Virus record (IMG/VR): IMGVR_UViG_3300048687_000085
Span: 1 to 37,813 of that record
Length of the DNA stretch: 37,813 nt
Reading direction: 5' to 3' (one strand)
From: a virus
Shown here: positions 1 to 37,813 of the stretch, piece by piece
How the letters are laid out: every line of letters begins with the position of its first letter
How positions within the stretch are numbered: position 1 is the first letter of the stretch
Notes under the pieces: generated by a model
Database searches by the model: none
Told to the model about the DNA's origin: nothing
The model's input: the letters and a program-made list of their open reading frames with translations, nothing else
Program-made: the position numbers and the translations under genes

Positions 1-134
1 CCTGAAGAGCAGTAGCGGGGATAAGGTCAAATCAAGGCCCCAGGCGATCGCGATCGGATTAAGCGAAGAACGGCGTGCGAAGAAGAAGAGCTGCGATTGC
101 GCGGATAAGTCGAGTTGCAACTGCTAACACTCCA
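1..134. other. Leader of the structural operon, no gene seen
   Basis: No convincing gene lies here. A GTG-started extension of the portal frame begins at 75, but its first 20 residues are Arg/Ala-rich and unlike portal N-termini. If the window is circular, bases 1-5 would complete the LamG gene that runs off the right end: the last base g plus cc gives GCC, then TGA. Confidence 0.4.
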
Positions 135-2219
135 ATGGCATACCGCAAGACGAAGGATGAGGACGATTTCCTCTCCACGGCACGGGAGCGTTTCAAGCTA
201 AGCGCGGAGTCTGAAAACAAGCTGAGGTCCGATCAGAAGGCAGACCTTGAGTTCTATTCCGGAATCCAGTGGCCAGATAACGTCAAGCGCCAGAGAGAGA
301 TGGACAAGCGCCCGTGCCTCACGTTGAACCGCATGCCGCAGTTCGTCCACCAGGTGACAAACGAAATCAGGCAGAACAAGCCCGCGCCGAACGTCAGCCC
401 TGTAGACGATACCGGCGACAAGGAAACAGCGGAGATCTTCCAGGGCATCATCCGCCACATCGAACGCCAGTCGAAAGCCGATACCGCGAGATCCTATGCA
501 GCCTTCTACGCGGTGGTGTGCGGACGAGGCTACTACCGCATCGTCACCGACTTCGCGGACCCGATGGGCTTCGACCAGGAGATCTACATCAGACGTGTCA
601 AGAACCAGGCCACGGTTTACATGGACCCAACCTGTCAGGAACCCGATTACTCCGATGCAAGGTATGGATTCATTATCGAAGACCTGACCGATGATGAGGC
701 AGAGCGGCAGTTCCCCGATAAAAAACTGTCCAGCGCGGAAGACTTCCGTTCGCTCGGGGACGACGCGCCGTTATGGCGCTCGGAAAAGGGCGTTCGCATT
801 GCCGAGTACTTCAGCCGGGAGATGGTCCCGACGCCGATAGCGATGCTGGCGGATGGCACGGTGTTGCCGCTCGAGCAGGTGCCCGAGGGAACCAACATCA
901 TCGCGCAACGCACGACAGACGTGCCCCTGGTCAAGTGGGCCAAAATCGACGGATACCAGATCCTTGAAGAGGGTGAGTGGCCGGGGCAGTGGATACCGAT
1001 CATACCCGTCCTAGGGGAAGAATACGACATCGACGGGGAGACGGAACTGAGCGGCATGGTCAGGAACGCCAAAGACCCGCAGCGCATGCTCAACTACTGG
1101 GAGTCCTGCAAGACCGAGACGATCGCGTTAGCTCCGAGAGCGCCGTACATGGTGGCTGAAGGCCAGACGGAGAACCATGAGCAGGAATGGGCGCAGGCGA
1201 ATACCCGCAACTATCCGTACCTGATCTACAAGCCGAAGGCGGTAGGACAGGAGCTTGTTCCCCCGCCACAAAGGCAGGTGTACGAGCCTCCGGTACAGGC
1301 CATCACGCAGGCCGAACAGGTGGCGGTCGATCACATGAAGGCTGCGACCGGGATCTACGACGCATCGCTGGGCAACAGAAGCAACGAAACATCCGGCATC
1401 GGCATACGCGCCAGAAAGATGCAGGGCGATGTTGCCAACTATCATTACGTCGACAACTTGACCACCGCCATCACGCATGAGGGCCGCATCCTGGTTGACC
1501 TGATCCCGAAGATCTACGACAGGCCGGGCAGAGTGGTCCGCATTATCGGTGAGGACGGCACGGAGAAGAGCGTACCCGTCAATATGCCGTTCCGGGAGCA
1601 GAGCAATGGAATGGAGAAGTTCTACGATCTATCCGCGGGACGCTACGACGTTGCGGTAGCCGTCGGGCCATCCTACGCCACCAAGCGCCAGGAATCAGCT
1701 GAAAGCATGATGCAGTTCGCTCAGGTGGCTCCGGAGTTAGTCCCGCGGTATGCGGACCTGCTGGTCACCGCGATGGACTGGCCGGGAGCCGATGCGATCG
1801 CAGACCGCATTAGACCGCCCGATATCCCGAAAGAGGGCGAGCCGCCGATCCCGCCCCAGGCCCAGGCCGCGATGCAGCAAATGCAGATGCAGGCCCAGGA
1901 ACTACAGGCGCAGTTGCAGCAGGCGACCGAGATTATCCGGACCCAGAAACTGCAGATCGATTCGGCGGAACGGATGCAGATGCGCGATATCGAATCGAAG
2001 CAGATGCTGGCTGAAATGAAGGCGCAGACGGATATCATGCGGGATGCCGGGAAGATCCACAGCGATGTGTTGCAGACCGATCAGAAGGTGGAGTCGCAGG
2101 AATCGATAGCGCAGTTGAATGCCGAAACGAAGATCACCGCGGAACAGATGAAGTTGGGAGCCAAGAAAGAGCAGCAACAACAGAAGCCGCCGAATGGTTC
2201 GTTTGGCGGTGGGGATTAA
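135..2219 (+). CDS. P22-like portal protein
   Basis: This is the portal, the dodecameric ring at the capsid vertex through which terminase pumps DNA and to which the tail attaches. The ATG at 135 gives 694 aa, close to P22 gp1 (725 aa). The N-terminus (DDFLSTARERFKLSAESE, then FYSGIQWP near residue 60) is the usual start of P22-type portals. The C-terminal roughly 110 residues are Gln/Met-rich and strongly helical, matching the coiled-coil barrel of that family. An upstream GTG at 75 would add 20 basic residues and is less likely. Scaffold and coat follow, as in P22, but an antisense cassette lies between portal and scaffold. Confidence 0.93.
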   Translation: MAYRKTKDEDDFLSTARERFKLSAESENKLRSDQKADLEFYSGIQWPDNVKRQREMDKRPCLTLNRMPQFVHQVTNEIRQNKPAPNVSPVDDTGDKETAEIFQGIIRHIERQSKADTARSYAAFYAVVCGRGYYRIVTDFADPMGFDQEIYIRRVKNQATVYMDPTCQEPDYSDARYGFIIEDLTDDEAERQFPDKKLSSAEDFRSLGDDAPLWRSEKGVRIAEYFSREMVPTPIAMLADGTVLPLEQVPEGTNIIAQRTTDVPLVKWAKIDGYQILEEGEWPGQWIPIIPVLGEEYDIDGETELSGMVRNAKDPQRMLNYWESCKTETIALAPRAPYMVAEGQTENHEQEWAQANTRNYPYLIYKPKAVGQELVPPPQRQVYEPPVQAITQAEQVAVDHMKAATGIYDASLGNRSNETSGIGIRARKMQGDVANYHYVDNLTTAITHEGRILVDLIPKIYDRPGRVVRIIGEDGTEKSVPVNMPFREQSNGMEKFYDLSAGRYDVAVAVGPSYATKRQESAESMMQFAQVAPELVPRYADLLVTAMDWPGADAIADRIRPPDIPKEGEPPIPPQAQAAMQQMQMQAQELQAQLQQATEIIRTQKLQIDSAERMQMRDIESKQMLAEMKAQTDIMRDAGKIHSDVLQTDQKVESQESIAQLNAETKITAEQMKLGAKKEQQQQKPPNGSFGGGD

Positions 2220-2584
2220 GCGTGTTCTCTCAATTTGCGCGTTGGTGTCGTATCGACGTCCTCTATGTACTCGCCGTCAAACACACTACATAAACAGCCG
2301 CGCTCTGCGATGATCTTGTCCAGGTCATCTAGTCCGTTGTCTGCACACCAAGACGACTCATTGAGGTGAAAGTTTATGAGGTCTTCGCCCCAGAAATGCG
2401 GCACCGTTCTCTCGACCTCATAGATGTAGCGTACTTTGATTGTTTTGGTGACGACCGCGCAATCGCGGCCATGCTCTGAGCCGATCTTCTGGCGGCAATA
2501 GAAGCATTCGTCTGGACTACCAGCGGGTCTGATGCCGTCATCGTTTAGCATGACAATCGGCCATTGATTTTGAGGGTTTGGCAT
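2216..2584 (-). CDS. Antisense Cys-rich conserved phage protein, function unknown
   Basis: This 122-aa protein starts at MPNPQNQW. It has a probable metal site: CFYC, then HGRDC about 15 residues later, then SSWC and CLC. The middle (IKVRYIYEVERTVPHFW) looks like a short beta-sheet. I do not recognise a named family, although small phage proteins with a CxxC...H...C pattern are common. Its last codons overlap the end of the portal gene on the other strand. On the minus strand it lies just downstream of the three-hairpin element at 2594-2673, so that RNA could be its 5' leader. No good Shine-Dalgarno is visible. Confidence 0.6.
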   Translation of the reverse strand: MPNPQNQWPIVMLNDDGIRPAGSPDECFYCRQKIGSEHGRDCAVVTKTIKVRYIYEVERTVPHFWGEDLINFHLNESSWCADNGLDDLDKIIAERGCLCSVFDGEYIEDVDTTPTRKLREHA

Positions 2585-2593
2585 GTGGTGATT

Positions 2594-2673
2594 AAGCGGG
2601 CTTGACCCACCCGCTTCGCCGGTTACCAACCGGGGGCATCTGCTTCGCACAGAGAAGGCACTCAGCAGAGATT
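2594..2673 (-). ncRNA. Three-hairpin element, copy A
   Basis: This is the first of two copies (the other is 10610-10682). It contains AGCGGG...CCCGCT (2595-2600 with 2610-2615), the tight hairpin CCGGTTACCAACCGG (2619-2633), and a third arm bounded by CTGC...GCAG up to about 2669. Stems are conserved between copies while loop sequences differ. In both copies it begins directly at the stop codon of a minus-strand coiled-coil gene. It could be a terminator, a processed 3' RNA, a leader for the gene at 2584, or a recombination site. I could not match it to a named RNA family. The strand is assigned from the neighbouring gene. Confidence 0.5.
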
Positions 2674-2944
2674 AAGAGCGCGGCAGCGTATTTACGTATG
2701 CCTGCCACTGTCTCGCAAGTGAGGCTATCTGCTCGTCATGCGAGGCCACACTAGCAGCCACTGTCTCGACAACTCCGGCGAGACGGTCGATGTTTTCCTT
2801 TGCCGCCAGCAGGCCATTGGTCAATTGCGCTATGGCCTTGTTGTTCTCGGCGATTGTTTTGTTTATCTCAGCCATCGCTTTGTTGTGCTCGGCAATAGCT
2901 AACGTATTAGCCGAAACGATGGGCGTCAGTTCTTTTGTAGTCAC
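2672..2944 (-). CDS. Antisense small coiled-coil protein (cassette A)
   Basis: A 90-aa, almost wholly helical protein with heptad-like repeats (IAEHNKAMAEINKTIAENN) and no membrane segment or signal peptide. I chose the GTG at 2944, preceded by purine-rich AGAGAGAATCAA. An ATG at 2983 gives 103 aa, but its first residues fall inside the sequence shared with cassette B (10904-10939), where the reading frame is not conserved; that suggests the shared part is a leader. It is the cargo of an antisense cassette between portal and scaffold. Function unknown; a virion-associated or accessory (moron) role is inference. Confidence 0.6.
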   Translation of the reverse strand: MTTKELTPIVSANTLAIAEHNKAMAEINKTIAENNKAIAQLTNGLLAAKENIDRLAGVVETVAASVASHDEQIASLARQWQAYVNTLPRS

Positions 2945-2959
2945 TTGATTCTCTCTTAG

Positions 2960-2994
2960 CCGGATGGTGTCCGGTACTTCCATCGTAACAACCT
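2960..2994. repeat. Shared cassette boundary, copy A
   Basis: Nearly identical to 10904-10939. It holds a CCGGA...TCCGG hairpin followed by ACTTCCATCGTAACAA. With the three-hairpin element at the other end it delimits cassette A. On the minus strand it carries TTGTTACGAT, a possible -10 region for the coiled-coil gene. Confidence 0.6.
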
Positions 2995-3026
2995 AAGCCC
3001 TACATATCTATAGCCCGAAGGTACCC

Positions 3027-3968
3027 ATGTCTCTTGTAGTCTCCAGCACCACAGACAGCCAGGAAGCCGTCAACGCCGCGGCCGGCATCGAAACCGAAGC
3101 ACCGGCAGAGCAGCCTTCGCTTCAGCGCGAGGAGCAGGCAGTCAAAGCGCCAGCGCCGGCCAAGCCCGCGGAGCCTGACGAATCGGAAGAAGAAACCGAA
3201 GAAGAAGGCGACGGCGAGGAGAAGGAAGGCGAGGAAGAGCCGGCCAAGCCGAAACGGACGGGCGGCTTCCAACGCAAGATCGAACGACTGGTGCGCGAGA
3301 ACGAGTACTTAGCTCGCCGCTTCCACGAACTCGCGCAGCAGCAGCGGCAACAACCGCCACCCCCGCAGCAACCGCAACAGCAGCCCGTAGCGCAAGACGG
3401 ACGTCCCCGGCAGGACCAGTTCGATTCCTACGACGAGTACCTCGACAAGCTCACCGATTGGAAGCTCGAGGCACGATTGCAGCAGGAGCACACAGCGCAG
3501 CAGCAGCGGCAACAGGCCGCGCAGCAACAAGAGAGATTAACTGGCTGGCAACAACGTGTTGGCCAATTTAAATCGGAAGCACCGGACTTTGAAGACGTAC
3601 TCGAGTCCGTCGATCACATCAATTTACAGCCAATTTTGCAGCAGGCGATTATGGCGGATGCACTCGGACCGAAGCTGGCCTACGAGCTGGCACGGCGACC
3701 GGAGGACTTCGCCAGGATCGCAAGTCTCGATCCCGTTGGCGCGTTAACCGCGCTGGGCGAATTCAAGGCGAGGCTGGAACCTGCAAAAACGGCAGCTCCG
3801 CAGCAGCACCAAAACGGAGTGAAGCCGGTCAGCCGCGCACCCAACCCGATAAGGCCTGTCGGGCAGGGCGCCGGCGCGACCTCCACCGTTCCCCCGGATC
3901 AGATGCCGCTAGGCGACTACATCCGGTGGCGGGAACGCTCCATGAAAGCAGCGCGGGGAAAACACTAA
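3027..3968 (+). CDS. Scaffolding protein
   Basis: 313 aa, close to P22 gp8 (303 aa), and placed between portal and coat as in P22. The N-terminal 80 residues are highly acidic and disordered (EEETEEEGDGEEKEGEEE). Residues 85-175 are a Gln-rich coiled coil (QQQRQQPPPPQQPQQQ). A basic C-terminus (IRWRERSMKAARGKH) resembles the helix-turn-helix with which scaffolds hold coat protein. It would template procapsid assembly and then leave. GAAGG lies just upstream of the ATG. Assignment rests on position, size and composition, not on a sequence motif. Confidence 0.8.
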   Translation: MSLVVSSTTDSQEAVNAAAGIETEAPAEQPSLQREEQAVKAPAPAKPAEPDESEEETEEEGDGEEKEGEEEPAKPKRTGGFQRKIERLVRENEYLARRFHELAQQQRQQPPPPQQPQQQPVAQDGRPRQDQFDSYDEYLDKLTDWKLEARLQQEHTAQQQRQQAAQQQERLTGWQQRVGQFKSEAPDFEDVLESVDHINLQPILQQAIMADALGPKLAYELARRPEDFARIASLDPVGALTALGEFKARLEPAKTAAPQQHQNGVKPVSRAPNPIRPVGQGAGATSTVPPDQMPLGDYIRWRERSMKAARGKH

Positions 3969-4018
3969 CTCCTAAGCCAGCACATCAGCCGATGCGCTGA
4001 GACACCAAGGACAATCCA

Positions 4019-5230
4019 TTGGCCGGTAACTCTCTCTTAACGATGAGCATGATCACTCGCGAAGCTGCGAGGATCTTAACCAACAACCTCTGTTTTACGA
4101 AGCAGATCAGTACCGTCTATTCAGATCAGTTCGCCCGCAGCGGTGCCAAGATCGGCAGCGTACTAAATATACGCAAGCCACCCAAGTACATCGGTAGAAC
4201 AGGCCGTGTGTGTGCCGTTGAAGATGTTGTCGAGACGTCAGTGCCTCTCGCCTTGACGACGCAGTTCGGTGTGGATCTATCCTTCACGTCAGCCGAGCTC
4301 GCGTTATCGATTGACGACTTCAGCAAACGCATTTTGAAGCCCGCGGTAGCAGTCGTTGCGAATAAGATCGACTTCGACATGATGGGCTTGTACACATCAG
4401 TTCCGAACGTAGTCGGCACCGCAGGAGTTGTCCCGAACACGCTGCTTACCTATCTGATGGCGGGCGTGGCCCTCGACGACAATATGGCCCCTCGCGATAA
4501 CCAACGTGCCGTCGTTGTAAATCCGATCCAGCAAGCCACTATCGTCGATGCCTTGAAGGGCTTGTTCCAATCAGCCGATCAGATCGAAGACCAATACGAA
4601 AAGGGCACGATGGGCATCACGGGCGGATTCAAGTGGTGTATGGATCAGAATACCCGCGTCCATACTGCAGGCCCCTATGGCGGCGCCCCGATTGTCTCGG
4701 GTGGCTCACAAGTAGGCAGCAACTTGCTTGTCTCGGGCTTCACCGCAGCCGCGGCATCTCGCCTGAAGAAAGGCGACATGTTCACCATCACGGGCGTGAA
4801 CGCCGTCAATGGACAGAACCATCAGGACCTCGGGTATCTCCGCACCTTCACCGTAACCTCAGACGTGAGCTCGGCAGCGGACGGCACGGCTACCATCCCG
4901 ATCTATCCGCCGATTGTCGCCACCGGCGCAACCCAGACCGTGACCGCTTCCCCGGCCGGCGGCGCTCCGCTCACCATGACCTTCGCCGCGAACTCGAAGA
5001 CCGCGCAGGCGCTCGCATTCCATAAGGACGCCTTCACCTATGCCACGGCTGATCTACCCCTGCCAGATGGCGTGGACATGGCTTCCCGTGTCAGCGACGA
5101 CCAACTCGGCGTCTCGGTCAGGATGATTCGTCAGTACACGATCTGCGACGATGCTTGGCCAACAAGATTAGACGTTTTATACGGAATCGCGCCGATCTAT
5201 CCAGAATTGGCATGCCGCATTATCAGCTAA
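4019..5230 (+). CDS. P22-type major capsid (coat) protein
   Basis: A 403-aa P22 gp5-type coat protein (P22: 430 aa), which builds the icosahedral shell on the scaffold. The start MAGNSLLTMSMITREAARILTN is typical: helix-forming, then Asn followed by long beta stretches. The middle (residues 215-320: GGFKWCMDQNTRVHTAG, SRLKKGDMFTITGVNAVN) fits the inserted domain and spine of the HK97 fold. Translation starts at a TTG (4019) preceded by AAGGA, an unusual start codon for the most abundant virion protein. The next gene begins 12 nt downstream. Confidence 0.92.
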   Translation: MAGNSLLTMSMITREAARILTNNLCFTKQISTVYSDQFARSGAKIGSVLNIRKPPKYIGRTGRVCAVEDVVETSVPLALTTQFGVDLSFTSAELALSIDDFSKRILKPAVAVVANKIDFDMMGLYTSVPNVVGTAGVVPNTLLTYLMAGVALDDNMAPRDNQRAVVVNPIQQATIVDALKGLFQSADQIEDQYEKGTMGITGGFKWCMDQNTRVHTAGPYGGAPIVSGGSQVGSNLLVSGFTAAAASRLKKGDMFTITGVNAVNGQNHQDLGYLRTFTVTSDVSSAADGTATIPIYPPIVATGATQTVTASPAGGAPLTMTFAANSKTAQALAFHKDAFTYATADLPLPDGVDMASRVSDDQLGVSVRMIRQYTICDDAWPTRLDVLYGIAPIYPELACRIIS

Positions 5231-5242
5231 GGAGGAACCAAT

Positions 5243-5857
5243 ATGGCTACAGAGTACGACGGCACATTACAACTAGATCAAGTAGGCTTCGCCTATAGCG
5301 GCCCCGCCGGTCCATTTCAATTGAATACTTGGCCGCGCTATGCGTACCACGCGACCGAAGCGCCGCGCATCGTCAGCAATAAAGAAGAATTAGACGCATT
5401 AGGGGAAGGCTGGACCCTTCAGTACCAGCACAAGGACTACCCGAAAATGATGTTCGCTCCGAACGGCGACACGGCGGTAGTCAACACACCCGAAGAGGAA
5501 ACCGCACAAGCCAGCGCCGAAGGTGGCCCGTGGGCGGATGCGCCGCACGGCTCGACCGATCCGCAGATCGCTCGGGGAGGCAATTCGTTTACGCTGCAGC
5601 AGAAGGCTGACGCGATCCGCGACGGCAGACGGCTATCGCTCGATTACGTGCAACTCAATCAGTCCCTCGACTGCCACGCCGATAACGCCCCGATGCGGGC
5701 TATCAGCCCTACCGACGTGCCGCGCCCGCAATTCCATCCCGTTGAGACACCGGAGCAGATTCAGAAGCGCCGGGAACGGGAAGACGAAGAACGCAAACAG
5801 CGCGGTGAACACGTCGAGCACACCAGTACTAAAGCGAAGAACGACAAGAGCAAATAA
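5243..5857 (+). CDS. Head-associated protein, function unknown
   Basis: 204 aa, following the coat gene with a strong Shine-Dalgarno (AAGGAGG). The N-terminal 75 residues have motifs often seen in small proteins next to phage capsid genes (RYAYHATEAPRIV, ALGEGW, YPKMMFAPNG). The C-terminus from residue 170 is a charged helix (QKRREREDEERKQRGEH) ending in a basic tail. No enzyme motif is visible. Position suggests a head decoration or head-completion role; that is inference. Confidence 0.72.
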   Translation: MATEYDGTLQLDQVGFAYSGPAGPFQLNTWPRYAYHATEAPRIVSNKEELDALGEGWTLQYQHKDYPKMMFAPNGDTAVVNTPEEETAQASAEGGPWADAPHGSTDPQIARGGNSFTLQQKADAIRDGRRLSLDYVQLNQSLDCHADNAPMRAISPTDVPRPQFHPVETPEQIQKRREREDEERKQRGEHVEHTSTKAKNDKSK

Positions 5858-5861
5858 ACAA

Positions 5862-6239
5862 TCAGGGGCTGACGCCCTCAGCCTCTTTAGTGCTCTCGCT
5901 TTCTTTGTCGAGAGGTTCGTGTTTTAACACGATCCTCTCCCCACGTCGGTAGATATATTTGTAGTAGTCGCTGCTCAGTAACTTGCCGATCTCCTCGAAG
6001 CGGTCCGCCCGCTTGCTCCATTCCACATCGTCTTGGTCGATAGCAAACATCATGGCGTCCAATTCCAAGATCATTTTCGGCAGTAGTGCGGAGATTGGCT
6101 TTTGGTCCATTACGGCATCAAGGGTCCGGTATACGAGGCCTATTACTTTATATAGTTCGCCTATCTCGCTCGCATCTATATACCAGTCATCCTCACCGGG
6201 GTCGGCTGTCTCAAGCGGCTTGATTGGTATGGGCATCAT
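5862..6239 (-). CDS. Antisense acidic hypothetical protein
   Basis: A 125-aa acidic, helical protein (DPGEDDWYIDASEIGELYK, LLPKMILELDAMMFAID) filling the gap between two + strand virion genes. The ATG pair at 6236-6239 starts MMPIPIKPLE; an upstream ATG at 6263 would overlap the + gene at 6252. I see no family signature, signal peptide or membrane helix. Being antisense to late genes suggests independent expression, possibly in the lysogen. Confidence 0.55.
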   Translation of the reverse strand: MMPIPIKPLETADPGEDDWYIDASEIGELYKVIGLVYRTLDAVMDQKPISALLPKMILELDAMMFAIDQDDVEWSKRADRFEEIGKLLSSDYYKYIYRRGERIVLKHEPLDKESESTKEAEGVSP

Positions 6240-6251
6240 CGATAGGAGTTT

Positions 6252-6899
6252 ATGACAGTTCAAGAGTTCGTGAATTCCACGCTACGCCTGATCCGCGTGC
6301 TCGATTCCGGCGAGACGCCCACGGCAACCGAATCGGATAACGCGCTCACCGCACTCAACCAGCTCATCGGAAGCTGGTCAGCCGCAGGCGTGCCGATCTA
6401 CCAGGAGAGCAAGGATACGATTGCGCTTACCGGCTCATCGATCTATCCTCTCGCCTTCCGCCCCATCAAGCTCACCGCGGCACAGGTGAGCTACTCGGGA
6501 ATCAGCTTTCCGGTGGCTATCGTTCCCAGCCAGCAGTGGATACTACCGAAGGACCGCACGGCTACCTCGAAGTTCGCCAAAGAGTTGTACTACGACGGGA
6601 CCTTCCCCAACGGGAATGTCTCTCTCTGGCCGATTGTCACATCCGGCAGTGTACTCGAGTTGTTCTCGCTGAAGCCGCTCGCGCAGTTCGCGTCATTAGG
6701 CGACATCATCAACCTGCCTTCGGGCTATGAACAGGCCTTACGCTTTGGACTGGCTGGCGTGCTGGCACCGGAATACGGATCTGCCTTACCAGCGGAGTAC
6801 CAGCAGCAGGCAGCGCAGGCTACATCCGCGATAGCCGCGATGAATACCGCTGTGCTGGGGCAGGGCGCACCGGCAGCGGCTGTTCCCGCAGCAGTTTAG
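6252..6899 (+). CDS. P22 gp4-like tail accessory (head-completion) protein 1
   Basis: 215 aa. The N-terminus (QEFVNSTLRLIRVLDSGETPTATESDNALTALNQLI as consecutive helices) matches P22 gp4-type proteins, which plug below the portal and connect the head to the tail hub. The motif LPSGYEQALRFGLAGVLAPEYG near residues 155-178 is the conserved C-terminal part of this family. P22 gp4 is 166 aa, so this one has extra loops. AGGAG precedes the ATG. A second, divergent homologue lies at 9826-10608. Confidence 0.82.
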   Translation: MTVQEFVNSTLRLIRVLDSGETPTATESDNALTALNQLIGSWSAAGVPIYQESKDTIALTGSSIYPLAFRPIKLTAAQVSYSGISFPVAIVPSQQWILPKDRTATSKFAKELYYDGTFPNGNVSLWPIVTSGSVLELFSLKPLAQFASLGDIINLPSGYEQALRFGLAGVLAPEYGSALPAEYQQQAAQATSAIAAMNTAVLGQGAPAAAVPAAV

Positions 6900-6909
6900 C
6901 GCTAAAGCG
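6899..6909 (+). repeat. GCGCTAAAGCG stop-codon motif, copy 1
   Basis: One of four copies of this 11-mer (others at 11945, 15925 and 20973), each at or just after a stop codon. Here it overlaps the TAG of the tail accessory gene and lies within the perfect palindrome TTTAGCGCTAAA (6895-6906). Role unknown; protein-binding site or translation-coupling element are possibilities. Confidence 0.5.
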
Positions 6910-7684
6910 AAGAGTGCGTACAGAGCAAGTCGCGGTAGAGATAAGCGGTCAACTCCCGGTCGAGCGCTTCCCAACTCGTAACGGGCTCTAAAACGCCAGC
7001 CGGGCCGATGATCTCGATACGGGGATAGAACGCCGTCAGCGTGTCGTACAGCGCTCGCCGGGAAGCGGCGCGGCTATACCATTCGATGCAGGTCGGGTTG
7101 TATTCGATCAGCAGGATGGGGCGGTCTGCGCTAAGCAGGCAGGACGCACCTTTCAAGGCTTCGTTCTCCGCGCCTTCGATGTCCATCTTCATGAAATCGA
7201 CAGGGCCGAGATGGTAACTGTCTAAGGCCAGCGTCTTGACCTGTTCGCATGTTCCGAAGCGTCCGTGCTCGCTCGAGGTCAGGTGGGCGCACCCAAGCTC
7301 TACCGCGTTGCTCGTCCAGATCTCAGTGGTGTCTCCGCTGCGTTCCGCGATCGCTGCGTTGACCGCTGTCACATTGGTCACCGCATTAGCGGCCAGGTTG
7401 CGCGTGAGCAGCGTGTATGCGGTGGGGGATGCCTCAAACGCATGCACCCATCCCTCTGAAGCGAGACGGGACAACGGCAAGGTAATCGCGCCGATATTGG
7501 CGCCTACGTCGAAACAAAGGAAGCCGGGCCGGATGATCCGCTCGAGCAGCGCGATAATGTGCGACTCCCAGACATGGGTATCGCGGATCGGCTGAAACAC
7601 GGTGAAGTCCTCGGCTAGCCCCTCGAGTAGAAAGCCGCTCTGATCACGTAACGGCCTGTAGTCGGCAACCGCAGTTAACTCCAT
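6902..7684 (-). CDS. FkbM-family SAM-dependent methyltransferase
   Basis: 260 aa from the ATG at 7684. The SAM-binding motif I is FDVGANIGAITLPLSR (about residue 68), then HAFEASPTAYTLLTRNL (motif II). The FkbM signature LGPVDFMKMDIEGAENEALKG sits near residue 165, followed by RPILLIEYNP. FkbM proteins O-methylate sugars or small molecules in the cytoplasm. The gene is antisense between tail genes, so it may be a lysogenic conversion gene altering host surface glycan and blocking superinfection; modifying virion glycans is another option. In-frame sequence upstream of 7684 is antisense to the tailspike and not family-like. Confidence 0.85.
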   Translation of the reverse strand: MELTAVADYRPLRDQSGFLLEGLAEDFTVFQPIRDTHVWESHIIALLERIIRPGFLCFDVGANIGAITLPLSRLASEGWVHAFEASPTAYTLLTRNLAANAVTNVTAVNAAIAERSGDTTEIWTSNAVELGCAHLTSSEHGRFGTCEQVKTLALDSYHLGPVDFMKMDIEGAENEALKGASCLLSADRPILLIEYNPTCIEWYSRAASRRALYDTLTAFYPRIEIIGPAGVLEPVTSWEALDRELTAYLYRDLLCTHSSL

Positions 7685-7709
7685 AGCGCTTAAATCTATC
7701 AGGAAATCA

Positions 7710-9824
7710 ATGGCAACTACACTGAACGACCCATGCGTCAGTCTGATGCAAGGGACGCTGGTCCGTCCCTCCGCACGGTATCCGGCCAGCATTGCCGGAG
7801 ACTCGTCGCTGAAGGTAGCGTCGAATCTGGTACAGGCCACGCTGGTCAACGCTGTCCGCGCCGGGGATACGCTATGGACGTTCGGGGATACCTCGCGCCT
7901 GGTCCCGGATATGCTGATGTCGATCGACGCCGAGATTGTCAGCATTACTTCCATCGCCGGCAACGTGGTGACCGTGGTGCGCGGGTTCGATGGCACACAG
8001 CCATCCAGCCACTCCGCGGGACGCACCGCCTTTGCCTACATAGTCGCGTGGCACCACAATGCGCTAGCAGCCGAGATCACAGCGATTGAAACAGCCCTCG
8101 GTGCCAACCTCGGCAACGTCGGGGGCAGTACCGGGGGGGATCTTTCCCTCATCGCCTCGGCCTACGACTTTCCCGCGCAGTCTCCCGGCGGCAACCTGAT
8201 CGTGGGCGCGAACCAGATCACCTTGACCCCGGTCCCGGCAGGCGTGAGCGGGACCAACACGTTTCATTACCTGTATGTCTCCGGGGGAACCGGGACCGCG
8301 GAGGCGTGCTTGATCGTAGGCGGCACCGCGGTATCGGGAGCGGCCTCGGGAACGGTGATCATTCAATGCGCCAATACGCATAGCGGCGGCTGGACGATTC
8401 GCACCGCCACCGCCGGTATCCAGGAAGCGGTGAAGATCGCCGAAGCGGCTACGGACACCGATACCGTCCTGGTGCCTACCGGAGTCACCGTGTACGCGCC
8501 GACCCGCGTGCTAAAGAGCAACATCTCTATCGTGTCGGCCCACGGTGGCTGGTCCGTGGTCACAACACGGGACGCCAGCACCCGGAACATCTTCGAGTTC
8601 GTCGGGGTGCAGTTCGGGAACCTGTTGAACAACTCGTTAGCCGGAGTTCAGATCGAGGTAGCCGCGGGAGTGACCAAGACGGGCGGCGCAAGCGTCTACA
8701 TCGAACGCTGCTTTAACTGCCACGTCAATGAGGTCTGGGCGCAGGATGTACCGGACGGCGTGATCTGCGACAACTCGCCATTGACGTGCATAACCAACTC
8801 GATGTTCCGCCGGCTGAAAGCGGGAACCGGCCGCGGTATCGTGTGGCGCGGGAACGAAGCGCCGTCGAATATGCAGGTTTCAAGTTGCCAGATCGAAGGA
8901 CCGCCGGGGGACAATGCGGCGGCAGGACTGATGATCCAGAATGGCGGTGGGTTCTACATCGACAACACTGATTTCCTGTGGTGCGGCAACGGGTTGTACA
9001 TCACTCCGGGGACGGGCGAGCAGGTGCATTGGGTGTTCTGCGACAACACCTCCTTCGACACCTCGACCTGCGGGATTGCGATCCAGCCCTCGGGCACGGG
9101 TCAGGCATACGGCTTGTTCTTCACCAACTGCTGGACCGCCTCTCACGCGACCAACGGCATACTGGTCAACGCAGCCACGGGAGCGGTAGACACCGTACGG
9201 TTCACCAGCCACCGTTCGATCATGAACGGCAACCACGGGGCCGTTGTCATCGCTGGGCGCAATATCGCCTTTCAGTCGAGCACGTTCTTCGGCAACTCGA
9301 CCGCTACTCCGGGAACGTATCACGGCATTGCGGTTTTATCCGGATGCACGCACATCGATGTCACCGGCAACAACTTCACCCGCCCCCTTGCCTACGGCAA
9401 CGACAGCCACGCTTCGCACATCGCCTTCGGGGTAGGGGCTTCGGACCAGATCACGATCACGGATAACGATGTGTCGGGAGCGGTGGCCGGGGCGGCGCAG
9501 AAGATCGACATGGGCGCGACCGGCCAGACCATCGTGGTCCGTGGCAACCGCGGCGTACCGAGCATTTTGAATATCGCCTCGGCGGCCAGTGTCAACCTCG
9601 GCAACTCGCCGGGGGATGTCTATGCCATCTCGGGCACGGTCCCGATTGCGACGATGACTCCTGCATGGGAGGGGCGCGACGTGTTCCTGTTATTCACCGA
9701 TGTCGCGCCTGGCGGGGTGGCCGCGGGTGGCGCGGCGCCGTCCTTCCGCAAGGCCCGTACAGCGGCGGCGCTCGACTTCGTGCATTGCAAGTTTATCAAC
9801 GGGCAATGGAGTCCGGTGCTTTAA
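7710..9824 (+). CDS. Tailspike with right-handed beta-helix
   Basis: 704 aa (P22 tailspike: 667 aa). Residues 1-140 form a beta-rich N-terminal section (GDTLWTFGDTSRLVPDMLM) likely to bind the virion. Residues about 255-620 show short repeated beta-strand coils with stacked Asn/Cys turns (INNTDF-like FYIDNTDFLWCGNGLYI, VTGNNFTRP, ITDNDVSG), typical of the pectate-lyase-like beta-helix. The last roughly 80 residues form a compact cap. Tailspikes bind and often cleave surface polysaccharide; the glycan and catalytic residues cannot be read here. Confidence 0.85.
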   Translation: MATTLNDPCVSLMQGTLVRPSARYPASIAGDSSLKVASNLVQATLVNAVRAGDTLWTFGDTSRLVPDMLMSIDAEIVSITSIAGNVVTVVRGFDGTQPSSHSAGRTAFAYIVAWHHNALAAEITAIETALGANLGNVGGSTGGDLSLIASAYDFPAQSPGGNLIVGANQITLTPVPAGVSGTNTFHYLYVSGGTGTAEACLIVGGTAVSGAASGTVIIQCANTHSGGWTIRTATAGIQEAVKIAEAATDTDTVLVPTGVTVYAPTRVLKSNISIVSAHGGWSVVTTRDASTRNIFEFVGVQFGNLLNNSLAGVQIEVAAGVTKTGGASVYIERCFNCHVNEVWAQDVPDGVICDNSPLTCITNSMFRRLKAGTGRGIVWRGNEAPSNMQVSSCQIEGPPGDNAAAGLMIQNGGGFYIDNTDFLWCGNGLYITPGTGEQVHWVFCDNTSFDTSTCGIAIQPSGTGQAYGLFFTNCWTASHATNGILVNAATGAVDTVRFTSHRSIMNGNHGAVVIAGRNIAFQSSTFFGNSTATPGTYHGIAVLSGCTHIDVTGNNFTRPLAYGNDSHASHIAFGVGASDQITITDNDVSGAVAGAAQKIDMGATGQTIVVRGNRGVPSILNIASAASVNLGNSPGDVYAISGTVPIATMTPAWEGRDVFLLFTDVAPGGVAAGGAAPSFRKARTAAALDFVHCKFINGQWSPVL

Positions 9825-9825
9825 C

Positions 9826-10608
9826 ATGGCTCAATTCAATACGGCACTCTGGAATCAATCCCTCTGGAACGGCGGCGGCAACGGCAGCGGGATCGGCAGC
9901 GTTACGGCGCGACGGCTGATCTACGATGCCTACCGCGCTTTAGGCGTGCTGCGTCCAGGCCAGCAGACCAGCCCCGAAGGACATGAGGATGCGTTCGGGC
10001 TGCTCAACGACATGGTCGATAGCTGGAACACCGAATCGTTGATGATCCCGGCGTTGCAACGTGCCGTGTACCCGCTGACCGCTGGCGTTGGCTCGTACAC
10101 ATTGGGACCAGGCGGGACACTGAGCGGCGACCGTCCGCAGCGGGTGATGAGTGCGGCTCTGGTCGCGTGTGATTGCGGATGTGGCTGCGCGGACGGCAAC
10201 TGCCGGCAGTTGGTCTTACGCTCCGGGTGGCTGGACTGCGGCTGCAATTGCGGCATCCATATCGACAACGCCTACCCGAACGTCAACGTTCGCATTAACC
10301 CTGCACCCTCCGATGGGCAGGCGCTGGCATTGCAGAGCTGGCAGACGCTGTCAGGCTTTGCGGATCTCGATAGCCAGTATGGCTTCCCTCCCGGTTATGC
10401 GCTGGCGTTGCGATGGGGACTCGCGTTGCAACTTGCGCCGGCCGCTCTCATCATGATGAAGATCCCGCAGAACTTATTGCAGGTGATCGAACAGCGCGCC
10501 ATCGATTCAAAGGCTGCGGTCAAGTCGTTCAACTCGTCGCCGATTCCTGAGATGAATTCCGGATTCGGCGGGTGCGGCTACGATATTTGCTCGGACAGTT
10601 ATTGTTAA
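9826..10608 (+). CDS. gp4-like tail accessory protein 2 with Cys-rich insert
   Basis: 260 aa from the ATG at 9826, one base after the tailspike stop. It shares the gp4 pattern with 6252-6899: VTARRLIYDAYRALGVLRPGQQTSPE, GLLNDMVDSWNTESLMIPA and FPPGYALALRWGLALQLAP. It carries an insert (residues about 110-145) with CDCGCGCADGNC and CGCNCG, eight cysteines that could bind metal, and it ends in a second Cys-containing tail. Two gp4-like genes in one genome suggest subfunctionalised adaptor rings. Role inferred from family resemblance. Confidence 0.72.
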   Translation: MAQFNTALWNQSLWNGGGNGSGIGSVTARRLIYDAYRALGVLRPGQQTSPEGHEDAFGLLNDMVDSWNTESLMIPALQRAVYPLTAGVGSYTLGPGGTLSGDRPQRVMSAALVACDCGCGCADGNCRQLVLRSGWLDCGCNCGIHIDNAYPNVNVRINPAPSDGQALALQSWQTLSGFADLDSQYGFPPGYALALRWGLALQLAPAALIMMKIPQNLLQVIEQRAIDSKAAVKSFNSSPIPEMNSGFGGCGYDICSDSYC

Positions 10609-10609
10609 T

Positions 10610-10682
10610 AGCGGGGTTCCCTACCCGCTCCCGGTTACCAACCGGAGGCACTGCTTGCACAGGAAAGGTGCTCGGCAGAGAT
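10610..10682 (-). ncRNA. Three-hairpin element, copy B
   Basis: Second copy of the element at 2594-2673. It has AGCGGG...CCCGCT (10610-10615 with 10624-10629), CCGGTTACCAACCGG (10631-10645) and a terminal arm CTGC...GCAG. The arm here also allows an internal GCAC/GTGC pairing not possible in copy A. It starts just after the + gene's TAA and ends at the stop codon of the minus gene at 10682. Strand follows the minus gene and is uncertain. Confidence 0.5.
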
Positions 10683-10891
10683 CAATGCCTGAAAGGCGAA
10701 GTCCGCTCCTCAAGGCGCGTGATGCGCGTCGAGTGATCATCCAGTTTCGTTTCGATTCGTCCCAGGCGTACAACAATGTCGGCTAGTTGGGACTGTATGG
10801 GTTTCGTTACAACTGCGTAGAGTCCAGCGAATAAACCAGCATAGGCTGCGACCACGGCGGCGATAGCCTGCCACACTTGAGGGTCTTTCAA
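10682..10891 (-). CDS. Antisense membrane-anchored coiled-coil protein (cassette B)
   Basis: 69 aa from a TTG start with GGAAGGAAAC upstream. Residues 8-28 (AIAAVVAAYAGLFAGLYAVV) form one membrane helix; residues 33-62 are a coiled coil (IVVRLGRIETKLDDHSTRI). This layout recurs in small phage membrane proteins of the holin-associated or tail-associated type, but no family is certain. It is the cargo of cassette B, whose two ends match cassette A. Confidence 0.6.
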   Translation of the reverse strand: MKDPQVWQAIAAVVAAYAGLFAGLYAVVTKPIQSQLADIVVRLGRIETKLDDHSTRITRLEERTSPFRH

Positions 10892-10903
10892 TTAAGTTTC
10901 CTT

Positions 10904-10939
10904 CCGGATGGTTTCCGGTTACTTCCATCGTAGCAATCT
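10904..10939. repeat. Shared cassette boundary, copy B
   Basis: Matches 2960-2994 at nearly every position, with one extra T and a few transitions. It contains the CCGGA...TCCGG hairpin and ACTTCCATCGTAGCAA. It lies between the antisense gene and the start of the collagen-like fibre gene. Confidence 0.6.
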
Positions 10940-10952
10940 TTGGCTGATTCCA

Positions 10953-11942
10953 ATGAGCAATTGCGTACCGATTCCCGGACCCCCGGGACCTCCCGGACCT
11001 ACCGGACCGCAAGGCATACCGGGAACACCGGGTGGACCTCCTGGACCGGCTGGGCCTCCCGGCGCGGATAGCACGGTTCCCGGACCTGCTGGAGCTACAG
11101 GACCGGCAGGGGCTACTGGACCTGCTGGTGCGGTCGGGCCCGCTGGAGCAACGGGCCCGACCGGCGCCGCTGGAGCAACCGGACCCGCAGGGCCCGCAGG
11201 AAGTAGTGGCGCTGTCTCGCTGGCAGTGGCCGCCTTCGATACCGAGACGGCCAACGGCACACTGAATCCGAGCGGGCGCGGCCTGGTGTATCTGAGTGAT
11301 GGACTGTATACGTGCCTCTGGAATGGCTCGGCGTGGGAGTATTACCACGCGGGGTTGAAGCTTCGGCGCCCGTTCCTTGCTGATTTCACGGGCGTGAATA
11401 CGGCGGGCGCAACCGCAACCGGAGCGTCCAGCGGAATTTATCTGAGATCGAATAACCCCGGAGACAAGGTCGAGAACTATCACTTGTGGGTACGCTCGAC
11501 TCCTGCCGCACCGTACACGGTTACGTTGATTGCTACCTTGCACTTCGGGGGTGTTGACTACAACCAGCTTGGTTTAGTGTTGCGCGAATCGTCTACCGGG
11601 AAGTTTCTCGGCATCTCGATCATGAACAGCAGCACGACCGGGATGTCTCGCCGATTTGGAAAATATACCAGTGCCACAGCGATCAGTGGTGATTATGTAA
11701 ACGATTCGGGGGATAACGCCAGGCAGCAAAGATTCGCGCTCGACAAACTCTATCTCAGGGCGACTGTCGATGCGACCAGCGTTTCCGTTTATTGGTCCCA
11801 TGATGGACTGAACTGGGATTTATTCGGTGGCCCAACGGTAAAAACGGATTTTCTTGCGAGCGGCCCGAATCAGTTCGGTATCTATATTTCAGGCGGGATA
11901 AGGTACACGTACGCGCATATTCTCGAATGCTCCGCTGTCTAG
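10953..11942 (+). CDS. Collagen-like tail fibre protein
   Basis: 330 aa from the ATG at 10953. Residues 8-88 are Gly-X-Y triplets ([20 protein letters not shown]) that would form a collagen-type triple helix. A beta-rich C-terminal domain follows (about residues 95-330; [33 protein letters not shown]), compatible with a laminin-G/concanavalin-like sandwich. Trimeric fibres of this type are known in phages and would contact the host or structure the tail. A GTG-started extension from 10908 runs into the cassette boundary and is not favoured. Confidence 0.82.
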
Positions 11943-11944
11943 CC

Positions 11945-11955
11945 CGCTTTAGCGC
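11945..11955 (-). repeat. GCGCTAAAGCG motif, copy 2 (inverted)
   Basis: The + strand reads CGCTTTAGCGC just after the TAG of the collagen-like gene and 7 bases before the next ATG. It is the only copy inverted relative to its upstream gene. Confidence 0.45.
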
Positions 11956-11961
11956 AAAGCT

Positions 11962-13386
11962 ATGCCCATATCGCCTTTCAACCTCTGCGGTGAAACGAGC
12001 GCCACCCGTGACTCTTTATGGTCAGCGGCCCGTAGCGTCAACTGGTTTCCAATCACCGATACCTCCGGAACCGCGCAATCGAAGATCGAGCTCGCCCCGA
12101 TACCGGGACTGACCGTATTTACGACGTTGACCAACCCGCCGATACGCGGCTTGTGGGCGGGAGATAACAAGTTATTCGCGGTAGCGCAGGGCGGGTTGTT
12201 CGAGATCTTCTCGAGCGGCGCGGCAACGGCGATAACCGGTGGCGTTCTCAGCGCTGCAACGCCAGTACAGTTCGCCGGCGGGGGCAACGAGATCCTCGTC
12301 GCATCCGGGGATCAGATCTGGTATGCGACCGGCGGGGTCAGCCACAAGACCTACGATGGCGCGATCTCGGTTGTGTATTTGGATGGGTACTACATAATTC
12401 TACGAACGGACGGAAAGACCATACAACTCTCAACGGACGGGCTGACGTGGGATCCGTTAGACGTAGCGCAGTCACAGGCGTTACCCGATCGTCTGGTCAG
12501 GCTCGAGGTGCACGAGGGGCACCTGTGGATTTTCGGACAGCGTTCGGTTCGTGTCTGGTACGACAGCGGCAATGCGGACTTCCCGTTTGCTCCGATCGAC
12601 GGAGCGACGATCGACCAGGGCACGATGGCCCCATGGTCAGTAACAAAGATCGACCGAAGGCTGTACTGGCTCGGCATGGACCAGTACGGCTACGGTCGCG
12701 TGTTCCGCACCGAAGGCTACACGCCGGTCCCGATCAGCAACCAGGCGATCGAGCATTTGATCAAGACCTACCTGGACTTAGGAACGGACCAGTGCATCAC
12801 CGGCTCGGGATACACCGAGAACGGGCACACCTTCTATGTGTTGTCCTTCCCGAAGGCCAAGGCGTGCCTGGTCTACAACCTCACAACCAACATGTGGCAC
12901 GAACGCGCAAGATGGAACGCGGATCACTGGGAGCACTGGCGCGGGGCAAGCTTTCATGCGTTTTGTTTTAATAAACACCTGGTAGCGCGTACTTCCGAAG
13001 CACCGTTCCCCGATGGCGATCACACCAAGATCTACGAGCAGGGGGTACACCTGTACGGCGACGACGGGAACCGCATCCGCCGGTATCGGGCCGCGCCTTA
13101 CACGCAGGCCGACCAGCAGTGGCTGTTCCACCATTACCTGCGATTGCTCACGTCGGGGAGCAGTGCGGTGACGATGCGGTATCTCGGCGATGATGGCACA
13201 ACGTGGTCGAACGAACGAACAATCGCGCCGTTCAAGCACGAGATCAAGTACCGCCGATTAGGCAGGGCGCGGGATAGGATGTACGAGCTGTACCTGCTCG
13301 ACTCTCTGACGGGGGCGCAGGGCATCATTGAGGGCTATTTGCACCTGGCCGATCCTCCGCAGAATCCTGCCACAATAGCGCGCTAG
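11962..13386 (+). CDS. P22 gp10-like packaged-DNA stabilisation (tail hub) protein
   Basis: 474 aa against 472 aa for P22 gp10. The start (PISPFNLCGETSATRDSLWSAARSVNWFP) is the family hallmark, followed by blades of beta-strands (IRGLWAGDNKLFAVAQGG, LVRLEVHEGHLWIFGQRSV). gp10 forms the hexameric hub below gp4 and keeps packaged DNA from leaking. The C-terminal third (WLFHHYLRLLTSGSSAVTMR, DRMYELYLLD) is also conserved in the family. It follows the fibre gene directly. Confidence 0.9.
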   Translation: MPISPFNLCGETSATRDSLWSAARSVNWFPITDTSGTAQSKIELAPIPGLTVFTTLTNPPIRGLWAGDNKLFAVAQGGLFEIFSSGAATAITGGVLSAATPVQFAGGGNEILVASGDQIWYATGGVSHKTYDGAISVVYLDGYYIILRTDGKTIQLSTDGLTWDPLDVAQSQALPDRLVRLEVHEGHLWIFGQRSVRVWYDSGNADFPFAPIDGATIDQGTMAPWSVTKIDRRLYWLGMDQYGYGRVFRTEGYTPVPISNQAIEHLIKTYLDLGTDQCITGSGYTENGHTFYVLSFPKAKACLVYNLTTNMWHERARWNADHWEHWRGASFHAFCFNKHLVARTSEAPFPDGDHTKIYEQGVHLYGDDGNRIRRYRAAPYTQADQQWLFHHYLRLLTSGSSAVTMRYLGDDGTTWSNERTIAPFKHEIKYRRLGRARDRMYELYLLDSLTGAQGIIEGYLHLADPPQNPATIAR

Positions 13387-13535
13387 CCTTTTGATTTCTT
13401 CTTGCGGGGCCGTCCGCCCAGCTTCCCATTTTCGCGGACCGCTGCGGTTTTTGCCTCGCTTCGCACGGAACCGCCACGGCGACCCAGAAGGGCCGCCGCT
13501 TTCTGGACTGCTTTATCAGGCGCCTTGTCCGTCAT
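13383..13535 (-). CDS. Small AT-hook-like basic protein
   Basis: 50 aa: MTDKAPDKAVQKAAALLGRR, then a Gly/Ser-Glu-Ala-Lys segment, ending KLGGRPRKKKSKG. GGRPRKKK resembles an AT-hook, which binds the DNA minor groove. Small proteins with LGRxGGxxxSEAK...NGKLGGRP occur widely in bacteria and phages; none has a function I can name. It overlaps the 3' end of the upstream minus gene by 20 nt, suggesting translational coupling. Confidence 0.65.
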   Translation of the reverse strand: MTDKAPDKAVQKAAALLGRRGGSVRSEAKTAAVRENGKLGGRPRKKKSKG

Positions 13536-13743
13536 GTCCGTTCTCCGGCTGAAGGAATGCAACCATGCCCCTCACAATGGAGCGGCGGAGTTCGTCGAAT
13601 TTGGCATCTTGCGCCTTGATATGGGTAATCCACTGTTCTGTATCGAGTTTTAGCAACTCCAAACTTTGGGACAGCGCCTCATGTCGTTCTCTAATCCGTT
13701 CATCTGCTTCGACCAGTTTCGCTAGTCGTTCATCAAGTGACAT
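13516..13743 (-). CDS. Antisense small coiled-coil protein
   Basis: 75 aa from the ATG at 13743 (MSLDERLAKLVEADERIRER), nearly all helical with heptads, and a hydrophobic patch near residue 58 (IVRGMVAFLQ). TATAAT lies 8-13 bases upstream of the ATG on the minus strand, so the transcript may be almost leaderless. It is the third small coiled-coil gene inserted antisense among the virion genes, but it lacks the hairpin element and boundary repeat of cassettes A and B. Confidence 0.6.
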   Translation of the reverse strand: MSLDERLAKLVEADERIRERHEALSQSLELLKLDTEQWITHIKAQDAKFDELRRSIVRGMVAFLQPENGHDGQGA

Positions 13744-13774
13744 AGATCCATTATAACCTAATCGCTTACGTATC

Positions 13775-14884
13775 ATGAGACGATTCGGCGGGATGACCCG
13801 CAGCGAACGGTTCGCGGCGTCGACGCAACAGGTGTCCCCGCTGCCGATCCCGCTGCCGCTTCAGAACGAAGTCGTCGACGAGCGGCGGCTGTTGACGGTG
13901 CCGTGGGTATCGACGTTCCAGTGGATTCTGAATATCGGAACCCGAACGTTCGTCACCGGGACGCACGCCGACAGAATCGACGACAAGAACGATCCCGCGC
14001 AATACCGTCCCGGGACTTGGTTCTGGGAGACGGACCGGACGGTCTTGTATCAGGTCCGTATCGTCGCCGATGAGCCGCAGTGGGTATACGTCCTCGGGAC
14101 GATGGAAGCCCCGAAGGCCTCAAGGCCCACGGACCTTGGCCCGTACGACGCTGGGTTTCAATTCGCGGCCACGGACACAGGGCAGCTCTACCTCTGGGAT
14201 GGCACCGCGTGGGTAGATATAACGGCCTACCCCTTGGTCATCTATGGGACGCACGCCGAACGCCTCGCGGAGCCGGTGGCTGCGTTGTCGGATGGGGCGC
14301 TGTGGGTCGAGACGGACCGCGGTAACGCGCTCTACCAGCTTCAGACCGGGGTCTGGTGGTACATAGCGGGGACGATGTTCGGAACGCTGGTCCCGGACCA
14401 GCGGCCGGCGGACCTGGGCGTCCACGATGCGGGCTTCGCTTTCCGTACCAGCGTTCCTCCGGCCCAGGAATTTATGTGGTCCCAGACCGCATGGGTCGAA
14501 ATCACACCGGCCGCGGACAACACCTCGCAATGGGTGCAGGCTTCGGCTCCTCTGACCCTGACCACGACCATGGCGGATATACCGGGGCTTGCGCTGACCT
14601 TGCCGCGGACTGGGGTCTATCTGGTTTCCGGGGTGTTCGATTTCAACTCGCAGGATGCCAACGCGCTGCTGCTGGGGCAGCTGACGGTTAACGGCGTGGC
14701 GCAGGGGATGTTCGCCATCTCCCAGTCGGTCAACGTGCCGGCGCGGATGACCGTCGCGCAGCAGTGGCGGGTTTCGGCGATCGGGAACGTGCCGATCAAA
14801 CTGCAAGCCAACAAAAACGGCGGCGTAGGCGGAAGCCTGGCGCACGTTCACAGCACGCTATCGGCCGTGTGGGTTGGTAACTGA
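13775..14884 (+). CDS. Tail tip/needle-like protein with duplicated domain and C1q-like end
   Basis: 369 aa, directly after the gp10-like gene, where P22 encodes its needle. A roughly 90-residue unit occurs twice (about 62-150 and 157-245), recognisable by GTHADRI/GTHAERL, WVETDR/WFWETDR, RPxDLGxxDAGF and TAWVxIT. The C-terminal roughly 115 residues (LPRTGVYLVSGVFDFNSQ, LLLGQLTVNGVAQG) look like a C1q/TNF-type jelly roll, which usually trimerises. A trimeric tail tip or fibre is the best guess. Confidence 0.6.
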   Translation: MRRFGGMTRSERFAASTQQVSPLPIPLPLQNEVVDERRLLTVPWVSTFQWILNIGTRTFVTGTHADRIDDKNDPAQYRPGTWFWETDRTVLYQVRIVADEPQWVYVLGTMEAPKASRPTDLGPYDAGFQFAATDTGQLYLWDGTAWVDITAYPLVIYGTHAERLAEPVAALSDGALWVETDRGNALYQLQTGVWWYIAGTMFGTLVPDQRPADLGVHDAGFAFRTSVPPAQEFMWSQTAWVEITPAADNTSQWVQASAPLTLTTTMADIPGLALTLPRTGVYLVSGVFDFNSQDANALLLGQLTVNGVAQGMFAISQSVNVPARMTVAQQWRVSAIGNVPIKLQANKNGGVGGSLAHVHSTLSAVWVGN

Positions 14885-14911
14885 TTTACTACAGATGTAG
14901 TAGGAGGAATT

Positions 14912-15925
14912 ATGGGCGGTTGGGCACAAGTTATCGGGACGGGAACCAAGCTCTTAGGCAACATTATCGGCGGGTCGCAGGCAAGGGGCGGCGTCAAGCG
15001 CGCAGGAACCATACTGACCGATGCCGCCAATCGCGAAGCGCAGAACGCGCTACTGATGCCGGAAACGATCAACCCCGGAATCGCCGACGCCTACCAGAAG
15101 GCGCAGGGATATGTCGGCGACGTCTACAACCGCTCGGGAGATGACCTGATCGGAGCGGGGCGGACCGCGAACGAATACCTGAATCCCTACATCGATGCGG
15201 GCGGCAATGCGCTTACGACTCTGAGCAGCCTCGCGCAGGCCCCGGAAGAGCGCTTCACGGGGCAGGGACTCGAAATGGACCCCGGATATGCCTTTCGTAT
15301 GGCGGAAGGGCAGAAGGCCATCGAGCGCAGCGCGGCCGCTAGAGGGATCGGGCAAACCGGAGGAACCTTAAAAGCACTGACTCGCTACGGACAGGAGGCT
15401 GCATCGCAGGAATATCAGAACGCCTTCCAGCGAAGCCTCGATGCCTTCAAGACGAACCAGACCGGCAGGCAGCAACGGCTGAGTACGCTCACGGGACTCG
15501 CCAACGCCGGATATGGTGCGTCGGGTGCTGCAGGCCAGAACCTCATCGGTGCCCAGCAGACCGCTGGCGGATGGCGCAACACGGCCGCACAACTCCAGGG
15601 CGGGTACGGCATCGATTCGGCAACGGGGCAGGGCAACGTTGCCATGAAGTACGCCGACTTGGCGCAAAAACTACGGCTCGGCGGCGATCAGTCTACAGCC
15701 AATTCCATCCTGGCCGCCAGCGGGATCACGGGGGATATGTGGAGCGGGGCGGCTACATCGCTAGGCGACCTGATCAGCTCGAATCCGTTCGCGAAGCGGG
15801 GAACAACTCCCGGGTCTTACCCCGGCCTGGGGACCGGCGGGGGCGGATATAACATGCCGCAGAATCCGTTCGGCGACCCATGGGCGCAGCAAAATCCTTA
15901 CGGGGTGAGAGGACTCTCTGTCTAG
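14912..15925 (+). CDS. DNA ejection protein, gp7/gp20-like
   Basis: 337 aa with AGGAGG upstream. It has the core common to podoviral DNA-transfer proteins: EYLNPYIDAGGNALTTLSSL, DPGYAFRMAEGQKAIERSAA and GGTLKALTRYGQEAASQEYQNAF (about residues 85-185). A Gly/Gln-rich tail follows. Such proteins are packaged and ejected to carry DNA through the cell envelope. The motifs are clear, but which P22 ejection protein it equals is not. Confidence 0.82.
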   Translation: MGGWAQVIGTGTKLLGNIIGGSQARGGVKRAGTILTDAANREAQNALLMPETINPGIADAYQKAQGYVGDVYNRSGDDLIGAGRTANEYLNPYIDAGGNALTTLSSLAQAPEERFTGQGLEMDPGYAFRMAEGQKAIERSAAARGIGQTGGTLKALTRYGQEAASQEYQNAFQRSLDAFKTNQTGRQQRLSTLTGLANAGYGASGAAGQNLIGAQQTAGGWRNTAAQLQGGYGIDSATGQGNVAMKYADLAQKLRLGGDQSTANSILAASGITGDMWSGAATSLGDLISSNPFAKRGTTPGSYPGLGTGGGGYNMPQNPFGDPWAQQNPYGVRGLSV

Positions 15926-15935
15926 CGCTAAAGCG
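15925..15935 (+). repeat. GCGCTAAAGCG stop-codon motif, copy 3
   Basis: Starts within the TAG of the ejection protein gene, in the same register relative to the stop codon as copy 1 (TAG CGC TAA AGCG). The next ATG is 18 bases downstream. Confidence 0.5.
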
Positions 15936-15952
15936 AATCGGAGTAAAACACC

Positions 15953-17587
15953 ATGGACCCCTCAGTACTCCTCAAATCGAACTGGCGGCCGCAGTGGCCC
16001 GATCCGGTAGCGGACCGTGCCAAACTGCTGACCCTCCGCGACCTGATGGACCAGAGACGCATCCGGGAGCAGCAATACCAGATACATCAGCTTGCGATCC
16101 AGAAATCGCAGCAGGAGATGGCGGATGAGCAGCGAACCCGGCAACTCCTTGCGACTACCCCGATATCGGAGAAAACAACCCTGCGAGACCTTTTGGACAA
16201 AGGCATCCCTCTGCCGGCGGCCATAAAGATTGACACGGAGCTGCGCCTGCGCGGAACAGCAGCAACGCAACAGAAGACCGCGGAGTTAACGCAGCAGAAG
16301 ACCACAGCCGATCTCGAGGCGGAACGACAGAAGCAGATAGCGAACGTATACGCAGGTGTTACAGCGCTGCCGCCGGGTGAGTATTCCCAGAGACAGCCAG
16401 CATGGGACGAAGCCATCATGAACGACCTGCTGAAGCCGGAAGGGCAGCGACTAGGGCTCGGACAGATCGGAGTGGAAACGTCTCCCGCGCCTACGAACCT
16501 TCAAGAGCAGGCGCAGTACGCGCGGGCCTACGGAGCGAAAGAACTACAGGCACGGCAGTTTGCGGCAGAGGAGGAGGCCCGCAAGAATGCGATGCATGCG
16601 CCTCAATTCGCGAAGGCTCTCGCCGATGCCAATACAGCAACGCTGACCTCGGAAGGCAATCAACCGCTGACGCAATATCAGCGACGGGAGCTTGATATTC
16701 GGGAGACACCGAACACTCTTGCGGAACTCGAAATCGCCATCGCCAATCCGAAGCTGAGTGCAGAGAAGCGGAAGCAATATGAGGCGGCGCGGCCGGCCTT
16801 GATCGAAGCAGAGAAGAACAAACGCCTAGCGCCACTGGCGCCGGGAGCCACCGGGAGCGATGCTGAGGATATAGCCGAGGCCATCATACGCGGCGAACGC
16901 AAGCCGGAGGTGAAGGGCCTCTACAAGACGGGTGTGGCGGTACAGGCCATACTGGCGCGGAAGGGCTACAACAGCGCACGCGCCGAACTTGACTGGCAAG
17001 CTACCAACAAGCACCTGTCCACATTGAATGGTCAGCAGCAGGAACGCTTGCGCCAGGCGATTACGTTCACCACCGATTCGCTTGACGTCATCGACAACCT
17101 GTACAAGCGCTGGCAAGCCGTGGGTAAGGTTACCGGCTTTCCGGTCCTCAACGCCGCAAACATCAAGATCGCGAAACAGCTCCCCGGCGAGGCAGGCGCA
17201 ATTGCAACCTCGCTCGACGCTCAGATCAATGACCTCACATCAGAGCTGGGGACCGTTTACAAAGGCGGCAACAGTTCGACCGATGAAAGTTTGAGACTTG
17301 CCGCAGAGAACCTTAAGTCGAACTGGAACGAGCCGCAATTCAAGCAGGCGATGGATAACATTCGCACGAACCTCAAGATCCGTCGGAACTCCATCCTGAC
17401 CTCTGAACCGGTCGGCGTTACGCCGGGGTCTCCCTACACACCGCAGGCCCAGGCAAAGGAAGAAGCCACGCAGCCGAGAGGACGGATCTATCAGAAGCAG
17501 GGGATCAACCGGAAAACCGGCCACATCATCGGCTCGGACGATGGCAACACCTGGTATGACGTTCAGACTGGAAAGCGAGTAGAGTAA
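15953..17587 (+). CDS. Ejection/internal virion protein, helical
   Basis: 544 aa, predicted mostly helical. Long charged helices cover residues 20-170 (IREQQYQIHQLAIQKSQQEM) and 230-290. The segment around 345-480 (LDVIDNLYKRWQAVG, GAIATSLDAQINDLTSELG, LRLAAENLKSNWNEPQFKQ) resembles internal virion proteins of other podoviruses. No lytic transglycosylase motif is seen. It lies between a gp7/gp20-like and a gp16-like gene, so an ejection role is likely. Its TAA overlaps the next ATG (TAATG). Confidence 0.68.
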   Translation: MDPSVLLKSNWRPQWPDPVADRAKLLTLRDLMDQRRIREQQYQIHQLAIQKSQQEMADEQRTRQLLATTPISEKTTLRDLLDKGIPLPAAIKIDTELRLRGTAATQQKTAELTQQKTTADLEAERQKQIANVYAGVTALPPGEYSQRQPAWDEAIMNDLLKPEGQRLGLGQIGVETSPAPTNLQEQAQYARAYGAKELQARQFAAEEEARKNAMHAPQFAKALADANTATLTSEGNQPLTQYQRRELDIRETPNTLAELEIAIANPKLSAEKRKQYEAARPALIEAEKNKRLAPLAPGATGSDAEDIAEAIIRGERKPEVKGLYKTGVAVQAILARKGYNSARAELDWQATNKHLSTLNGQQQERLRQAITFTTDSLDVIDNLYKRWQAVGKVTGFPVLNAANIKIAKQLPGEAGAIATSLDAQINDLTSELGTVYKGGNSSTDESLRLAAENLKSNWNEPQFKQAMDNIRTNLKIRRNSILTSEPVGVTPGSPYTPQAQAKEEATQPRGRIYQKQGINRKTGHIIGSDDGNTWYDVQTGKRVE

Positions 17588-19134
17588 TGCCGCTCCCCCC
17601 TGGATACGAGGAATACACGCCATCGGACAAGGCGAAGCTTCCCGAAGGCTACGAACTTGTACAGACACCGCAGACGTGGGCGGAACGCTTAGGTGTCAGC
17701 AATCCGCTGGCACGTCCGCTGCTTGACTTCGCGGAAGGTATCGCAGCCGGTGGCGCGGGGTCATTCTATAAAACGGAGGACGCCATCCGGCGTGGAGCGC
17801 AAGCGGCCCTAGGATCGGAGACTGCCACACAGTTGGGAATCGGGCGTGTCGATAGCCCCACGGGGCGCGTGATCGACAGGCCTGATGTGCTGCAGGCCAT
17901 GCGTGCCCCTGAATCGCTTGCAGGCACGCTTGGCAAGTTTGGGGAGCAGACCGCAGAGTTTCTGATTCCCGGTACAGGGGTGACCAAGGCCGTTAAAGCA
18001 GCGCCGCTATTGGGACGGATGGCTGCGGAAGCCGCGCTTGCGGGTGGCGTCACCGGATTGCAGAGCGGCTTCGATCCACGCGCTATGACCGAAGCTGCAG
18101 CGTTAGGCGGGGGCGTAGCCGGCGCGACCGGCGCTTTACGCGGAGCACCTGGGACAGCCGCTGCAAACATGCTGCGCGAATCGGCGGAGAAAGAATATGC
18201 GCGTGTCCTGAACGCGACCAAGCAGGGGAACAAGTGGGTCTCGCAGAACATTGCGGTTCCTGAACTGATCGACCGCGGATACAGGGCATTCACTACCAAG
18301 GGACTACTAAAGGGCGCTAGCAAAACAGCAGACGCCATGGGTCAGGCGATTGACGACGCATGGAAGGCTCTGCCTCAAGGCACTACCGCCGAACTCGATC
18401 CGATCTTCAACGGGATGAAACAGTCCGCGACCGATGCCCTCACTGTCCCCTTGCCGGGGGGGAAGGGCGTGCAAGCAGTAACCGGCTACGCCAAGAATGC
18501 GCTGGGCCAGATGGACAACCTCAAGCAGATCCTGGCGAATGTGGCCGAAGCCGATCCAGCGACCGGGAAATTGGTGGTTCCAGTGGAGAAGCTCCGGACC
18601 TTGCGTCAAGCGTGGGATGAGGTGGCCGCGCAAGCAAAGGTGTATTCAGGAGCAGATCTCGCGGACCATGCTTCCGCAAAGATCCACGCCATGGGCGCAA
18701 ATGCCATCCGCGAGAAACTGGCACAGGACTTTCCTGACATCGCAGCGTTGAACAAGGAATTCAACTTTTGGAAGAACGTCAAGCAAGTTGTCAGCGATAC
18801 CGTGCTACGCCGGGAAGGGCAAGCCTCGCCGTTAACCAAGCAGATCGCGGGAATAGGGGGAGCTATCGGCGGAGCAGCGGTTGGAGGGCCGAAGGGCGCA
18901 TTCCTTGGACAGAAGGGAATGGCCGCGCTTCAGGGATTGATGCAAAGCGCGGCCTGGAGAACGACAAGCGCGGTACTCAAGGATCGATTGGCTAAAGAGA
19001 TCATGCAGAACAGCCAGGCTGGGGCGTTGTTTACAATTGGACAGATGGTGAAGGCAGCGGGCCGCGAAACGCTGCCCGGAAACCTTACCCGCGAAGCACC
19101 CACATTGCAACTCGAGCCAGCAATGCCCCAATGA
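17587..19134 (+). CDS. Large ejection protein, gp16-like position
   Basis: 515 aa. The N-terminus has the repeat LPPGYEEYTPSDKAKLPEGY, common at the start of such proteins. Residues 55-190 are Ala/Gly-rich and amphipathic (AEGIAAGGAGSFYK, AAEAALAGGVTGLQSG), suggesting membrane interaction. A helical core (residues 200-400) precedes a glycine zipper (IAGIGGAIGGAAVGGPKGAF, about 417-436). It is the last gene of the late + block and is coupled to the upstream gene by TAATG. It would be ejected to help DNA across the envelope. Confidence 0.7.
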   Translation: MPLPPGYEEYTPSDKAKLPEGYELVQTPQTWAERLGVSNPLARPLLDFAEGIAAGGAGSFYKTEDAIRRGAQAALGSETATQLGIGRVDSPTGRVIDRPDVLQAMRAPESLAGTLGKFGEQTAEFLIPGTGVTKAVKAAPLLGRMAAEAALAGGVTGLQSGFDPRAMTEAAALGGGVAGATGALRGAPGTAAANMLRESAEKEYARVLNATKQGNKWVSQNIAVPELIDRGYRAFTTKGLLKGASKTADAMGQAIDDAWKALPQGTTAELDPIFNGMKQSATDALTVPLPGGKGVQAVTGYAKNALGQMDNLKQILANVAEADPATGKLVVPVEKLRTLRQAWDEVAAQAKVYSGADLADHASAKIHAMGANAIREKLAQDFPDIAALNKEFNFWKNVKQVVSDTVLRREGQASPLTKQIAGIGGAIGGAAVGGPKGAFLGQKGMAALQGLMQSAAWRTTSAVLKDRLAKEIMQNSQAGALFTIGQMVKAAGRETLPGNLTREAPTLQLEPAMPQ

Positions 19135-19270
19135 TCATAGGGCCGAACGCAATGACAAGGGCAATCGTGTGATCGCTTTCGGAGATGTCATTACCACTGA
19201 AGATCTTCAGCAGCAACAGGAAGCCGATAGCCCAACCACCTGAAATAACCAACCACAATCGCCCAAGCAT
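19085..19270 (-). CDS. Small two-TM membrane protein
   Basis: 61 aa with two hydrophobic helices (about 5-22, LWLVISGGWAIGFLLLL, and 36-57, IALVIAFGPMIIGALLARVA) joined by a polar loop. Its ATG overlaps the stop of the upstream secreted-repeat gene (TAATG), so the two are co-translated. It also overlaps the end of the ejection gene by 50 nt on the other strand. Size and topology fit a class II holin, but many small phage membrane proteins look like this. Confidence 0.6.
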   Translation of the reverse strand: MLGRLWLVISGGWAIGFLLLLKIFSGNDISESDHTIALVIAFGPMIIGALLARVAMWVLRG

Positions 19271-19629
19271 TACCAGGACCAGTCAGAGCAGCACTTGGTA
19301 CTGAGAGACGGCAACGGCGACCAGGAAGGCGTGGAGTACGTCGGGTATATCGAACGCGGCGCGACGATGATCGGGGCTGAGGTAGCTAACGGATTATTGG
19401 CGCTGTATGGCGAGATGGCGCTGCCATAGATGCCTATCGGGTTGTTGATCGATAACGGACTGATCTTGCTTCCGTAGATGCCGATCGGGTTCGACGTCGA
19501 ATACGGATCGATTGGGTTGGACGAAAGGTTGCCGAGGAATACGCCTTTGCCATCGTTGGAATAAAGGCGTGGCGCTTGCTGCGCGAATGCAGCAGCGGCC
19601 AGTAATATTGCCGTAAGAAGGAGCTTCAT
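19270..19629 (-). CDS. Secreted protein with NPIGIYGS repeats
   Basis: 119 aa with a clear signal peptide (MKLLLTAILLAAAAFAQQ, cut after AFA or AQQ). The mature part starts LYSNDGKGVFLGNLSSNPID and then repeats SNPIGIYGSKISPLSI / NNPIGIYGSAISPYSA, followed by a Pro/Ser tail with two Cys. Secreted proteins with this short Asn-Pro-x-Gly-x-Tyr-Gly-Ser repeat occur in many bacteria; I know of no assigned function. In a phage it is probably accessory cargo taken from a host. Confidence 0.75.
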   Translation of the reverse strand: MKLLLTAILLAAAAFAQQAPRLYSNDGKGVFLGNLSSNPIDPYSTSNPIGIYGSKISPLSINNPIGIYGSAISPYSANNPLATSAPIIVAPRSIYPTYSTPSWSPLPSLSTKCCSDWSW

Positions 19630-19742
19630 AGCTCCTATCGTGACAAGTGTGTCCAGCCGCCGTCTATAGCCAAATAGTACTCAAGCCTTTGTAATTGCTT
19701 AGGAATCGCGTCACTCCCCTCTTTAACCCGCCCATTCCCCTC

Positions 19743-19949
19743 TTACTTTCCCGCCACGCACTTATCGTGCACCCGGTTGTGAATCCCCCCGTCCCGGTAC
19801 ATCTGTCCCCCTACGATCGCCTTCCCGCAGATCTGGCAGTCCGACGGCCTGGTCAGGCGTGACATCCGCTTTACCTTCGCGGTTGTCCAGCGCGAGACGT
19901 TCCTCTTTTTCAGTAACTCTGTGAGTTGTTTGTCGATCGGAATAACCAT
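19743..19949 (-). CDS. Small zinc-finger-like protein
   Basis: 68 aa. The C-terminal half carries CQICGKAIVGGQMYRDGG followed by HNRVHDKC, a CxxC...HxxxHxxC pattern likely to bind one zinc. The N-terminal half is basic and helical (TELLKKRNVSRWTTAKVKRM) and may bind nucleic acid. It sits in the operon behind the replication protein. Confidence 0.65.
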   Translation of the reverse strand: MVIPIDKQLTELLKKRNVSRWTTAKVKRMSRLTRPSDCQICGKAIVGGQMYRDGGIHNRVHDKCVAGK

Positions 19950-19969
19950 CGGTGTGCCCGATGGTTAGG

Positions 19970-20215
19970 TTACGCGAAGGGCAGCGGCCAGGGATACTCC
20001 CCGGCTTCCATGAGGTGGTAGCGGGCTTCGATGCGCTCGACTCCCAGCGACTCGACCAGGTACTCGGAGACAGCCGCGACGAACTCGGCTTCCGGCCGGC
20101 GCAGGTACTTCCGCTGAAGTTTCCGGATGTGCTGTGCATGCTCGCCGGTCAGCAGCGAGATCGCCGCCATGACACGGCACGGATCGAGAAAGTAGTGCCC
20201 TACCTCCGGATCCAT
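19970..20215 (-). CDS. Hypothetical helical protein
   Basis: 81 aa from the ATG at 20215, which overlaps the end of the upstream zinc-ribbon gene by 16 nt. Helical (VMAAISLLTGEHAQHIRKLQ, AEFVAAVSEYLVESLGVERI), ending AGEYPWPLPFA. A longer reading to 20311 would run antisense-like through the zinc-ribbon gene and is less convincing. No family recognised. Confidence 0.55.
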   Translation of the reverse strand: MDPEVGHYFLDPCRVMAAISLLTGEHAQHIRKLQRKYLRRPEAEFVAAVSEYLVESLGVERIEARYHLMEAGEYPWPLPFA

Positions 20216-20409
20216 ACCTTTCCCGTCCCCTCGCACACCTGACACGGGTACCTCCCCGCCGTCGAGCTCGTGATCCCCAGTTGACAGTACCTGCAGTTCG
20301 TTTCCTGCCATTTCTGCATGACCTCCAGTGCGTAGAGTTGTTCCTTATCCCCGAACCTTGGACGCTCGGCCAGGACTTGTAAGGCTGCAGCTACCTCAGG
20401 AGGGGTCAT
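20200..20409 (-). CDS. Zinc-ribbon protein
   Basis: 69 aa: a helical N-terminus (PPEVAAALQVLAERPRFGDK) and a C-terminal ribbon NCRYCQLG...YPCQVCEGTGKV, two CxxC knuckles about 15 residues apart. The second knuckle resembles DnaJ-type CxxCxGxG. Likely nucleic-acid or protein binding. It follows the upstream gene by 6 nt. Confidence 0.6.
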   Translation of the reverse strand: MTPPEVAAALQVLAERPRFGDKEQLYALEVMQKWQETNCRYCQLGITSSTAGRYPCQVCEGTGKVWIRR

Positions 20410-20415
20410 AACGCC

Positions 20416-20964
20416 CTAGTTCAACCAGTCCTTCTTGCCGACCTGGGCTTCGAGATCGGCCAGGAGACGTGCGGTTTCCTCCGCGGTTCGGCGGCCTTGG
20501 GTGATTTGCTGCTTGAGCTGCTCTTCGAGTTCGTGGATCGAAGGGCCGTGCCTTGGTGCCTTGGATGGCCCAGAAACGGGCTTCACCGCATCGGCGGGAA
20601 CCTCGAAGGGCTCCGGATCGCCTGAACCCAGCAGTTTCGCCTCTTGCTTCCAGGCGGCTAGTTTGCGCTCGTATTCCCTGCCTTCCTCGATGCGGTAAGC
20701 GTCCTCCGCAGATGTCGGTAATTCCTGCCGGCCGTCCGCTGCCGGATATCGGGTACAGAAGAGTTGTCGCAATGCCGGGAGCGAGAACTGGGTCATCGTA
20801 TTGCAGGCGGCATCAACCAACCATTCGAGTTGCTCTCGCGTACCAACGAAGGATTCGATCGCCCGCTGGATGAAGGCTAGGGCAGGCCCTCCGGTCGGAA
20901 AGAACGGAATGATCTGGGACATCAGCACGACCGCTTTGGTGACGTCTTCCCTTATGAGTTTCAT
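20416..20964 (-). CDS. Hypothetical replication-module protein
   Basis: 182 aa, starting 12 nt after the replication protein gene. The N-terminal roughly 85 residues form a helical domain (AFIQRAIESFVGTREQLEWL, FSLPALRQLFCTRYPAADG); the rest is a linker and a charged coiled coil (IHELEEQLKQQITQGRRTAE). Position next to an initiator/loader-like protein, as lambda P sits next to O, suggests a partner role, but no helicase-loader ATPase motif is present. Function not recognised. Confidence 0.6.
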   Translation of the reverse strand: MKLIREDVTKAVVLMSQIIPFFPTGGPALAFIQRAIESFVGTREQLEWLVDAACNTMTQFSLPALRQLFCTRYPAADGRQELPTSAEDAYRIEEGREYERKLAAWKQEAKLLGSGDPEPFEVPADAVKPVSGPSKAPRHGPSIHELEEQLKQQITQGRRTAEETARLLADLEAQVGKKDWLN

Positions 20965-20972
20965 CGCAGCCT

Positions 20973-20983
20973 CGCTTTAGCGC
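20973..20983 (-). repeat. GCGCTAAAGCG stop-codon motif, copy 4
   Basis: On the minus strand it spans the end of the replication gene (CGC TAA AGCG), the stop being inside the motif, with the next ATG 9 bases further on. It is the only copy outside the late + block. Confidence 0.5.
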
Positions 20984-22443
20984 AGCGGCCCCAGATCGCG
21001 ATCGAGTGTTCTCGATCGTTCCATCAGTTGGCGGAGCGCATCATCGCGCTGCTGCTGCTTACTATTGCCGGGGGCGGGAGCAAACTTACGGGCTGTAATG
21101 GGCTCTATATCCCAAATCTCACTGTTTAGGTATTTCAGAGGGGCGGGCGTATATTCCGACCCACGCCACTTCCCCTGTGACCGGATAGTGGCGTCGTCGA
21201 CGATGCGCTGTTGGGTTTCGGGAGGGTACCGGAAAAACACCTGCCGGCAGGTGTCCACGGATCTCACGCTGACGGGCCGACCGCTGCCCTCCATGAGGAG
21301 GCAGAAAATCTCAAATAACTCAGTGCTGTTGGGATTGGCGACTACTAATTCGCGCCGCGGATCTAGGACCGCAACTGCTGTTTCTGGGGGCCGTTCTAAA
21401 TTTTCATCGAGTCCAGCGACTCCCTGACTGCCCACGCGGCCAGCATCGTATCGGGATGATAGCGATAAATCATCTCTAGAACTTGAAGCATGTGGTTTAC
21501 TGACTCCTCGTTTGGCCGGTCCATCATAATTTTGACGATTCCCTTTATTTCCTTCTGGGTTAGCGTCTGCTCCGGGTCCATTTGTTCGGCTACCCGATTG
21601 ACCAGTTCTTCGGTCATCAGTTCGTAGAGTTTGCGCTGGCGGTCTGAGATCATCTGGCGGACTGTCCTTGCGAGAATGGGGGGAGGAACGGGGTTGTTCC
21701 GGTTCCTCTACACTACTAGTAGTTTCGCGCCCCCCTCTATCCTCTGTTTTATCAGTAGTTTTATACTTTCTATCTTCCTTATATAGGTCGTCCTGCGCGC
21801 TAACCCTTTCGAGCAGTGCGCGCACACGCTTCTCCGCCTCTTCGTAACAGCGCGCAATCTCGGCACCCTCTTCGATAATGGAACTGCGCGCAGTTACTAA
21901 CTCTGTATCGAGTCTTACTCTCAGACGTTTGATAAGGGGTTTTAGGGACTCCCAGGATTCGGGGAACCAGTCGGGAAACTGTAAGCTAGATTGTAACTGC
22001 GCGCAGTTACTATCCTCTTCCTGGGGTGGTTGAGGGATCGCCCAGGAGTATATCAGAATGTGGCCGCGGCGCAATTCCCCGCCGTCGTCGCTGCGGCGTT
22101 CGGCCAGACCCTGCTCTTCTAACTCTCGTAAAGCGGCGGTAACGTGCTGTTTTATAAGACCGGTCTGCTCGACGATGTCGGTAGGTGTCAGCGGCTGACC
22201 ATTATTGGCCAGCGCCAACTCCCGCTTCCAGAACATCGTGGCTGCTTCCAGACATGCATACACCCGCCGGGCATCACTCGACAGCGAATTCTGCATCAAC
22301 CGCCGGCAGCGGGCCTTGGTATTGAAGTAATACTCACCGGCCGGGATCTGGACCGCCAGCCCTTCCGCTCCGGTAATAGTAAAAGACCCTGATTTATGTG
22401 AGGTACCGTTCGATTCCAACGCCAACACCCAATCCGGCGCCAA
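20977..22443 (-). CDS. Winged-helix replication initiation protein
   Basis: 488 aa. Residues 40-155 are a winged-helix domain (MQNSLSSDARRVYACLEAAT, LTPTDIVEQTGLIKQHVTAA, LRELEEQGLAERRSDDGGEL) like phage lambda O-type and primosomal replication proteins that bind an origin. Residues about 225-350 are a hydrophilic, repetitive linker, and the C-terminus (about 365-488; FRYPPETQQRIVDDATI, RGSEYTPAPLKYLN) is a separate conserved-looking domain. The linker DNA is open in another frame and probably encodes a second protein (21396-21653). It heads a seven-gene minus-strand operon. Confidence 0.7.
   Translation of the reverse strand: MAPDWVLALESNGTSHKSGSFTITGAEGLAVQIPAGEYYFNTKARCRRLMQNSLSSDARRVYACLEAATMFWKRELALANNGQPLTPTDIVEQTGLIKQHVTAALRELEEQGLAERRSDDGGELRRGHILIYSWAIPQPPQEEDSNCAQLQSSLQFPDWFPESWESLKPLIKRLRVRLDTELVTARSSIIEEGAEIARCYEEAEKRVRALLERVSAQDDLYKEDRKYKTTDKTEDRGGRETTSSVEEPEQPRSSPHSRKDSPPDDLRPPAQTLRTDDRRTGQSGSRTNGPGADANPEGNKGNRQNYDGPAKRGVSKPHASSSRDDLSLSSRYDAGRVGSQGVAGLDENLERPPETAVAVLDPRRELVVANPNSTELFEIFCLLMEGSGRPVSVRSVDTCRQVFFRYPPETQQRIVDDATIRSQGKWRGSEYTPAPLKYLNSEIWDIEPITARKFAPAPGNSKQQQRDDALRQLMERSRTLDRDLGPLR
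21396..21653 (-). CDS. Probable overprinted gene inside the replication gene
   Basis: An 85-aa protein in a different minus-strand frame, nested within the replication gene: MISDRQRKLYELMTEELVNR, then EQTLTQKEIKGIVKIMMDRP and MLQVLEMIYRYHPDTMLAAW. It looks like a well-formed helical protein with regular hydrophobic spacing, while the larger frame is low-complexity and polar exactly here. AAGGA lies about 11 nt before its ATG. Alternatives are a chance open frame in GC-rich DNA, or an assembly frameshift pair that moves the replication frame. Confidence 0.5.
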   Translation of the reverse strand: MISDRQRKLYELMTEELVNRVAEQMDPEQTLTQKEIKGIVKIMMDRPNEESVNHMLQVLEMIYRYHPDTMLAAWAVRESLDSMKI

Positions 22444-22775
22444 TGCGCCACCGCAGGCAAAATTTGCAAATAGAGGTTGATAGAGGGTTGACGGGCTGAA
22501 GACTTATGTCAGAATAAAGCCAGTAGTACCCTCCCTTCTTTGGGCTTCGTAACTTGTCGCTGCTAATGTTTACTAGGCACTGTGCAGCAACAGGTTATTT
22601 CCCGTAGGAGGGGGCCTTTCCAGACCCTGCTGAGCTAGCCGCCGCCGGCTCGGATTCAAAGTTGACAACTTTGCATTCGCCACATTCGCCTCCAGAAGTG
22701 TGTTTTGTCCAACGTTAGTAAATAATCCGCCCTAGCCTCACCGTGAGCGCATCTCAAGTTTGGTGCAGTTGATGT
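22444..22775. promoter_or_regulatory. Divergent control region between replication and recombinase genes
   Basis: 332 bp without a gene. It holds the perfect 15-bp palindrome AAAGTTGACAACTTT (22658-22672), whose centre is a consensus -35 hexamer TTGACA, and a second TTGACG near 22488. No good TATAAT is at the ideal spacing, so promoters are only suggested. The palindrome is a good repressor operator candidate for the recombinase at 22776. Confidence 0.4.
22658..22672. promoter_or_regulatory. 15-bp palindromic operator candidate
   Basis: AAAGTTGACAACTTT is a perfect inverted repeat around one central A, with TTGACA embedded. A repressor dimer bound here would block RNA polymerase reading toward the recombinase gene about 100 bp downstream. 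Confidence 0.4.
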
Positions 22776-23747
22776 ATGGAACTTCACCAGCAACTCCCCC
22801 TGTTCGCCGAAGCTTTCACAAACGAGAATGATCTGTTTCGGGAAAGCCTTCGCTTTGAGGAATCGATCCGCGCCCCGCGGACCTTGCAAACCTACTCGAG
22901 CGACTGGAAAACCTTTTGTCTGTGGTGCGCCAAGGAAGGTAGGGAAGCCCTTCCTGCGACCACCGACACCGTGAGGCTCTACATCACGGATTCTCTGCTT
23001 CACAACAAGCGCGTCAGCACCTTGCGGCACCATGTCTGCGCCATCATCCATCACCACCGCGTGGCTGGGTGTATCGAGCCTTCGCGGCGGGAGATTCTGC
23101 CGGTCCTCGCCGGTGCCCAGCGGATTCGCGGGGAACAGGTGCGAGGCAAAGCGGCCATCACGGTCGAACAGCTCCGGATGATGCTGTGGAGCCTTCACCG
23201 TCCGGAGCCGGCACGAACGCGGGACCAGGCCGTCCTGTTGTTCGGCTTTACGACAGCTCTGAGACGATCGAACATCGCGACGGTCGCAATCGAGGACGTA
23301 GACTTCCGGCCCGAAGGCTTTGTGGTCCATATCCGGAAAGAGAAGCAGGACCAGACCAGCGTCGGCCGGTACATCGGAGTCCCGAACGGCAAACACGCGG
23401 ACACTTGTCCTGTCCAGGCTTTGAAGGCCTGGCTGACCTACCGCGGCGTCACGCCGGGGCCGGTCTTTTGCGGAATGCGGGCGTCTAAAATCGACCACGA
23501 AAAACCCATCCACACAAACACGCTGGCGATGATTGTAAAGAGAGGCGCAGAAGCGCTCGGCCTGGATACAGCCGAGTACGCCGCGCACAGCTTGCGGGCA
23601 GGATTTATTACGAGTGCTCTGGAGGGGGGCGTGGGAGAGATTGTGACCGCACGGCATAGCGGCCACCGGTCGCTCGGGACGCTGAAGCGCTATATGCGCT
23701 CGGAGGACCCGTTCCGGGCGAATGCGTGCTCTGCTCTGGAGCTTTAG
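22776..23747 (+). CDS. Tyrosine recombinase 1
   Basis: 323 aa. A SAM-like N-terminal domain (residues about 20-115; LQTYSSDWKTFCLWCAKEG) is followed by the catalytic domain. The active-site set is visible: Arg in TTALRRSNI (about 168), Lys in HIRKEKQDQ, His-x-x-Arg in HSLRAGF (about 276), His in RHSGHRS and nucleophile Tyr in LKRYMRS (about 309). It should cut and rejoin DNA at att-like sites. It is on + between two minus-strand operons and unrelated in detail to the second recombinase at 28131, so it may belong to an inserted element or be a former integrase. Confidence 0.88.
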   Translation: MELHQQLPLFAEAFTNENDLFRESLRFEESIRAPRTLQTYSSDWKTFCLWCAKEGREALPATTDTVRLYITDSLLHNKRVSTLRHHVCAIIHHHRVAGCIEPSRREILPVLAGAQRIRGEQVRGKAAITVEQLRMMLWSLHRPEPARTRDQAVLLFGFTTALRRSNIATVAIEDVDFRPEGFVVHIRKEKQDQTSVGRYIGVPNGKHADTCPVQALKAWLTYRGVTPGPVFCGMRASKIDHEKPIHTNTLAMIVKRGAEALGLDTAEYAAHSLRAGFITSALEGGVGEIVTARHSGHRSLGTLKRYMRSEDPFRANACSALEL

Positions 23748-24078
23748 CCGGGATGGAGATTTGTTGGCCATGACCCTCACTGTACTGAGGGGTTCGGTAG
23801 CTGGCGGCCGGTACAGTTACCCGCCGAGGAGCGGGTACGACCGCCATGCTACAGATTTTCTGCCCGTTAGCAAGACGGGCATTTAGATCGTAACACGGAG
23901 AAGACTGGTAACCAACGACGATTAACCAAGCCGTGAAATACTGTGATAGAAAAGACACAACATAAAACCTTTTCTGCGCTAGTACTGCTGCCAGCGCCCC
24001 TCCACGATATGCCTTAACCGTAATGCAAGGCAAGTGAAAACCCACCTTAACGGCAATCCGAAATATTTCGGGTTTTCC
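23748..24078. other. Intergenic region with hairpins
   Basis: 331 bp with no convincing gene. It holds CCCGC...GCGGG (about 23820-23835), GCCCGT...ACGGGC (23862-23880) and the terminator at 24058-24078. As it follows a recombinase, an att site is possible, but I found no repeat to prove one. Confidence 0.4.
24036..24078. terminator. Probable bidirectional terminator
   Basis: CCGAAATATTTCGG (24058-24071) is a perfect stem followed by GTTTTCC on +. A larger pairing GAAAACCC (24036-24043) with GGGTTTTC (24070-24077) encloses it. It separates the convergent recombinase gene (+) from the minus-strand operon ending at 24079. Confidence 0.5.
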
Positions 24079-24429
24079 TTACCCACAAATACGGGTAGGA
24101 CATTCCATCCACGTTTCGTAACGGTGATTAAAATACCGGATCACGTCGAAGCGATTTAGATTGTGGAATATCCAGAAACGCTTCCCTAGACGATGATGGG
24201 CATCCGCCCGATTCCGGTGATGTCCCGCGCATAAAGCGATTGCTTCGCGATCGTGGCAGCGCACACCGAACCCTCGAGGTCCGACATGCGCTGCTTCGAT
24301 GTAATGCGAGGTGCAACCCGGAACGGCACACGGCTGCGTTCTGACCCAGGCGAGATATTTCGGGTCGAGTTCCCGGCCCCGGTAAGGCTTGATTCCCTTC
24401 CGGCGCATCGGGAGATAACGAGCCAGCAT
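24079..24429 (-). CDS. HNH-type nuclease
   Basis: 116 aa from the ATG at 24429, which overlaps the previous stop (TGATG). It has the features of small phage HNH proteins related to Ref/DUF968: CAVPGC, then EAAHVGPRGFGVRCHDREAI, ALCAGHHRNRADAHHR and LGKRFWIFHN. The two Cys with the later C..H likely bind zinc structurally, and HV/HH residues would form the metal-dependent nuclease site. A possible role is host or recombination DNA cleavage. A longer reading to 24654 overlaps two other genes and is not supported. Confidence 0.8.
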   Translation of the reverse strand: MLARYLPMRRKGIKPYRGRELDPKYLAWVRTQPCAVPGCTSHYIEAAHVGPRGFGVRCHDREAIALCAGHHRNRADAHHRLGKRFWIFHNLNRFDVIRYFNHRYETWMECPTRICG

Positions 24430-24623
24430 CAGGCGGCAACCTTCAACATCAACAGCGCGAGCTCGGTGCGATTCGACGCGCCTGTTTTTGCGAACGCCCG
24501 CTGCAGCATGTTTTTCACGGACTGTTCGCTTATCTCGAGTTGGCCGGCAATCGCTTTGTTGGACATACCTGTGGCGACGAGGGCCGAGATCTCCATCTCC
24601 CGGCCCGTGAGTGTGCGGTTCAT
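24429..24623 (-). CDS. Stand-alone LuxR-type HTH protein
   Basis: 64 aa, consisting of just the GerE/LuxR helix-turn-helix: LTGREMEISALVATGMSNKA, IAGQLEISEQSVKNMLQRAF, AKTGASNRTELALL. The residues expected for this fold (LTxRExE...G.SNKxIA...S.xTVKxH-like) are nearly all present. No sensor or receiver domain exists, so it is a minimal DNA-binding regulator. Its ATG overlaps the upstream stop (ATGA) and its stop overlaps the next start, so it is expressed with the early operon. Confidence 0.85.
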   Translation of the reverse strand: MNRTLTGREMEISALVATGMSNKAIAGQLEISEQSVKNMLQRAFAKTGASNRTELALLMLKVAA

Positions 24624-25150
24624 TTACGAACCACCGAATTACGATCAGACACAAGACGAAGGCCGGGAATCGAGACGCCGTTCTTCAGGTCGATCTTCGC
24701 GATCTGCTTGTCTACGCTCTCGCTGACCGTTGTGCGGATATACTGCGCGGGCACCGCGGCCTGGTTGGTGACCTCCACGCTGGGGGGAAGCTTCCGCAGG
24801 GCGAAGCTATACAGCGATCCTTCGAGCGACTTGCGGCCGGTAGCGTCCATCACGCGCAAGACTGCATTGTCGATCCGTTCCAAAATGGCGTTCGCTCTCC
24901 GGTTGGATTTCTCGAGGAGTTGTACCTGCTTCTTGCGGAGCGCAATGGACATCTCCAAATGGTCCTGAAACTCGCACATCGCGTCGATCTTCGTCATCTG
25001 GCGGGTGAGGGTTTCGAGAATCTCCTGTTCGCATTCGGCGCGAACGTCGGGATCGTCGCACATGTCGATGGTGTCGAGCAGCTCCGTCAGGCGTTCAGTC
25101 AAATCCCAGAGCGACTGCGGACGCATAGTGATTACTGGGGCAACGGCCAT
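24620..25150 (-). CDS. Siphovirus Gp157-like protein
   Basis: 176 aa from the ATG at 25150, overlapping the previous stop (TAATG). Layout fits the Gp157 family: helical N-terminus (SLWDLTERLTELLDTI), a central coiled coil (MSIALRKKQVQLLEKSNRRA), then the hallmark LYSFALRKLPPSVEVTNQAA, VPAQYIRT, KIDLKNGVSIPGLRLV. Gp157 was first described in streptococcal siphophages and linked to phage resistance; it often sits beside recombination genes. Molecular role unknown. An upstream GTG at 25201 is disfavoured because it runs into the neighbour. Confidence 0.85.
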   Translation of the reverse strand: MAVAPVITMRPQSLWDLTERLTELLDTIDMCDDPDVRAECEQEILETLTRQMTKIDAMCEFQDHLEMSIALRKKQVQLLEKSNRRANAILERIDNAVLRVMDATGRKSLEGSLYSFALRKLPPSVEVTNQAAVPAQYIRTTVSESVDKQIAKIDLKNGVSIPGLRLVSDRNSVVRK

Positions 25151-25686
25151 TAGTAGCGACCTCCATTTTTGCTCGATGCGATAAATATCGACAACGCACA
25201 CGAGCGTAGTTCCATCGTGCTGATCTTGAAAGGCAACCCCTTCGCCTCGGCGTAATCCTGCGCGATCATCAATGCATCCATCGCGGCAATATACGAGCCG
25301 GCCATAATGCCACTCAGTGTGTTAGATTGCGGTTGCGACGACAGAACCGCTTTGTTATCGGCATCGCGACCTTCTTCTGTCTTAGCTGTAGCGGCAGCCG
25401 GAATCCAACTCTTGGGGAGGGACGGTTCCGGCTGCTGCCCGATTCTTCGCACAACGATGCCGCTATTGCGCTTGATCAATTCAAACGGCTCGTTTACTTG
25501 CAGGCCCAGTGCGTGGATCTTCTGCGCGTTATCCGGCCGCAGGAAAAACACCTGGTCCATGGAAGTGGTGAACATGATGTTGCCGTTCGAGATCTGCTTG
25601 CCGGTCGCGTACTTCAACACCAGCTCGTAAACGATTTCGTCTTGAAATGTCAGCGTATCTCTGCGCGTTGCGACCGGGCTAGCCAT
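25150..25686 (-). CDS. Early-operon protein of unknown function
   Basis: 178 aa. The N-terminal 90 residues look like a small alpha/beta domain (FFLRPDNAQKIHALGLQVNE, ELIKRNSGIVVRRIG). A Ser/Ala/Asn-rich linker (100-125) leads to a helical C-terminal domain (YIAAMDALMIAQDYAEAKGL, MELRSCALSIFIASSKNGGR) of a kind repeated in other phage early proteins. No catalytic motif. It lies just upstream of the Gp157-like gene, so a DNA-metabolism accessory role is plausible but unproven. Confidence 0.6.
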   Translation of the reverse strand: MASPVATRRDTLTFQDEIVYELVLKYATGKQISNGNIMFTTSMDQVFFLRPDNAQKIHALGLQVNEPFELIKRNSGIVVRRIGQQPEPSLPKSWIPAAATAKTEEGRDADNKAVLSSQPQSNTLSGIMAGSYIAAMDALMIAQDYAEAKGLPFKISTMELRSCALSIFIASSKNGGRY

Positions 25687-25963
25687 TGACGTGCCCTACC
25701 AGTTCCGGGCAGCAGCCCGAGAGGCAATCTTCCGATTCCGCCATCGGGTTGCCGCACTCGGGGCACTCGACGTTCTGCAACTGGCGCAATAGCTCATCGG
25801 CAATATTGACCGCATCGTGGACGTTGTGGCGTCTCGCGCCGTAAGCCGTATCGATGTAGTGGTGCAGGTCGATATCGCGCAGCAGCGAGTGCGCCTGGTC
25901 AAGTGCGTTTACCGCGTTGATCAGTTCGCTGATCGCTTCCTTGTAGGTGGTGAGTGCGGACAT
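25679..25963 (-). CDS. Helical protein with zinc ribbon
   Basis: 94 aa. Two long helices (EAISELINAVNALDQAHSLL, HDAVNIADELLRQLQ) precede VECPECGNPMAESEDC and SGCCPELV, a CxxC...C...CC likely metal site. It overlaps the next gene's start by 8 nt and begins at the previous stop (TAATG). Function unknown. Confidence 0.65.
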   Translation of the reverse strand: MSALTTYKEAISELINAVNALDQAHSLLRDIDLHHYIDTAYGARRHNVHDAVNIADELLRQLQNVECPECGNPMAESEDCLSGCCPELVGHVNG

Positions 25964-26142
25964 TATGCGGCCTCCTTCTCGGCTTGCTCCTGCATAGCGA
26001 TCTCAAGGTCATCAGACCAGATTTCATGCACGGGGCAGTAGACGGGCTTAATTGCACCGAGATATTCGAGACAACTGCACTCTGGTTCCGGGTCTTCGAC
26101 GAGGCCATCGTAGACATGGGCCTCGTATTCATTCATTTGCAT
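25963..26142 (-). CDS. First gene of early operon, small acidic Cys protein
   Basis: 59 aa: MQMNEYEAHVYDGLVEDPEP, then ECSCLEYLGAIKPVYCPVHE, ending QEQAEKEAA. CxC...CPVH suggests one metal site. Its TAA overlaps the next ATG. It begins about 10 bp from the operator palindrome at 26152, making it the leader gene of the minus early operon. No family recognised. Confidence 0.65.
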   Translation of the reverse strand: MQMNEYEAHVYDGLVEDPEPECSCLEYLGAIKPVYCPVHEIWSDDLEIAMQEQAEKEAA

Positions 26143-26246
26143 CGTTTCTCCTATGTACCTAAGTACATACCTATCTTATGTCCGTGCGGACGGAGATACA
26201 ATAGTACAGAAGTACCTATTTCCGTGCGGTGTGACAATATGGATGC
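26143..26246. promoter_or_regulatory. Divergent early promoter/operator region
   Basis: Between divergent genes starting at 26142 (-) and 26247 (+). It contains the palindrome TATGTACCTAAGTACATA (26152-26169), an imperfect partner ATAGTACAGAAGTACCTAT (26201-26219) sharing the half-site GTACCTA, a GTCCG..CGGAC hairpin (26180-26191) and TACAAT (26197-26202) as a possible -10. This looks like a lambda-like control region with several operators. Confidence 0.5.
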
Positions 26247-26459
26247 ATGACGAAGGATGAGGCGGCGGTCGCACTGGCGGCGAAACGATGGAAGAAGACG
26301 ACGAAAGCCGAACGAAGTGAAGTGGCGCAGACGTTGAACGAAACGCGATGGGCGAAGGCAACCCCGGAACAGAGACTTGCTCAAGGGAAACTGCTGGCGG
26401 ATGCACGAGCGAAGGCCCGGAAGAAGGCGGCAGCTAAGAAGGCGAAGAAGAAGGCATGA
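26247..26459 (+). CDS. Small Lys/Ala-rich basic protein
   Basis: 70 aa, helical: DEAAVALAAKRWKKTTKAER, then LAQGKLLADARAKARKKAAA and a poly-Lys/Ala end. Histone-like composition suggests nucleic-acid binding. It is the first + gene after the divergent operators, and its TGA overlaps the next ATG (ATGA). Confidence 0.62.
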   Translation: MTKDEAAVALAAKRWKKTTKAERSEVAQTLNETRWAKATPEQRLAQGKLLADARAKARKKAAAKKAKKKA

Positions 26460-26632
26460 ACTACGACGAAGAAATGGAATGGCTGAAGGGTATCGTCGAC
26501 GGCCACGGTACGGAGATAGAAAAGTTGTCCGACAACATCAACACGCTGATGCGGGTAGTGGCAGCGCAGGAACGGCGCATCCGGCTATTTGAGCAGAAGA
26601 GCCACGGAAAGCCGAACGGAGAAGGCGAGTGA
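26456..26632 (+). CDS. Small coiled-coil protein
   Basis: 58 aa: MNYDEEMEWLKGIVDGHGTE, then IEKLSDNINTLMRVVAAQER and a basic Gly-rich end. One amphipathic helix with heptads. Starts by ATGA overlap with the upstream gene and overlaps the GTG of the next one by 4 nt, so the three are translationally coupled. Confidence 0.6.
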   Translation: MNYDEEMEWLKGIVDGHGTEIEKLSDNINTLMRVVAAQERRIRLFEQKSHGKPNGEGE

Positions 26633-26967
26633 TCGAAGCCCCCTTTGAAATGTCGAATCTCTCGCCGAAACGCACCGGGTTGCCGTTCGTAGTCTGGATC
26701 TCCCTCGCTTCAGCGCCGATCAAAGCCGGTGCAAAGCACGATGTCCGCATCAAGGTTTCAAGAGATGCCAAAGCGCACCAGTCAGACTGGGCCACCGTCG
26801 CGATCCGGCCCGATGTGCGCCTGATAGCCGGCACGGTCAGCGGCCGCGACCTGGCATTGATCCGGCAGTGGGTGGCGCTGAATTACGACGTGCTTATCCG
26901 CTACTGGGACGGTGACATCGAGTACACCGAAGATGCGCTAGCGTTGCTGAGGCCGATAGACAAATAA
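26629..26967 (+). CDS. Conserved hypothetical protein with YWDGDIEYTEDAL motif
   Basis: 112 aa from a GTG preceded by GGAGAAGG. Core: RTGLPFVVWISLASAPIKAG, KHDVRIKVSRDAKA, VAIRPDVRLIAGTVSGRDLA, VLIRYWDGDIEYTEDALALL. Small proteins with the closing pattern (WI/VxLNxDxxxxYWDGxI) occur in many proteobacterial and phage genomes and remind me of the DUF4160-type family found near toxin-antitoxin pairs; that link is not certain. It ends exactly where the convergent XRE gene ends. Confidence 0.65.
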   Translation: MIEAPFEMSNLSPKRTGLPFVVWISLASAPIKAGAKHDVRIKVSRDAKAHQSDWATVAIRPDVRLIAGTVSGRDLALIRQWVALNYDVLIRYWDGDIEYTEDALALLRPIDK

Positions 26968-27159
26968 CTAAACGATCTGGTGCCGCAGCCCCAACAAATA
27001 ATCCGGGGTAACATTCAACGCGAAGGCTACTTTGAGCAGCGTCGACAACCGCACGTCCAAGATCCCGTCCTCGAGCTGATACACGGTGGCGAGCCCGATC
27101 CCGGCCCGCTCGGCGAGCTGGGGACGGGACAATCCAGCCGACAAACGGAGGTGCCGCAT
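26968..27159 (-). CDS. XRE/Cro-type repressor
   Basis: 63 aa from the ATG at 27159: MRHLRLSAGLSRPQLAERAG, IGLATVYQLEDGILDVRLST, LLKVAFALNVTPDYLLGL. The helix-turn-helix (about 11-35) and the usual second half (TLLKVAxALxVxxDxLL) are complete, so this is a minimal DNA-binding regulator. A GTG at 27210 would add 17 residues, but they would be encoded by the operator palindrome itself. Likely autoregulated via 27172-27187 and a candidate lysogeny switch. Confidence 0.82.
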   Translation of the reverse strand: MRHLRLSAGLSRPQLAERAGIGLATVYQLEDGILDVRLSTLLKVAFALNVTPDYLLGLRHQIV

Positions 27160-27171
27160 CACCACCGAAAC

Positions 27172-27187
27172 TTTCGGAATTCCGAAA
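27172..27187. promoter_or_regulatory. 16-bp palindromic operator
   Basis: TTTCGGAATTCCGAAA is a perfect palindrome 13 bp upstream of the XRE start and 45 bp upstream of the divergent + gene at 27232. Its place fits an operator for the XRE dimer controlling both directions. Confidence 0.6.
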
Positions 27188-27231
27188 TCTACTGTACTTA
27201 TTTGCGTCACCGTGATTTGATTTTAGTTTAA

Positions 27232-27729
27232 ATGGCGTCTCCCGCGGAACCCGGGCTCCGGCCCAAGCGTAAACCGCCGGCGCATGCGGAGTCCCAAGCC
27301 CCGCCGGCGACGATTCCATTTCCGCCCCCGTCCCGCTCCCCAGCGATCTCCCGTCCCAACATCATCGACGAGTTCGGCGCGCTGTCCCAGGAGATCGACA
27401 AGCTGCGACTACTCGAGCGGCGTCATGAGCAGCTGCGCCGGATGATCCTCACCTGGCACAGCGATGCCAGACCCACGGAAGCGGTGGACGAAGAAGGCAA
27501 GACCTATAGCGTACACATCAGCCCCTGTGCGGAACAGCGCATGATCGGCGACATGGAAGCGGTGGCGAACCGCTTAGGCTACAAGACATTTTTTCAAAAC
27601 TGTACATTCTCACTCGAAAAGCTCGATGGTTTGATTCTCCCGAAAGACCAGGCGGCATTCGTCCGCAGGGAATCGATTGGCCCCCGCATCGTCAAGGCGA
27701 TTCCTAAGTACCAAGAGCCTCCATCTTAG
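27232..27729 (+). CDS. Hypothetical protein, divergent from XRE gene
   Basis: 165 aa. A Pro/Ala-rich disordered N-terminus (residues 1-45) leads to a coiled coil (FGALSQEIDKLRLLERRHEQ) and a compact C-terminal domain (YSVHISPCAEQRMIGDMEAV, ANRLGYKTFFQNCTFSLEKL). No known family seen. It is transcribed from the XRE control region and ends in a strong terminator, so it is probably an early or lysogenic gene on its own. Confidence 0.6.
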   Translation: MASPAEPGLRPKRKPPAHAESQAPPATIPFPPPSRSPAISRPNIIDEFGALSQEIDKLRLLERRHEQLRRMILTWHSDARPTEAVDEEGKTYSVHISPCAEQRMIGDMEAVANRLGYKTFFQNCTFSLEKLDGLILPKDQAAFVRRESIGPRIVKAIPKYQEPPS

Positions 27730-27745
27730 AGGCTCCTCTTTTCTT
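27715..27745 (+). terminator. Rho-independent terminator
   Basis: GAGCCTC (27715-27721), a 7-nt loop, GAGGCTC (27729-27735), then CTCTTTTCTT. The stem overlaps the stop codon of the preceding gene. Confidence 0.72.
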
Positions 27746-27795
27746 GAGCGTTCCGGAATCGCGTAAACCGGCTTGAAACTCTCTACACCCGAACT

Positions 27796-28134
27796 ATGCT
27801 CGTACACACCGAGAGGCAGCTCTCCCGGCAGACGCCGGTCTTTGACCACGCGGATATACTCCTGTACCGCGCCGACCGGGACAAGGCGCGTGAGTTATTA
27901 GCGCGTTCCGACGTCGACGTCATCGGCACGCTGACACGCATCAAAGCTCTGCGTTACCGCGGCCCGGACCCAGCGCACAAGATGGGCGGATCGCATCACA
28001 AGCGCGGAGTCGGCGTACCGCACCGGAATGAAAATTACTACAACGTCCGCGGCTGCTGGCACCTCGACAGAATCCCGGTAACCTACCACCCGCACTTTAT
28101 TGCAATTCTGACGGATAGGCTGGTACTTGTATGA
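27796..28134 (+). CDS. Hypothetical basic protein upstream of integrase
   Basis: 112 aa. The N-terminal half is charged (ADRDKARELLARSDVDVIGT); the C-terminal half is His/Arg-rich (HKMGGSHHKRGVGVPHRNEN, then CWHLDRIPVTYHPHF). Its stop overlaps the integrase ATG (ATGA), so it may be an excisionase-like or regulatory partner, but no excisionase fold is evident. Confidence 0.5.
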   Translation: MLVHTERQLSRQTPVFDHADILLYRADRDKARELLARSDVDVIGTLTRIKALRYRGPDPAHKMGGSHHKRGVGVPHRNENYYNVRGCWHLDRIPVTYHPHFIAILTDRLVLV

Positions 28135-28991
28135 GCAAAGCAGTTGTCATCCGTCCCCGCAAACCAACCGTCGACTGGGACCGCATTATTCCCCTCTGGT
28201 TGCACGGCCGCCCGGAAAGTACCTGCGACGTGTACCGGCCGATCGTCGAGGATTTCCGCCAATTTATCAAATCGAAGCCCATCGAACGCATAACGCTTAA
28301 AGACCTGCAGGATTATCAGGATCAATTCGCGGAGCAGAAACCGGCGACCATCAAGCGGAAATTAGCCACGATTAAATCGGTATTGGCTTTCGCGCACAAA
28401 ACCGGAATGATCCCTTTTAACGTGGGGGTCGCGCTCCGGACCCCGAAAATCCTGGATAACCTGGCGGAGCGTATTCTGACCGAAGAGCAGATCCAGCGGA
28501 TGATCCAACTCGAGCCGAACGAGCGGAACCGGGTCCTGTTGCGGGTGATGTATATCTCCGGTATCCGCGCCTCGGAAGCCTCCGGCCTGCACTGGCGCGA
28601 TGTCCAGCCAAGAGGCAAAGCGGGACAGATCACCGTGCTCGGCAAGGGACAAAAGACCCGCGCCATCCTGCTCAGCAAGCCCGTCTGGGATGCACTACAG
28701 AAATTCCGGAAGGACGCCGGCCCAAACGATCCGGTGTTCCAGATCGGGAGCGGCGAGGCGATGTCCCGGTTTCACGTCTCGATTATGGTGACAGCGGCCG
28801 CGAGACGGGCAGGGATTCCGGAGCGGGTATCGGCCCATGCTCTGAGGCACGGACACGCTACGCACGCGATGGATCACGGAGCGCCATTAGCCCTCATTCA
28901 GAAGACTCTGGGTCACGCAGACCTGTCAGTAACCTCACGGTATATCCACGTCAGACCTGACCAATCGTCCTCTGATTATCTCAACGGTTGA
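28131..28991 (+). CDS. Tyrosine recombinase 2 (phage integrase)
   Basis: 286 aa XerC/D-like enzyme. N-terminal core-binding domain (residues about 20-105; TCDVYRPIVEDFRQFIKSKP). Catalytic residues: Arg in YISGIRASEASGL (about 146), Lys in LGKGQKTRAILL, His-x-x-Arg in HALRHGHAT (about 241), His in LGHADLSVT (about 264) and Tyr in SRYIHV (about 273). It is followed by AT-rich inverted repeats (29001-29094) that could be the phage attachment site. As it lies next to the terminase and repressor modules, it is the better candidate for the prophage integrase. Confidence 0.9.
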   Translation: MSKAVVIRPRKPTVDWDRIIPLWLHGRPESTCDVYRPIVEDFRQFIKSKPIERITLKDLQDYQDQFAEQKPATIKRKLATIKSVLAFAHKTGMIPFNVGVALRTPKILDNLAERILTEEQIQRMIQLEPNERNRVLLRVMYISGIRASEASGLHWRDVQPRGKAGQITVLGKGQKTRAILLSKPVWDALQKFRKDAGPNDPVFQIGSGEAMSRFHVSIMVTAAARRAGIPERVSAHALRHGHATHAMDHGAPLALIQKTLGHADLSVTSRYIHVRPDQSSSDYLNG

Positions 28992-29000
28992 GATACTTTT

Positions 29001-29094
29001 TACAAAACCCCAGTTTTGTACGCCCGTAAGTCATACATAAATAAGGGGAAACCGTCGCGAATGCATAATAAGCAGAGTTTTGTAACTGGGGTAC
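29001..29094. other. att-like inverted repeats after integrase
   Basis: TACAAAACCCCAGTTTTGTA (29001-29020) is an inverted repeat with a 4-nt loop. GTTTTGTAACTGGGGTAC (29077-29094) repeats the same words inverted about 60 bp away. Repeated arm/core-like words beside an integrase suggest attP; a hairpin terminator for the integrase is another reading. Confidence 0.4.
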
Positions 29095-29162
29095 TCACCC
29101 CGGAAGGCCCCCAGGGGGGGCGGCTCGTTCGAGTGTAGACGAGTCCCTAAAAAAGAGGCAGT

Positions 29163-29726
29163 TTGGCAAGCAGGCCCACATTTACAGCGGCGAGACGTAA
29201 GCTATTTCTCAAAGCGTACGTGGCATGCGGCACGATCATCGGGGCGGCCCGCGCTATTGGCGTCTCGGACACCCTCCATTTCAAGTGGATGGAGGATCCG
29301 GAGTACGCCGCGGCCTTCGCAGAAGCAGAGAAACAGGCGATCGCGCACCTCGAGACTGAGCTTTTCAATCGCGTCTACGAGGGAACGGAAGAACCAGTCA
29401 TCTACCAGGGCGAATTATGCTACCAGAAGGACGCTAAAGGTAAGCTGACCAACAAGCCCCTGACGATTCGGCGCAAATCCGACACGCTGCTAATCTTTGC
29501 GCTCAAGGGCAAGAAACCGGACGTCTACCGCGATAACTTCAAAGGGGAAATCAGCCTATCCGGAAACGTAAACGCCAACCACAACGTAAACCTGACCAAG
29601 CTACCTGATGGCGATCTCGACCAGCTCATCACGATCCTCCAATCTGCCGCCATTCCTGGGCCTGGACCGGCCGAACGACCTCTTGAAGGCAGCATTACTG
29701 GAGAAGGAGAACCGGGAGAGAAATAA
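29163..29726 (+). CDS. Terminase small subunit
   Basis: 187 aa (P22 gp3: 162 aa). The N-terminal DNA-recognition HTH is visible (RRKLFLKAYVACGTIIGAAR, AIGVSDTLHFKWMEDPEYAA), followed by an oligomerisation region (EKQAIAHLETELFNRVYEGT). The KGKKPDVYRDNF segment is typical of this family. It selects phage DNA and loads the large subunit. The terL reading frame starts inside it and overlaps by 119 nt. The start is a TTG in good family register. Confidence 0.85.
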   Translation: MASRPTFTAARRKLFLKAYVACGTIIGAARAIGVSDTLHFKWMEDPEYAAAFAEAEKQAIAHLETELFNRVYEGTEEPVIYQGELCYQKDAKGKLTNKPLTIRRKSDTLLIFALKGKKPDVYRDNFKGEISLSGNVNANHNVNLTKLPDGDLDQLITILQSAAIPGPGPAERPLEGSITGEGEPGEK

Positions 29727-30351
29727 GATAGCTCGATTCTTTCCACTGGAAGGGAAATTCCGCCGGGAACTGTACAAACCGCACCTCGAGTTCTTCGCCG
29801 CTGGCGCCCGCTACCGAACCCGGGTGTTTCTTGCAGGCAACCGGACGGGAAAAACTATAGCAGGTGCCTACGAGCTGACATTACATTTGACAGGCGTGTA
29901 CCCGCAATGGTGGGAAGGCAAACGGTTTAGCCATCCGATCCGAGCGGTAGCCGCCTCGGACACGGGTAAGACAACTCGTGAGGTTGTCCAGCAGGAGTTG
30001 TTAGGACAGCCTGGAAGATTCGGCACGGGTATGGTGCCTTACGATCTTCTGGAGAAATCGACCATGCGCTCGGGCGTGACGGATGCGGTCGACACCTGTT
30101 ATATCAAGCACGCGGCCGGCGGATTCAGCACGCTGATTTTCAAGTCGTACGAGCAGAAACGTGAGTCCTTCCAAGGGCTTAGCCTGGAGTTCGGGTGGCT
30201 GGACGAAGAGTGCCCGGAGCAGATATTCGACGAGACGCTCACTCGTATGGCAACTACCGGGGGCTGTTTGGCGCTAACCTTCACCCCGCTTCAGGGGTTG
30301 ACGCCATTGATCCAGCGCTTCCTGCCCGGCGGGATTTCGACGGCGGATTAG
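29608..30351 (+). pseudogene. Terminase large subunit, N-terminal ATPase half (split terL)
   Basis: 247 codons holding the packaging ATPase: N-terminal family motif FLGLDRPNDLLKAALLEKEN, Walker A GNRTGKT (about residue 77), Walker B FGWLDEECPEQ (about 197) and coupling motif LALTFTPLQGLTPLI (about 224). After FLPGG (about 30336) the frame leaves the family and stops. The nuclease half resumes at 31037. Joining FLPGG to the downstream QVMEALKGNAW gives about 499 aa, the length of P22 gp2, with the usual spacing. Whether this is a broken gene, a spliced gene or two working subunits is open. Confidence 0.85.
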
Positions 30352-30591
30352 CACCTCGTAATCCTCGGGTATACCTAAGGCTCGGCATAAGGCTAGCTCA
30401 AATACCCTGACGATCTCGGGCCGTCCCGCTATCTTCATGTAGGCATAGGCGGCTTTCGCATCGGGGTGATTTACGAGTCCGCTCTCATAGTTGCGGAGCG
30501 CGGCCAAACTCAACCCCAGATAGCTAGCCATGGCTTGCTGGCTCAGGCGCAGCGCGGCGCGCAATTCGCGCGCGGCTTGTTGGAATGTCAT
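30274..30591 (-). CDS. HTH protein inserted in terL
   Basis: 105 aa, antisense to terL. Residues 10-36 are an XRE-type HTH (LRLSQQAMASYLGLSLAALR, NYESGLV), followed by AYMKIAGRPEIVRVFELALC and a short tail. The last 26 residues overlap the terL ATPase frame on the other strand, so its original C-terminus was probably overwritten at the junction. It is the only recognisable cargo of the insertion. CATGGAAG repeats flank its start (30589, 30621) and could be its operators. Confidence 0.7.
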   Translation of the reverse strand: MTFQQAARELRAALRLSQQAMASYLGLSLAALRNYESGLVNHPDAKAAYAYMKIAGRPEIVRVFELALCRALGIPEDYEVLIRRRNPAGQEALDQWRQPLKRGEG

Positions 30592-30621
30592 GGAAGACAG
30601 TGTACTTAGTGGTGCTACGAC

Positions 30622-30660
30622 ATGGAAGTCTTAAACGGCAACGCCTGGTTGACGATGTGT
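30622..30660 (+). pseudogene. Extra copy of a terL segment
   Basis: Thirteen codons read MEVLNGNAWLTMC, against MEALKGNAWITLC at 31046-31084 where the nuclease half begins. The protein match is strong, but the DNA differs at many third positions, so this came from a diverged terminase, not a recent local duplication. Upstream in frame is a stop 15 nt away; downstream the similarity ends abruptly. Confidence 0.7.
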
Positions 30661-30701
30661 GTAAGCTACCGCGTGCCTAAAGGCAGCGGCTTTTAACTGA
30701 T

Positions 30702-31058
30702 ATGCAGATTACTCCACACATCGCTAAGGCGGGTGTTGTCACCCTCGGCCAGCTTACAGGTGGCCCTACCGTTATTCACGGCAGCGAAAGCTTAAAAGAA
30801 ATGCGAAACAACGAGCCCAACCGTTTACCCGTTGCGGGGTGCCTTCAGCTCACTTCCAAGTATCTGGCAAACTCCGATCCGAGACAAGACACAGCGGTAC
30901 CGGTACGGCGGGGCGCTTCCTCCGCATGGCTGAAGCCAACGGTTTCCGCGCCAGAGTTTTTATGTAATCTCGCTCTCGGCAATATTAAAGAGAATGCCGA
31001 ACGTGCTCGCAAATTAGCTGAGTACATCGAGGTTCATTGCAAGTTATGGAAGCCTTGA
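30702..31058 (+). CDS. Unrecognised open frame within the terL insertion
   Basis: 118 aa: MQITPHIAKAGVVTLGQLTG, a Pro/Arg-rich middle and a helical end (NIKENAERARKLAEYIEVHC). It runs 12 nt past the point where terL resumes. The underlying sequence also folds into successive short hairpins (GGGTG..CACCC near 30730, GGCCA..TGGCC near 30747, CCGT..ACGG near 30768), so it may be RNA rather than coding. No homing endonuclease motif seen. Confidence 0.3.
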   Translation: MQITPHIAKAGVVTLGQLTGGPTVIHGSESLKEMRNNEPNRLPVAGCLQLTSKYLANSDPRQDTAVPVRRGASSAWLKPTVSAPEFLCNLALGNIKENAERARKLAEYIEVHCKLWKP

Positions 31059-31804
31059 AGGGAAATGCGTGGATTACCCTTTGTACTTGGGACCAGATAC
31101 CTCATCTGGATGAAGAGGCAAAAGCCACCCTCCTTAGCAGCTACCCGGATTACCAGCGTGACGCCAGGTCGAAGGGTGTACCGAGCCTCGGTTCAGGAGC
31201 GATCTACAAAGTCGCGGAGTCCGAGATCACGATCGACGATATCCCCATCCCGGCCCACTGGCCGAGAGCGTACGGATTCGACGTCGGGTGGAGATGGAGT
31301 GCCGCGGTATGGGGAGCCCTCGACCGCGACAACGACACGCTGTACGTCACCGCGGAGCACTACCGTTCGGAAAGCGAGCCGGTGATCCACGCAGAAGCCA
31401 TCAAGGCACGAGGAGCGTGGATCAAGGGAGCGATAGACCCGGCAGCTCGGGGACGCGGCCAGATCGACGGGCGGAACCTGCTGGACATGTATAGGGATCT
31501 CGGACTCGACCTTGTGCCCGCGGAGAACAGCGTCGAAACCGGAATCTACGAACTCCTGATGCGGATGACCAGCGGCCGCCTGAAGATCTTCAAGTCCTGC
31601 CAGAACCTGCTGGCCGAGTACAGATTGTATAGAAGGGATGAGCGTGGCCGGATCGTGAAAGAGCGCGATCATGCTCTGGATGCACTGAGGTACATGCACG
31701 GCCATTTTATAGAGATCTGCGCCACCCAGCCGGCCCCCCAGAAGGAGAAGCCGGTCTCGGCCTGGGCCTCAGCGGGTAGCTTTAGTACCGGATGGATGGG
31801 GTAG
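31037..31804 (+). pseudogene. Terminase large subunit, C-terminal nuclease half (split terL)
   Basis: 255 aa from TTG 31037 (or ATG 31046). It starts at the end of the ATPase linker (TWDQIPHLDEEAKATLLSSY, then RDARSKGVPSLGSGAIYKV) and holds the whole RNase H-like nuclease: acidic residues in YGFDVGWRWSA (about 88), IDPAARGRGQIDG (about 133) and ERDHALDALRYM (about 214). All three catalytic Asp are present, so selection has kept the domain. No strong Shine-Dalgarno precedes the start. The protein would be the headful nuclease, if made. Confidence 0.85.
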
Positions 31805-31835
31805 CAAATGGATGTACACTATCCAAGACTGAGGT

Positions 31836-31905
31836 TACGTCGGGCCTGGTTACGTCGGGTCGGGTGACGCGAGGTAAGGTGGCGCAGGGTGACGTCAGGT
31901 AAGGG
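31836..31905. repeat. Degenerate 5-nt periodic repeat, left block
   Basis: About 14 pentamers of the form N-G/C-G-T/C-N in unbroken 5-nt register (aggtt acgtc gggcc tggtt, then acgtc gggtc gggtg acgcg). It ends in aggtaaggg, which can act as the Shine-Dalgarno of the gene at 31927. Confidence 0.8.
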
Positions 31906-31926
31906 TAATGTGATATAACACTGCCG

Positions 31927-32493
31927 ATGGCAGTTACTGCAATCTGCAGTTTTGAAAGCCTCAGTCCCCTATCGTTCTCGCGGCATTACACGGTCGAGAA
32001 AACCCAGAAGGAATCCCCCCTTGATTACGAGAAGCGCACCTGGCGCGAGAAGTGCCATGTAAACGAGGATGGGTTTGTCTTCATCCCGCCGATGGCGTTC
32101 AAGCTCTGCCTGGCGGAAGCCGCGAAGTACCGCAGTGAGCGCATACCGGGTAAGGGTACATCGACGTACACCAAGCATTTCGAGGCCGGCGTGCTGGTGC
32201 TCGAGCCGCTCGTGCTTCCGATCAAGAAGGAGGATGTCCAGGGGGAATGGCTGTTCCTGCCCTCCGATGGACGGCGCGGCGGGGGCAAGCGGGTCGAGCG
32301 CTGCTTCCCAGTAGTTCCGCACTGGTCTGGCGATGTGACGTTCTATGTCCTCGACGCCACGATCACGGAGGATGTGTTCCGGGAGCATGTCGTTGAGATG
32401 GGCAACTTCATTGGTTTGTTGCGGTTCCGTCCGAGAAACAATGGTTATTATGGACGGTTCACATTGAAGAATCTGGTTTGGCGGGTTGAGTAA
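31927..32493 (+). CDS. Unknown protein flanked by pentamer repeats, weakly RAMP-like C-terminus
   Basis: 188 aa. Segments: EKTQKESPLDYEKRTWREKC, then GFVFIPPMAFKLCLAEAAKY, GTSTYTKHFEAGVLVLEPLV and, at the end, GNFIGLLRFRPRNNGYYGRF. The closing Gly-rich GxxIGxxRxRPxNxGxxGRF loop followed by a beta-strand recalls the Gly-rich loop of RAMP (Cas5/6/7-like) folds, but this is one motif and could be chance. The FIPPMAFKxCLxxAAKY part resembles where Cas7-like proteins insert a helix. It is not near CRISPR repeats or other cas genes. Likely a nucleic-acid-binding phage early protein. Confidence 0.5.
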   Translation: MAVTAICSFESLSPLSFSRHYTVEKTQKESPLDYEKRTWREKCHVNEDGFVFIPPMAFKLCLAEAAKYRSERIPGKGTSTYTKHFEAGVLVLEPLVLPIKKEDVQGEWLFLPSDGRRGGGKRVERCFPVVPHWSGDVTFYVLDATITEDVFREHVVEMGNFIGLLRFRPRNNGYYGRFTLKNLVWRVE

Positions 32494-32501
32494 GTGTTGC
32501 T

Positions 32502-32918
32502 TAGGTCAGGCAAGGCCAGGTGTGGCAGCGTGACGTTTGGCAGGGTGCGGTAAGGTAAGGATTCTACGGTGCGGTGCTGTTACGCGACGTGCGTTAAGTT
32601 AACGCCGGGTTTGGTGGCGTCTGGTCCAGCAACGTAAGGTAAGGGATTTTGTGGTCCGGTGACGTGTGGCGAGGTGGCGTGAGCCTAGGTGTCGTGAGGT
32701 AAGGTGGCGTCTCGTAAGGTAAGGGATTTATGGTGTGGTGCGGCGCGGTCGCGTCAGATACGGTAGGGCTTGGTCGGGTCTGGTGCGGTAAGGTAAGGGA
32801 TTTTCTGGTGTGGTCCGGTGACGTGAGACTGGGCAAGGTCGGGTACGACACGGTGTGGTGAGGTATGGCTAGGTGTCGTCGGGTCTCGCTGGTCGGGTTT
32901 GGTCCGGCAAGTTAAGGT
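32502..32918. repeat. Degenerate 5-nt periodic repeat, right block
   Basis: About 80 pentamers of the form NNG(T/C)N, typically GGT-centred, with few register slips. A longer word, GGTAAGGTAAGG then GATTT, recurs about every 80 nt (near 32549, 32634, 32715 and 32788), and a final TTAAGGTAAGGG lies 1 nt before the ATG at 32925. The opposite strand is open for 85 codons as a Ser/Thr/Pro/His-rich peptide, which the periodicity alone explains. No gene is believed here. Confidence 0.85.
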
Positions 32919-32924
32919 AAGGGC

Positions 32925-33446
32925 ATGCAATTTGAGATCAAGCGGTACCCCCAATGGAAACAACTCTATGACGCAGCTACTCCCCTGATCGAAGAGGGGA
33001 TGCGGCAGTTCACCTACGAGGAGCTGTCGAACCTCGCTGGCATGGATATCACCTCCGACGCCGGCCGGTCGCAGTTCTACCGTTTCCGCAAGACGCTCCT
33101 GCGAGAGAAAGCCTTGTGGATGGAGAACGACGTTAAAAAAGGCTACAGCGTGATTGCGGCCAAGGATCAGTCCACATCCGCCTATAAGCGGGTCCGTGCG
33201 GCGAAACGAAAGATCGGCATGGCTACGGCAATCAATTCGTACGTTCGGGCCGAAGACCTGACGCCGGAGCAGCGCTGCATGCAAGCGGCTACCGCGGTAG
33301 TGCTCCATGAGCTCGGCAAGGCGTTCGTGACCACAGGCAAAAAGCTCACGATTGTCGCGAAAGAGATGGGCAAGGTGGACGTGGACCTCGACAAGCTGGT
33401 CGAGTCCATCTCGGGTAAGCCGAGTAAGACTCTGAAGTCCGCCTAA
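32925..33446 (+). CDS. Unknown protein after the pentamer repeat
   Basis: 173 aa. The N-terminal half is helical with a possible winged-helix (MRQFTYEELSNLAGMDITSD, GRSQFYRFRKTLLREKALWM), then a basic linker (AYKRVRAAKRKIGMATAINS) and a helical end (CMQAATAVVLHELGKAF, LTIVAKEMGKVDVDLDKLVE). No family recognised. The ATG lies right behind the last repeat unit TAAGGTAAGGGC, which is its Shine-Dalgarno. Confidence 0.62.
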   Translation: MQFEIKRYPQWKQLYDAATPLIEEGMRQFTYEELSNLAGMDITSDAGRSQFYRFRKTLLREKALWMENDVKKGYSVIAAKDQSTSAYKRVRAAKRKIGMATAINSYVRAEDLTPEQRCMQAATAVVLHELGKAFVTTGKKLTIVAKEMGKVDVDLDKLVESISGKPSKTLKSA

Positions 33447-33554
33447 GCTGTTTCACAAACGTCCCCCTAAACCGGCCATCTCGGCTATTGCAAACACAGC
33501 CATCTTTGAGCCCTGAAAACCTGTTTCAGAATCGATCCTTTGTGATGATGGGGA

Positions 33555-33821
33555 ATGATGGACCTAAGCGAGTTCATACGCGAGAGAAACGAGGCACTCG
33601 TAAGCCTTGACGAGGCACGCATCCGCGCCTATGGCAAGAAGTACGGGGCGTGGATGTCGGATGAGGCTGAGGTATTCTGGCGGTCTGTTCACAAGGCGAT
33701 CGCAGCGATTCCCGATTTGCCGTTAGACGTGAGGCAAAAGAGCAAAGCGTGGTTGGATGCGAGAAACTCTTCAAGTTTTGATGACGGCGAGTTAACCGAG
33801 GTTAACCCCAACGCAAGATAA
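33555..33821 (+). CDS. Small hypothetical protein
   Basis: 88 aa, helical (LSEFIRERNEALVSLDEARI, MSDEAEVFWRSVHKAIAAIP). The second Met (33558) is an equally good start. Many phages carry small proteins of this kind with FWxxxHKA; none has a function I know. It opens the right-hand cluster of small genes, about 110 nt after the previous gene. Confidence 0.58.
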   Translation: MMDLSEFIRERNEALVSLDEARIRAYGKKYGAWMSDEAEVFWRSVHKAIAAIPDLPLDVRQKSKAWLDARNSSSFDDGELTEVNPNAR

Positions 33822-33859
33822 GGTACGTTCTCATTCCAAGCTAGATAAGTAACAGCCTA

Positions 33860-34078
33860 ATGGACAAAGCCGTGAAGCAGTTGCGTGTCACCACGGCCGC
33901 GGTACTTGGGCGTCCGGATCACACCGACATCCGGCTGATGTACGGCAGGTCGGGCGAGATAGGTACGGTAAGGCTGCATACAGACGACTTTGCGGATTTC
34001 CTCGAGTCGCTGCGTACCGGCTTCCCCACTGTTGCCGTGACCCAATCGCCCATCAGGAAGTACCAAGAGGAGGACTGA
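33860..34078 (+). CDS. Small hypothetical protein
   Basis: 72 aa, probably a small alpha/beta fold (VTTAAVLGRPDHTDIRLMYG, VRLHTDDFADFLESLRTGFP). No motif. It is separated from the next membrane-protein gene by 1 nt and shares its leader. Confidence 0.55.
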   Translation: MDKAVKQLRVTTAAVLGRPDHTDIRLMYGRSGEIGTVRLHTDDFADFLESLRTGFPTVAVTQSPIRKYQEED

Positions 34079-34079
34079 T

Positions 34080-34271
34080 ATGGATGTAATCCAGCTACTG
34101 ATCATTCTGGTTGTTGTCGGGGTGATACTTTACTTCTGCAACCATTACCTTCCGCTTGACCCTCCGATCCGGATGATCATCAACGTCGTGGTGGTACTCA
34201 TTCTGCTGCTCTGGGTACTCCGGTTATTCGGGTTCGGTAGCTACGTGATCGGGGTTCCGCGGGCGAGATGA
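34080..34271 (+). CDS. Two-TM protein, Thivi_2564-like
   Basis: 63 aa with two membrane helices (residues about 3-22, VIQLLIILVVVGVILYFCNH, and 30-52, IRMIINVVVVLILLLWVLRL) and a short polar link. This pattern matches small membrane proteins described as the Thivi_2564 family, found in bacteria and phages. It could serve as a holin, but no endolysin is adjacent. AGGAGG upstream of the ATG. Confidence 0.68.
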   Translation: MDVIQLLIILVVVGVILYFCNHYLPLDPPIRMIINVVVVLILLLWVLRLFGFGSYVIGVPRAR

Positions 34272-34291
34272 ACGAATAAGAGGAACCGAGT

Positions 34292-34915
34292 ATGGATCAT
34301 GAATGGAATGACTTGATGGCTGATGGCGAATTCTCTATCTTGTCGGAGATTCTTACGGGAAGAGTCCTCTTCCACGAGGTTGTGCGGACAGTCAGGGTCA
34401 TCGACTTCGCCGAGGACAGACACCAGTGTATATATCAAAACATGCTGGACCTGTATAGGCGAGGCGAAGTGGTCAATCGGGTCACCGTAGCCAACGAGTT
34501 GATGAAGAACGGCGCGTTGGAATCAATTGGCGGCCTCAGCTATCTGGTGAGCATGTCTCCTGATGAGATCGAGGGAGGACCTACCGAAGAAGAACTATTG
34601 GAGGGGATGAGAGACGCAGCAGAGGCAGTCCGCGACCAGGATGTGAGGCAACGAATTGTACTGGCTGCACAGCGCCTGATGGACCGGGCTCTTTTGAGTA
34701 CAGTAGAGGATGATCCTATGCCAATCTCAAAGAAAAAACTGGAAGAAGTCGCTGTTGCCGATGGGCTTTTGGCAATCGCCAACAGCCTGAATGCGGTCGC
34801 AAAGGCCATCCGCGAATTGGGACTCAACAACGCGGGAACCCCTATGGGCGCGATTGAACTTCTGGCAAAGGAAGTCAGGGATGGGTTCCAAAGCCTGAGT
34901 CTGAATTCTGAATGA
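34292..34915 (+). CDS. DnaB helicase N-terminal-domain protein without helicase
   Basis: 207 aa. Residues 13-90 match the DnaB N-terminal domain: SILSEILTGRVLFHEVVRTV, IDFAEDRHQCIYQNMLDLYR, RGEVVNRVTVANELMKNGAL, ESIGGLSYLVSM. In a real replicative helicase a RecA-like ATPase follows; here residues 91-207 are only helices (EEELLEGMRDAAEAVRDQDV, ADGLLAIANSLNAVAKAIRE) with no Walker A. The protein could bind host primase or DnaB and redirect or block it. It overlaps the next gene by 4 nt. Confidence 0.78.
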   Translation: MDHEWNDLMADGEFSILSEILTGRVLFHEVVRTVRVIDFAEDRHQCIYQNMLDLYRRGEVVNRVTVANELMKNGALESIGGLSYLVSMSPDEIEGGPTEEELLEGMRDAAEAVRDQDVRQRIVLAAQRLMDRALLSTVEDDPMPISKKKLEEVAVADGLLAIANSLNAVAKAIRELGLNNAGTPMGAIELLAKEVRDGFQSLSLNSE

Positions 34916-35283
34916 AGTTGCGCTATGTGGTACTTGCGGTATGGCGCGAAGGCATGCAGGGACAATCGGGATATTACGACGTTCAACTCAACTGCGGTCA
35001 CACAAAGCGGATCGAGAGCAAGGGGCTAATATATTCGCTGGTCTGCTTAAACTGTCCCGGAGTTGGAGATGAAGCAGCCCCGGAATCGTCTAACGCCCGG
35101 AGGGATTCCAAAATGAATGCCAAGAAGTTAGTAGCCGTCCGCGAGTTCACGGACAAGCAGGGCGTGAAGCATAAAGCGGGCGACCGCATCGAGGTGGATG
35201 AGGACTATGGCAAGGAACTGATCCGCCGCGGGGAAGTGAAAGAAGAACCGAGCGCAGAGCAACAACCAGCGGAACAGAAATGA
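34912..35283 (+). CDS. Zinc-knuckle plus C-terminal domain protein
   Basis: 123 aa. Residues 20-50 carry LNCGHTKR...SLVCLNC, a CGH...CxxC zinc knuckle. After a linker, residues 68-110 (MNAKKLVAVREFTDKQGVKH, KAGDRIEVDEDYGKELIRRG) form a small domain like a phage head-tail or gpW/FII-type accessory piece. The internal ATG at 35113 could produce that domain alone. Starts by ATGA overlap. Confidence 0.55.
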   Translation: MKLRYVVLAVWREGMQGQSGYYDVQLNCGHTKRIESKGLIYSLVCLNCPGVGDEAAPESSNARRDSKMNAKKLVAVREFTDKQGVKHKAGDRIEVDEDYGKELIRRGEVKEEPSAEQQPAEQK

Positions 35284-35624
35284 CCACCCAAGCCACACAG
35301 TATCCAGCCGAGACGACACACCGTCACCGGGATTCAGAGACGAAGGACCGGGAGCACAAATCAACCAGCATCCCGTTTGCGATCCACGAACTGGACGACG
35401 AGGACTGCCTGATCATCCGGCTGGACCGCAAAGACCCGGCCAGGCGGAAGATCATGGGCGCGATCCAGGCGGCCCTCGAGCAGGACCAGCGCACCGACGA
35501 AGCGGTCAGGGCCAAGGCGTACGCGCAGGAGAAGTTGCCGGACGACTGGCGTAGGAAGATGCCATCCGTCACGGGCGATCCGAATGACCCCGGAACCAGG
35601 GCCTACCGCAAACCAGCCGAATAA
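35280..35624 (+). CDS. Hypothetical protein
   Basis: 114 aa. Charged N-terminus (THRHRDSETKDREHKS), a beta-like stretch (IPFAIHELDDEDCLIIRLDR) and a helix (RKIMGAIQAALEQDQRTDEA). ATGA overlap with the gene before, and its 3' end overlaps the small gene at 35584. No family seen. Confidence 0.55.
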   Translation: MTTQATQYPAETTHRHRDSETKDREHKSTSIPFAIHELDDEDCLIIRLDRKDPARRKIMGAIQAALEQDQRTDEAVRAKAYAQEKLPDDWRRKMPSVTGDPNDPGTRAYRKPAE

Positions 35625-35751
35625 GGAGCGCCCGAAGTTCGTCACATTCCGGATGCCGTGCAAGCGCACGATCCGGCTGCTTGATACCCCGCAGTTACGA
35701 GCGAACGCGCAGCGGATGCGGTGGGTTGAAGTTCGCATAGACTCGAAGTAA
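35584..35751 (+). CDS. Small basic hypothetical protein
   Basis: 55 aa: MTPEPGPTANQPNKERPKFV, then RMPCKRTIRLLDTPQLRANA and WVEVRIDSK. It overlaps the previous gene by 41 nt. An internal ATG at 35653 would leave 32 residues. Weak evidence: length, basic composition and tight packing. Confidence 0.4.
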   Translation: MTPEPGPTANQPNKERPKFVTFRMPCKRTIRLLDTPQLRANAQRMRWVEVRIDSK

Positions 35752-35757
35752 TCCCTA

Positions 35758-35853
35758 ATGGTCCCGGAGCGCGTTTGGTGGATCGTCCTGATCTGGGCCT
35801 GCGCGGTCTGGCTGATCTGCTGGCTATGGCACCGGTGGCGAAGTAGACAGTAG
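35758..35853 (+). CDS. Tiny single-pass membrane peptide
   Basis: 31 aa: MVPERVWWIVLIWACAVWLI, then CWLWHRWRSRQ. One Trp-rich membrane helix with a basic cytoplasmic end, the layout of very small phage holin/spanin accessory or toxin-like peptides. Starts 6 nt after the previous stop. Confidence 0.45.
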   Translation: MVPERVWWIVLIWACAVWLICWLWHRWRSRQ

Positions 35854-35860
35854 GATCACT

Positions 35861-36067
35861 ATGTGGAGCCCTTCGCACGAAGCTCATGCCACACGCATGC
35901 GAAGCGAGGCGGAACCTCCAATGCGGCGGATGAGGACACGCCGGCCGGACATGAAGTACGCAGCGTTAGACGCCGATGTCAGGCTGCGGTTGACACGGTT
36001 GACAAGCACGCTCGATCCAGATACCACGTTCACCGTGTTTTATGGGCGGCATTCATCGGCTCCTTAA
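35861..36067 (+). CDS. Doubtful hypothetical protein
   Basis: 68 aa, Arg-rich, with a reasonable end (MKYAALDADVRLRLTRLTST, LDPDTTFTVFYGRH). An 82-aa frame at 35863 overlaps it. Which of the two, if either, is real is unclear. The internal ATG at 35951 may be the true start. Confidence 0.3.
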   Translation: MWSPSHEAHATRMRSEAEPPMRRMRTRRPDMKYAALDADVRLRLTRLTSTLDPDTTFTVFYGRHSSAP

Positions 36068-36165
36068 TCGACAGGTCCGGAGAGCGAACTCCTAAAGGGT
36101 TGTTTTGGTAAAGCCGCTTGCCGGGGAGTCGGTTCCGGTGAGCCGCCCCACCCGAAGATAAAAGT

Positions 36166-36330
36166 ATGAGACTTCCATGCTATGGATGCGGTAAGTCGGT
36201 ATCGAGTGAAGTACCGGAAGACACGGTCGTTCGCGCTGCGTTGTTTTGTCCGGAATGCATCGAGATCATGGTAGACAAAGGCCTGCTACGGGGCCTGCCT
36301 GACCAGCCGTTCGGCAAGAGTAAAGTGTGA
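36166..36330 (+). CDS. Small zinc-ribbon protein
   Basis: 54 aa: MRLPCYGCGKSVSSEVPEDT, then LFCPECIEIMVDKG. Two CxxC knuckles (CYGC, CPEC) 20 residues apart form a complete zinc ribbon. Its TGA is immediately followed by the ATG of the LamG gene. Confidence 0.62.
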   Translation: MRLPCYGCGKSVSSEVPEDTVVRAALFCPECIEIMVDKGLLRGLPDQPFGKSKV

Positions 36331-37813
36331 ATGCGCGTTGCTGTTCTGCTTTTTGCCGCTGTTGCCAGCGCGCAAGACCCCAACTCCGGACTAACCGCGC
36401 ACTGGCGGTTCGATGACAGATCGGGCGCGATAGCCATCGACTCAGCACATCCCGGTGTCTACGTGAAGAACATCAACACCGATCAGTACTACCCGGACTA
36501 CGGCAAGTATCCAGGACAGATCGTAGGGGCACAGTGGGGAGAAGGGCAGATCGTGGGCGGCCTGAGCTTCGATGGCGTAGGCGATTCCGTGACGGTGCCT
36601 TCGATCCCGATCCCGTCGGCATTCAGCGTATCGGCATGGGTCAAGCCAACGGCAGCGCAGGACGGATTTGCACGGATCGTAGAAACGAGCTATAGCGTTG
36701 GCGTGTTCCTGGGCGTGGATAGCAACGGCCCTACCTACAAGATGATGGTCAACGGCGGGTCAGGGAGCACCGGCAACTGCGGAGCGCAGTACGGGTGTAT
36801 CCAGGGCGGTGCGGTGGTCAACAACACCTGGACGCTGGTAACCGGCACCTATGACGGCTCCGTGGGGCGGCTGTACGTCAATGGCGTGCAGGTTGCGAAC
36901 GATACGGCATACCCGCCATCGACCGCGGCTATGCCGTTGACCATCGGCACGTCCTATGCGTACAGCTATGGGTGGAAGGGCGGCATAGACGATGTACGCA
37001 TCTACGGGCGTGCTCTATCGCCGTCTGAGGTATTGACGCTGTACAACCAGGCCAGCAACGTGCGGTTGCCCCCAGTAGTCATCAGCGGGATGAAGTGCAG
37101 GGAGTCCAGCTTCTTAGGCAAGGACACGCGGACGATGACCTGTGCGATGACCAGCCAGAATACAGCATGGCGTGGAAGCCTGCAGGTCAAGCTCGAGCAC
37201 GCCGATCCCAATATCATCCAGCCGCCTCTCAACTACTCCTGGCCCGTGCTGATGCAGCGTGACGGCAAGTACGCAGTGACCGGCGTGGCAGTCTACGACA
37301 AGGCCGGGACCAAGCCCAAAGTGCTGGGTGCGGACTTCTATGGAGACAGAGCGGCCGCGGAGTGGTACTCGCATACCGAACCGAGAGCGGTGCTGGTGCA
37401 GTCGCTCGATTCGCCCTGCCCGTCGCAGACACCGTGTGCTTCGGGCCTCTATCCGCCTCCGCTGGTTGTGACGGAGATGCGGTGCGAGGCGGCCGCGATG
37501 GATGCTAGTACGCAATCCGTGACCTGCGGGATAGCCGCGAATCAGAACGTGTACAGCGGCACGCTGCGGATCACCTACAACGACGGCACGAATGAAGACC
37601 AGCGGGTGACGCTCGAGCAGCCCACGATTGACGGGGCGTTGACGTACTGGGGCGTGACAGCCGTGGCGGCGAATAGCTCGCAGCCTATCGATCAGGTATC
37701 GTTTGGCGCCGAGTCGCCGATCGCGAATTGGACGCCGGAGACGATCACGCCGTATCCGCCGTCCCCGGCGCCGGAGCGGCTGTATGGCAGTTTCCACCGG
37801 TGGTTGTGCAAGG
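36331..37813 (+). CDS. Secreted LamG-domain protein, partial at window end
   Basis: At least 494 codons with no stop. Signal peptide MRVAVLLFAAVASAQD. Residues about 20-225 are a LamG/concanavalin-like jelly roll: LTAHWRFDDRSGAIAIDSAH, LSFDGVGDSVTVPS, FSVSAWVKP, LVTGTYDGSVGRLYVNGVQV, GGIDDVRIYGRALSPSEV. After this come two similar beta units (about 250-350 and 375-470), each opening VISGMKCRESS / VVTEMRCEAAA with conserved Cys. LamG proteins bind glycans or proteins outside the cell. It might be an adhesion or lysogenic-conversion factor. Reading on into base 1 would add Ala and stop. Confidence 0.8.
   Translation, partial: MRVAVLLFAAVASAQDPNSGLTAHWRFDDRSGAIAIDSAHPGVYVKNINTDQYYPDYGKYPGQIVGAQWGEGQIVGGLSFDGVGDSVTVPSIPIPSAFSVSAWVKPTAAQDGFARIVETSYSVGVFLGVDSNGPTYKMMVNGGSGSTGNCGAQYGCIQGGAVVNNTWTLVTGTYDGSVGRLYVNGVQVANDTAYPPSTAAMPLTIGTSYAYSYGWKGGIDDVRIYGRALSPSEVLTLYNQASNVRLPPVVISGMKCRESSFLGKDTRTMTCAMTSQNTAWRGSLQVKLEHADPNIIQPPLNYSWPVLMQRDGKYAVTGVAVYDKAGTKPKVLGADFYGDRAAAEWYSHTEPRAVLVQSLDSPCPSQTPCASGLYPPPLVVTEMRCEAAAMDASTQSVTCGIAANQNVYSGTLRITYNDGTNEDQRVTLEQPTIDGALTYWGVTAVAANSSQPIDQVSFGAESPIANWTPETITPYPPSPAPERLYGSFHRWLCK

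Follow-up and report, generated by a model that had tools for sequence, protein, structure and literature searches.

In this work we analysed a 37.8-kb virus record (37,813 nucleotides, called here the window, in whose numbering ORF coordinates are given) together with related phages, and the comparison suggests a family of soil bacterial viruses in which the replication initiator gene appears to be a place where small genes are exchanged. In the reading that we consider quite probable, this gene, rep, is modular, a slot within it takes small genes that lie in the +1 frame and are initiated internally, Rep reads through the slot as a polar tether, and the slot contents are exchanged by recombination. 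The observations behind it are the conservation and codon usage of one nested ORF (ORF A), the presence of two unrelated ORFs and of one ORF-less slot at the same place, a sharp exchange boundary, and a Rep frame that stays open.

The rep gene and its candidate origin

Family searches showed that the window also encodes a portal, a head-closure gene and an integrase. The minus-strand ORF 22443-20977 probably encodes a lambda-O-like replication initiator and putative origin-binding protein. It was named rep because its product combines a winged helix with weak matches to O-like families (PHROG 678, E = 0.0022; PHROG 270, E = 0.0073), and because the gene contains iterons and an AT-rich stretch, as in the plan of lambda O. 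The features of this region are as follows.

20977..22443, minus strand: rep, putative lambda-O-like replication initiator gene, 488 codons (ORF list and family matches)
22081..22215, minus strand: winged-helix DNA-binding domain of Rep, residues 77-121 (MarR_2, E = 3.8e-8)
21992..22012, no strand: palindromic iteron-like site TGTAACTGCGCGCAGTTACTA within rep (sequence repeat)
21879..21899, no strand: second palindromic iteron-like site, 95% identical to the TGTAACTGCGCGCAGTTACTA site (sequence repeat)
21795..21855, no strand: three more GCGCGC-centred sites (21795-21800, 21818-21823, 21850-21855)
21720..21809, no strand: AT-rich stretch past the iterons, candidate unwinding element (38-40% GC, 60-nt steps)
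20977..21336, minus strand: conserved C-terminal domain of Rep (57% identical to L002)
20416..20964, minus strand: gene after rep, 182 aa, in the position of lambda P (ORF list)
22776..23747, plus strand: tyrosine recombinase (integrase) adjoining rep (family match)

Translation of rep perhaps begins at the TTG at 22425, where the related records L002 and L019 have their ATG in the alignment. Five of the 12 GCGCGC of the window (those of the two palindromic sites and the three others) fall within one 300-nt stretch. The C-terminal domain presumably recruits a helicase loader, a function that the 182-aa gene may provide, judging by its position only.

This layout resembles that of lambda O. In the available parts of two papers, the lambda O gene has its iterons and AT-rich tract in its middle, and its product has an N-terminal DNA-binding and a C-terminal P-binding region joined by a flexible linker (PMC7466680, PMC6022878). 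Rep likewise would have an N-terminal DNA-binding domain, in-gene iterons followed by an AT-rich tract, a linker, a C-terminal domain, and a next gene in the P position. It differs in that its similarity to the O-like families is weak, and in that those parts of the two papers mention no gene nested in the O linker.

A conserved +1 frame of 52-71 codons over the origin was considered as a gene and rejected, as its codon log-odds (see below) are about -0.29; the underlying DNA is probably conserved for origin function. The integrase adjoins rep in L002 and L027 as well. A 374-codon ORF lies antisense to it in the window (22656-23780, minus strand), and long antisense ORFs are also found opposite the integrase gene of L002 (332 codons) and L027 (372 codons); they may be a by-product of codon usage.

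An ORF nested in the Rep linker

The middle of rep, downstream of the candidate origin, contains the following features.

21678..21745, minus strand: conserved joint of about 70 bp 5' of the slot, containing ACTACTAGTAGT and CCGGAACAACCCC (kept in L002, L019/L025 and L027)
21665..21669, minus strand: AAGGA, Shine-Dalgarno-like, 11 nt before the ATG of ORF A (sequence)
21396..21653, minus strand: ORF A, ATG start, 85 aa, +1 frame relative to rep (ORF list)
21347..21677, minus strand: slot, variable between phages, limits approximate (cross-phage comparison)

The initial annotation of this DNA had pointed to an ORF in another frame where the replication protein is polar, and this description holds. 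ORF A (85 aa, 21653-21396) lies wholly inside the rep ORF (offset 790 nt) and spans Rep codons 264-348, and the Rep frame beneath it has a GRAVY of -1.42, with 12% ILVFMWYC and 73% GPSNDRTQ. The nested protein had also been called helical with good hydrophobic spacing: 39% of its residues are ILVFMWYC and its structure model is all-helical with four helices, but the confidence of the model is low (pLDDT 63). The Shine-Dalgarno-like motif is there, and L002 has the ATG and the AAGGA at identical spacing, but it is weak and somewhat far from the ATG, with a pairing energy of -5.1 kcal/mol that is equalled or bettered by 14% of the 1008 ATGs of the window.

The nearest relative is L002, whose Rep is 67% identical overall to that of the window. 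Its homologue of ORF A has 99 codons, 47% identity and the same +1 frame with no stops, so that the nested frame is preserved in a close relative, as had been proposed for a check. These two are the only homologues of ORF A known here, and the conservation test compares two sequences only. The overlap contains 79 differences in 237 aligned nucleotides. ORF A reaches a BLOSUM score of 182, compared with 119.7 +/- 20.1 when the 79 differences are placed at random (P = 0.0011), whereas the Rep frame in the overlap scores 125 vs 118.2 (P = 0.39); the closed third frame is also slightly above random (P = 0.04). When simulations were held to the observed conservation of the Rep frame, 0/600 matched the score of ORF A.

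The expectation that synonymous sites would be conserved in the linker was borne out: identical Rep residues are encoded by an identical codon in 27 of 29 cases in the overlap vs 42 of 70 downstream (P = 0.0008), and the excess of differences at Rep position 3 disappears (22/79 in the overlap vs 55/116 in the C-domain, P = 0.007). In a synonymous-codon test that demanded a score at least equal to the observed one and no stop, with 5000 samplings per null, free codons gave 0/5000 and nearest codons 375/5000. Two still milder nulls gave 2883/5000 and 2992/5000, and these leave more similarity than there is in the real pair; in the two mildest nulls (codons nearest those of the window, same codon at 93-100% of identical residues) the similarity of ORF A is reached almost always.

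Codon log-odds were trained on 14 window genes, which have a mean of +0.193 (range -0.035 to +0.301), and 26 same-strand spurious ORFs have a mean of -0.321 (maximum +0.129). ORF A scores +0.220 in the window and +0.079 in L002, the latter below the best spurious ORF, and ORF B, which occupies the slot of another phage (see below), scores +0.234. The Rep frame at the same places scores -0.308 (window), -0.267 (L002) and -0.587 (ORF B slot). ORF A is thus most likely a real gene.

Different contents of the slot in related phages

Further records were retrieved by a scan with the C-domain and by DNA patterns taken from the AT-rich tract and the joint. Of the four rep genes that carry this C-domain, two have ORF A in the slot (window and L002), one has ORF B (L019/L025), and one is empty, with a short linker and no ORF (L027). 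L019 and L025 are two contigs of one sample that share an exact 120-nt overlap in the linker, and each matches the half of the window that the other lacks (L033: 21676-37761; L031: 932-21747), so that they are probably one phage type cut in the linker; the contig break between them may also be a sign of coexisting variants in the sample.

ORF B has 72 codons, is also in the +1 frame and is unrelated to ORF A. A GGAGG lies 6 nt before its ATG, with a pairing energy of -9.5 that is reached by 1.1% of the 1008 window ATGs. As there is one copy only, its coding status is based on codon usage and the ribosome-binding site, not on conservation. The boundary of the exchange is sharp at its 3' side: L002 and L025 are identical at 360/365 positions from AAGTAG to the end of rep, with no similarity immediately upstream, and AAGTAG contains the stop codon common to the two slot genes (ORF A in L002, ORF B in L025).

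L027 matches the window on the integrase side (22393-24131, 92%), at the joint (21678-21745, 88%) and at 19270-21315 (79%), and it is identical to L002 at 216/220 nt at the start of the C-domain. Its linker is short and proline-rich, with no out-of-frame ORF of at least 45 codons. Its N-terminal module is different: at 4149-4890 of L027 an unrelated domain, which carries direct repeats of its own (4620-4650 and 4694-4724), takes the place of the N-terminal half of rep, and both flanks match the window. This amounts to a swap of the initiator domain together with a candidate origin inside the gene.

The joint contains a perfect palindrome, ACTACTAGTAGT (window 21712-21723). All four phages that carry this C-domain retain its CTACTAGTAG core, and the palindrome is possibly a regulatory or recombination site.

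Rep relatives with other C-terminal parts (L004, L006, L011-L014, L018 and L021, with L015 left out) have no out-of-frame ORF of at least 45 codons with positive codon log-odds on the rep strand within rep; L012-L014 show a weakly supported kinship to rep (E 2e-8 to 9e-6). An 83-codon ORF of L006 (+0.203) was discarded as a nested gene, since it is the gene upstream of rep (5708-5959). The Solibacteraceae MAG of L006 contains a prophage-like locus that has a related rep N-terminus and lacks a slot gene. Strong palindromic repeats of the AAGGTAGCCGCGCGCGGCTACCTT type lie inside this rep (5950-6610), and its presence there hints at Acidobacteriota as hosts of this phage group.

Searches for the slot proteins gave little. 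No relatives of ORF A or ORF B were found among annotated phages, none of Rep or its C-domain in the phages and plasmids searched, none of ORF B in 257 genomes of the order, and none of ORF A in the records of L004, L006, L018, L019, L021, L025 and L027. Among 396 genomes of the phylum of the L006 host, only two, L016 and L017, gave weak matches to ORF A (E 0.003 and 0.01), and the one in L016 was set aside because it is part of a longer, apparently unrelated protein. PADLOC matches of ORF A, with E 0.0047 and 0.015 and each covering a portion of a long profile, were discounted as weak. No helpful family match for the slot proteins came from Pfam, PHROGs or NCBIfam, and a fold search with the low-confidence model of ORF A gave no significant match; the model of ORF B is poorer still (pLDDT 58).

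Rep is probably read through the slot

The Rep frame has no stops in the three filled slots (3/3). When codons were sampled for the nested proteins, it stayed open in 4-8% of cases. Windows of 72-99 codons in real genes are open in the tolerated register in 17-28% of cases and in the other register in 1-5%, so that the open Rep frame is modest evidence only. We found no in-frame start codon with a Shine-Dalgarno ahead of the C-domain, and the idea that the C-domain is a separate gene was rejected on that ground. In L027 the same C-domain belongs to one continuous gene with a plain linker. Taken together, the open frame in all three filled slots, the lack of a start for the C-domain and the continuous gene of L027 make read-through the simplest reading of the sequences. 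No known RNA element, self-splicing introns included, reached the Rfam gathering score in the window, L002, L025 or L027.

Alternative explanations

The main rival of the modular rep with an exchangeable slot gene, which we consider rather unlikely, is a selfish element: the genes found in the slot would be mobile and would place themselves there out of frame, as the ShiLan element does. ShiLan is an out-of-frame HNH homing endonuclease gene inside a phage methylase gene (PMC11855218). The architecture is alike, with an out-of-frame ORF in an insertion within another phage gene, a host frame free of stops and some relatives without the insertion, and that paper reports a different insertion in a divergent methylase gene, which we count as a further likeness (PMC11855218). 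The patchy distribution and the replacement at one site also fit a selfish element. However, searches of Pfam, PHROGs and NCBIfam gave neither ORF A nor ORF B a match to an endonuclease, HNH or other, and with 72-99 aa the slot products fall well short of the 195 and 160 aa given for those of the HNH frame (PMC11855218). Two unrelated genes at one site, moreover, argue for a slot rather than for one mobile family. Compared with what is described of ShiLan, the host is here a replication initiator linker and not a methylase, the slot products are small, mutually unrelated and not endonuclease-like, unrelated genes replace one another at one site, and the slot genes have their own ATG and Shine-Dalgarno-like motif, of which none is reported near the HNH gene (PMC11855218). 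ShiLan is the closest published case that we found, with the same logic but a different gene, place, products and interchangeability. A phrase-based search of the open-access literature found no nested gene in an O-like initiator; one may exist in print.

It is unlikely that the slots hold relics, that is fragments of foreign genes that recombination has captured and that now act as Rep linker only, with a silent +1 frame. The Rep frame needs only a tether, and the similarity of the window to L002 could partly predate the capture. Against this, a third of the overlap sites differ and yet the frame is open in both phages, with the start and the AAGGA spacing kept; conservation favours ORF A over Rep; and ORF B has a complete start and a strong Shine-Dalgarno.

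That ORF A is a chance ORF without function is very unlikely, although its length would allow it: the +1 frame of 14 other window genes contains 8 ORFs of 63-89 codons, and length alone was rejected as evidence for a gene. Samplings that keep the Rep linker leave the nested frame open by chance in 23-39% of cases. What places ORF A beyond chance is its gene-like codon usage and a conservation above that of the Rep frame, not its length, and a second gene-like ORF occupies the same slot in the same frame.

The least probable reading is a fusion of the Rep N-terminal domain to the nested protein by slippage of the ribosome or RNA polymerase, for example on the C-run just before the slot; C-runs lie in or beside the joint in the window, L002, L025 and L027, and ahead of the ATG the +1 frame has 18 open codons in the window (103 vs 85) and 23 in L025 (95 vs 72), but just 8 in L002 (107 vs 99), which places a stop between the C-run and ORF A and disfavours the fusion, and all three (window, L002 and L025) have an ATG and a Shine-Dalgarno-like motif. 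A shift of the Rep frame at this place, which the initial annotation had named as an argument against the nested gene, is accordingly disfavoured, and the Rep frame is open through the slots.

Model for an exchangeable gene within the initiator

In the modular reading, rep would be built of an N-terminal origin-binding domain with its in-gene origin, the conserved joint, the linker slot and the C-terminal domain. The slot would take small whole genes in the +1 frame, each with its own start and ribosome-binding site. Ribosomes would initiate on these genes internally in the rep mRNA and would also translate Rep straight across the slot in its own frame; the resulting stretch of Rep would be a polar tether for which the exact sequence is of little importance. 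Recombination at the joint and at the 3' flank, the site of the slot-gene stop codon, would replace one slot gene by another. Unrelated small genes that replace one another at one site are typical of accessory genes. Because they would be co-transcribed with rep, the slot genes should be early, and their products are most likely small early-expressed accessory proteins acting in host take-over, counter-defence or replication control.

A gene overprinted on a disordered linker had been proposed from the window sequence. The gene stands, but the direction of origin is probably the reverse: the codon usage is gene-like in the nested and not in the Rep frame, and an unrelated gene or none is found at the same place elsewhere, which suggests insertion and exchange rather than birth on an old linker. 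Phages are known to have same-strand nested genes, such as phiX174 B inside A and lambda Rz1 inside Rz. These also are complete genes inside another in a shifted frame, but they are fixed pairs, whereas here the inner gene would be exchangeable and it is the outer segment that looks overprinted.

A broader proposal, to which we give an even chance of being right, is that the initiator linker is an in-gene cargo slot in which recombination swaps complete small early genes, always in the frame that leaves the surrounding gene open, so that the cargo sits inside an uncut essential gene and is co-expressed with it; Rep would then be an assembly of swappable origin, cargo and C-terminal modules in one reading frame. 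The usual view of overlapping genes is that a new frame arises on an existing gene and is then fixed in place. Here the inner gene seems to have been ready-made on arrival and to be exchangeable, and the outer protein would absorb it as a disordered tether. The tolerated register in this phage is the one most often free of stops in real genes. If this is true, linkers of essential phage genes would be places for hidden accessory genes that annotation pipelines miss, and how an essential gene tolerates out-of-frame cargo would become testable.

Follow-up and report, generated by a model that had tools for sequence, protein, structure and literature searches.

Evidence for a two-gene terminase large subunit, divided between ATPase core and lid, in a P22-like podovirus and its relatives

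The terminase large subunit (TerL) of the P22-like podovirus described here is very probably a natively two-gene enzyme, in which an N and a C protein, each predicted to have its own start codon, presumably associate non-covalently. A sequence-only reading of the same DNA had listed two subunits working together among its options, and this option is now supported because many relatives share the two-gene arrangement and because both halves are under purifying selection. The DNA analysed is IMG/VR record IMGVR_UViG_3300048687_000085 over its full 37,813 nucleotides (hereafter the window), assigned to a P22-like podovirus from its portal, coat and small terminase subunit (TerS) matches. Two TerL halves, both intact, had already been read from the letters and are borne out by the open reading frames and their Pfam matches to Terminase_6N and Terminase_6C, with a single N-half and a single C-half in the window. 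The relevant structural and packaging genes are the following:

75..2219, plus strand: P22-type portal gene, intact (P22_portal, E 1e-183)
4019..5230, plus strand: P22-type coat protein gene, intact (P22_CoatProtein, E 4e-40)
29163..29726, plus strand: terminase small subunit (TerS), intact (phrog_4044, E 1.5e-26)
29608..30351, plus strand: TerL-N, ASCE ATPase core (Terminase_6N, E 1e-15, columns 2-151; phrog_31467, E 3.5e-61)
31046..31804, plus strand: TerL-C, lid subdomain, linker and RNase H-like nuclease (Terminase_6C, E 7e-12; Terminase_6N columns 164-214)

The two TerL halves and the position of the break

The TerL-N reading frame overlaps TerS and its start is uncertain, with homology beginning at about position 29695, and TerL-C starts at the ATG at 31046, with an alternative TTG at 31037 preceded by GAGG; the 694 nt (~0.69 kb) between the two contain several stops. 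Alignments locate the Walker A motif (GNRTGKT), the Walker B motif with its glutamate (WLDEE) and the coupling motif (TFTP) in TerL-N, and the conserved nuclease aspartate motifs, including DHxxD, in TerL-C, the same distribution that had been claimed from the letters. Both the ASCE core motifs and the RNase H-like nuclease that characterize TerL are thus present, on two polypeptides rather than one. The predicted model of TerL-N (pLDDT 84.7) matches the ATPase cores of P74-26, D6E, T4 and Sf6 TerL with Z scores of 14-16, and that of TerL-C (pLDDT 76.9) matches the P22 gp2 nuclease (4dkw) with a Z score of 25.4 from model residue 49 onward, in addition to a profile match to the same structure at E 7e-38; searching PDB sequences with the N profile returned chance matches only. 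Among PHROGs families, phrog_31467, an N family of unknown function whose 261 positions correspond in length to a stand-alone N gene, matches window 29680-30348 and could be re-annotated as the ATPase core of split TerLs, and phrog_5653 (199 positions) represents a short stand-alone C family.

The sequence-only reading had placed the cut exactly at the linker between ATPase and nuclease, which proved wrong on both profile and structural grounds. The Terminase_6N profile is itself divided, with columns 2-151 on the N-half and columns 164-214 on the C-half, where they are followed by Terminase_6C. Alignment of the N-half model ends at residue 213 of P74-26 (4znl, Z 16.3), residue 190 of D6E (5oe8, Z 15.4), residue 307 of T4 gp17 and residue 166 of Sf6, and D6E is matched by the C-half profile from chain position 201 onward, or approximately residue 198 once a 3-residue construct offset, deduced from where Y213 and R224 fall, is subtracted. 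In D6E TerL the lid contains Y213 and R224, and the linker spans residues 230-241 (PMC5727402). In D6E numbering the N-half stops at residue 190 and the C-half profile starts at ~198-201; both lid and linker thus reside on the C-half, and the modelled alignments put the break within the ATPase domain itself, where it separates the lid subdomain from the ASCE core. The GNRTGKT motif of the N-half retains the P-loop arginine, which has been proposed to drive lid movement in cis.

The surroundings of the locus include a tyrosine recombinase gene at 28131-28991 (Phage_integrase, E 7e-31), which precedes the terL N gene by 0.6 kb, and positions 22776-23747 were also judged by eye to be tyrosine recombinase-like. 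Two non-coding stretches with strong G/T bias and quasi-repeats of core GGTAAGG(GATTT), at 31826-31920 and 32480-32925, sit on either side of the gene at 31927-32493. At the DNA level, window 29000-32000 gave no match to phage records.

Recurrence, history and selection of the split

Searches with each half yielded 198 non-redundant loci carrying both. After removal of doubtful loci, 84 are split (window included) and about 110 are single-ORF, a ratio that is not a prevalence because the set was chosen by similarity and is non-random. TerL being contiguous in the latter and divided by separate stop and start codons in the former, the pattern at sequence level is that of genes-in-pieces. The breaks of the 84 split loci all fall in one short zone, and breaks at other positions were noticed in L091, L254 and L021 only. 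N-gene tails extend 2-29 aa past the last conserved motif, and the C genes, 70 of 83 with an ATG start, begin within ~10 residues of the first conserved motif, typically like MSRYVVQAGWDDVPHL. The spacers comprise 30 overlaps, 17 of them exactly 4 nt (often ATGA), followed by 6 gaps of 0-50 nt, 22 of 51-400 nt, 12 of 401-1200 nt and 13 longer ones, up to 6.1 kb. Split TerLs are found in prophages of cultured bacteria (Acetobacter musti, Azospirillum cavernae, Vibrio galatheae, Kushneria aurantia and Neptunomonas marina, among others), as well as in the circular podovirus genome MW202785, where both genes are annotated 'large terminase protein'.

Long spacers contain unrelated genes in sense or antisense orientation, several at a time in some loci. 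Intact endonuclease VII or HNH genes are present in L049, L003, L205 and L057; many other split loci have a gap too short for a homing endonuclease, and the window holds only a weakly matching remnant tail. The intact L049 endonuclease VII gene (Pfam E 3.4e-21) ends in TAATG across the C start, and in L051 the N gene is joined directly to the C gene through TAATG in the same manner. In L092, L204, L235 and L121, 5-6 kb with several genes lie between N and C. The spacers of L158, L164, L165, L236, L241 and L151, from prophages of Halomonas-like hosts and from viral contigs, carry related ORFs of 64-114 aa that belong to no known family and are candidates for a protein that partners or bridges the two TerL pieces. 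At L109 (3826-5589), a locus also split at the lid, the N-half ORF has ~320 extra residues at Walker A with a weak Intein_splicing match (E 4.5e-4), and this segment is probably an intein.

In a tree of 175 sequences, single-chain phage TerLs included, at least 29 changes between split and intact states are required, as compared to a mean of 57.6 and a minimum of 49 in shuffles; 28 remain after collapsing branches with SH-aLRT below 80 and 17 below 95, and trees from one half alone, collapsed at 95, retain only 7-8. Parsimony with equal costs reconstructs independent fissions from an intact ancestor, and a cost favouring fusion gives few fissions and many refusions. The window groups with L002, L051, L003 and L049 in a clade (SH-aLRT 97) in which all five members are split, with spacers from -1 nt to ~1 kb. 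Its closest relative, the sister L002, has a 92% identical C-half and is broken at the same point, its stop and start codons lying 14 nt apart, and the fission therefore predates the window's insert.

Between the window and L002, dN/dS is 0.048 for the N gene (dS 1.63) and 0.045 for C codons 29-252 (dS 0.41), and other split-split pairs mostly show values of 0.03-0.25 in both halves, the same range as intact-intact pairs. As both are under purifying selection, the split halves are not pseudogenes. The large difference in dS between the N and C genes of the same phage pair suggests that the two are exchanged separately by recombination.

Content of the window's spacer

The gap had been described as an antisense HTH gene and an unrecognised stretch; the former stands, and within the latter we could identify the 3' remnant of an endonuclease VII-like gene, along with a relic of a C-gene start. 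The spacer and its flanks contain:

30274..30591, minus strand: antisense Xre/RstR-type HTH gene (HTH_3, E 4e-8)
30622..30660, plus strand: relic of the original C-gene 5' end (ATGGAAGTCTTAAACGGCAACGCC), with 30622-30646 92% identical over 25 nt to the L002 C-gene start (E 1e-4)
30661..31129, plus strand: foreign tract, comprising the spacer remainder and the first 28 C-gene codons (window/L002 pS)
30963..31043, plus strand: C-terminal remnant of an endonuclease VII-like homing gene (phrog_2914, E 0.0018)

Searches of phages and viral contigs gave no relative of the HTH gene, which shares 78 nt with the 3' end of TerL-N. The endonuclease remnant lies within an ORF at 30702-31058 and runs colinear with the final 27 residues of the L049 enzyme up to its terminus, a match equalled in 0 of 500 shuffles; when phages were searched by tblastn with the 118-aa spacer ORF, the sole hit was a weak one to an endonuclease VII tail (E 0.6). 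Synonymous divergence between the window and L002 (pS) is 0.97 over C codons 1-28 vs 0.32 over codons 29-252, and the tract 30661..31129 was probably co-converted, flank co-conversion being the usual mark of free-standing endonuclease homing (PMC2988022). In such a scenario, an endonuclease-bearing donor would have converted the spacer together with the 5' end of the C gene, the old C-gene start would have been left behind as a relic on the left of the spacer, and the endonuclease gene would then have decayed to its tail. The content of the window's spacer is secondary debris, acquired after the split, and the foreign 28-codon 5' end of the C gene could be recent.

Some features of this particular locus weigh against the two-gene reading. 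Scans of the spacer for sigma-70-like promoters and for terminators found none, and with an antisense gene and no such promoter there the C gene has no obvious source of transcription in this phage. The 0.69-kb insert was seen in one contig only, with no second copy of the spacer in the record beyond the window itself, and this too counts against the reading for the window. If the foreign 5' end of the C gene is recent, the window's own TerL copy, unlike those of its relatives, may be in decay.

Assembly, alternative readings and known systems

These data support a model where the N protein would provide the ASCE ATPase core and the C protein the lid subdomain, linker and nuclease, and where their non-covalent association would form the usual ring motor and headful nuclease. 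After fission, the spacer would have become a place where free-standing homing endonucleases, along with other small genes, could insert and be tolerated. We advance more tentatively the broader idea that the packaging motors of many phage lineages are genuine two-protein enzymes, with ASCE core and lid-nuclease as separate exchangeable subunits. If so, coupling of the lid to ATP hydrolysis would have to pass through a protein-protein interface, and the nuclease module could possibly be swapped, released or differently dosed. TerL is treated as a single chain, and motor models route force along a covalent path from core to lid, linker and nuclease; a natural break at the core-lid boundary, maintained by selection and evolved repeatedly, puts the need for this covalent link to the test, and split TerLs offer ready-made two-part motors for structural work. 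In addition, tools that use TerL for phage phylogeny or completeness may overlook or misannotate one of the halves.

Splicing of an intron of group I, group II or another kind to yield a fused TerL has precedents, as the ICP1 terL transcript is spliced (PMC10448857) and group I introns break up the terL of Jug phages (PMC12363816). Rfam searches of window 30200-31300 nevertheless returned no intron match, either at E<=1 or at gathering cut-offs, nor did searches at gathering cut-offs of 14 further split loci; the gaps are occupied by inserts that are antisense or carry several genes and have unrelated content, and the 4-nt overlaps and 14-nt gaps of relatives leave no room for an intron, so that the spliced element entertained by the sequence-only reading is very unlikely. 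Programmed frameshifting or coupled readthrough into a fused TerL is conceivable at the 4-nt or 1-nt overlaps of many relatives but impossible across the 694-nt, multi-stop gap of the window or at most split loci with gaps above 50 nt, and we give it almost no weight. A split intein was rejected, with N tails of 2-29 aa and no intein-like extension on either half.

The mosaic insert, with its relic start, decayed endonuclease tail and antisense gene between N and C, could also be taken to indicate a pseudogene, old or recent, or a defective prophage whose TerL was broken by insertion, leaving the phage dead or helper-packaged. However, relatives share the split, dN/dS is ~0.05 in both halves, and TerS, portal and coat genes are intact, all of which render this reading improbable; a disabling satellite insertion, as once proposed, is not supported, the split being older than the insert and common to the sister with the 14-nt gap. 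An assembly artefact would account for an exact insert seen once, but is highly unlikely in view of the split itself, which a close, independent contig and isolate genomes also show, and of the relics flanking the insert, which are those expected from recombination.

We thus favour a TerL encoded natively by two genes, and found no description of a recurrent arrangement of this kind in the open-access literature. It resembles the TerLs of P22, D6E, P74-26, Sf6 and T4 (4dkw, 5oe8, 4znl, 4iee and 3cpe) in its ASCE core and nuclease folds, motifs, lid and linker, but those are one polypeptide, whereas the window encodes two, divided between core and lid. It shares with the terL genes of ICP1, whose N part has no predicted function (PMC10448857), and of Jug an interrupted coding sequence; in those phages, however, the RNA is spliced to give one protein, while the window shows no detectable intron and has a separate start and stop for each part. 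Closer parallels are Aeh1 nrdA, split by mobE, and T4-like gene 43A/43B, genes-in-pieces whose protein pieces reassemble (PMC2988022, PMC3653736), as those of TerL presumably would. In these systems, as here, an essential phage gene exists as two genes, and there the gap often harbours a free-standing homing endonuclease. The two TerL proteins would most likely assemble into an ordinary TerL, with Aeh1 NrdA and gene 43A/43B as precedents; unlike in these systems, the TerL split recurs many times at one site and often without an endonuclease. Gene splitting as such is already known in phages, and what the sequences would add is a recurrent two-gene TerL.

Follow-up and report, generated by a model that had tools for sequence, protein, structure and literature searches.

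The large terminase gene (terL) in the 37,813-nt stretch of viral DNA analysed here (the window) is present as two genes, TerL-N and TerL-C, and the insert between them repeats the start of TerL-C in diverged form. The arrangement is probably the result of the entry of a foreign endonuclease VII (EndoVII)-type homing endonuclease gene (HEG) together with its TerL-C flank, which stranded the native TerL-C start upstream. The features of the region are collected in Table 1.

Table 1. Features of the split terL region, with positions in the window.
Feature	Position	Strand	Evidence
TerL-N cistron, most of the Terminase_6N ATPase domain, ending GLTPLIQRFLPGGISTAD and stop	29608-30351	+	Pfam Terminase_6N 9.7e-16; 91% amino acid identity to L002 TerL-N; dN 0.054, dS 1.63
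HTH_3 (XRE) gene, ATG at 30591, coding to about 30352	30352-30609	-	Pfam HTH_3 4.3e-8; boundaries inferred from flanks
Copy 1, putative native TerL-C start remnant, codons 1-13 (MEVLNGNAWLTMC)	30622-30660	+	74% nt identity to L002; dS 1.58; shuffles
Dispersed repeat of about 300 nt with hairpin ends	30661-30961		73-75% identity to L112/L113, sharp ends; one end 86% identical to the TnpB-side end in P1312
3' tail of EndoVII-like gene (CNLALGNIKENAERARKLAEYIEVHCKLWKP and stop), stop overlapping the TerL-C start	30962-31058	+	phrog_2914 0.0018; PF02945 0.033; position as in L014
Copy 2, putative foreign 5' segment of TerL-C (MEALKGNAWITLCTWDQIPHLDEEAKAT)	31046-31129	+	51% nt identity to L002, 91% just 3'; dN 0.49 vs 0.019
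TerL-C cistron, last part of the ATPase domain and RNase-H nuclease (Terminase_6C)	31046-31804	+	Terminase_6C 7e-12; Terminase_6N 164-214; 91% nt identity to L002 from 31130

The division of terL is apparent from the Pfam matches of two open reading frames (ORFs) that lie in different frames. The upstream ORF, whose true start is uncertain (homology is from near 29680), matches Terminase_6N positions 2-151 and stops at 30351, and the downstream ORF (31037/31046-31804) accounts for Terminase_6N positions 164-214 together with Terminase_6C. The first-pass annotation had placed the second terL segment inside an insertion; the segment does lie within the insert, but the insert separates two cistrons and does not interrupt one reading frame. 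The nearest relative, L002 (IMGVR 3300018073_000349; 92% amino acid identity in TerL-C), is split alike without an insert, its TerL-N stop TAA being followed after 11 nt by the TerL-C ATG (MEVLNGNAYLVMC / MEVLNGNAYLVMCDWDAVPHL), and in two further loci the stop and start overlap (ATGA in L011, TAATG in L020). In L017, a more distant relative, and in L022, terL is one continuous gene across the split point (LPGGVAT/VEALGG, the slash marking the split; LTPLIQRFLPGGVATVEALGGTAHVTTCTWDEIPHL), whereas the window and L002 carry two ORFs cut at the same residue, between GG(I/V)(S/A)T and (M/V)EAL. When the L017 protein was modelled with AlphaFold (mean pLDDT 89.6), this point fell in a low-confidence loop (residues 230-239) just before a strand (240-245), and between residues 20 and 470 no stretch had lower confidence than this loop; the position of the point in the model would place the split inside the ATPase domain, with TerL-C predicted to contribute one strand of that domain. 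Relative to L002 dN/dS is about 0.03 and 0.04 for the two halves, indicating that both are conserved and under constraint. Presumably two polypeptides, with TerL-C translated from its own ATG, come together in trans as the working terminase.

That the insert is instead part of an intron or intein, so that TerL is made whole by splicing, is the least probable of the alternatives considered. Introns in terL are known (ICP1, PMC10448857; proposed for phD2B, PMC4246154), but the overlapping stops and starts of L011 and L020 leave no room for one, and in L014 it is the stop of a nuclease gene that overlaps the TerL-C ATG. No group I or group II ribozyme core was found in the insert, Rfam returning no match at E up to 5 in the window region and none at E up to 1 in the insert-bearing relatives, and neither half has an intein-like extension, the halves ending at a stop or beginning at an ATG with no extra domain. 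A programmed -1 frameshift joining the halves, considered for the shift of frame in L002, was rejected on the plain stop/start overlaps of L011 and L020 and the 0.7 kb insert of the window. An assembly error is an unlikely cause of the split, given how many unrelated contigs share it, with nuclease genes between the halves.

Directly 3' of TerL-C, arrays of short-word repeats occur in the window (31850-31920 and 32500-32930), in L002 (4763-5278) and in L003 (4754-5340). The L002 and L003 arrays are built of units of about 18 nt, each a 10-nt word (GAGCGAGCCG / GAGAGTACCG) plus about 8 variable nt, and those of the window use other G/T-rich words (GGTAAGG, GGTGACGT); the place is common to the three loci while the words differ.

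The first 13 codons of TerL-C are found twice in the window, as copy 1 (Table 1) and as the beginning of copy 2 (31046-31084, MEALKGNAWITLC), the two agreeing at 28 of 39 nt and at 9 of 13 residues. When the insert (30352-31036) was searched in six frames with the TerL-C start, the best score was 59-60, which none of 1000 dinucleotide shuffles of the insert reached (mean 14-15, maximum 33), and the L002 TerL-C start matched the insert by tblastn with E = 3.6e-5. The resemblance between 30622 and 31046 that the first-pass annotation had pointed out is thereby confirmed far above chance as a diverged second copy of the TerL-C gene start, and on the question of whether 30622-30660 is closest to terminase sequences the answer is yes, copy 1 matching the L002 TerL-C start. 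The short words that had been listed alongside it, at 30589, 30621 and 31045, hold in part: CATGGAAG is exact only at the first two positions and 31045 reads TATGGAAG. The word at 30589 belongs to no terL copy and coincides in part with the start of the antisense HTH gene, and the window contains ATGGAAG 8 times. As repeat boundaries these words were rejected, being chance-level words of which one in three is inexact.

Copy 1 appears to be the native TerL-C start and copy 2 a foreign replacement with a hybrid junction at about 31130, because the dS of copy 1 to L002 equals that of TerL-N and identity to L002 steps sharply within TerL-C, from 51% over its first 84 nt to 91% from 31130, with dN of 0.49 and 0.019 on the two sides of this mosaic boundary. 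The displaced end that has been kept is closer to the relative than the end that replaced it (74% versus 62% identity to L002, over the just 39 nt of copy 1). The first-pass annotation had supposed that DNA of another phage's terminase was present; one copy does seem to be foreign, but it is the downstream segment 31046-31129 and not the segment at 30622. No donor with the copy 2 sequence (MEALKGNAWITLCTWDQIPHL) was found among the collections searched.

A reverse polarity, with copy 2 native and copy 1 incoming (with TerL-N or with the HTH insert), or with the start replaced in L002, is unlikely. Both copies are only moderately like other TerL-C starts, and over 84 nt the copy 2 segment is slightly nearer to L017 (57%) than to L002 (51%), as such a polarity would allow; copy 1 nevertheless matches L002 in sequence, in its place after TerL-N and in dS, and only copy 2 lies between a nuclease remnant and the sharp step at 31130. 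We give very little credence to the idea that the TerL-C start was duplicated in tandem in this genome and that the dead copy then diverged. A duplication of about 40 nt would also produce two copies in the same orientation, but it is the supposedly dead copy 1 that lies nearer to L002, the living copy 2 being more remote, and within TerL-C the departure from L002 is confined to copy 2 and the 45 nt after it.

With copy 1 read as native and copy 2 as foreign, the companion of the foreign segment is probably the tail of the EndoVII-like gene and not the HTH gene, with which it had been associated in the earlier reading. Residues 88-112 of the ORF at 30702-31058 match endonuclease VII (phrog_2914, E = 0.0018), and PF02945 against the tail alone gave 0.033, below its cut-off; the remnant comprises the last ~33 codons of the gene, and its identification from ~25 residues would by itself be weak. 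L014 has an intact 304-aa EndoVII gene (PF02945, 3.4e-21) between TerL-N and TerL-C with its stop overlapping the TerL-C ATG (TAATG), and the tail in the window has the matching place and orientation. Where the window retains the tail, nuclease genes are intact at the split in L014, L018, L019, L032, L048 and L079. The gene is a candidate HEG by sequence, and its nuclease activity here is putative.

Elsewhere in the window (24079-24654, minus strand) there is another HNH-endonuclease-like gene (phrog_96, 1.6e-7). A leader of ~80 nt is alike before the nuclease genes of L014 (2007-2089), L019 (1108-1190) and L021 (1-82), the latter two as judged by eye, and the nuclease genes of these three loci have a common N-terminal zinc-finger module and differing nuclease domains, which suggests domain swapping among the HEGs.

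The HTH gene follows the TerL-N stop and precedes copy 1, and TTAG is found at both of its ends (30348-30351 and 30606-30609). Its open frame continues to 30274 within TerL-N, so that the last 25 codons are antisense TerL-N, and a promoter and terminator scan of the insert found none. That an HTH element brought the terL piece with it to restore or guide integration, as had been proposed, is highly unlikely: the HTH gene adjoins copy 1, and antisense XRE genes stand at the matching terL site in L165 and L166, but these are unrelated to it, copy 1 is apparently native, the foreign segment adjoins the nuclease tail, and searches of viral, phage, plasmid and genome collections detected no relative of the HTH protein. 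The expectation of an HTH gene near terL elsewhere is thus borne out for the gene type and not for this gene itself. The XRE genes between the terL halves lie at 6240-8121 in L165, where a HipA-like frame follows (by eye), and at 5901-6509 in L166.

The repeat at 30661-30961 is not terminase sequence. Copies with exactly matching ends are found in L112 (also L115 and L116) and in L113, at unrelated intergenic places and each directly 5' of an ATG; excision from L112 in silico gives a 134-codon frame whose end, AAATGA, overlaps the next ATG. Read on the minus strand, the repeat begins after CAT and ends TTAC, with TTAC at both ends, and one hairpin end is similar over 44 nt to the end beside the TnpB gene of Thermobifida phage P1312 (Table 1). 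Like IS200/IS605 elements, it is found with exact ends and no target duplication, here at three unrelated sites, but it contains no transposase or TnpB gene. It is possibly a non-autonomous member of this family, with putative mobility; a full-length parent was not found. The repeat opens with a VS(N/Y)RVPKGSG(L/F) frame ending at a stop (window, L112, L113, L115, L116; metagenomic phage contigs). A tRNA or tmRNA in the repeat, considered for a T-arm-like stretch in L112, was dismissed, as ARAGORN found none.

The repeat exactly separates copy 1 from the nuclease tail, so that the first junction between them is not directly readable; without it, copy 1 abuts the tail directly. The repeat and the HTH gene are insertions separate from the arrival of the nuclease and copy 2. 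The earlier suggestion of a mobile element accompanying foreign terminase DNA, or of stacked recombination events, holds in that several insertions are stacked at this site and a mobile-element remnant accompanies the foreign copy.

The terL gene was most likely split first by HEGs settling at the split point. An EndoVII-type HEG from between TerL-N and TerL-C of another phage would then have entered with its downstream flank, the nuclease cutting at or near the TerL-N/TerL-C boundary and the break being repaired from the HEG-carrying phage through one homologous and one illegitimate junction. On the right side a homologous crossover at about 31130 would have yielded a TerL-C with foreign first 28 codons, while on the left side an illegitimate join after native TerL-C codon 13 would have left the dead 39-nt remnant (copy 1) upstream. 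The nuclease gene would have decayed to its last ~33 codons, the ~300-nt repeat would later have been placed at the copy 1/nuclease junction, and the HTH gene would have entered the interval from the TerL-N stop to copy 1. We infer both nuclease cutting as the driver of transfer and this order of events from the arrangement of the sequences.

A mirror case is found in L019, where a complete TerL-N is followed by an EndoVII gene that has a second, diverged TerL-N tail (FTPLQGLSSVVLSFLPDGLPGG and stop; E = 5e-11) fused to its 3' end, then by several ORFs and TerL-C. Identity to the sister locus L020 is 78% for the second tail and 68% for the first. Among the insert-bearing loci, a second terL piece occurs in the window and L019 alone, and in both the nuclease seems to have been joined on one side by homology and on the other illegitimately, leaving a native remnant. 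Recombination at the terL site of the window occurred more than once, because TerL-C beyond 31130 (dS 0.44 to L002, against 1.6 for TerL-N) and a patch of TerL-N at 30079-30240 (83-98% identical to L002 per 42-nt step, with surroundings at 67-79%) are closer to L002 than the rest; the patch is what a conversion tract close to the split site would look like.

Split terL genes recur among the sampled relatives. A TerL-C scan gave 86 loci (67 continuous, 14 split with an insert of at least 100 nt, 5 split without) and a TerL-N scan 71 (47 continuous, 18 split with an insert, 6 without), so that 19/86 and 24/71, or about a quarter, are split; these are counts of loci and not of independent phages, some contigs recurring within or between sets. 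Only 1 of 16 genome-derived relatives is split, and the split state therefore appears rarer outside IMG/VR. A tree of 57 TerL proteins has 8 changes between split and continuous states, at least 4 of them forced by well-supported branches, gain and loss of the split not being distinguishable in this tree. The inserts carry, among others, EndoVII genes (L014, L019), HNH_3/AP2 genes (L032, L048), an HNH gene (L079) and a weakly matching HNH_4-like gene (L018). The L003 insert has an antisense zinc-finger/HNH-like gene without a Pfam hit that is similar to the L018 protein, and a related partial gene is present in L021. In L039 a Tad2-like (Thoeris anti-defence) gene lies between the terL halves (3292-3747; Pfam 1.4e-23).

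More tentatively, the TerL ATPase core may be recurrently broken at one loop, the gap serving as a standing landing site for nucleases and cargo (anti-defence Tad2-like, XRE and others); nucleases there might spread with replacement of either terL flank (the TerL-C start in the window, the TerL-N end in L019), such that homing shuffles motor halves between phages. TerL is a very strong DNA-translocating motor that is normally one chain, and a lineage with a two-cistron ATPase core, probably made by homing nucleases several times, would offer a natural test of a two-polypeptide motor. If this is true, it would also add to the cases of homing nucleases that replace parts of the gene they invade, best described so far in fungal mitochondria. 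A literature search of partial coverage returned no report of a recurrent two-cistron terL at one site or of target-replacing HEGs in terL.

Related arrangements are known from several systems. In ICP1 the large-terminase gene is likewise interrupted with an HEG nearby, a terL intron with a neighbouring T5orf172 HEG, but there the exons are joined by RNA splicing, as seen by RNA-seq (PMC10448857). Lelliottia phage phD2B and phage K1E have terL as two ORFs around a homing nuclease, for which an intron was assumed (PMC4246154); the ORF layout is comparable, whereas no intron is detectable here and some of the stops and starts overlap. Free-standing HNH-type nuclease genes split essential phage genes in Aeh1 (mobE in nrdA) and T4 (mobA in gene 60) (PMC2988022), where, as for terL, two reading frames are both conserved; the present case differs in its target, in the several nuclease families and non-nuclease cargo found at one point, and in the persistence of the split without a nuclease (L002, L011, L020). 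The closest described analogue of copy 1 and copy 2 is found in fungal mitochondrial gene hybrids (Allomyces macrogynus atp6; Glomus atp6, atp9, cox2 and nad3), in which a nuclease ORF brings a foreign gene end and the native end stays as a diverged duplicate (PMC3630166). As in the window, a foreign end of the host gene replaces the native one and the duplicate better matches close relatives, but in the fungal hybrids it is the 3' end, upstream of the nuclease, that is exchanged, whereas the window has the 5' end of a second cistron exchanged, downstream of a putative nuclease reduced to a short remnant, in a gene for phage packaging.

What the first reader, a model, noticed from the sequence alone, without database searches (positions are those of the whole stretch)
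31836..32918. Long degenerate pentanucleotide-periodic DNA framing an unknown gene
More than 90 pentamers of form NNG(T/C)N keep a 5-nt register on both sides of the 31927 gene, with a longer word (GGTAAGGTAAGGGATTT) recurring about every 80 nt. Each block ends as the Shine-Dalgarno of the next gene. It is not a simple tandem repeat: the two or three free positions vary widely, so the register is kept while sequence changes. Five bases is half a helical turn, so G-rich faces would alternate. A protein array, recombination substrate, transcript-structure block or slippage-diversified region are all possible.
Basis: seen in the sequence. Interest (0 to 1): 0.85.

Follow-up and report, generated by a model that had tools for sequence, protein, structure and literature searches.

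The report
Phage RNA-guided VIPR system with decoded targets
The strange five-base repeats are guide RNAs of a recently described viral RNA-guided system (VIPR), and two of the six guides can be read as matching essential genes of other phages, while this phage's own copy of one of those genes is spelled differently enough to escape.

Summary
In detail: lag-5 autocorrelation is far above shuffled sequence, and the register is kept in 78 of 80 diverged relatives. It is not a DNA-binding array. The 188-aa gene is a Vipr protein: its profile hits SUSP1 Vipr in the PDB (E 1.6e-9) and its model has the Csm3/Cas7 RAMP fold (Z 12.3). The pentamers are vrRNAs, the guides of VIPR systems (preprint PMC13142463): constant GGY words hold the RNA, and NN pairs read DNA with one skipped base. 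The 173-aa gene is a distant relative of the accessory protein (Vap) found beside 71 of 81 relatives.

Decoding the six window guides with the published rule gave two clear targets: guide 1 spells EYRLYRRDEKGR, a large-terminase motif (95 contigs, 97 in-frame places); guide 3 spells AAYDAKNRFGLP, in the Sak4 annealase (at least 120 contigs, up to 12 of 12 NN). Four other guides gave 0-1 hits. The phage's own terminase keeps the peptide but uses AGA/AGG/TTG codons, so its site matches only 6 of 12.

Known kind, new member. Possibly new: the constant word changes at least 22 times among close relatives (GGC, GAC, CGC, AGT, CTC, AAT...), tracked by Vipr residues E107 and R166.

The parts
31831..31908 (+). 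vrRNA 1 (upstream guide); NN = GA TA CG CT TA CG CG GA GA AA GG AG GA CA; decodes to terminase motif EYRLYRR[DE][DE][KN]G[RS]
   Evidence: pentamer segmentation; 95 viral contigs match, 97 in-frame places
31927..32493 (+). vipr gene, 188 aa, RAMP-fold protein with glycine-rich loop GNFIGLLRFRPRNNGYYGRF; residues E107 and R166
   Evidence: profile vs PDB 36pp SUSP1 Vipr E=1.6e-9; AF2 pLDDT 95.6; Csm3/Cas7 Z 12.3; hhalign vs SUSP1 Vipr 3.5e-11
32499..32563 (+). vrRNA 2 (no target found)
   Evidence: segmentation; pattern scan 0 hits
32568..32650 (+). vrRNA 3; NN = GC GC TA GA GC AA AA CG TT GG CT CC; decodes to Sak4 motif AAY[DE]A[KN][KN]R[FL]GLP
   Evidence: at least 120 viral contigs, in frame, up to 12/12 consecutive NN; target proteins are AAA_24/Sak4
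32653..32730 (+). vrRNA 4 (one chance-like hit only)
32732..32804 (+). vrRNA 5 (no target found)
32807..32923 (+). vrRNA 6, longer, with one 4-nt unit breaking the register near 32887; its 3' end carries the likely Shine-Dalgarno of vap
32925..33446 (+). vap gene, 173 aa, distant relative of the accessory gene found next to vipr in 71 of 81 loci
   Evidence: hhalign E=1e-11; weak similarity to SUSP1 Vap1
31616..31651 (+). the phage's own copy of the guide-1 target in its terminase gene: same peptide region, 6 of 12 NN changed
   Evidence: codon usage; relatives

Best explanation
This is a VIPR locus: vipr and vap plus six vrRNA guides, one upstream and five between the two genes. Vipr, a small RAMP protein related to Cas7/Csm3, coats each transcript with one subunit per five bases by gripping the constant [G/C]G[T/C] word, and presents the two free bases. 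The dinucleotides pair with double-stranded DNA at NN-x-NN-x spacing, the skipped base falling on the codon wobble position. Bound complexes block transcription of genes of competing phages: guide 1 the large terminase, guide 3 the Sak4 annealing protein. The last units with NN = AA, then GG and a T-rich stretch, are a constant 3' cap rather than message. The phage's own terminase escapes through synonymous codons. Shown here: homology, fold, array anatomy, decoded matches, own-site mismatch. Taken from the preprint: RNA binding, skip rule, repression. Inferred: processing, targeting and function in this phage.
For: Sequence and fold. Arrays on the same strand beside vipr in relatives, register kept. 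Vap. Decoding: guide 3 core (18 fixed bases) at least 120 contigs and guide 1 core 95 contigs, whereas cores of guides 4, 5, 6 and 2 gave 1, 0, 0, 0. All 97 guide-1 places and 116 of 120 guide-3 places are in open frames with the skipped base at wobble; matches extend beyond the searched core to 11-12 consecutive NN, while shuffled guides on held sequence never exceeded 9. Own terminase site 6/12; three of three Arg codons facing CG in the guide are AGR (19% genome-wide) and Leu is TTG (24%); the three known-phage relatives with the motif match 8-10 of 12.
Against: No RNA or binding data for this phage. The published system is a preprint, and its supplement could not be read. Identity to SUSP1 Vipr is only about 20%. 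Four of six guides have no target in the searched collections. The same-guide control with other skip lengths was not run on the full viral collection. The own-site codon argument is post hoc (joint chance about 0.002). No structured 3' tail like SUSP1's was found.
Confidence: 0.95

Rival explanations
1. A TRAP-like regulatory RNA: the pentamers are a multivalent binding site through which the 188-aa protein represses or attenuates expression of its own operon, and the free bases carry no information.
For: TRAP also reads triplets every five bases (own knowledge); arrays sit between genes and one ends as a Shine-Dalgarno.
Against: The free bases of two guides spell 12 consecutive codon-1/2 dinucleotides of phage genes; fold and homology are RAMP/Vipr.
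Confidence: 0.02
2. The guides are real but act within the phage's own regulation (self-targeting) rather than on competitors.
For: The guide-1 target family includes the gene directly upstream, the phage's own terminase.
Against: No window guide matches the window itself above chance at any skip; the own terminase site differs at half of the dinucleotides.
Confidence: 0.03
3. Degenerate slippage-diversified repeat DNA without function.
For: Short-period repeats can arise by slippage (own knowledge).
Against: Register and 3' word conserved in phages 52-67% identical in Vipr, while the word itself differs between them; decoded targets.
Confidence: 0.005

Closest known systems
VIPR of Escherichia phage SUSP1 (KT454805.2; PMC13142463; PDB 36pp)
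   Same: Small RAMP protein gene with GGY/NN pentamer arrays on both sides, one guide upstream and several downstream, next to a small accessory gene.
   Different: About 20% protein identity; window word is SGY rather than strict GGY; guides are directly abutting with a short AA-AA-GG-T-rich end instead of a structured pseudoknot tail; five guides lie between vipr and vap rather than after both genes.
Class 1 CRISPR backbone proteins Csm3/Cas7
   Same: RAMP fold with glycine-rich loop; Z 12.3 over 163 residues.
   Different: About 9% identity, single domain, no cas neighbours recognised, five-base instead of six-base periodicity.
TRAP (trp RNA-binding attenuation protein)
   Same: Triplet plus two-base spacer RNA code (own knowledge).
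   Different: Different fold; spacers in TRAP sites carry no message.

Membership tests
VIPR | Vipr protein: RAMP homologue of about 20 kD with RRM core and G-loop | tested here: met
VIPR | Tandem pentamers with a constant GGY word and hypervariable NN, 9-16 per guide, flanking vipr | tested here: met
   (12-16 units in five guides; guide 6 is longer with one register break)
VIPR | Invariable 3' tail after the repeats | tested here: inconclusive
   constant AA-word-AA-word end followed by a T-rich stretch; no structured tail recognised
VIPR | Targets decoded by the 1-nt skip rule, skip at wobble position | tested here: met
   two of six guides
VIPR | Accessory vap gene | tested here: met
   link to SUSP1 Vap1 itself weak
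VIPR | vrRNAs expressed and bound by Vipr; target repression | not testable with these tools
   needs experiment
CRISPR class 1 | CRISPR repeat-spacer array with several cas genes | tested here: inconclusive
   no cas match for the proteins scanned in the window; in PADLOC one relative had a weak Cas5 hit at E 0.036; no dedicated CRISPR-array search was run

The most novel reading that the evidence does not exclude
Within one family of close Vipr relatives the constant scaffold word has been rewritten many times (GGC, GGT, GAC, CGC, GTC, GTT, AGT, AGC, CTC, AAT, CAC), and Vipr reads the middle base through a partnered E107-R166. The VIPR code is then a set of mutually private channels, so that one phage's guides are not loaded by another phage's Vipr, and phages protect their own genes from their guides by choosing other codons for Arg and Leu.
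Probability: 0.4. Interest if true: 0.75.

Novelty: new member of a known kind. Interest (0 to 1): 0.6.

Why it matters
It gives an independent, computational confirmation of the non-contiguous VIPR code in an uncultivated phage far from the two experimental systems, and names two natural targets at the core of phage biology, packaging (terminase) and recombination (Sak4). It suggests why the code suits warfare between viruses: it reads the two conserved codon positions of conserved motifs, and self-protection is possible only through the six-codon amino acids or replacements. The changing scaffold word hints at orthogonal versions of a very small RNA-guided protein and points to two residues to test.

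Tried and rejected
Pfam, NCBIfam and PADLOC gave no usable name for the 188-aa family, and PHROG only an unnamed family. Exact search for the long word found no other viral contig. All 297 detected arrays (275 distinct guides) were tested against held loci with skips 0-3: apart from guides 1 and 3 nothing exceeded shuffled guides; a 9-NN match of a CGC guide from L021 in L141 was judged chance because the skip does not fall on the wobble base of the likely real frame, and the single guide-4 hit L202 does not extend. Rfam found no ribozyme or other RNA family in the window or in 14 relatives, so hammerhead-interspersed arrays were not seen. The Vap model (pLDDT 76) gave only non-specific helical and winged-helix-like matches. 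No other VIPR-flanking locus carried the same terminase motif for a codon comparison. The E107/R166 link is not significant after phylogenetic pairing on supported branches.

Full report
What is there. The window is an uncultivated virus record of 37,813 bases with portal, terminase and integrase genes. Around the 188-aa gene at 31927-32493 lies DNA with a strict five-base register: lag-5 identity 0.50, z = 10.5 downstream and 4.1 upstream against dinucleotide shuffles, nowhere else in the window. In the window's arrays the three word positions carry about 0.9-1.35 bits each, the two free positions 0.05-0.14 bits.

Relatives. A scan of IMG/VR found 104 relatives of the 188-aa protein, 80 kept. 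In 78 of these 80 loci there is period-5 DNA, nearly always directly beside the gene, up, down or after the next gene, on the coding strand. The register is the same, but the constant triplet differs between phages: GGC in 45, GAC 10, CGC 10, AGT 4, CTC 3, GTC 2, and GGT (window), GTT, AGC, AAT once each. Array lengths peak at 12-17 units. Bacterial genome relatives include Porticoccaceae, Competibacteraceae, Geobacteraceae, Rhodospirillales, Methylococcaceae, an FCB bacterium and the cyanobacterium Iningainema tapete, plus a distant archaeal one, with arrays as well.

Identity. A profile of 62 members hits a solved structure named SUSP1 Vipr protein at E 1.6e-9. The AlphaFold2 model (pLDDT 95.6) matches Csm3/Cas7 chains at Z 12.3, 163 residues, about 3.5 A. 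The preprint PMC13142463 describes VIPR: a phage-encoded ancestral RAMP protein and vrRNAs of 9-16 YNNGG repeats whose NN dinucleotides pair with double-stranded DNA with one skipped base, repressing transcription of competing elements. The SUSP1 record shows the same anatomy, and its 195-aa product aligns with our profile at E 3.5e-11. The gene after the arrays encodes a small protein in 71 of 81 loci; the window's 173-aa protein is a distant relative of it (E 1e-11), with weak similarity to SUSP1 Vap1 (E 0.002).

Anatomy. Six guides: one upstream (31831-31908) and five between vipr and vap. Each ends with NN = AA units followed by GG and a T-rich stretch; across 134 such ends in relatives the conservation stops there.

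Decoding. Guide 1 gives E-Y-R-L-Y-R-R-[DE]-[DE]-[KN]-G-[RS]; its core matched 95 contigs, 97 places, all in frame and all in the terminase motif YRLYRR, nearly all with 11 consecutive NN and one with 12. Cores from guides 4, 5, 6 and 2 gave 1, 0, 0 and 0 hits, which calibrates chance. Shuffled guides on held sequence never passed 9 consecutive NN.

Self-escape. The window's own terminase has EYRLYRRDERGR at 31616, but its codons AGA, TTG, AGA, AGG replace CGN and CTN, so it matches guide 1 at 6 of 12 positions. AGR is 19% of Arg codons and TTR 24% of Leu codons in this phage, so this combination has a chance of about 0.002; it is a post hoc test. The nearest known-phage terminases with the motif match at 10, 8 and 10 of 12.

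Word and protein. On a tree of 73 Viprs the word changes at least 22 times. Vipr positions E107 and R166 (the latter in the glycine-rich loop) are invariant in all 50 proteins whose word has a middle G, and are replaced, mostly together (for example L/F, N/T, Q/S), only among the 21 with middle A or T (Fisher 2e-8 and 8e-7 without correction for descent). Some GAC and GTC/GTT proteins keep E and R. Only three independent pairs lie on supported branches, so this is a lead. The preprint speaks of 'GGY/NN motifs, or a related consensus'; its supplement was not readable, so how much of the word diversity is already known is open.

Shown versus inferred. Shown: periodicity, homology, fold, synteny, decoded matches, own-site mismatch. 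From the literature: guide binding, skip rule, repression. Inferred: expression, processing and action in this phage, and that terminase and Sak4 genes of competitors are the selected targets.

Noticed in passing
window 29608-31804: The large terminase gene is split in two (29608-30351 and 31037-31804) by about 680 bases holding a 118-aa ORF with weak endonuclease VII similarity (E 0.0018) and a minus-strand ORF that looks helix-turn-helix-like; no Rfam intron was found. Possibly a homing-endonuclease or intron insertion.
   Followed up: partly
L305 3772-3918 and 4532-4715: A distant archaeal (Pacearchaeota) relative is flanked by arrays whose constant part seems to be only GT with three variable bases per five, perhaps a different code.
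   Followed up: no
L304 696-779 and 1437-1499: Arrays with the word CAC, not seen in other relatives.
   Followed up: no
window 32807-32923: Guide 6 is longer than the others and contains a 4-nt unit near 32887 that shifts the register; it may be a decayed or fused pair of guides.
   Followed up: partly
L071: GGC-type arrays beside vipr plus several further long arrays reported on the other strand across the locus (for example 242-499, 8346-8588, 9589-9891), an unusually large number.
   Followed up: no
L012 9121-9313: A long GGC array about 4 kb away from vipr that repeats parts of the array at 4775-4972, suggesting copying of guide blocks between sites.
   Followed up: no
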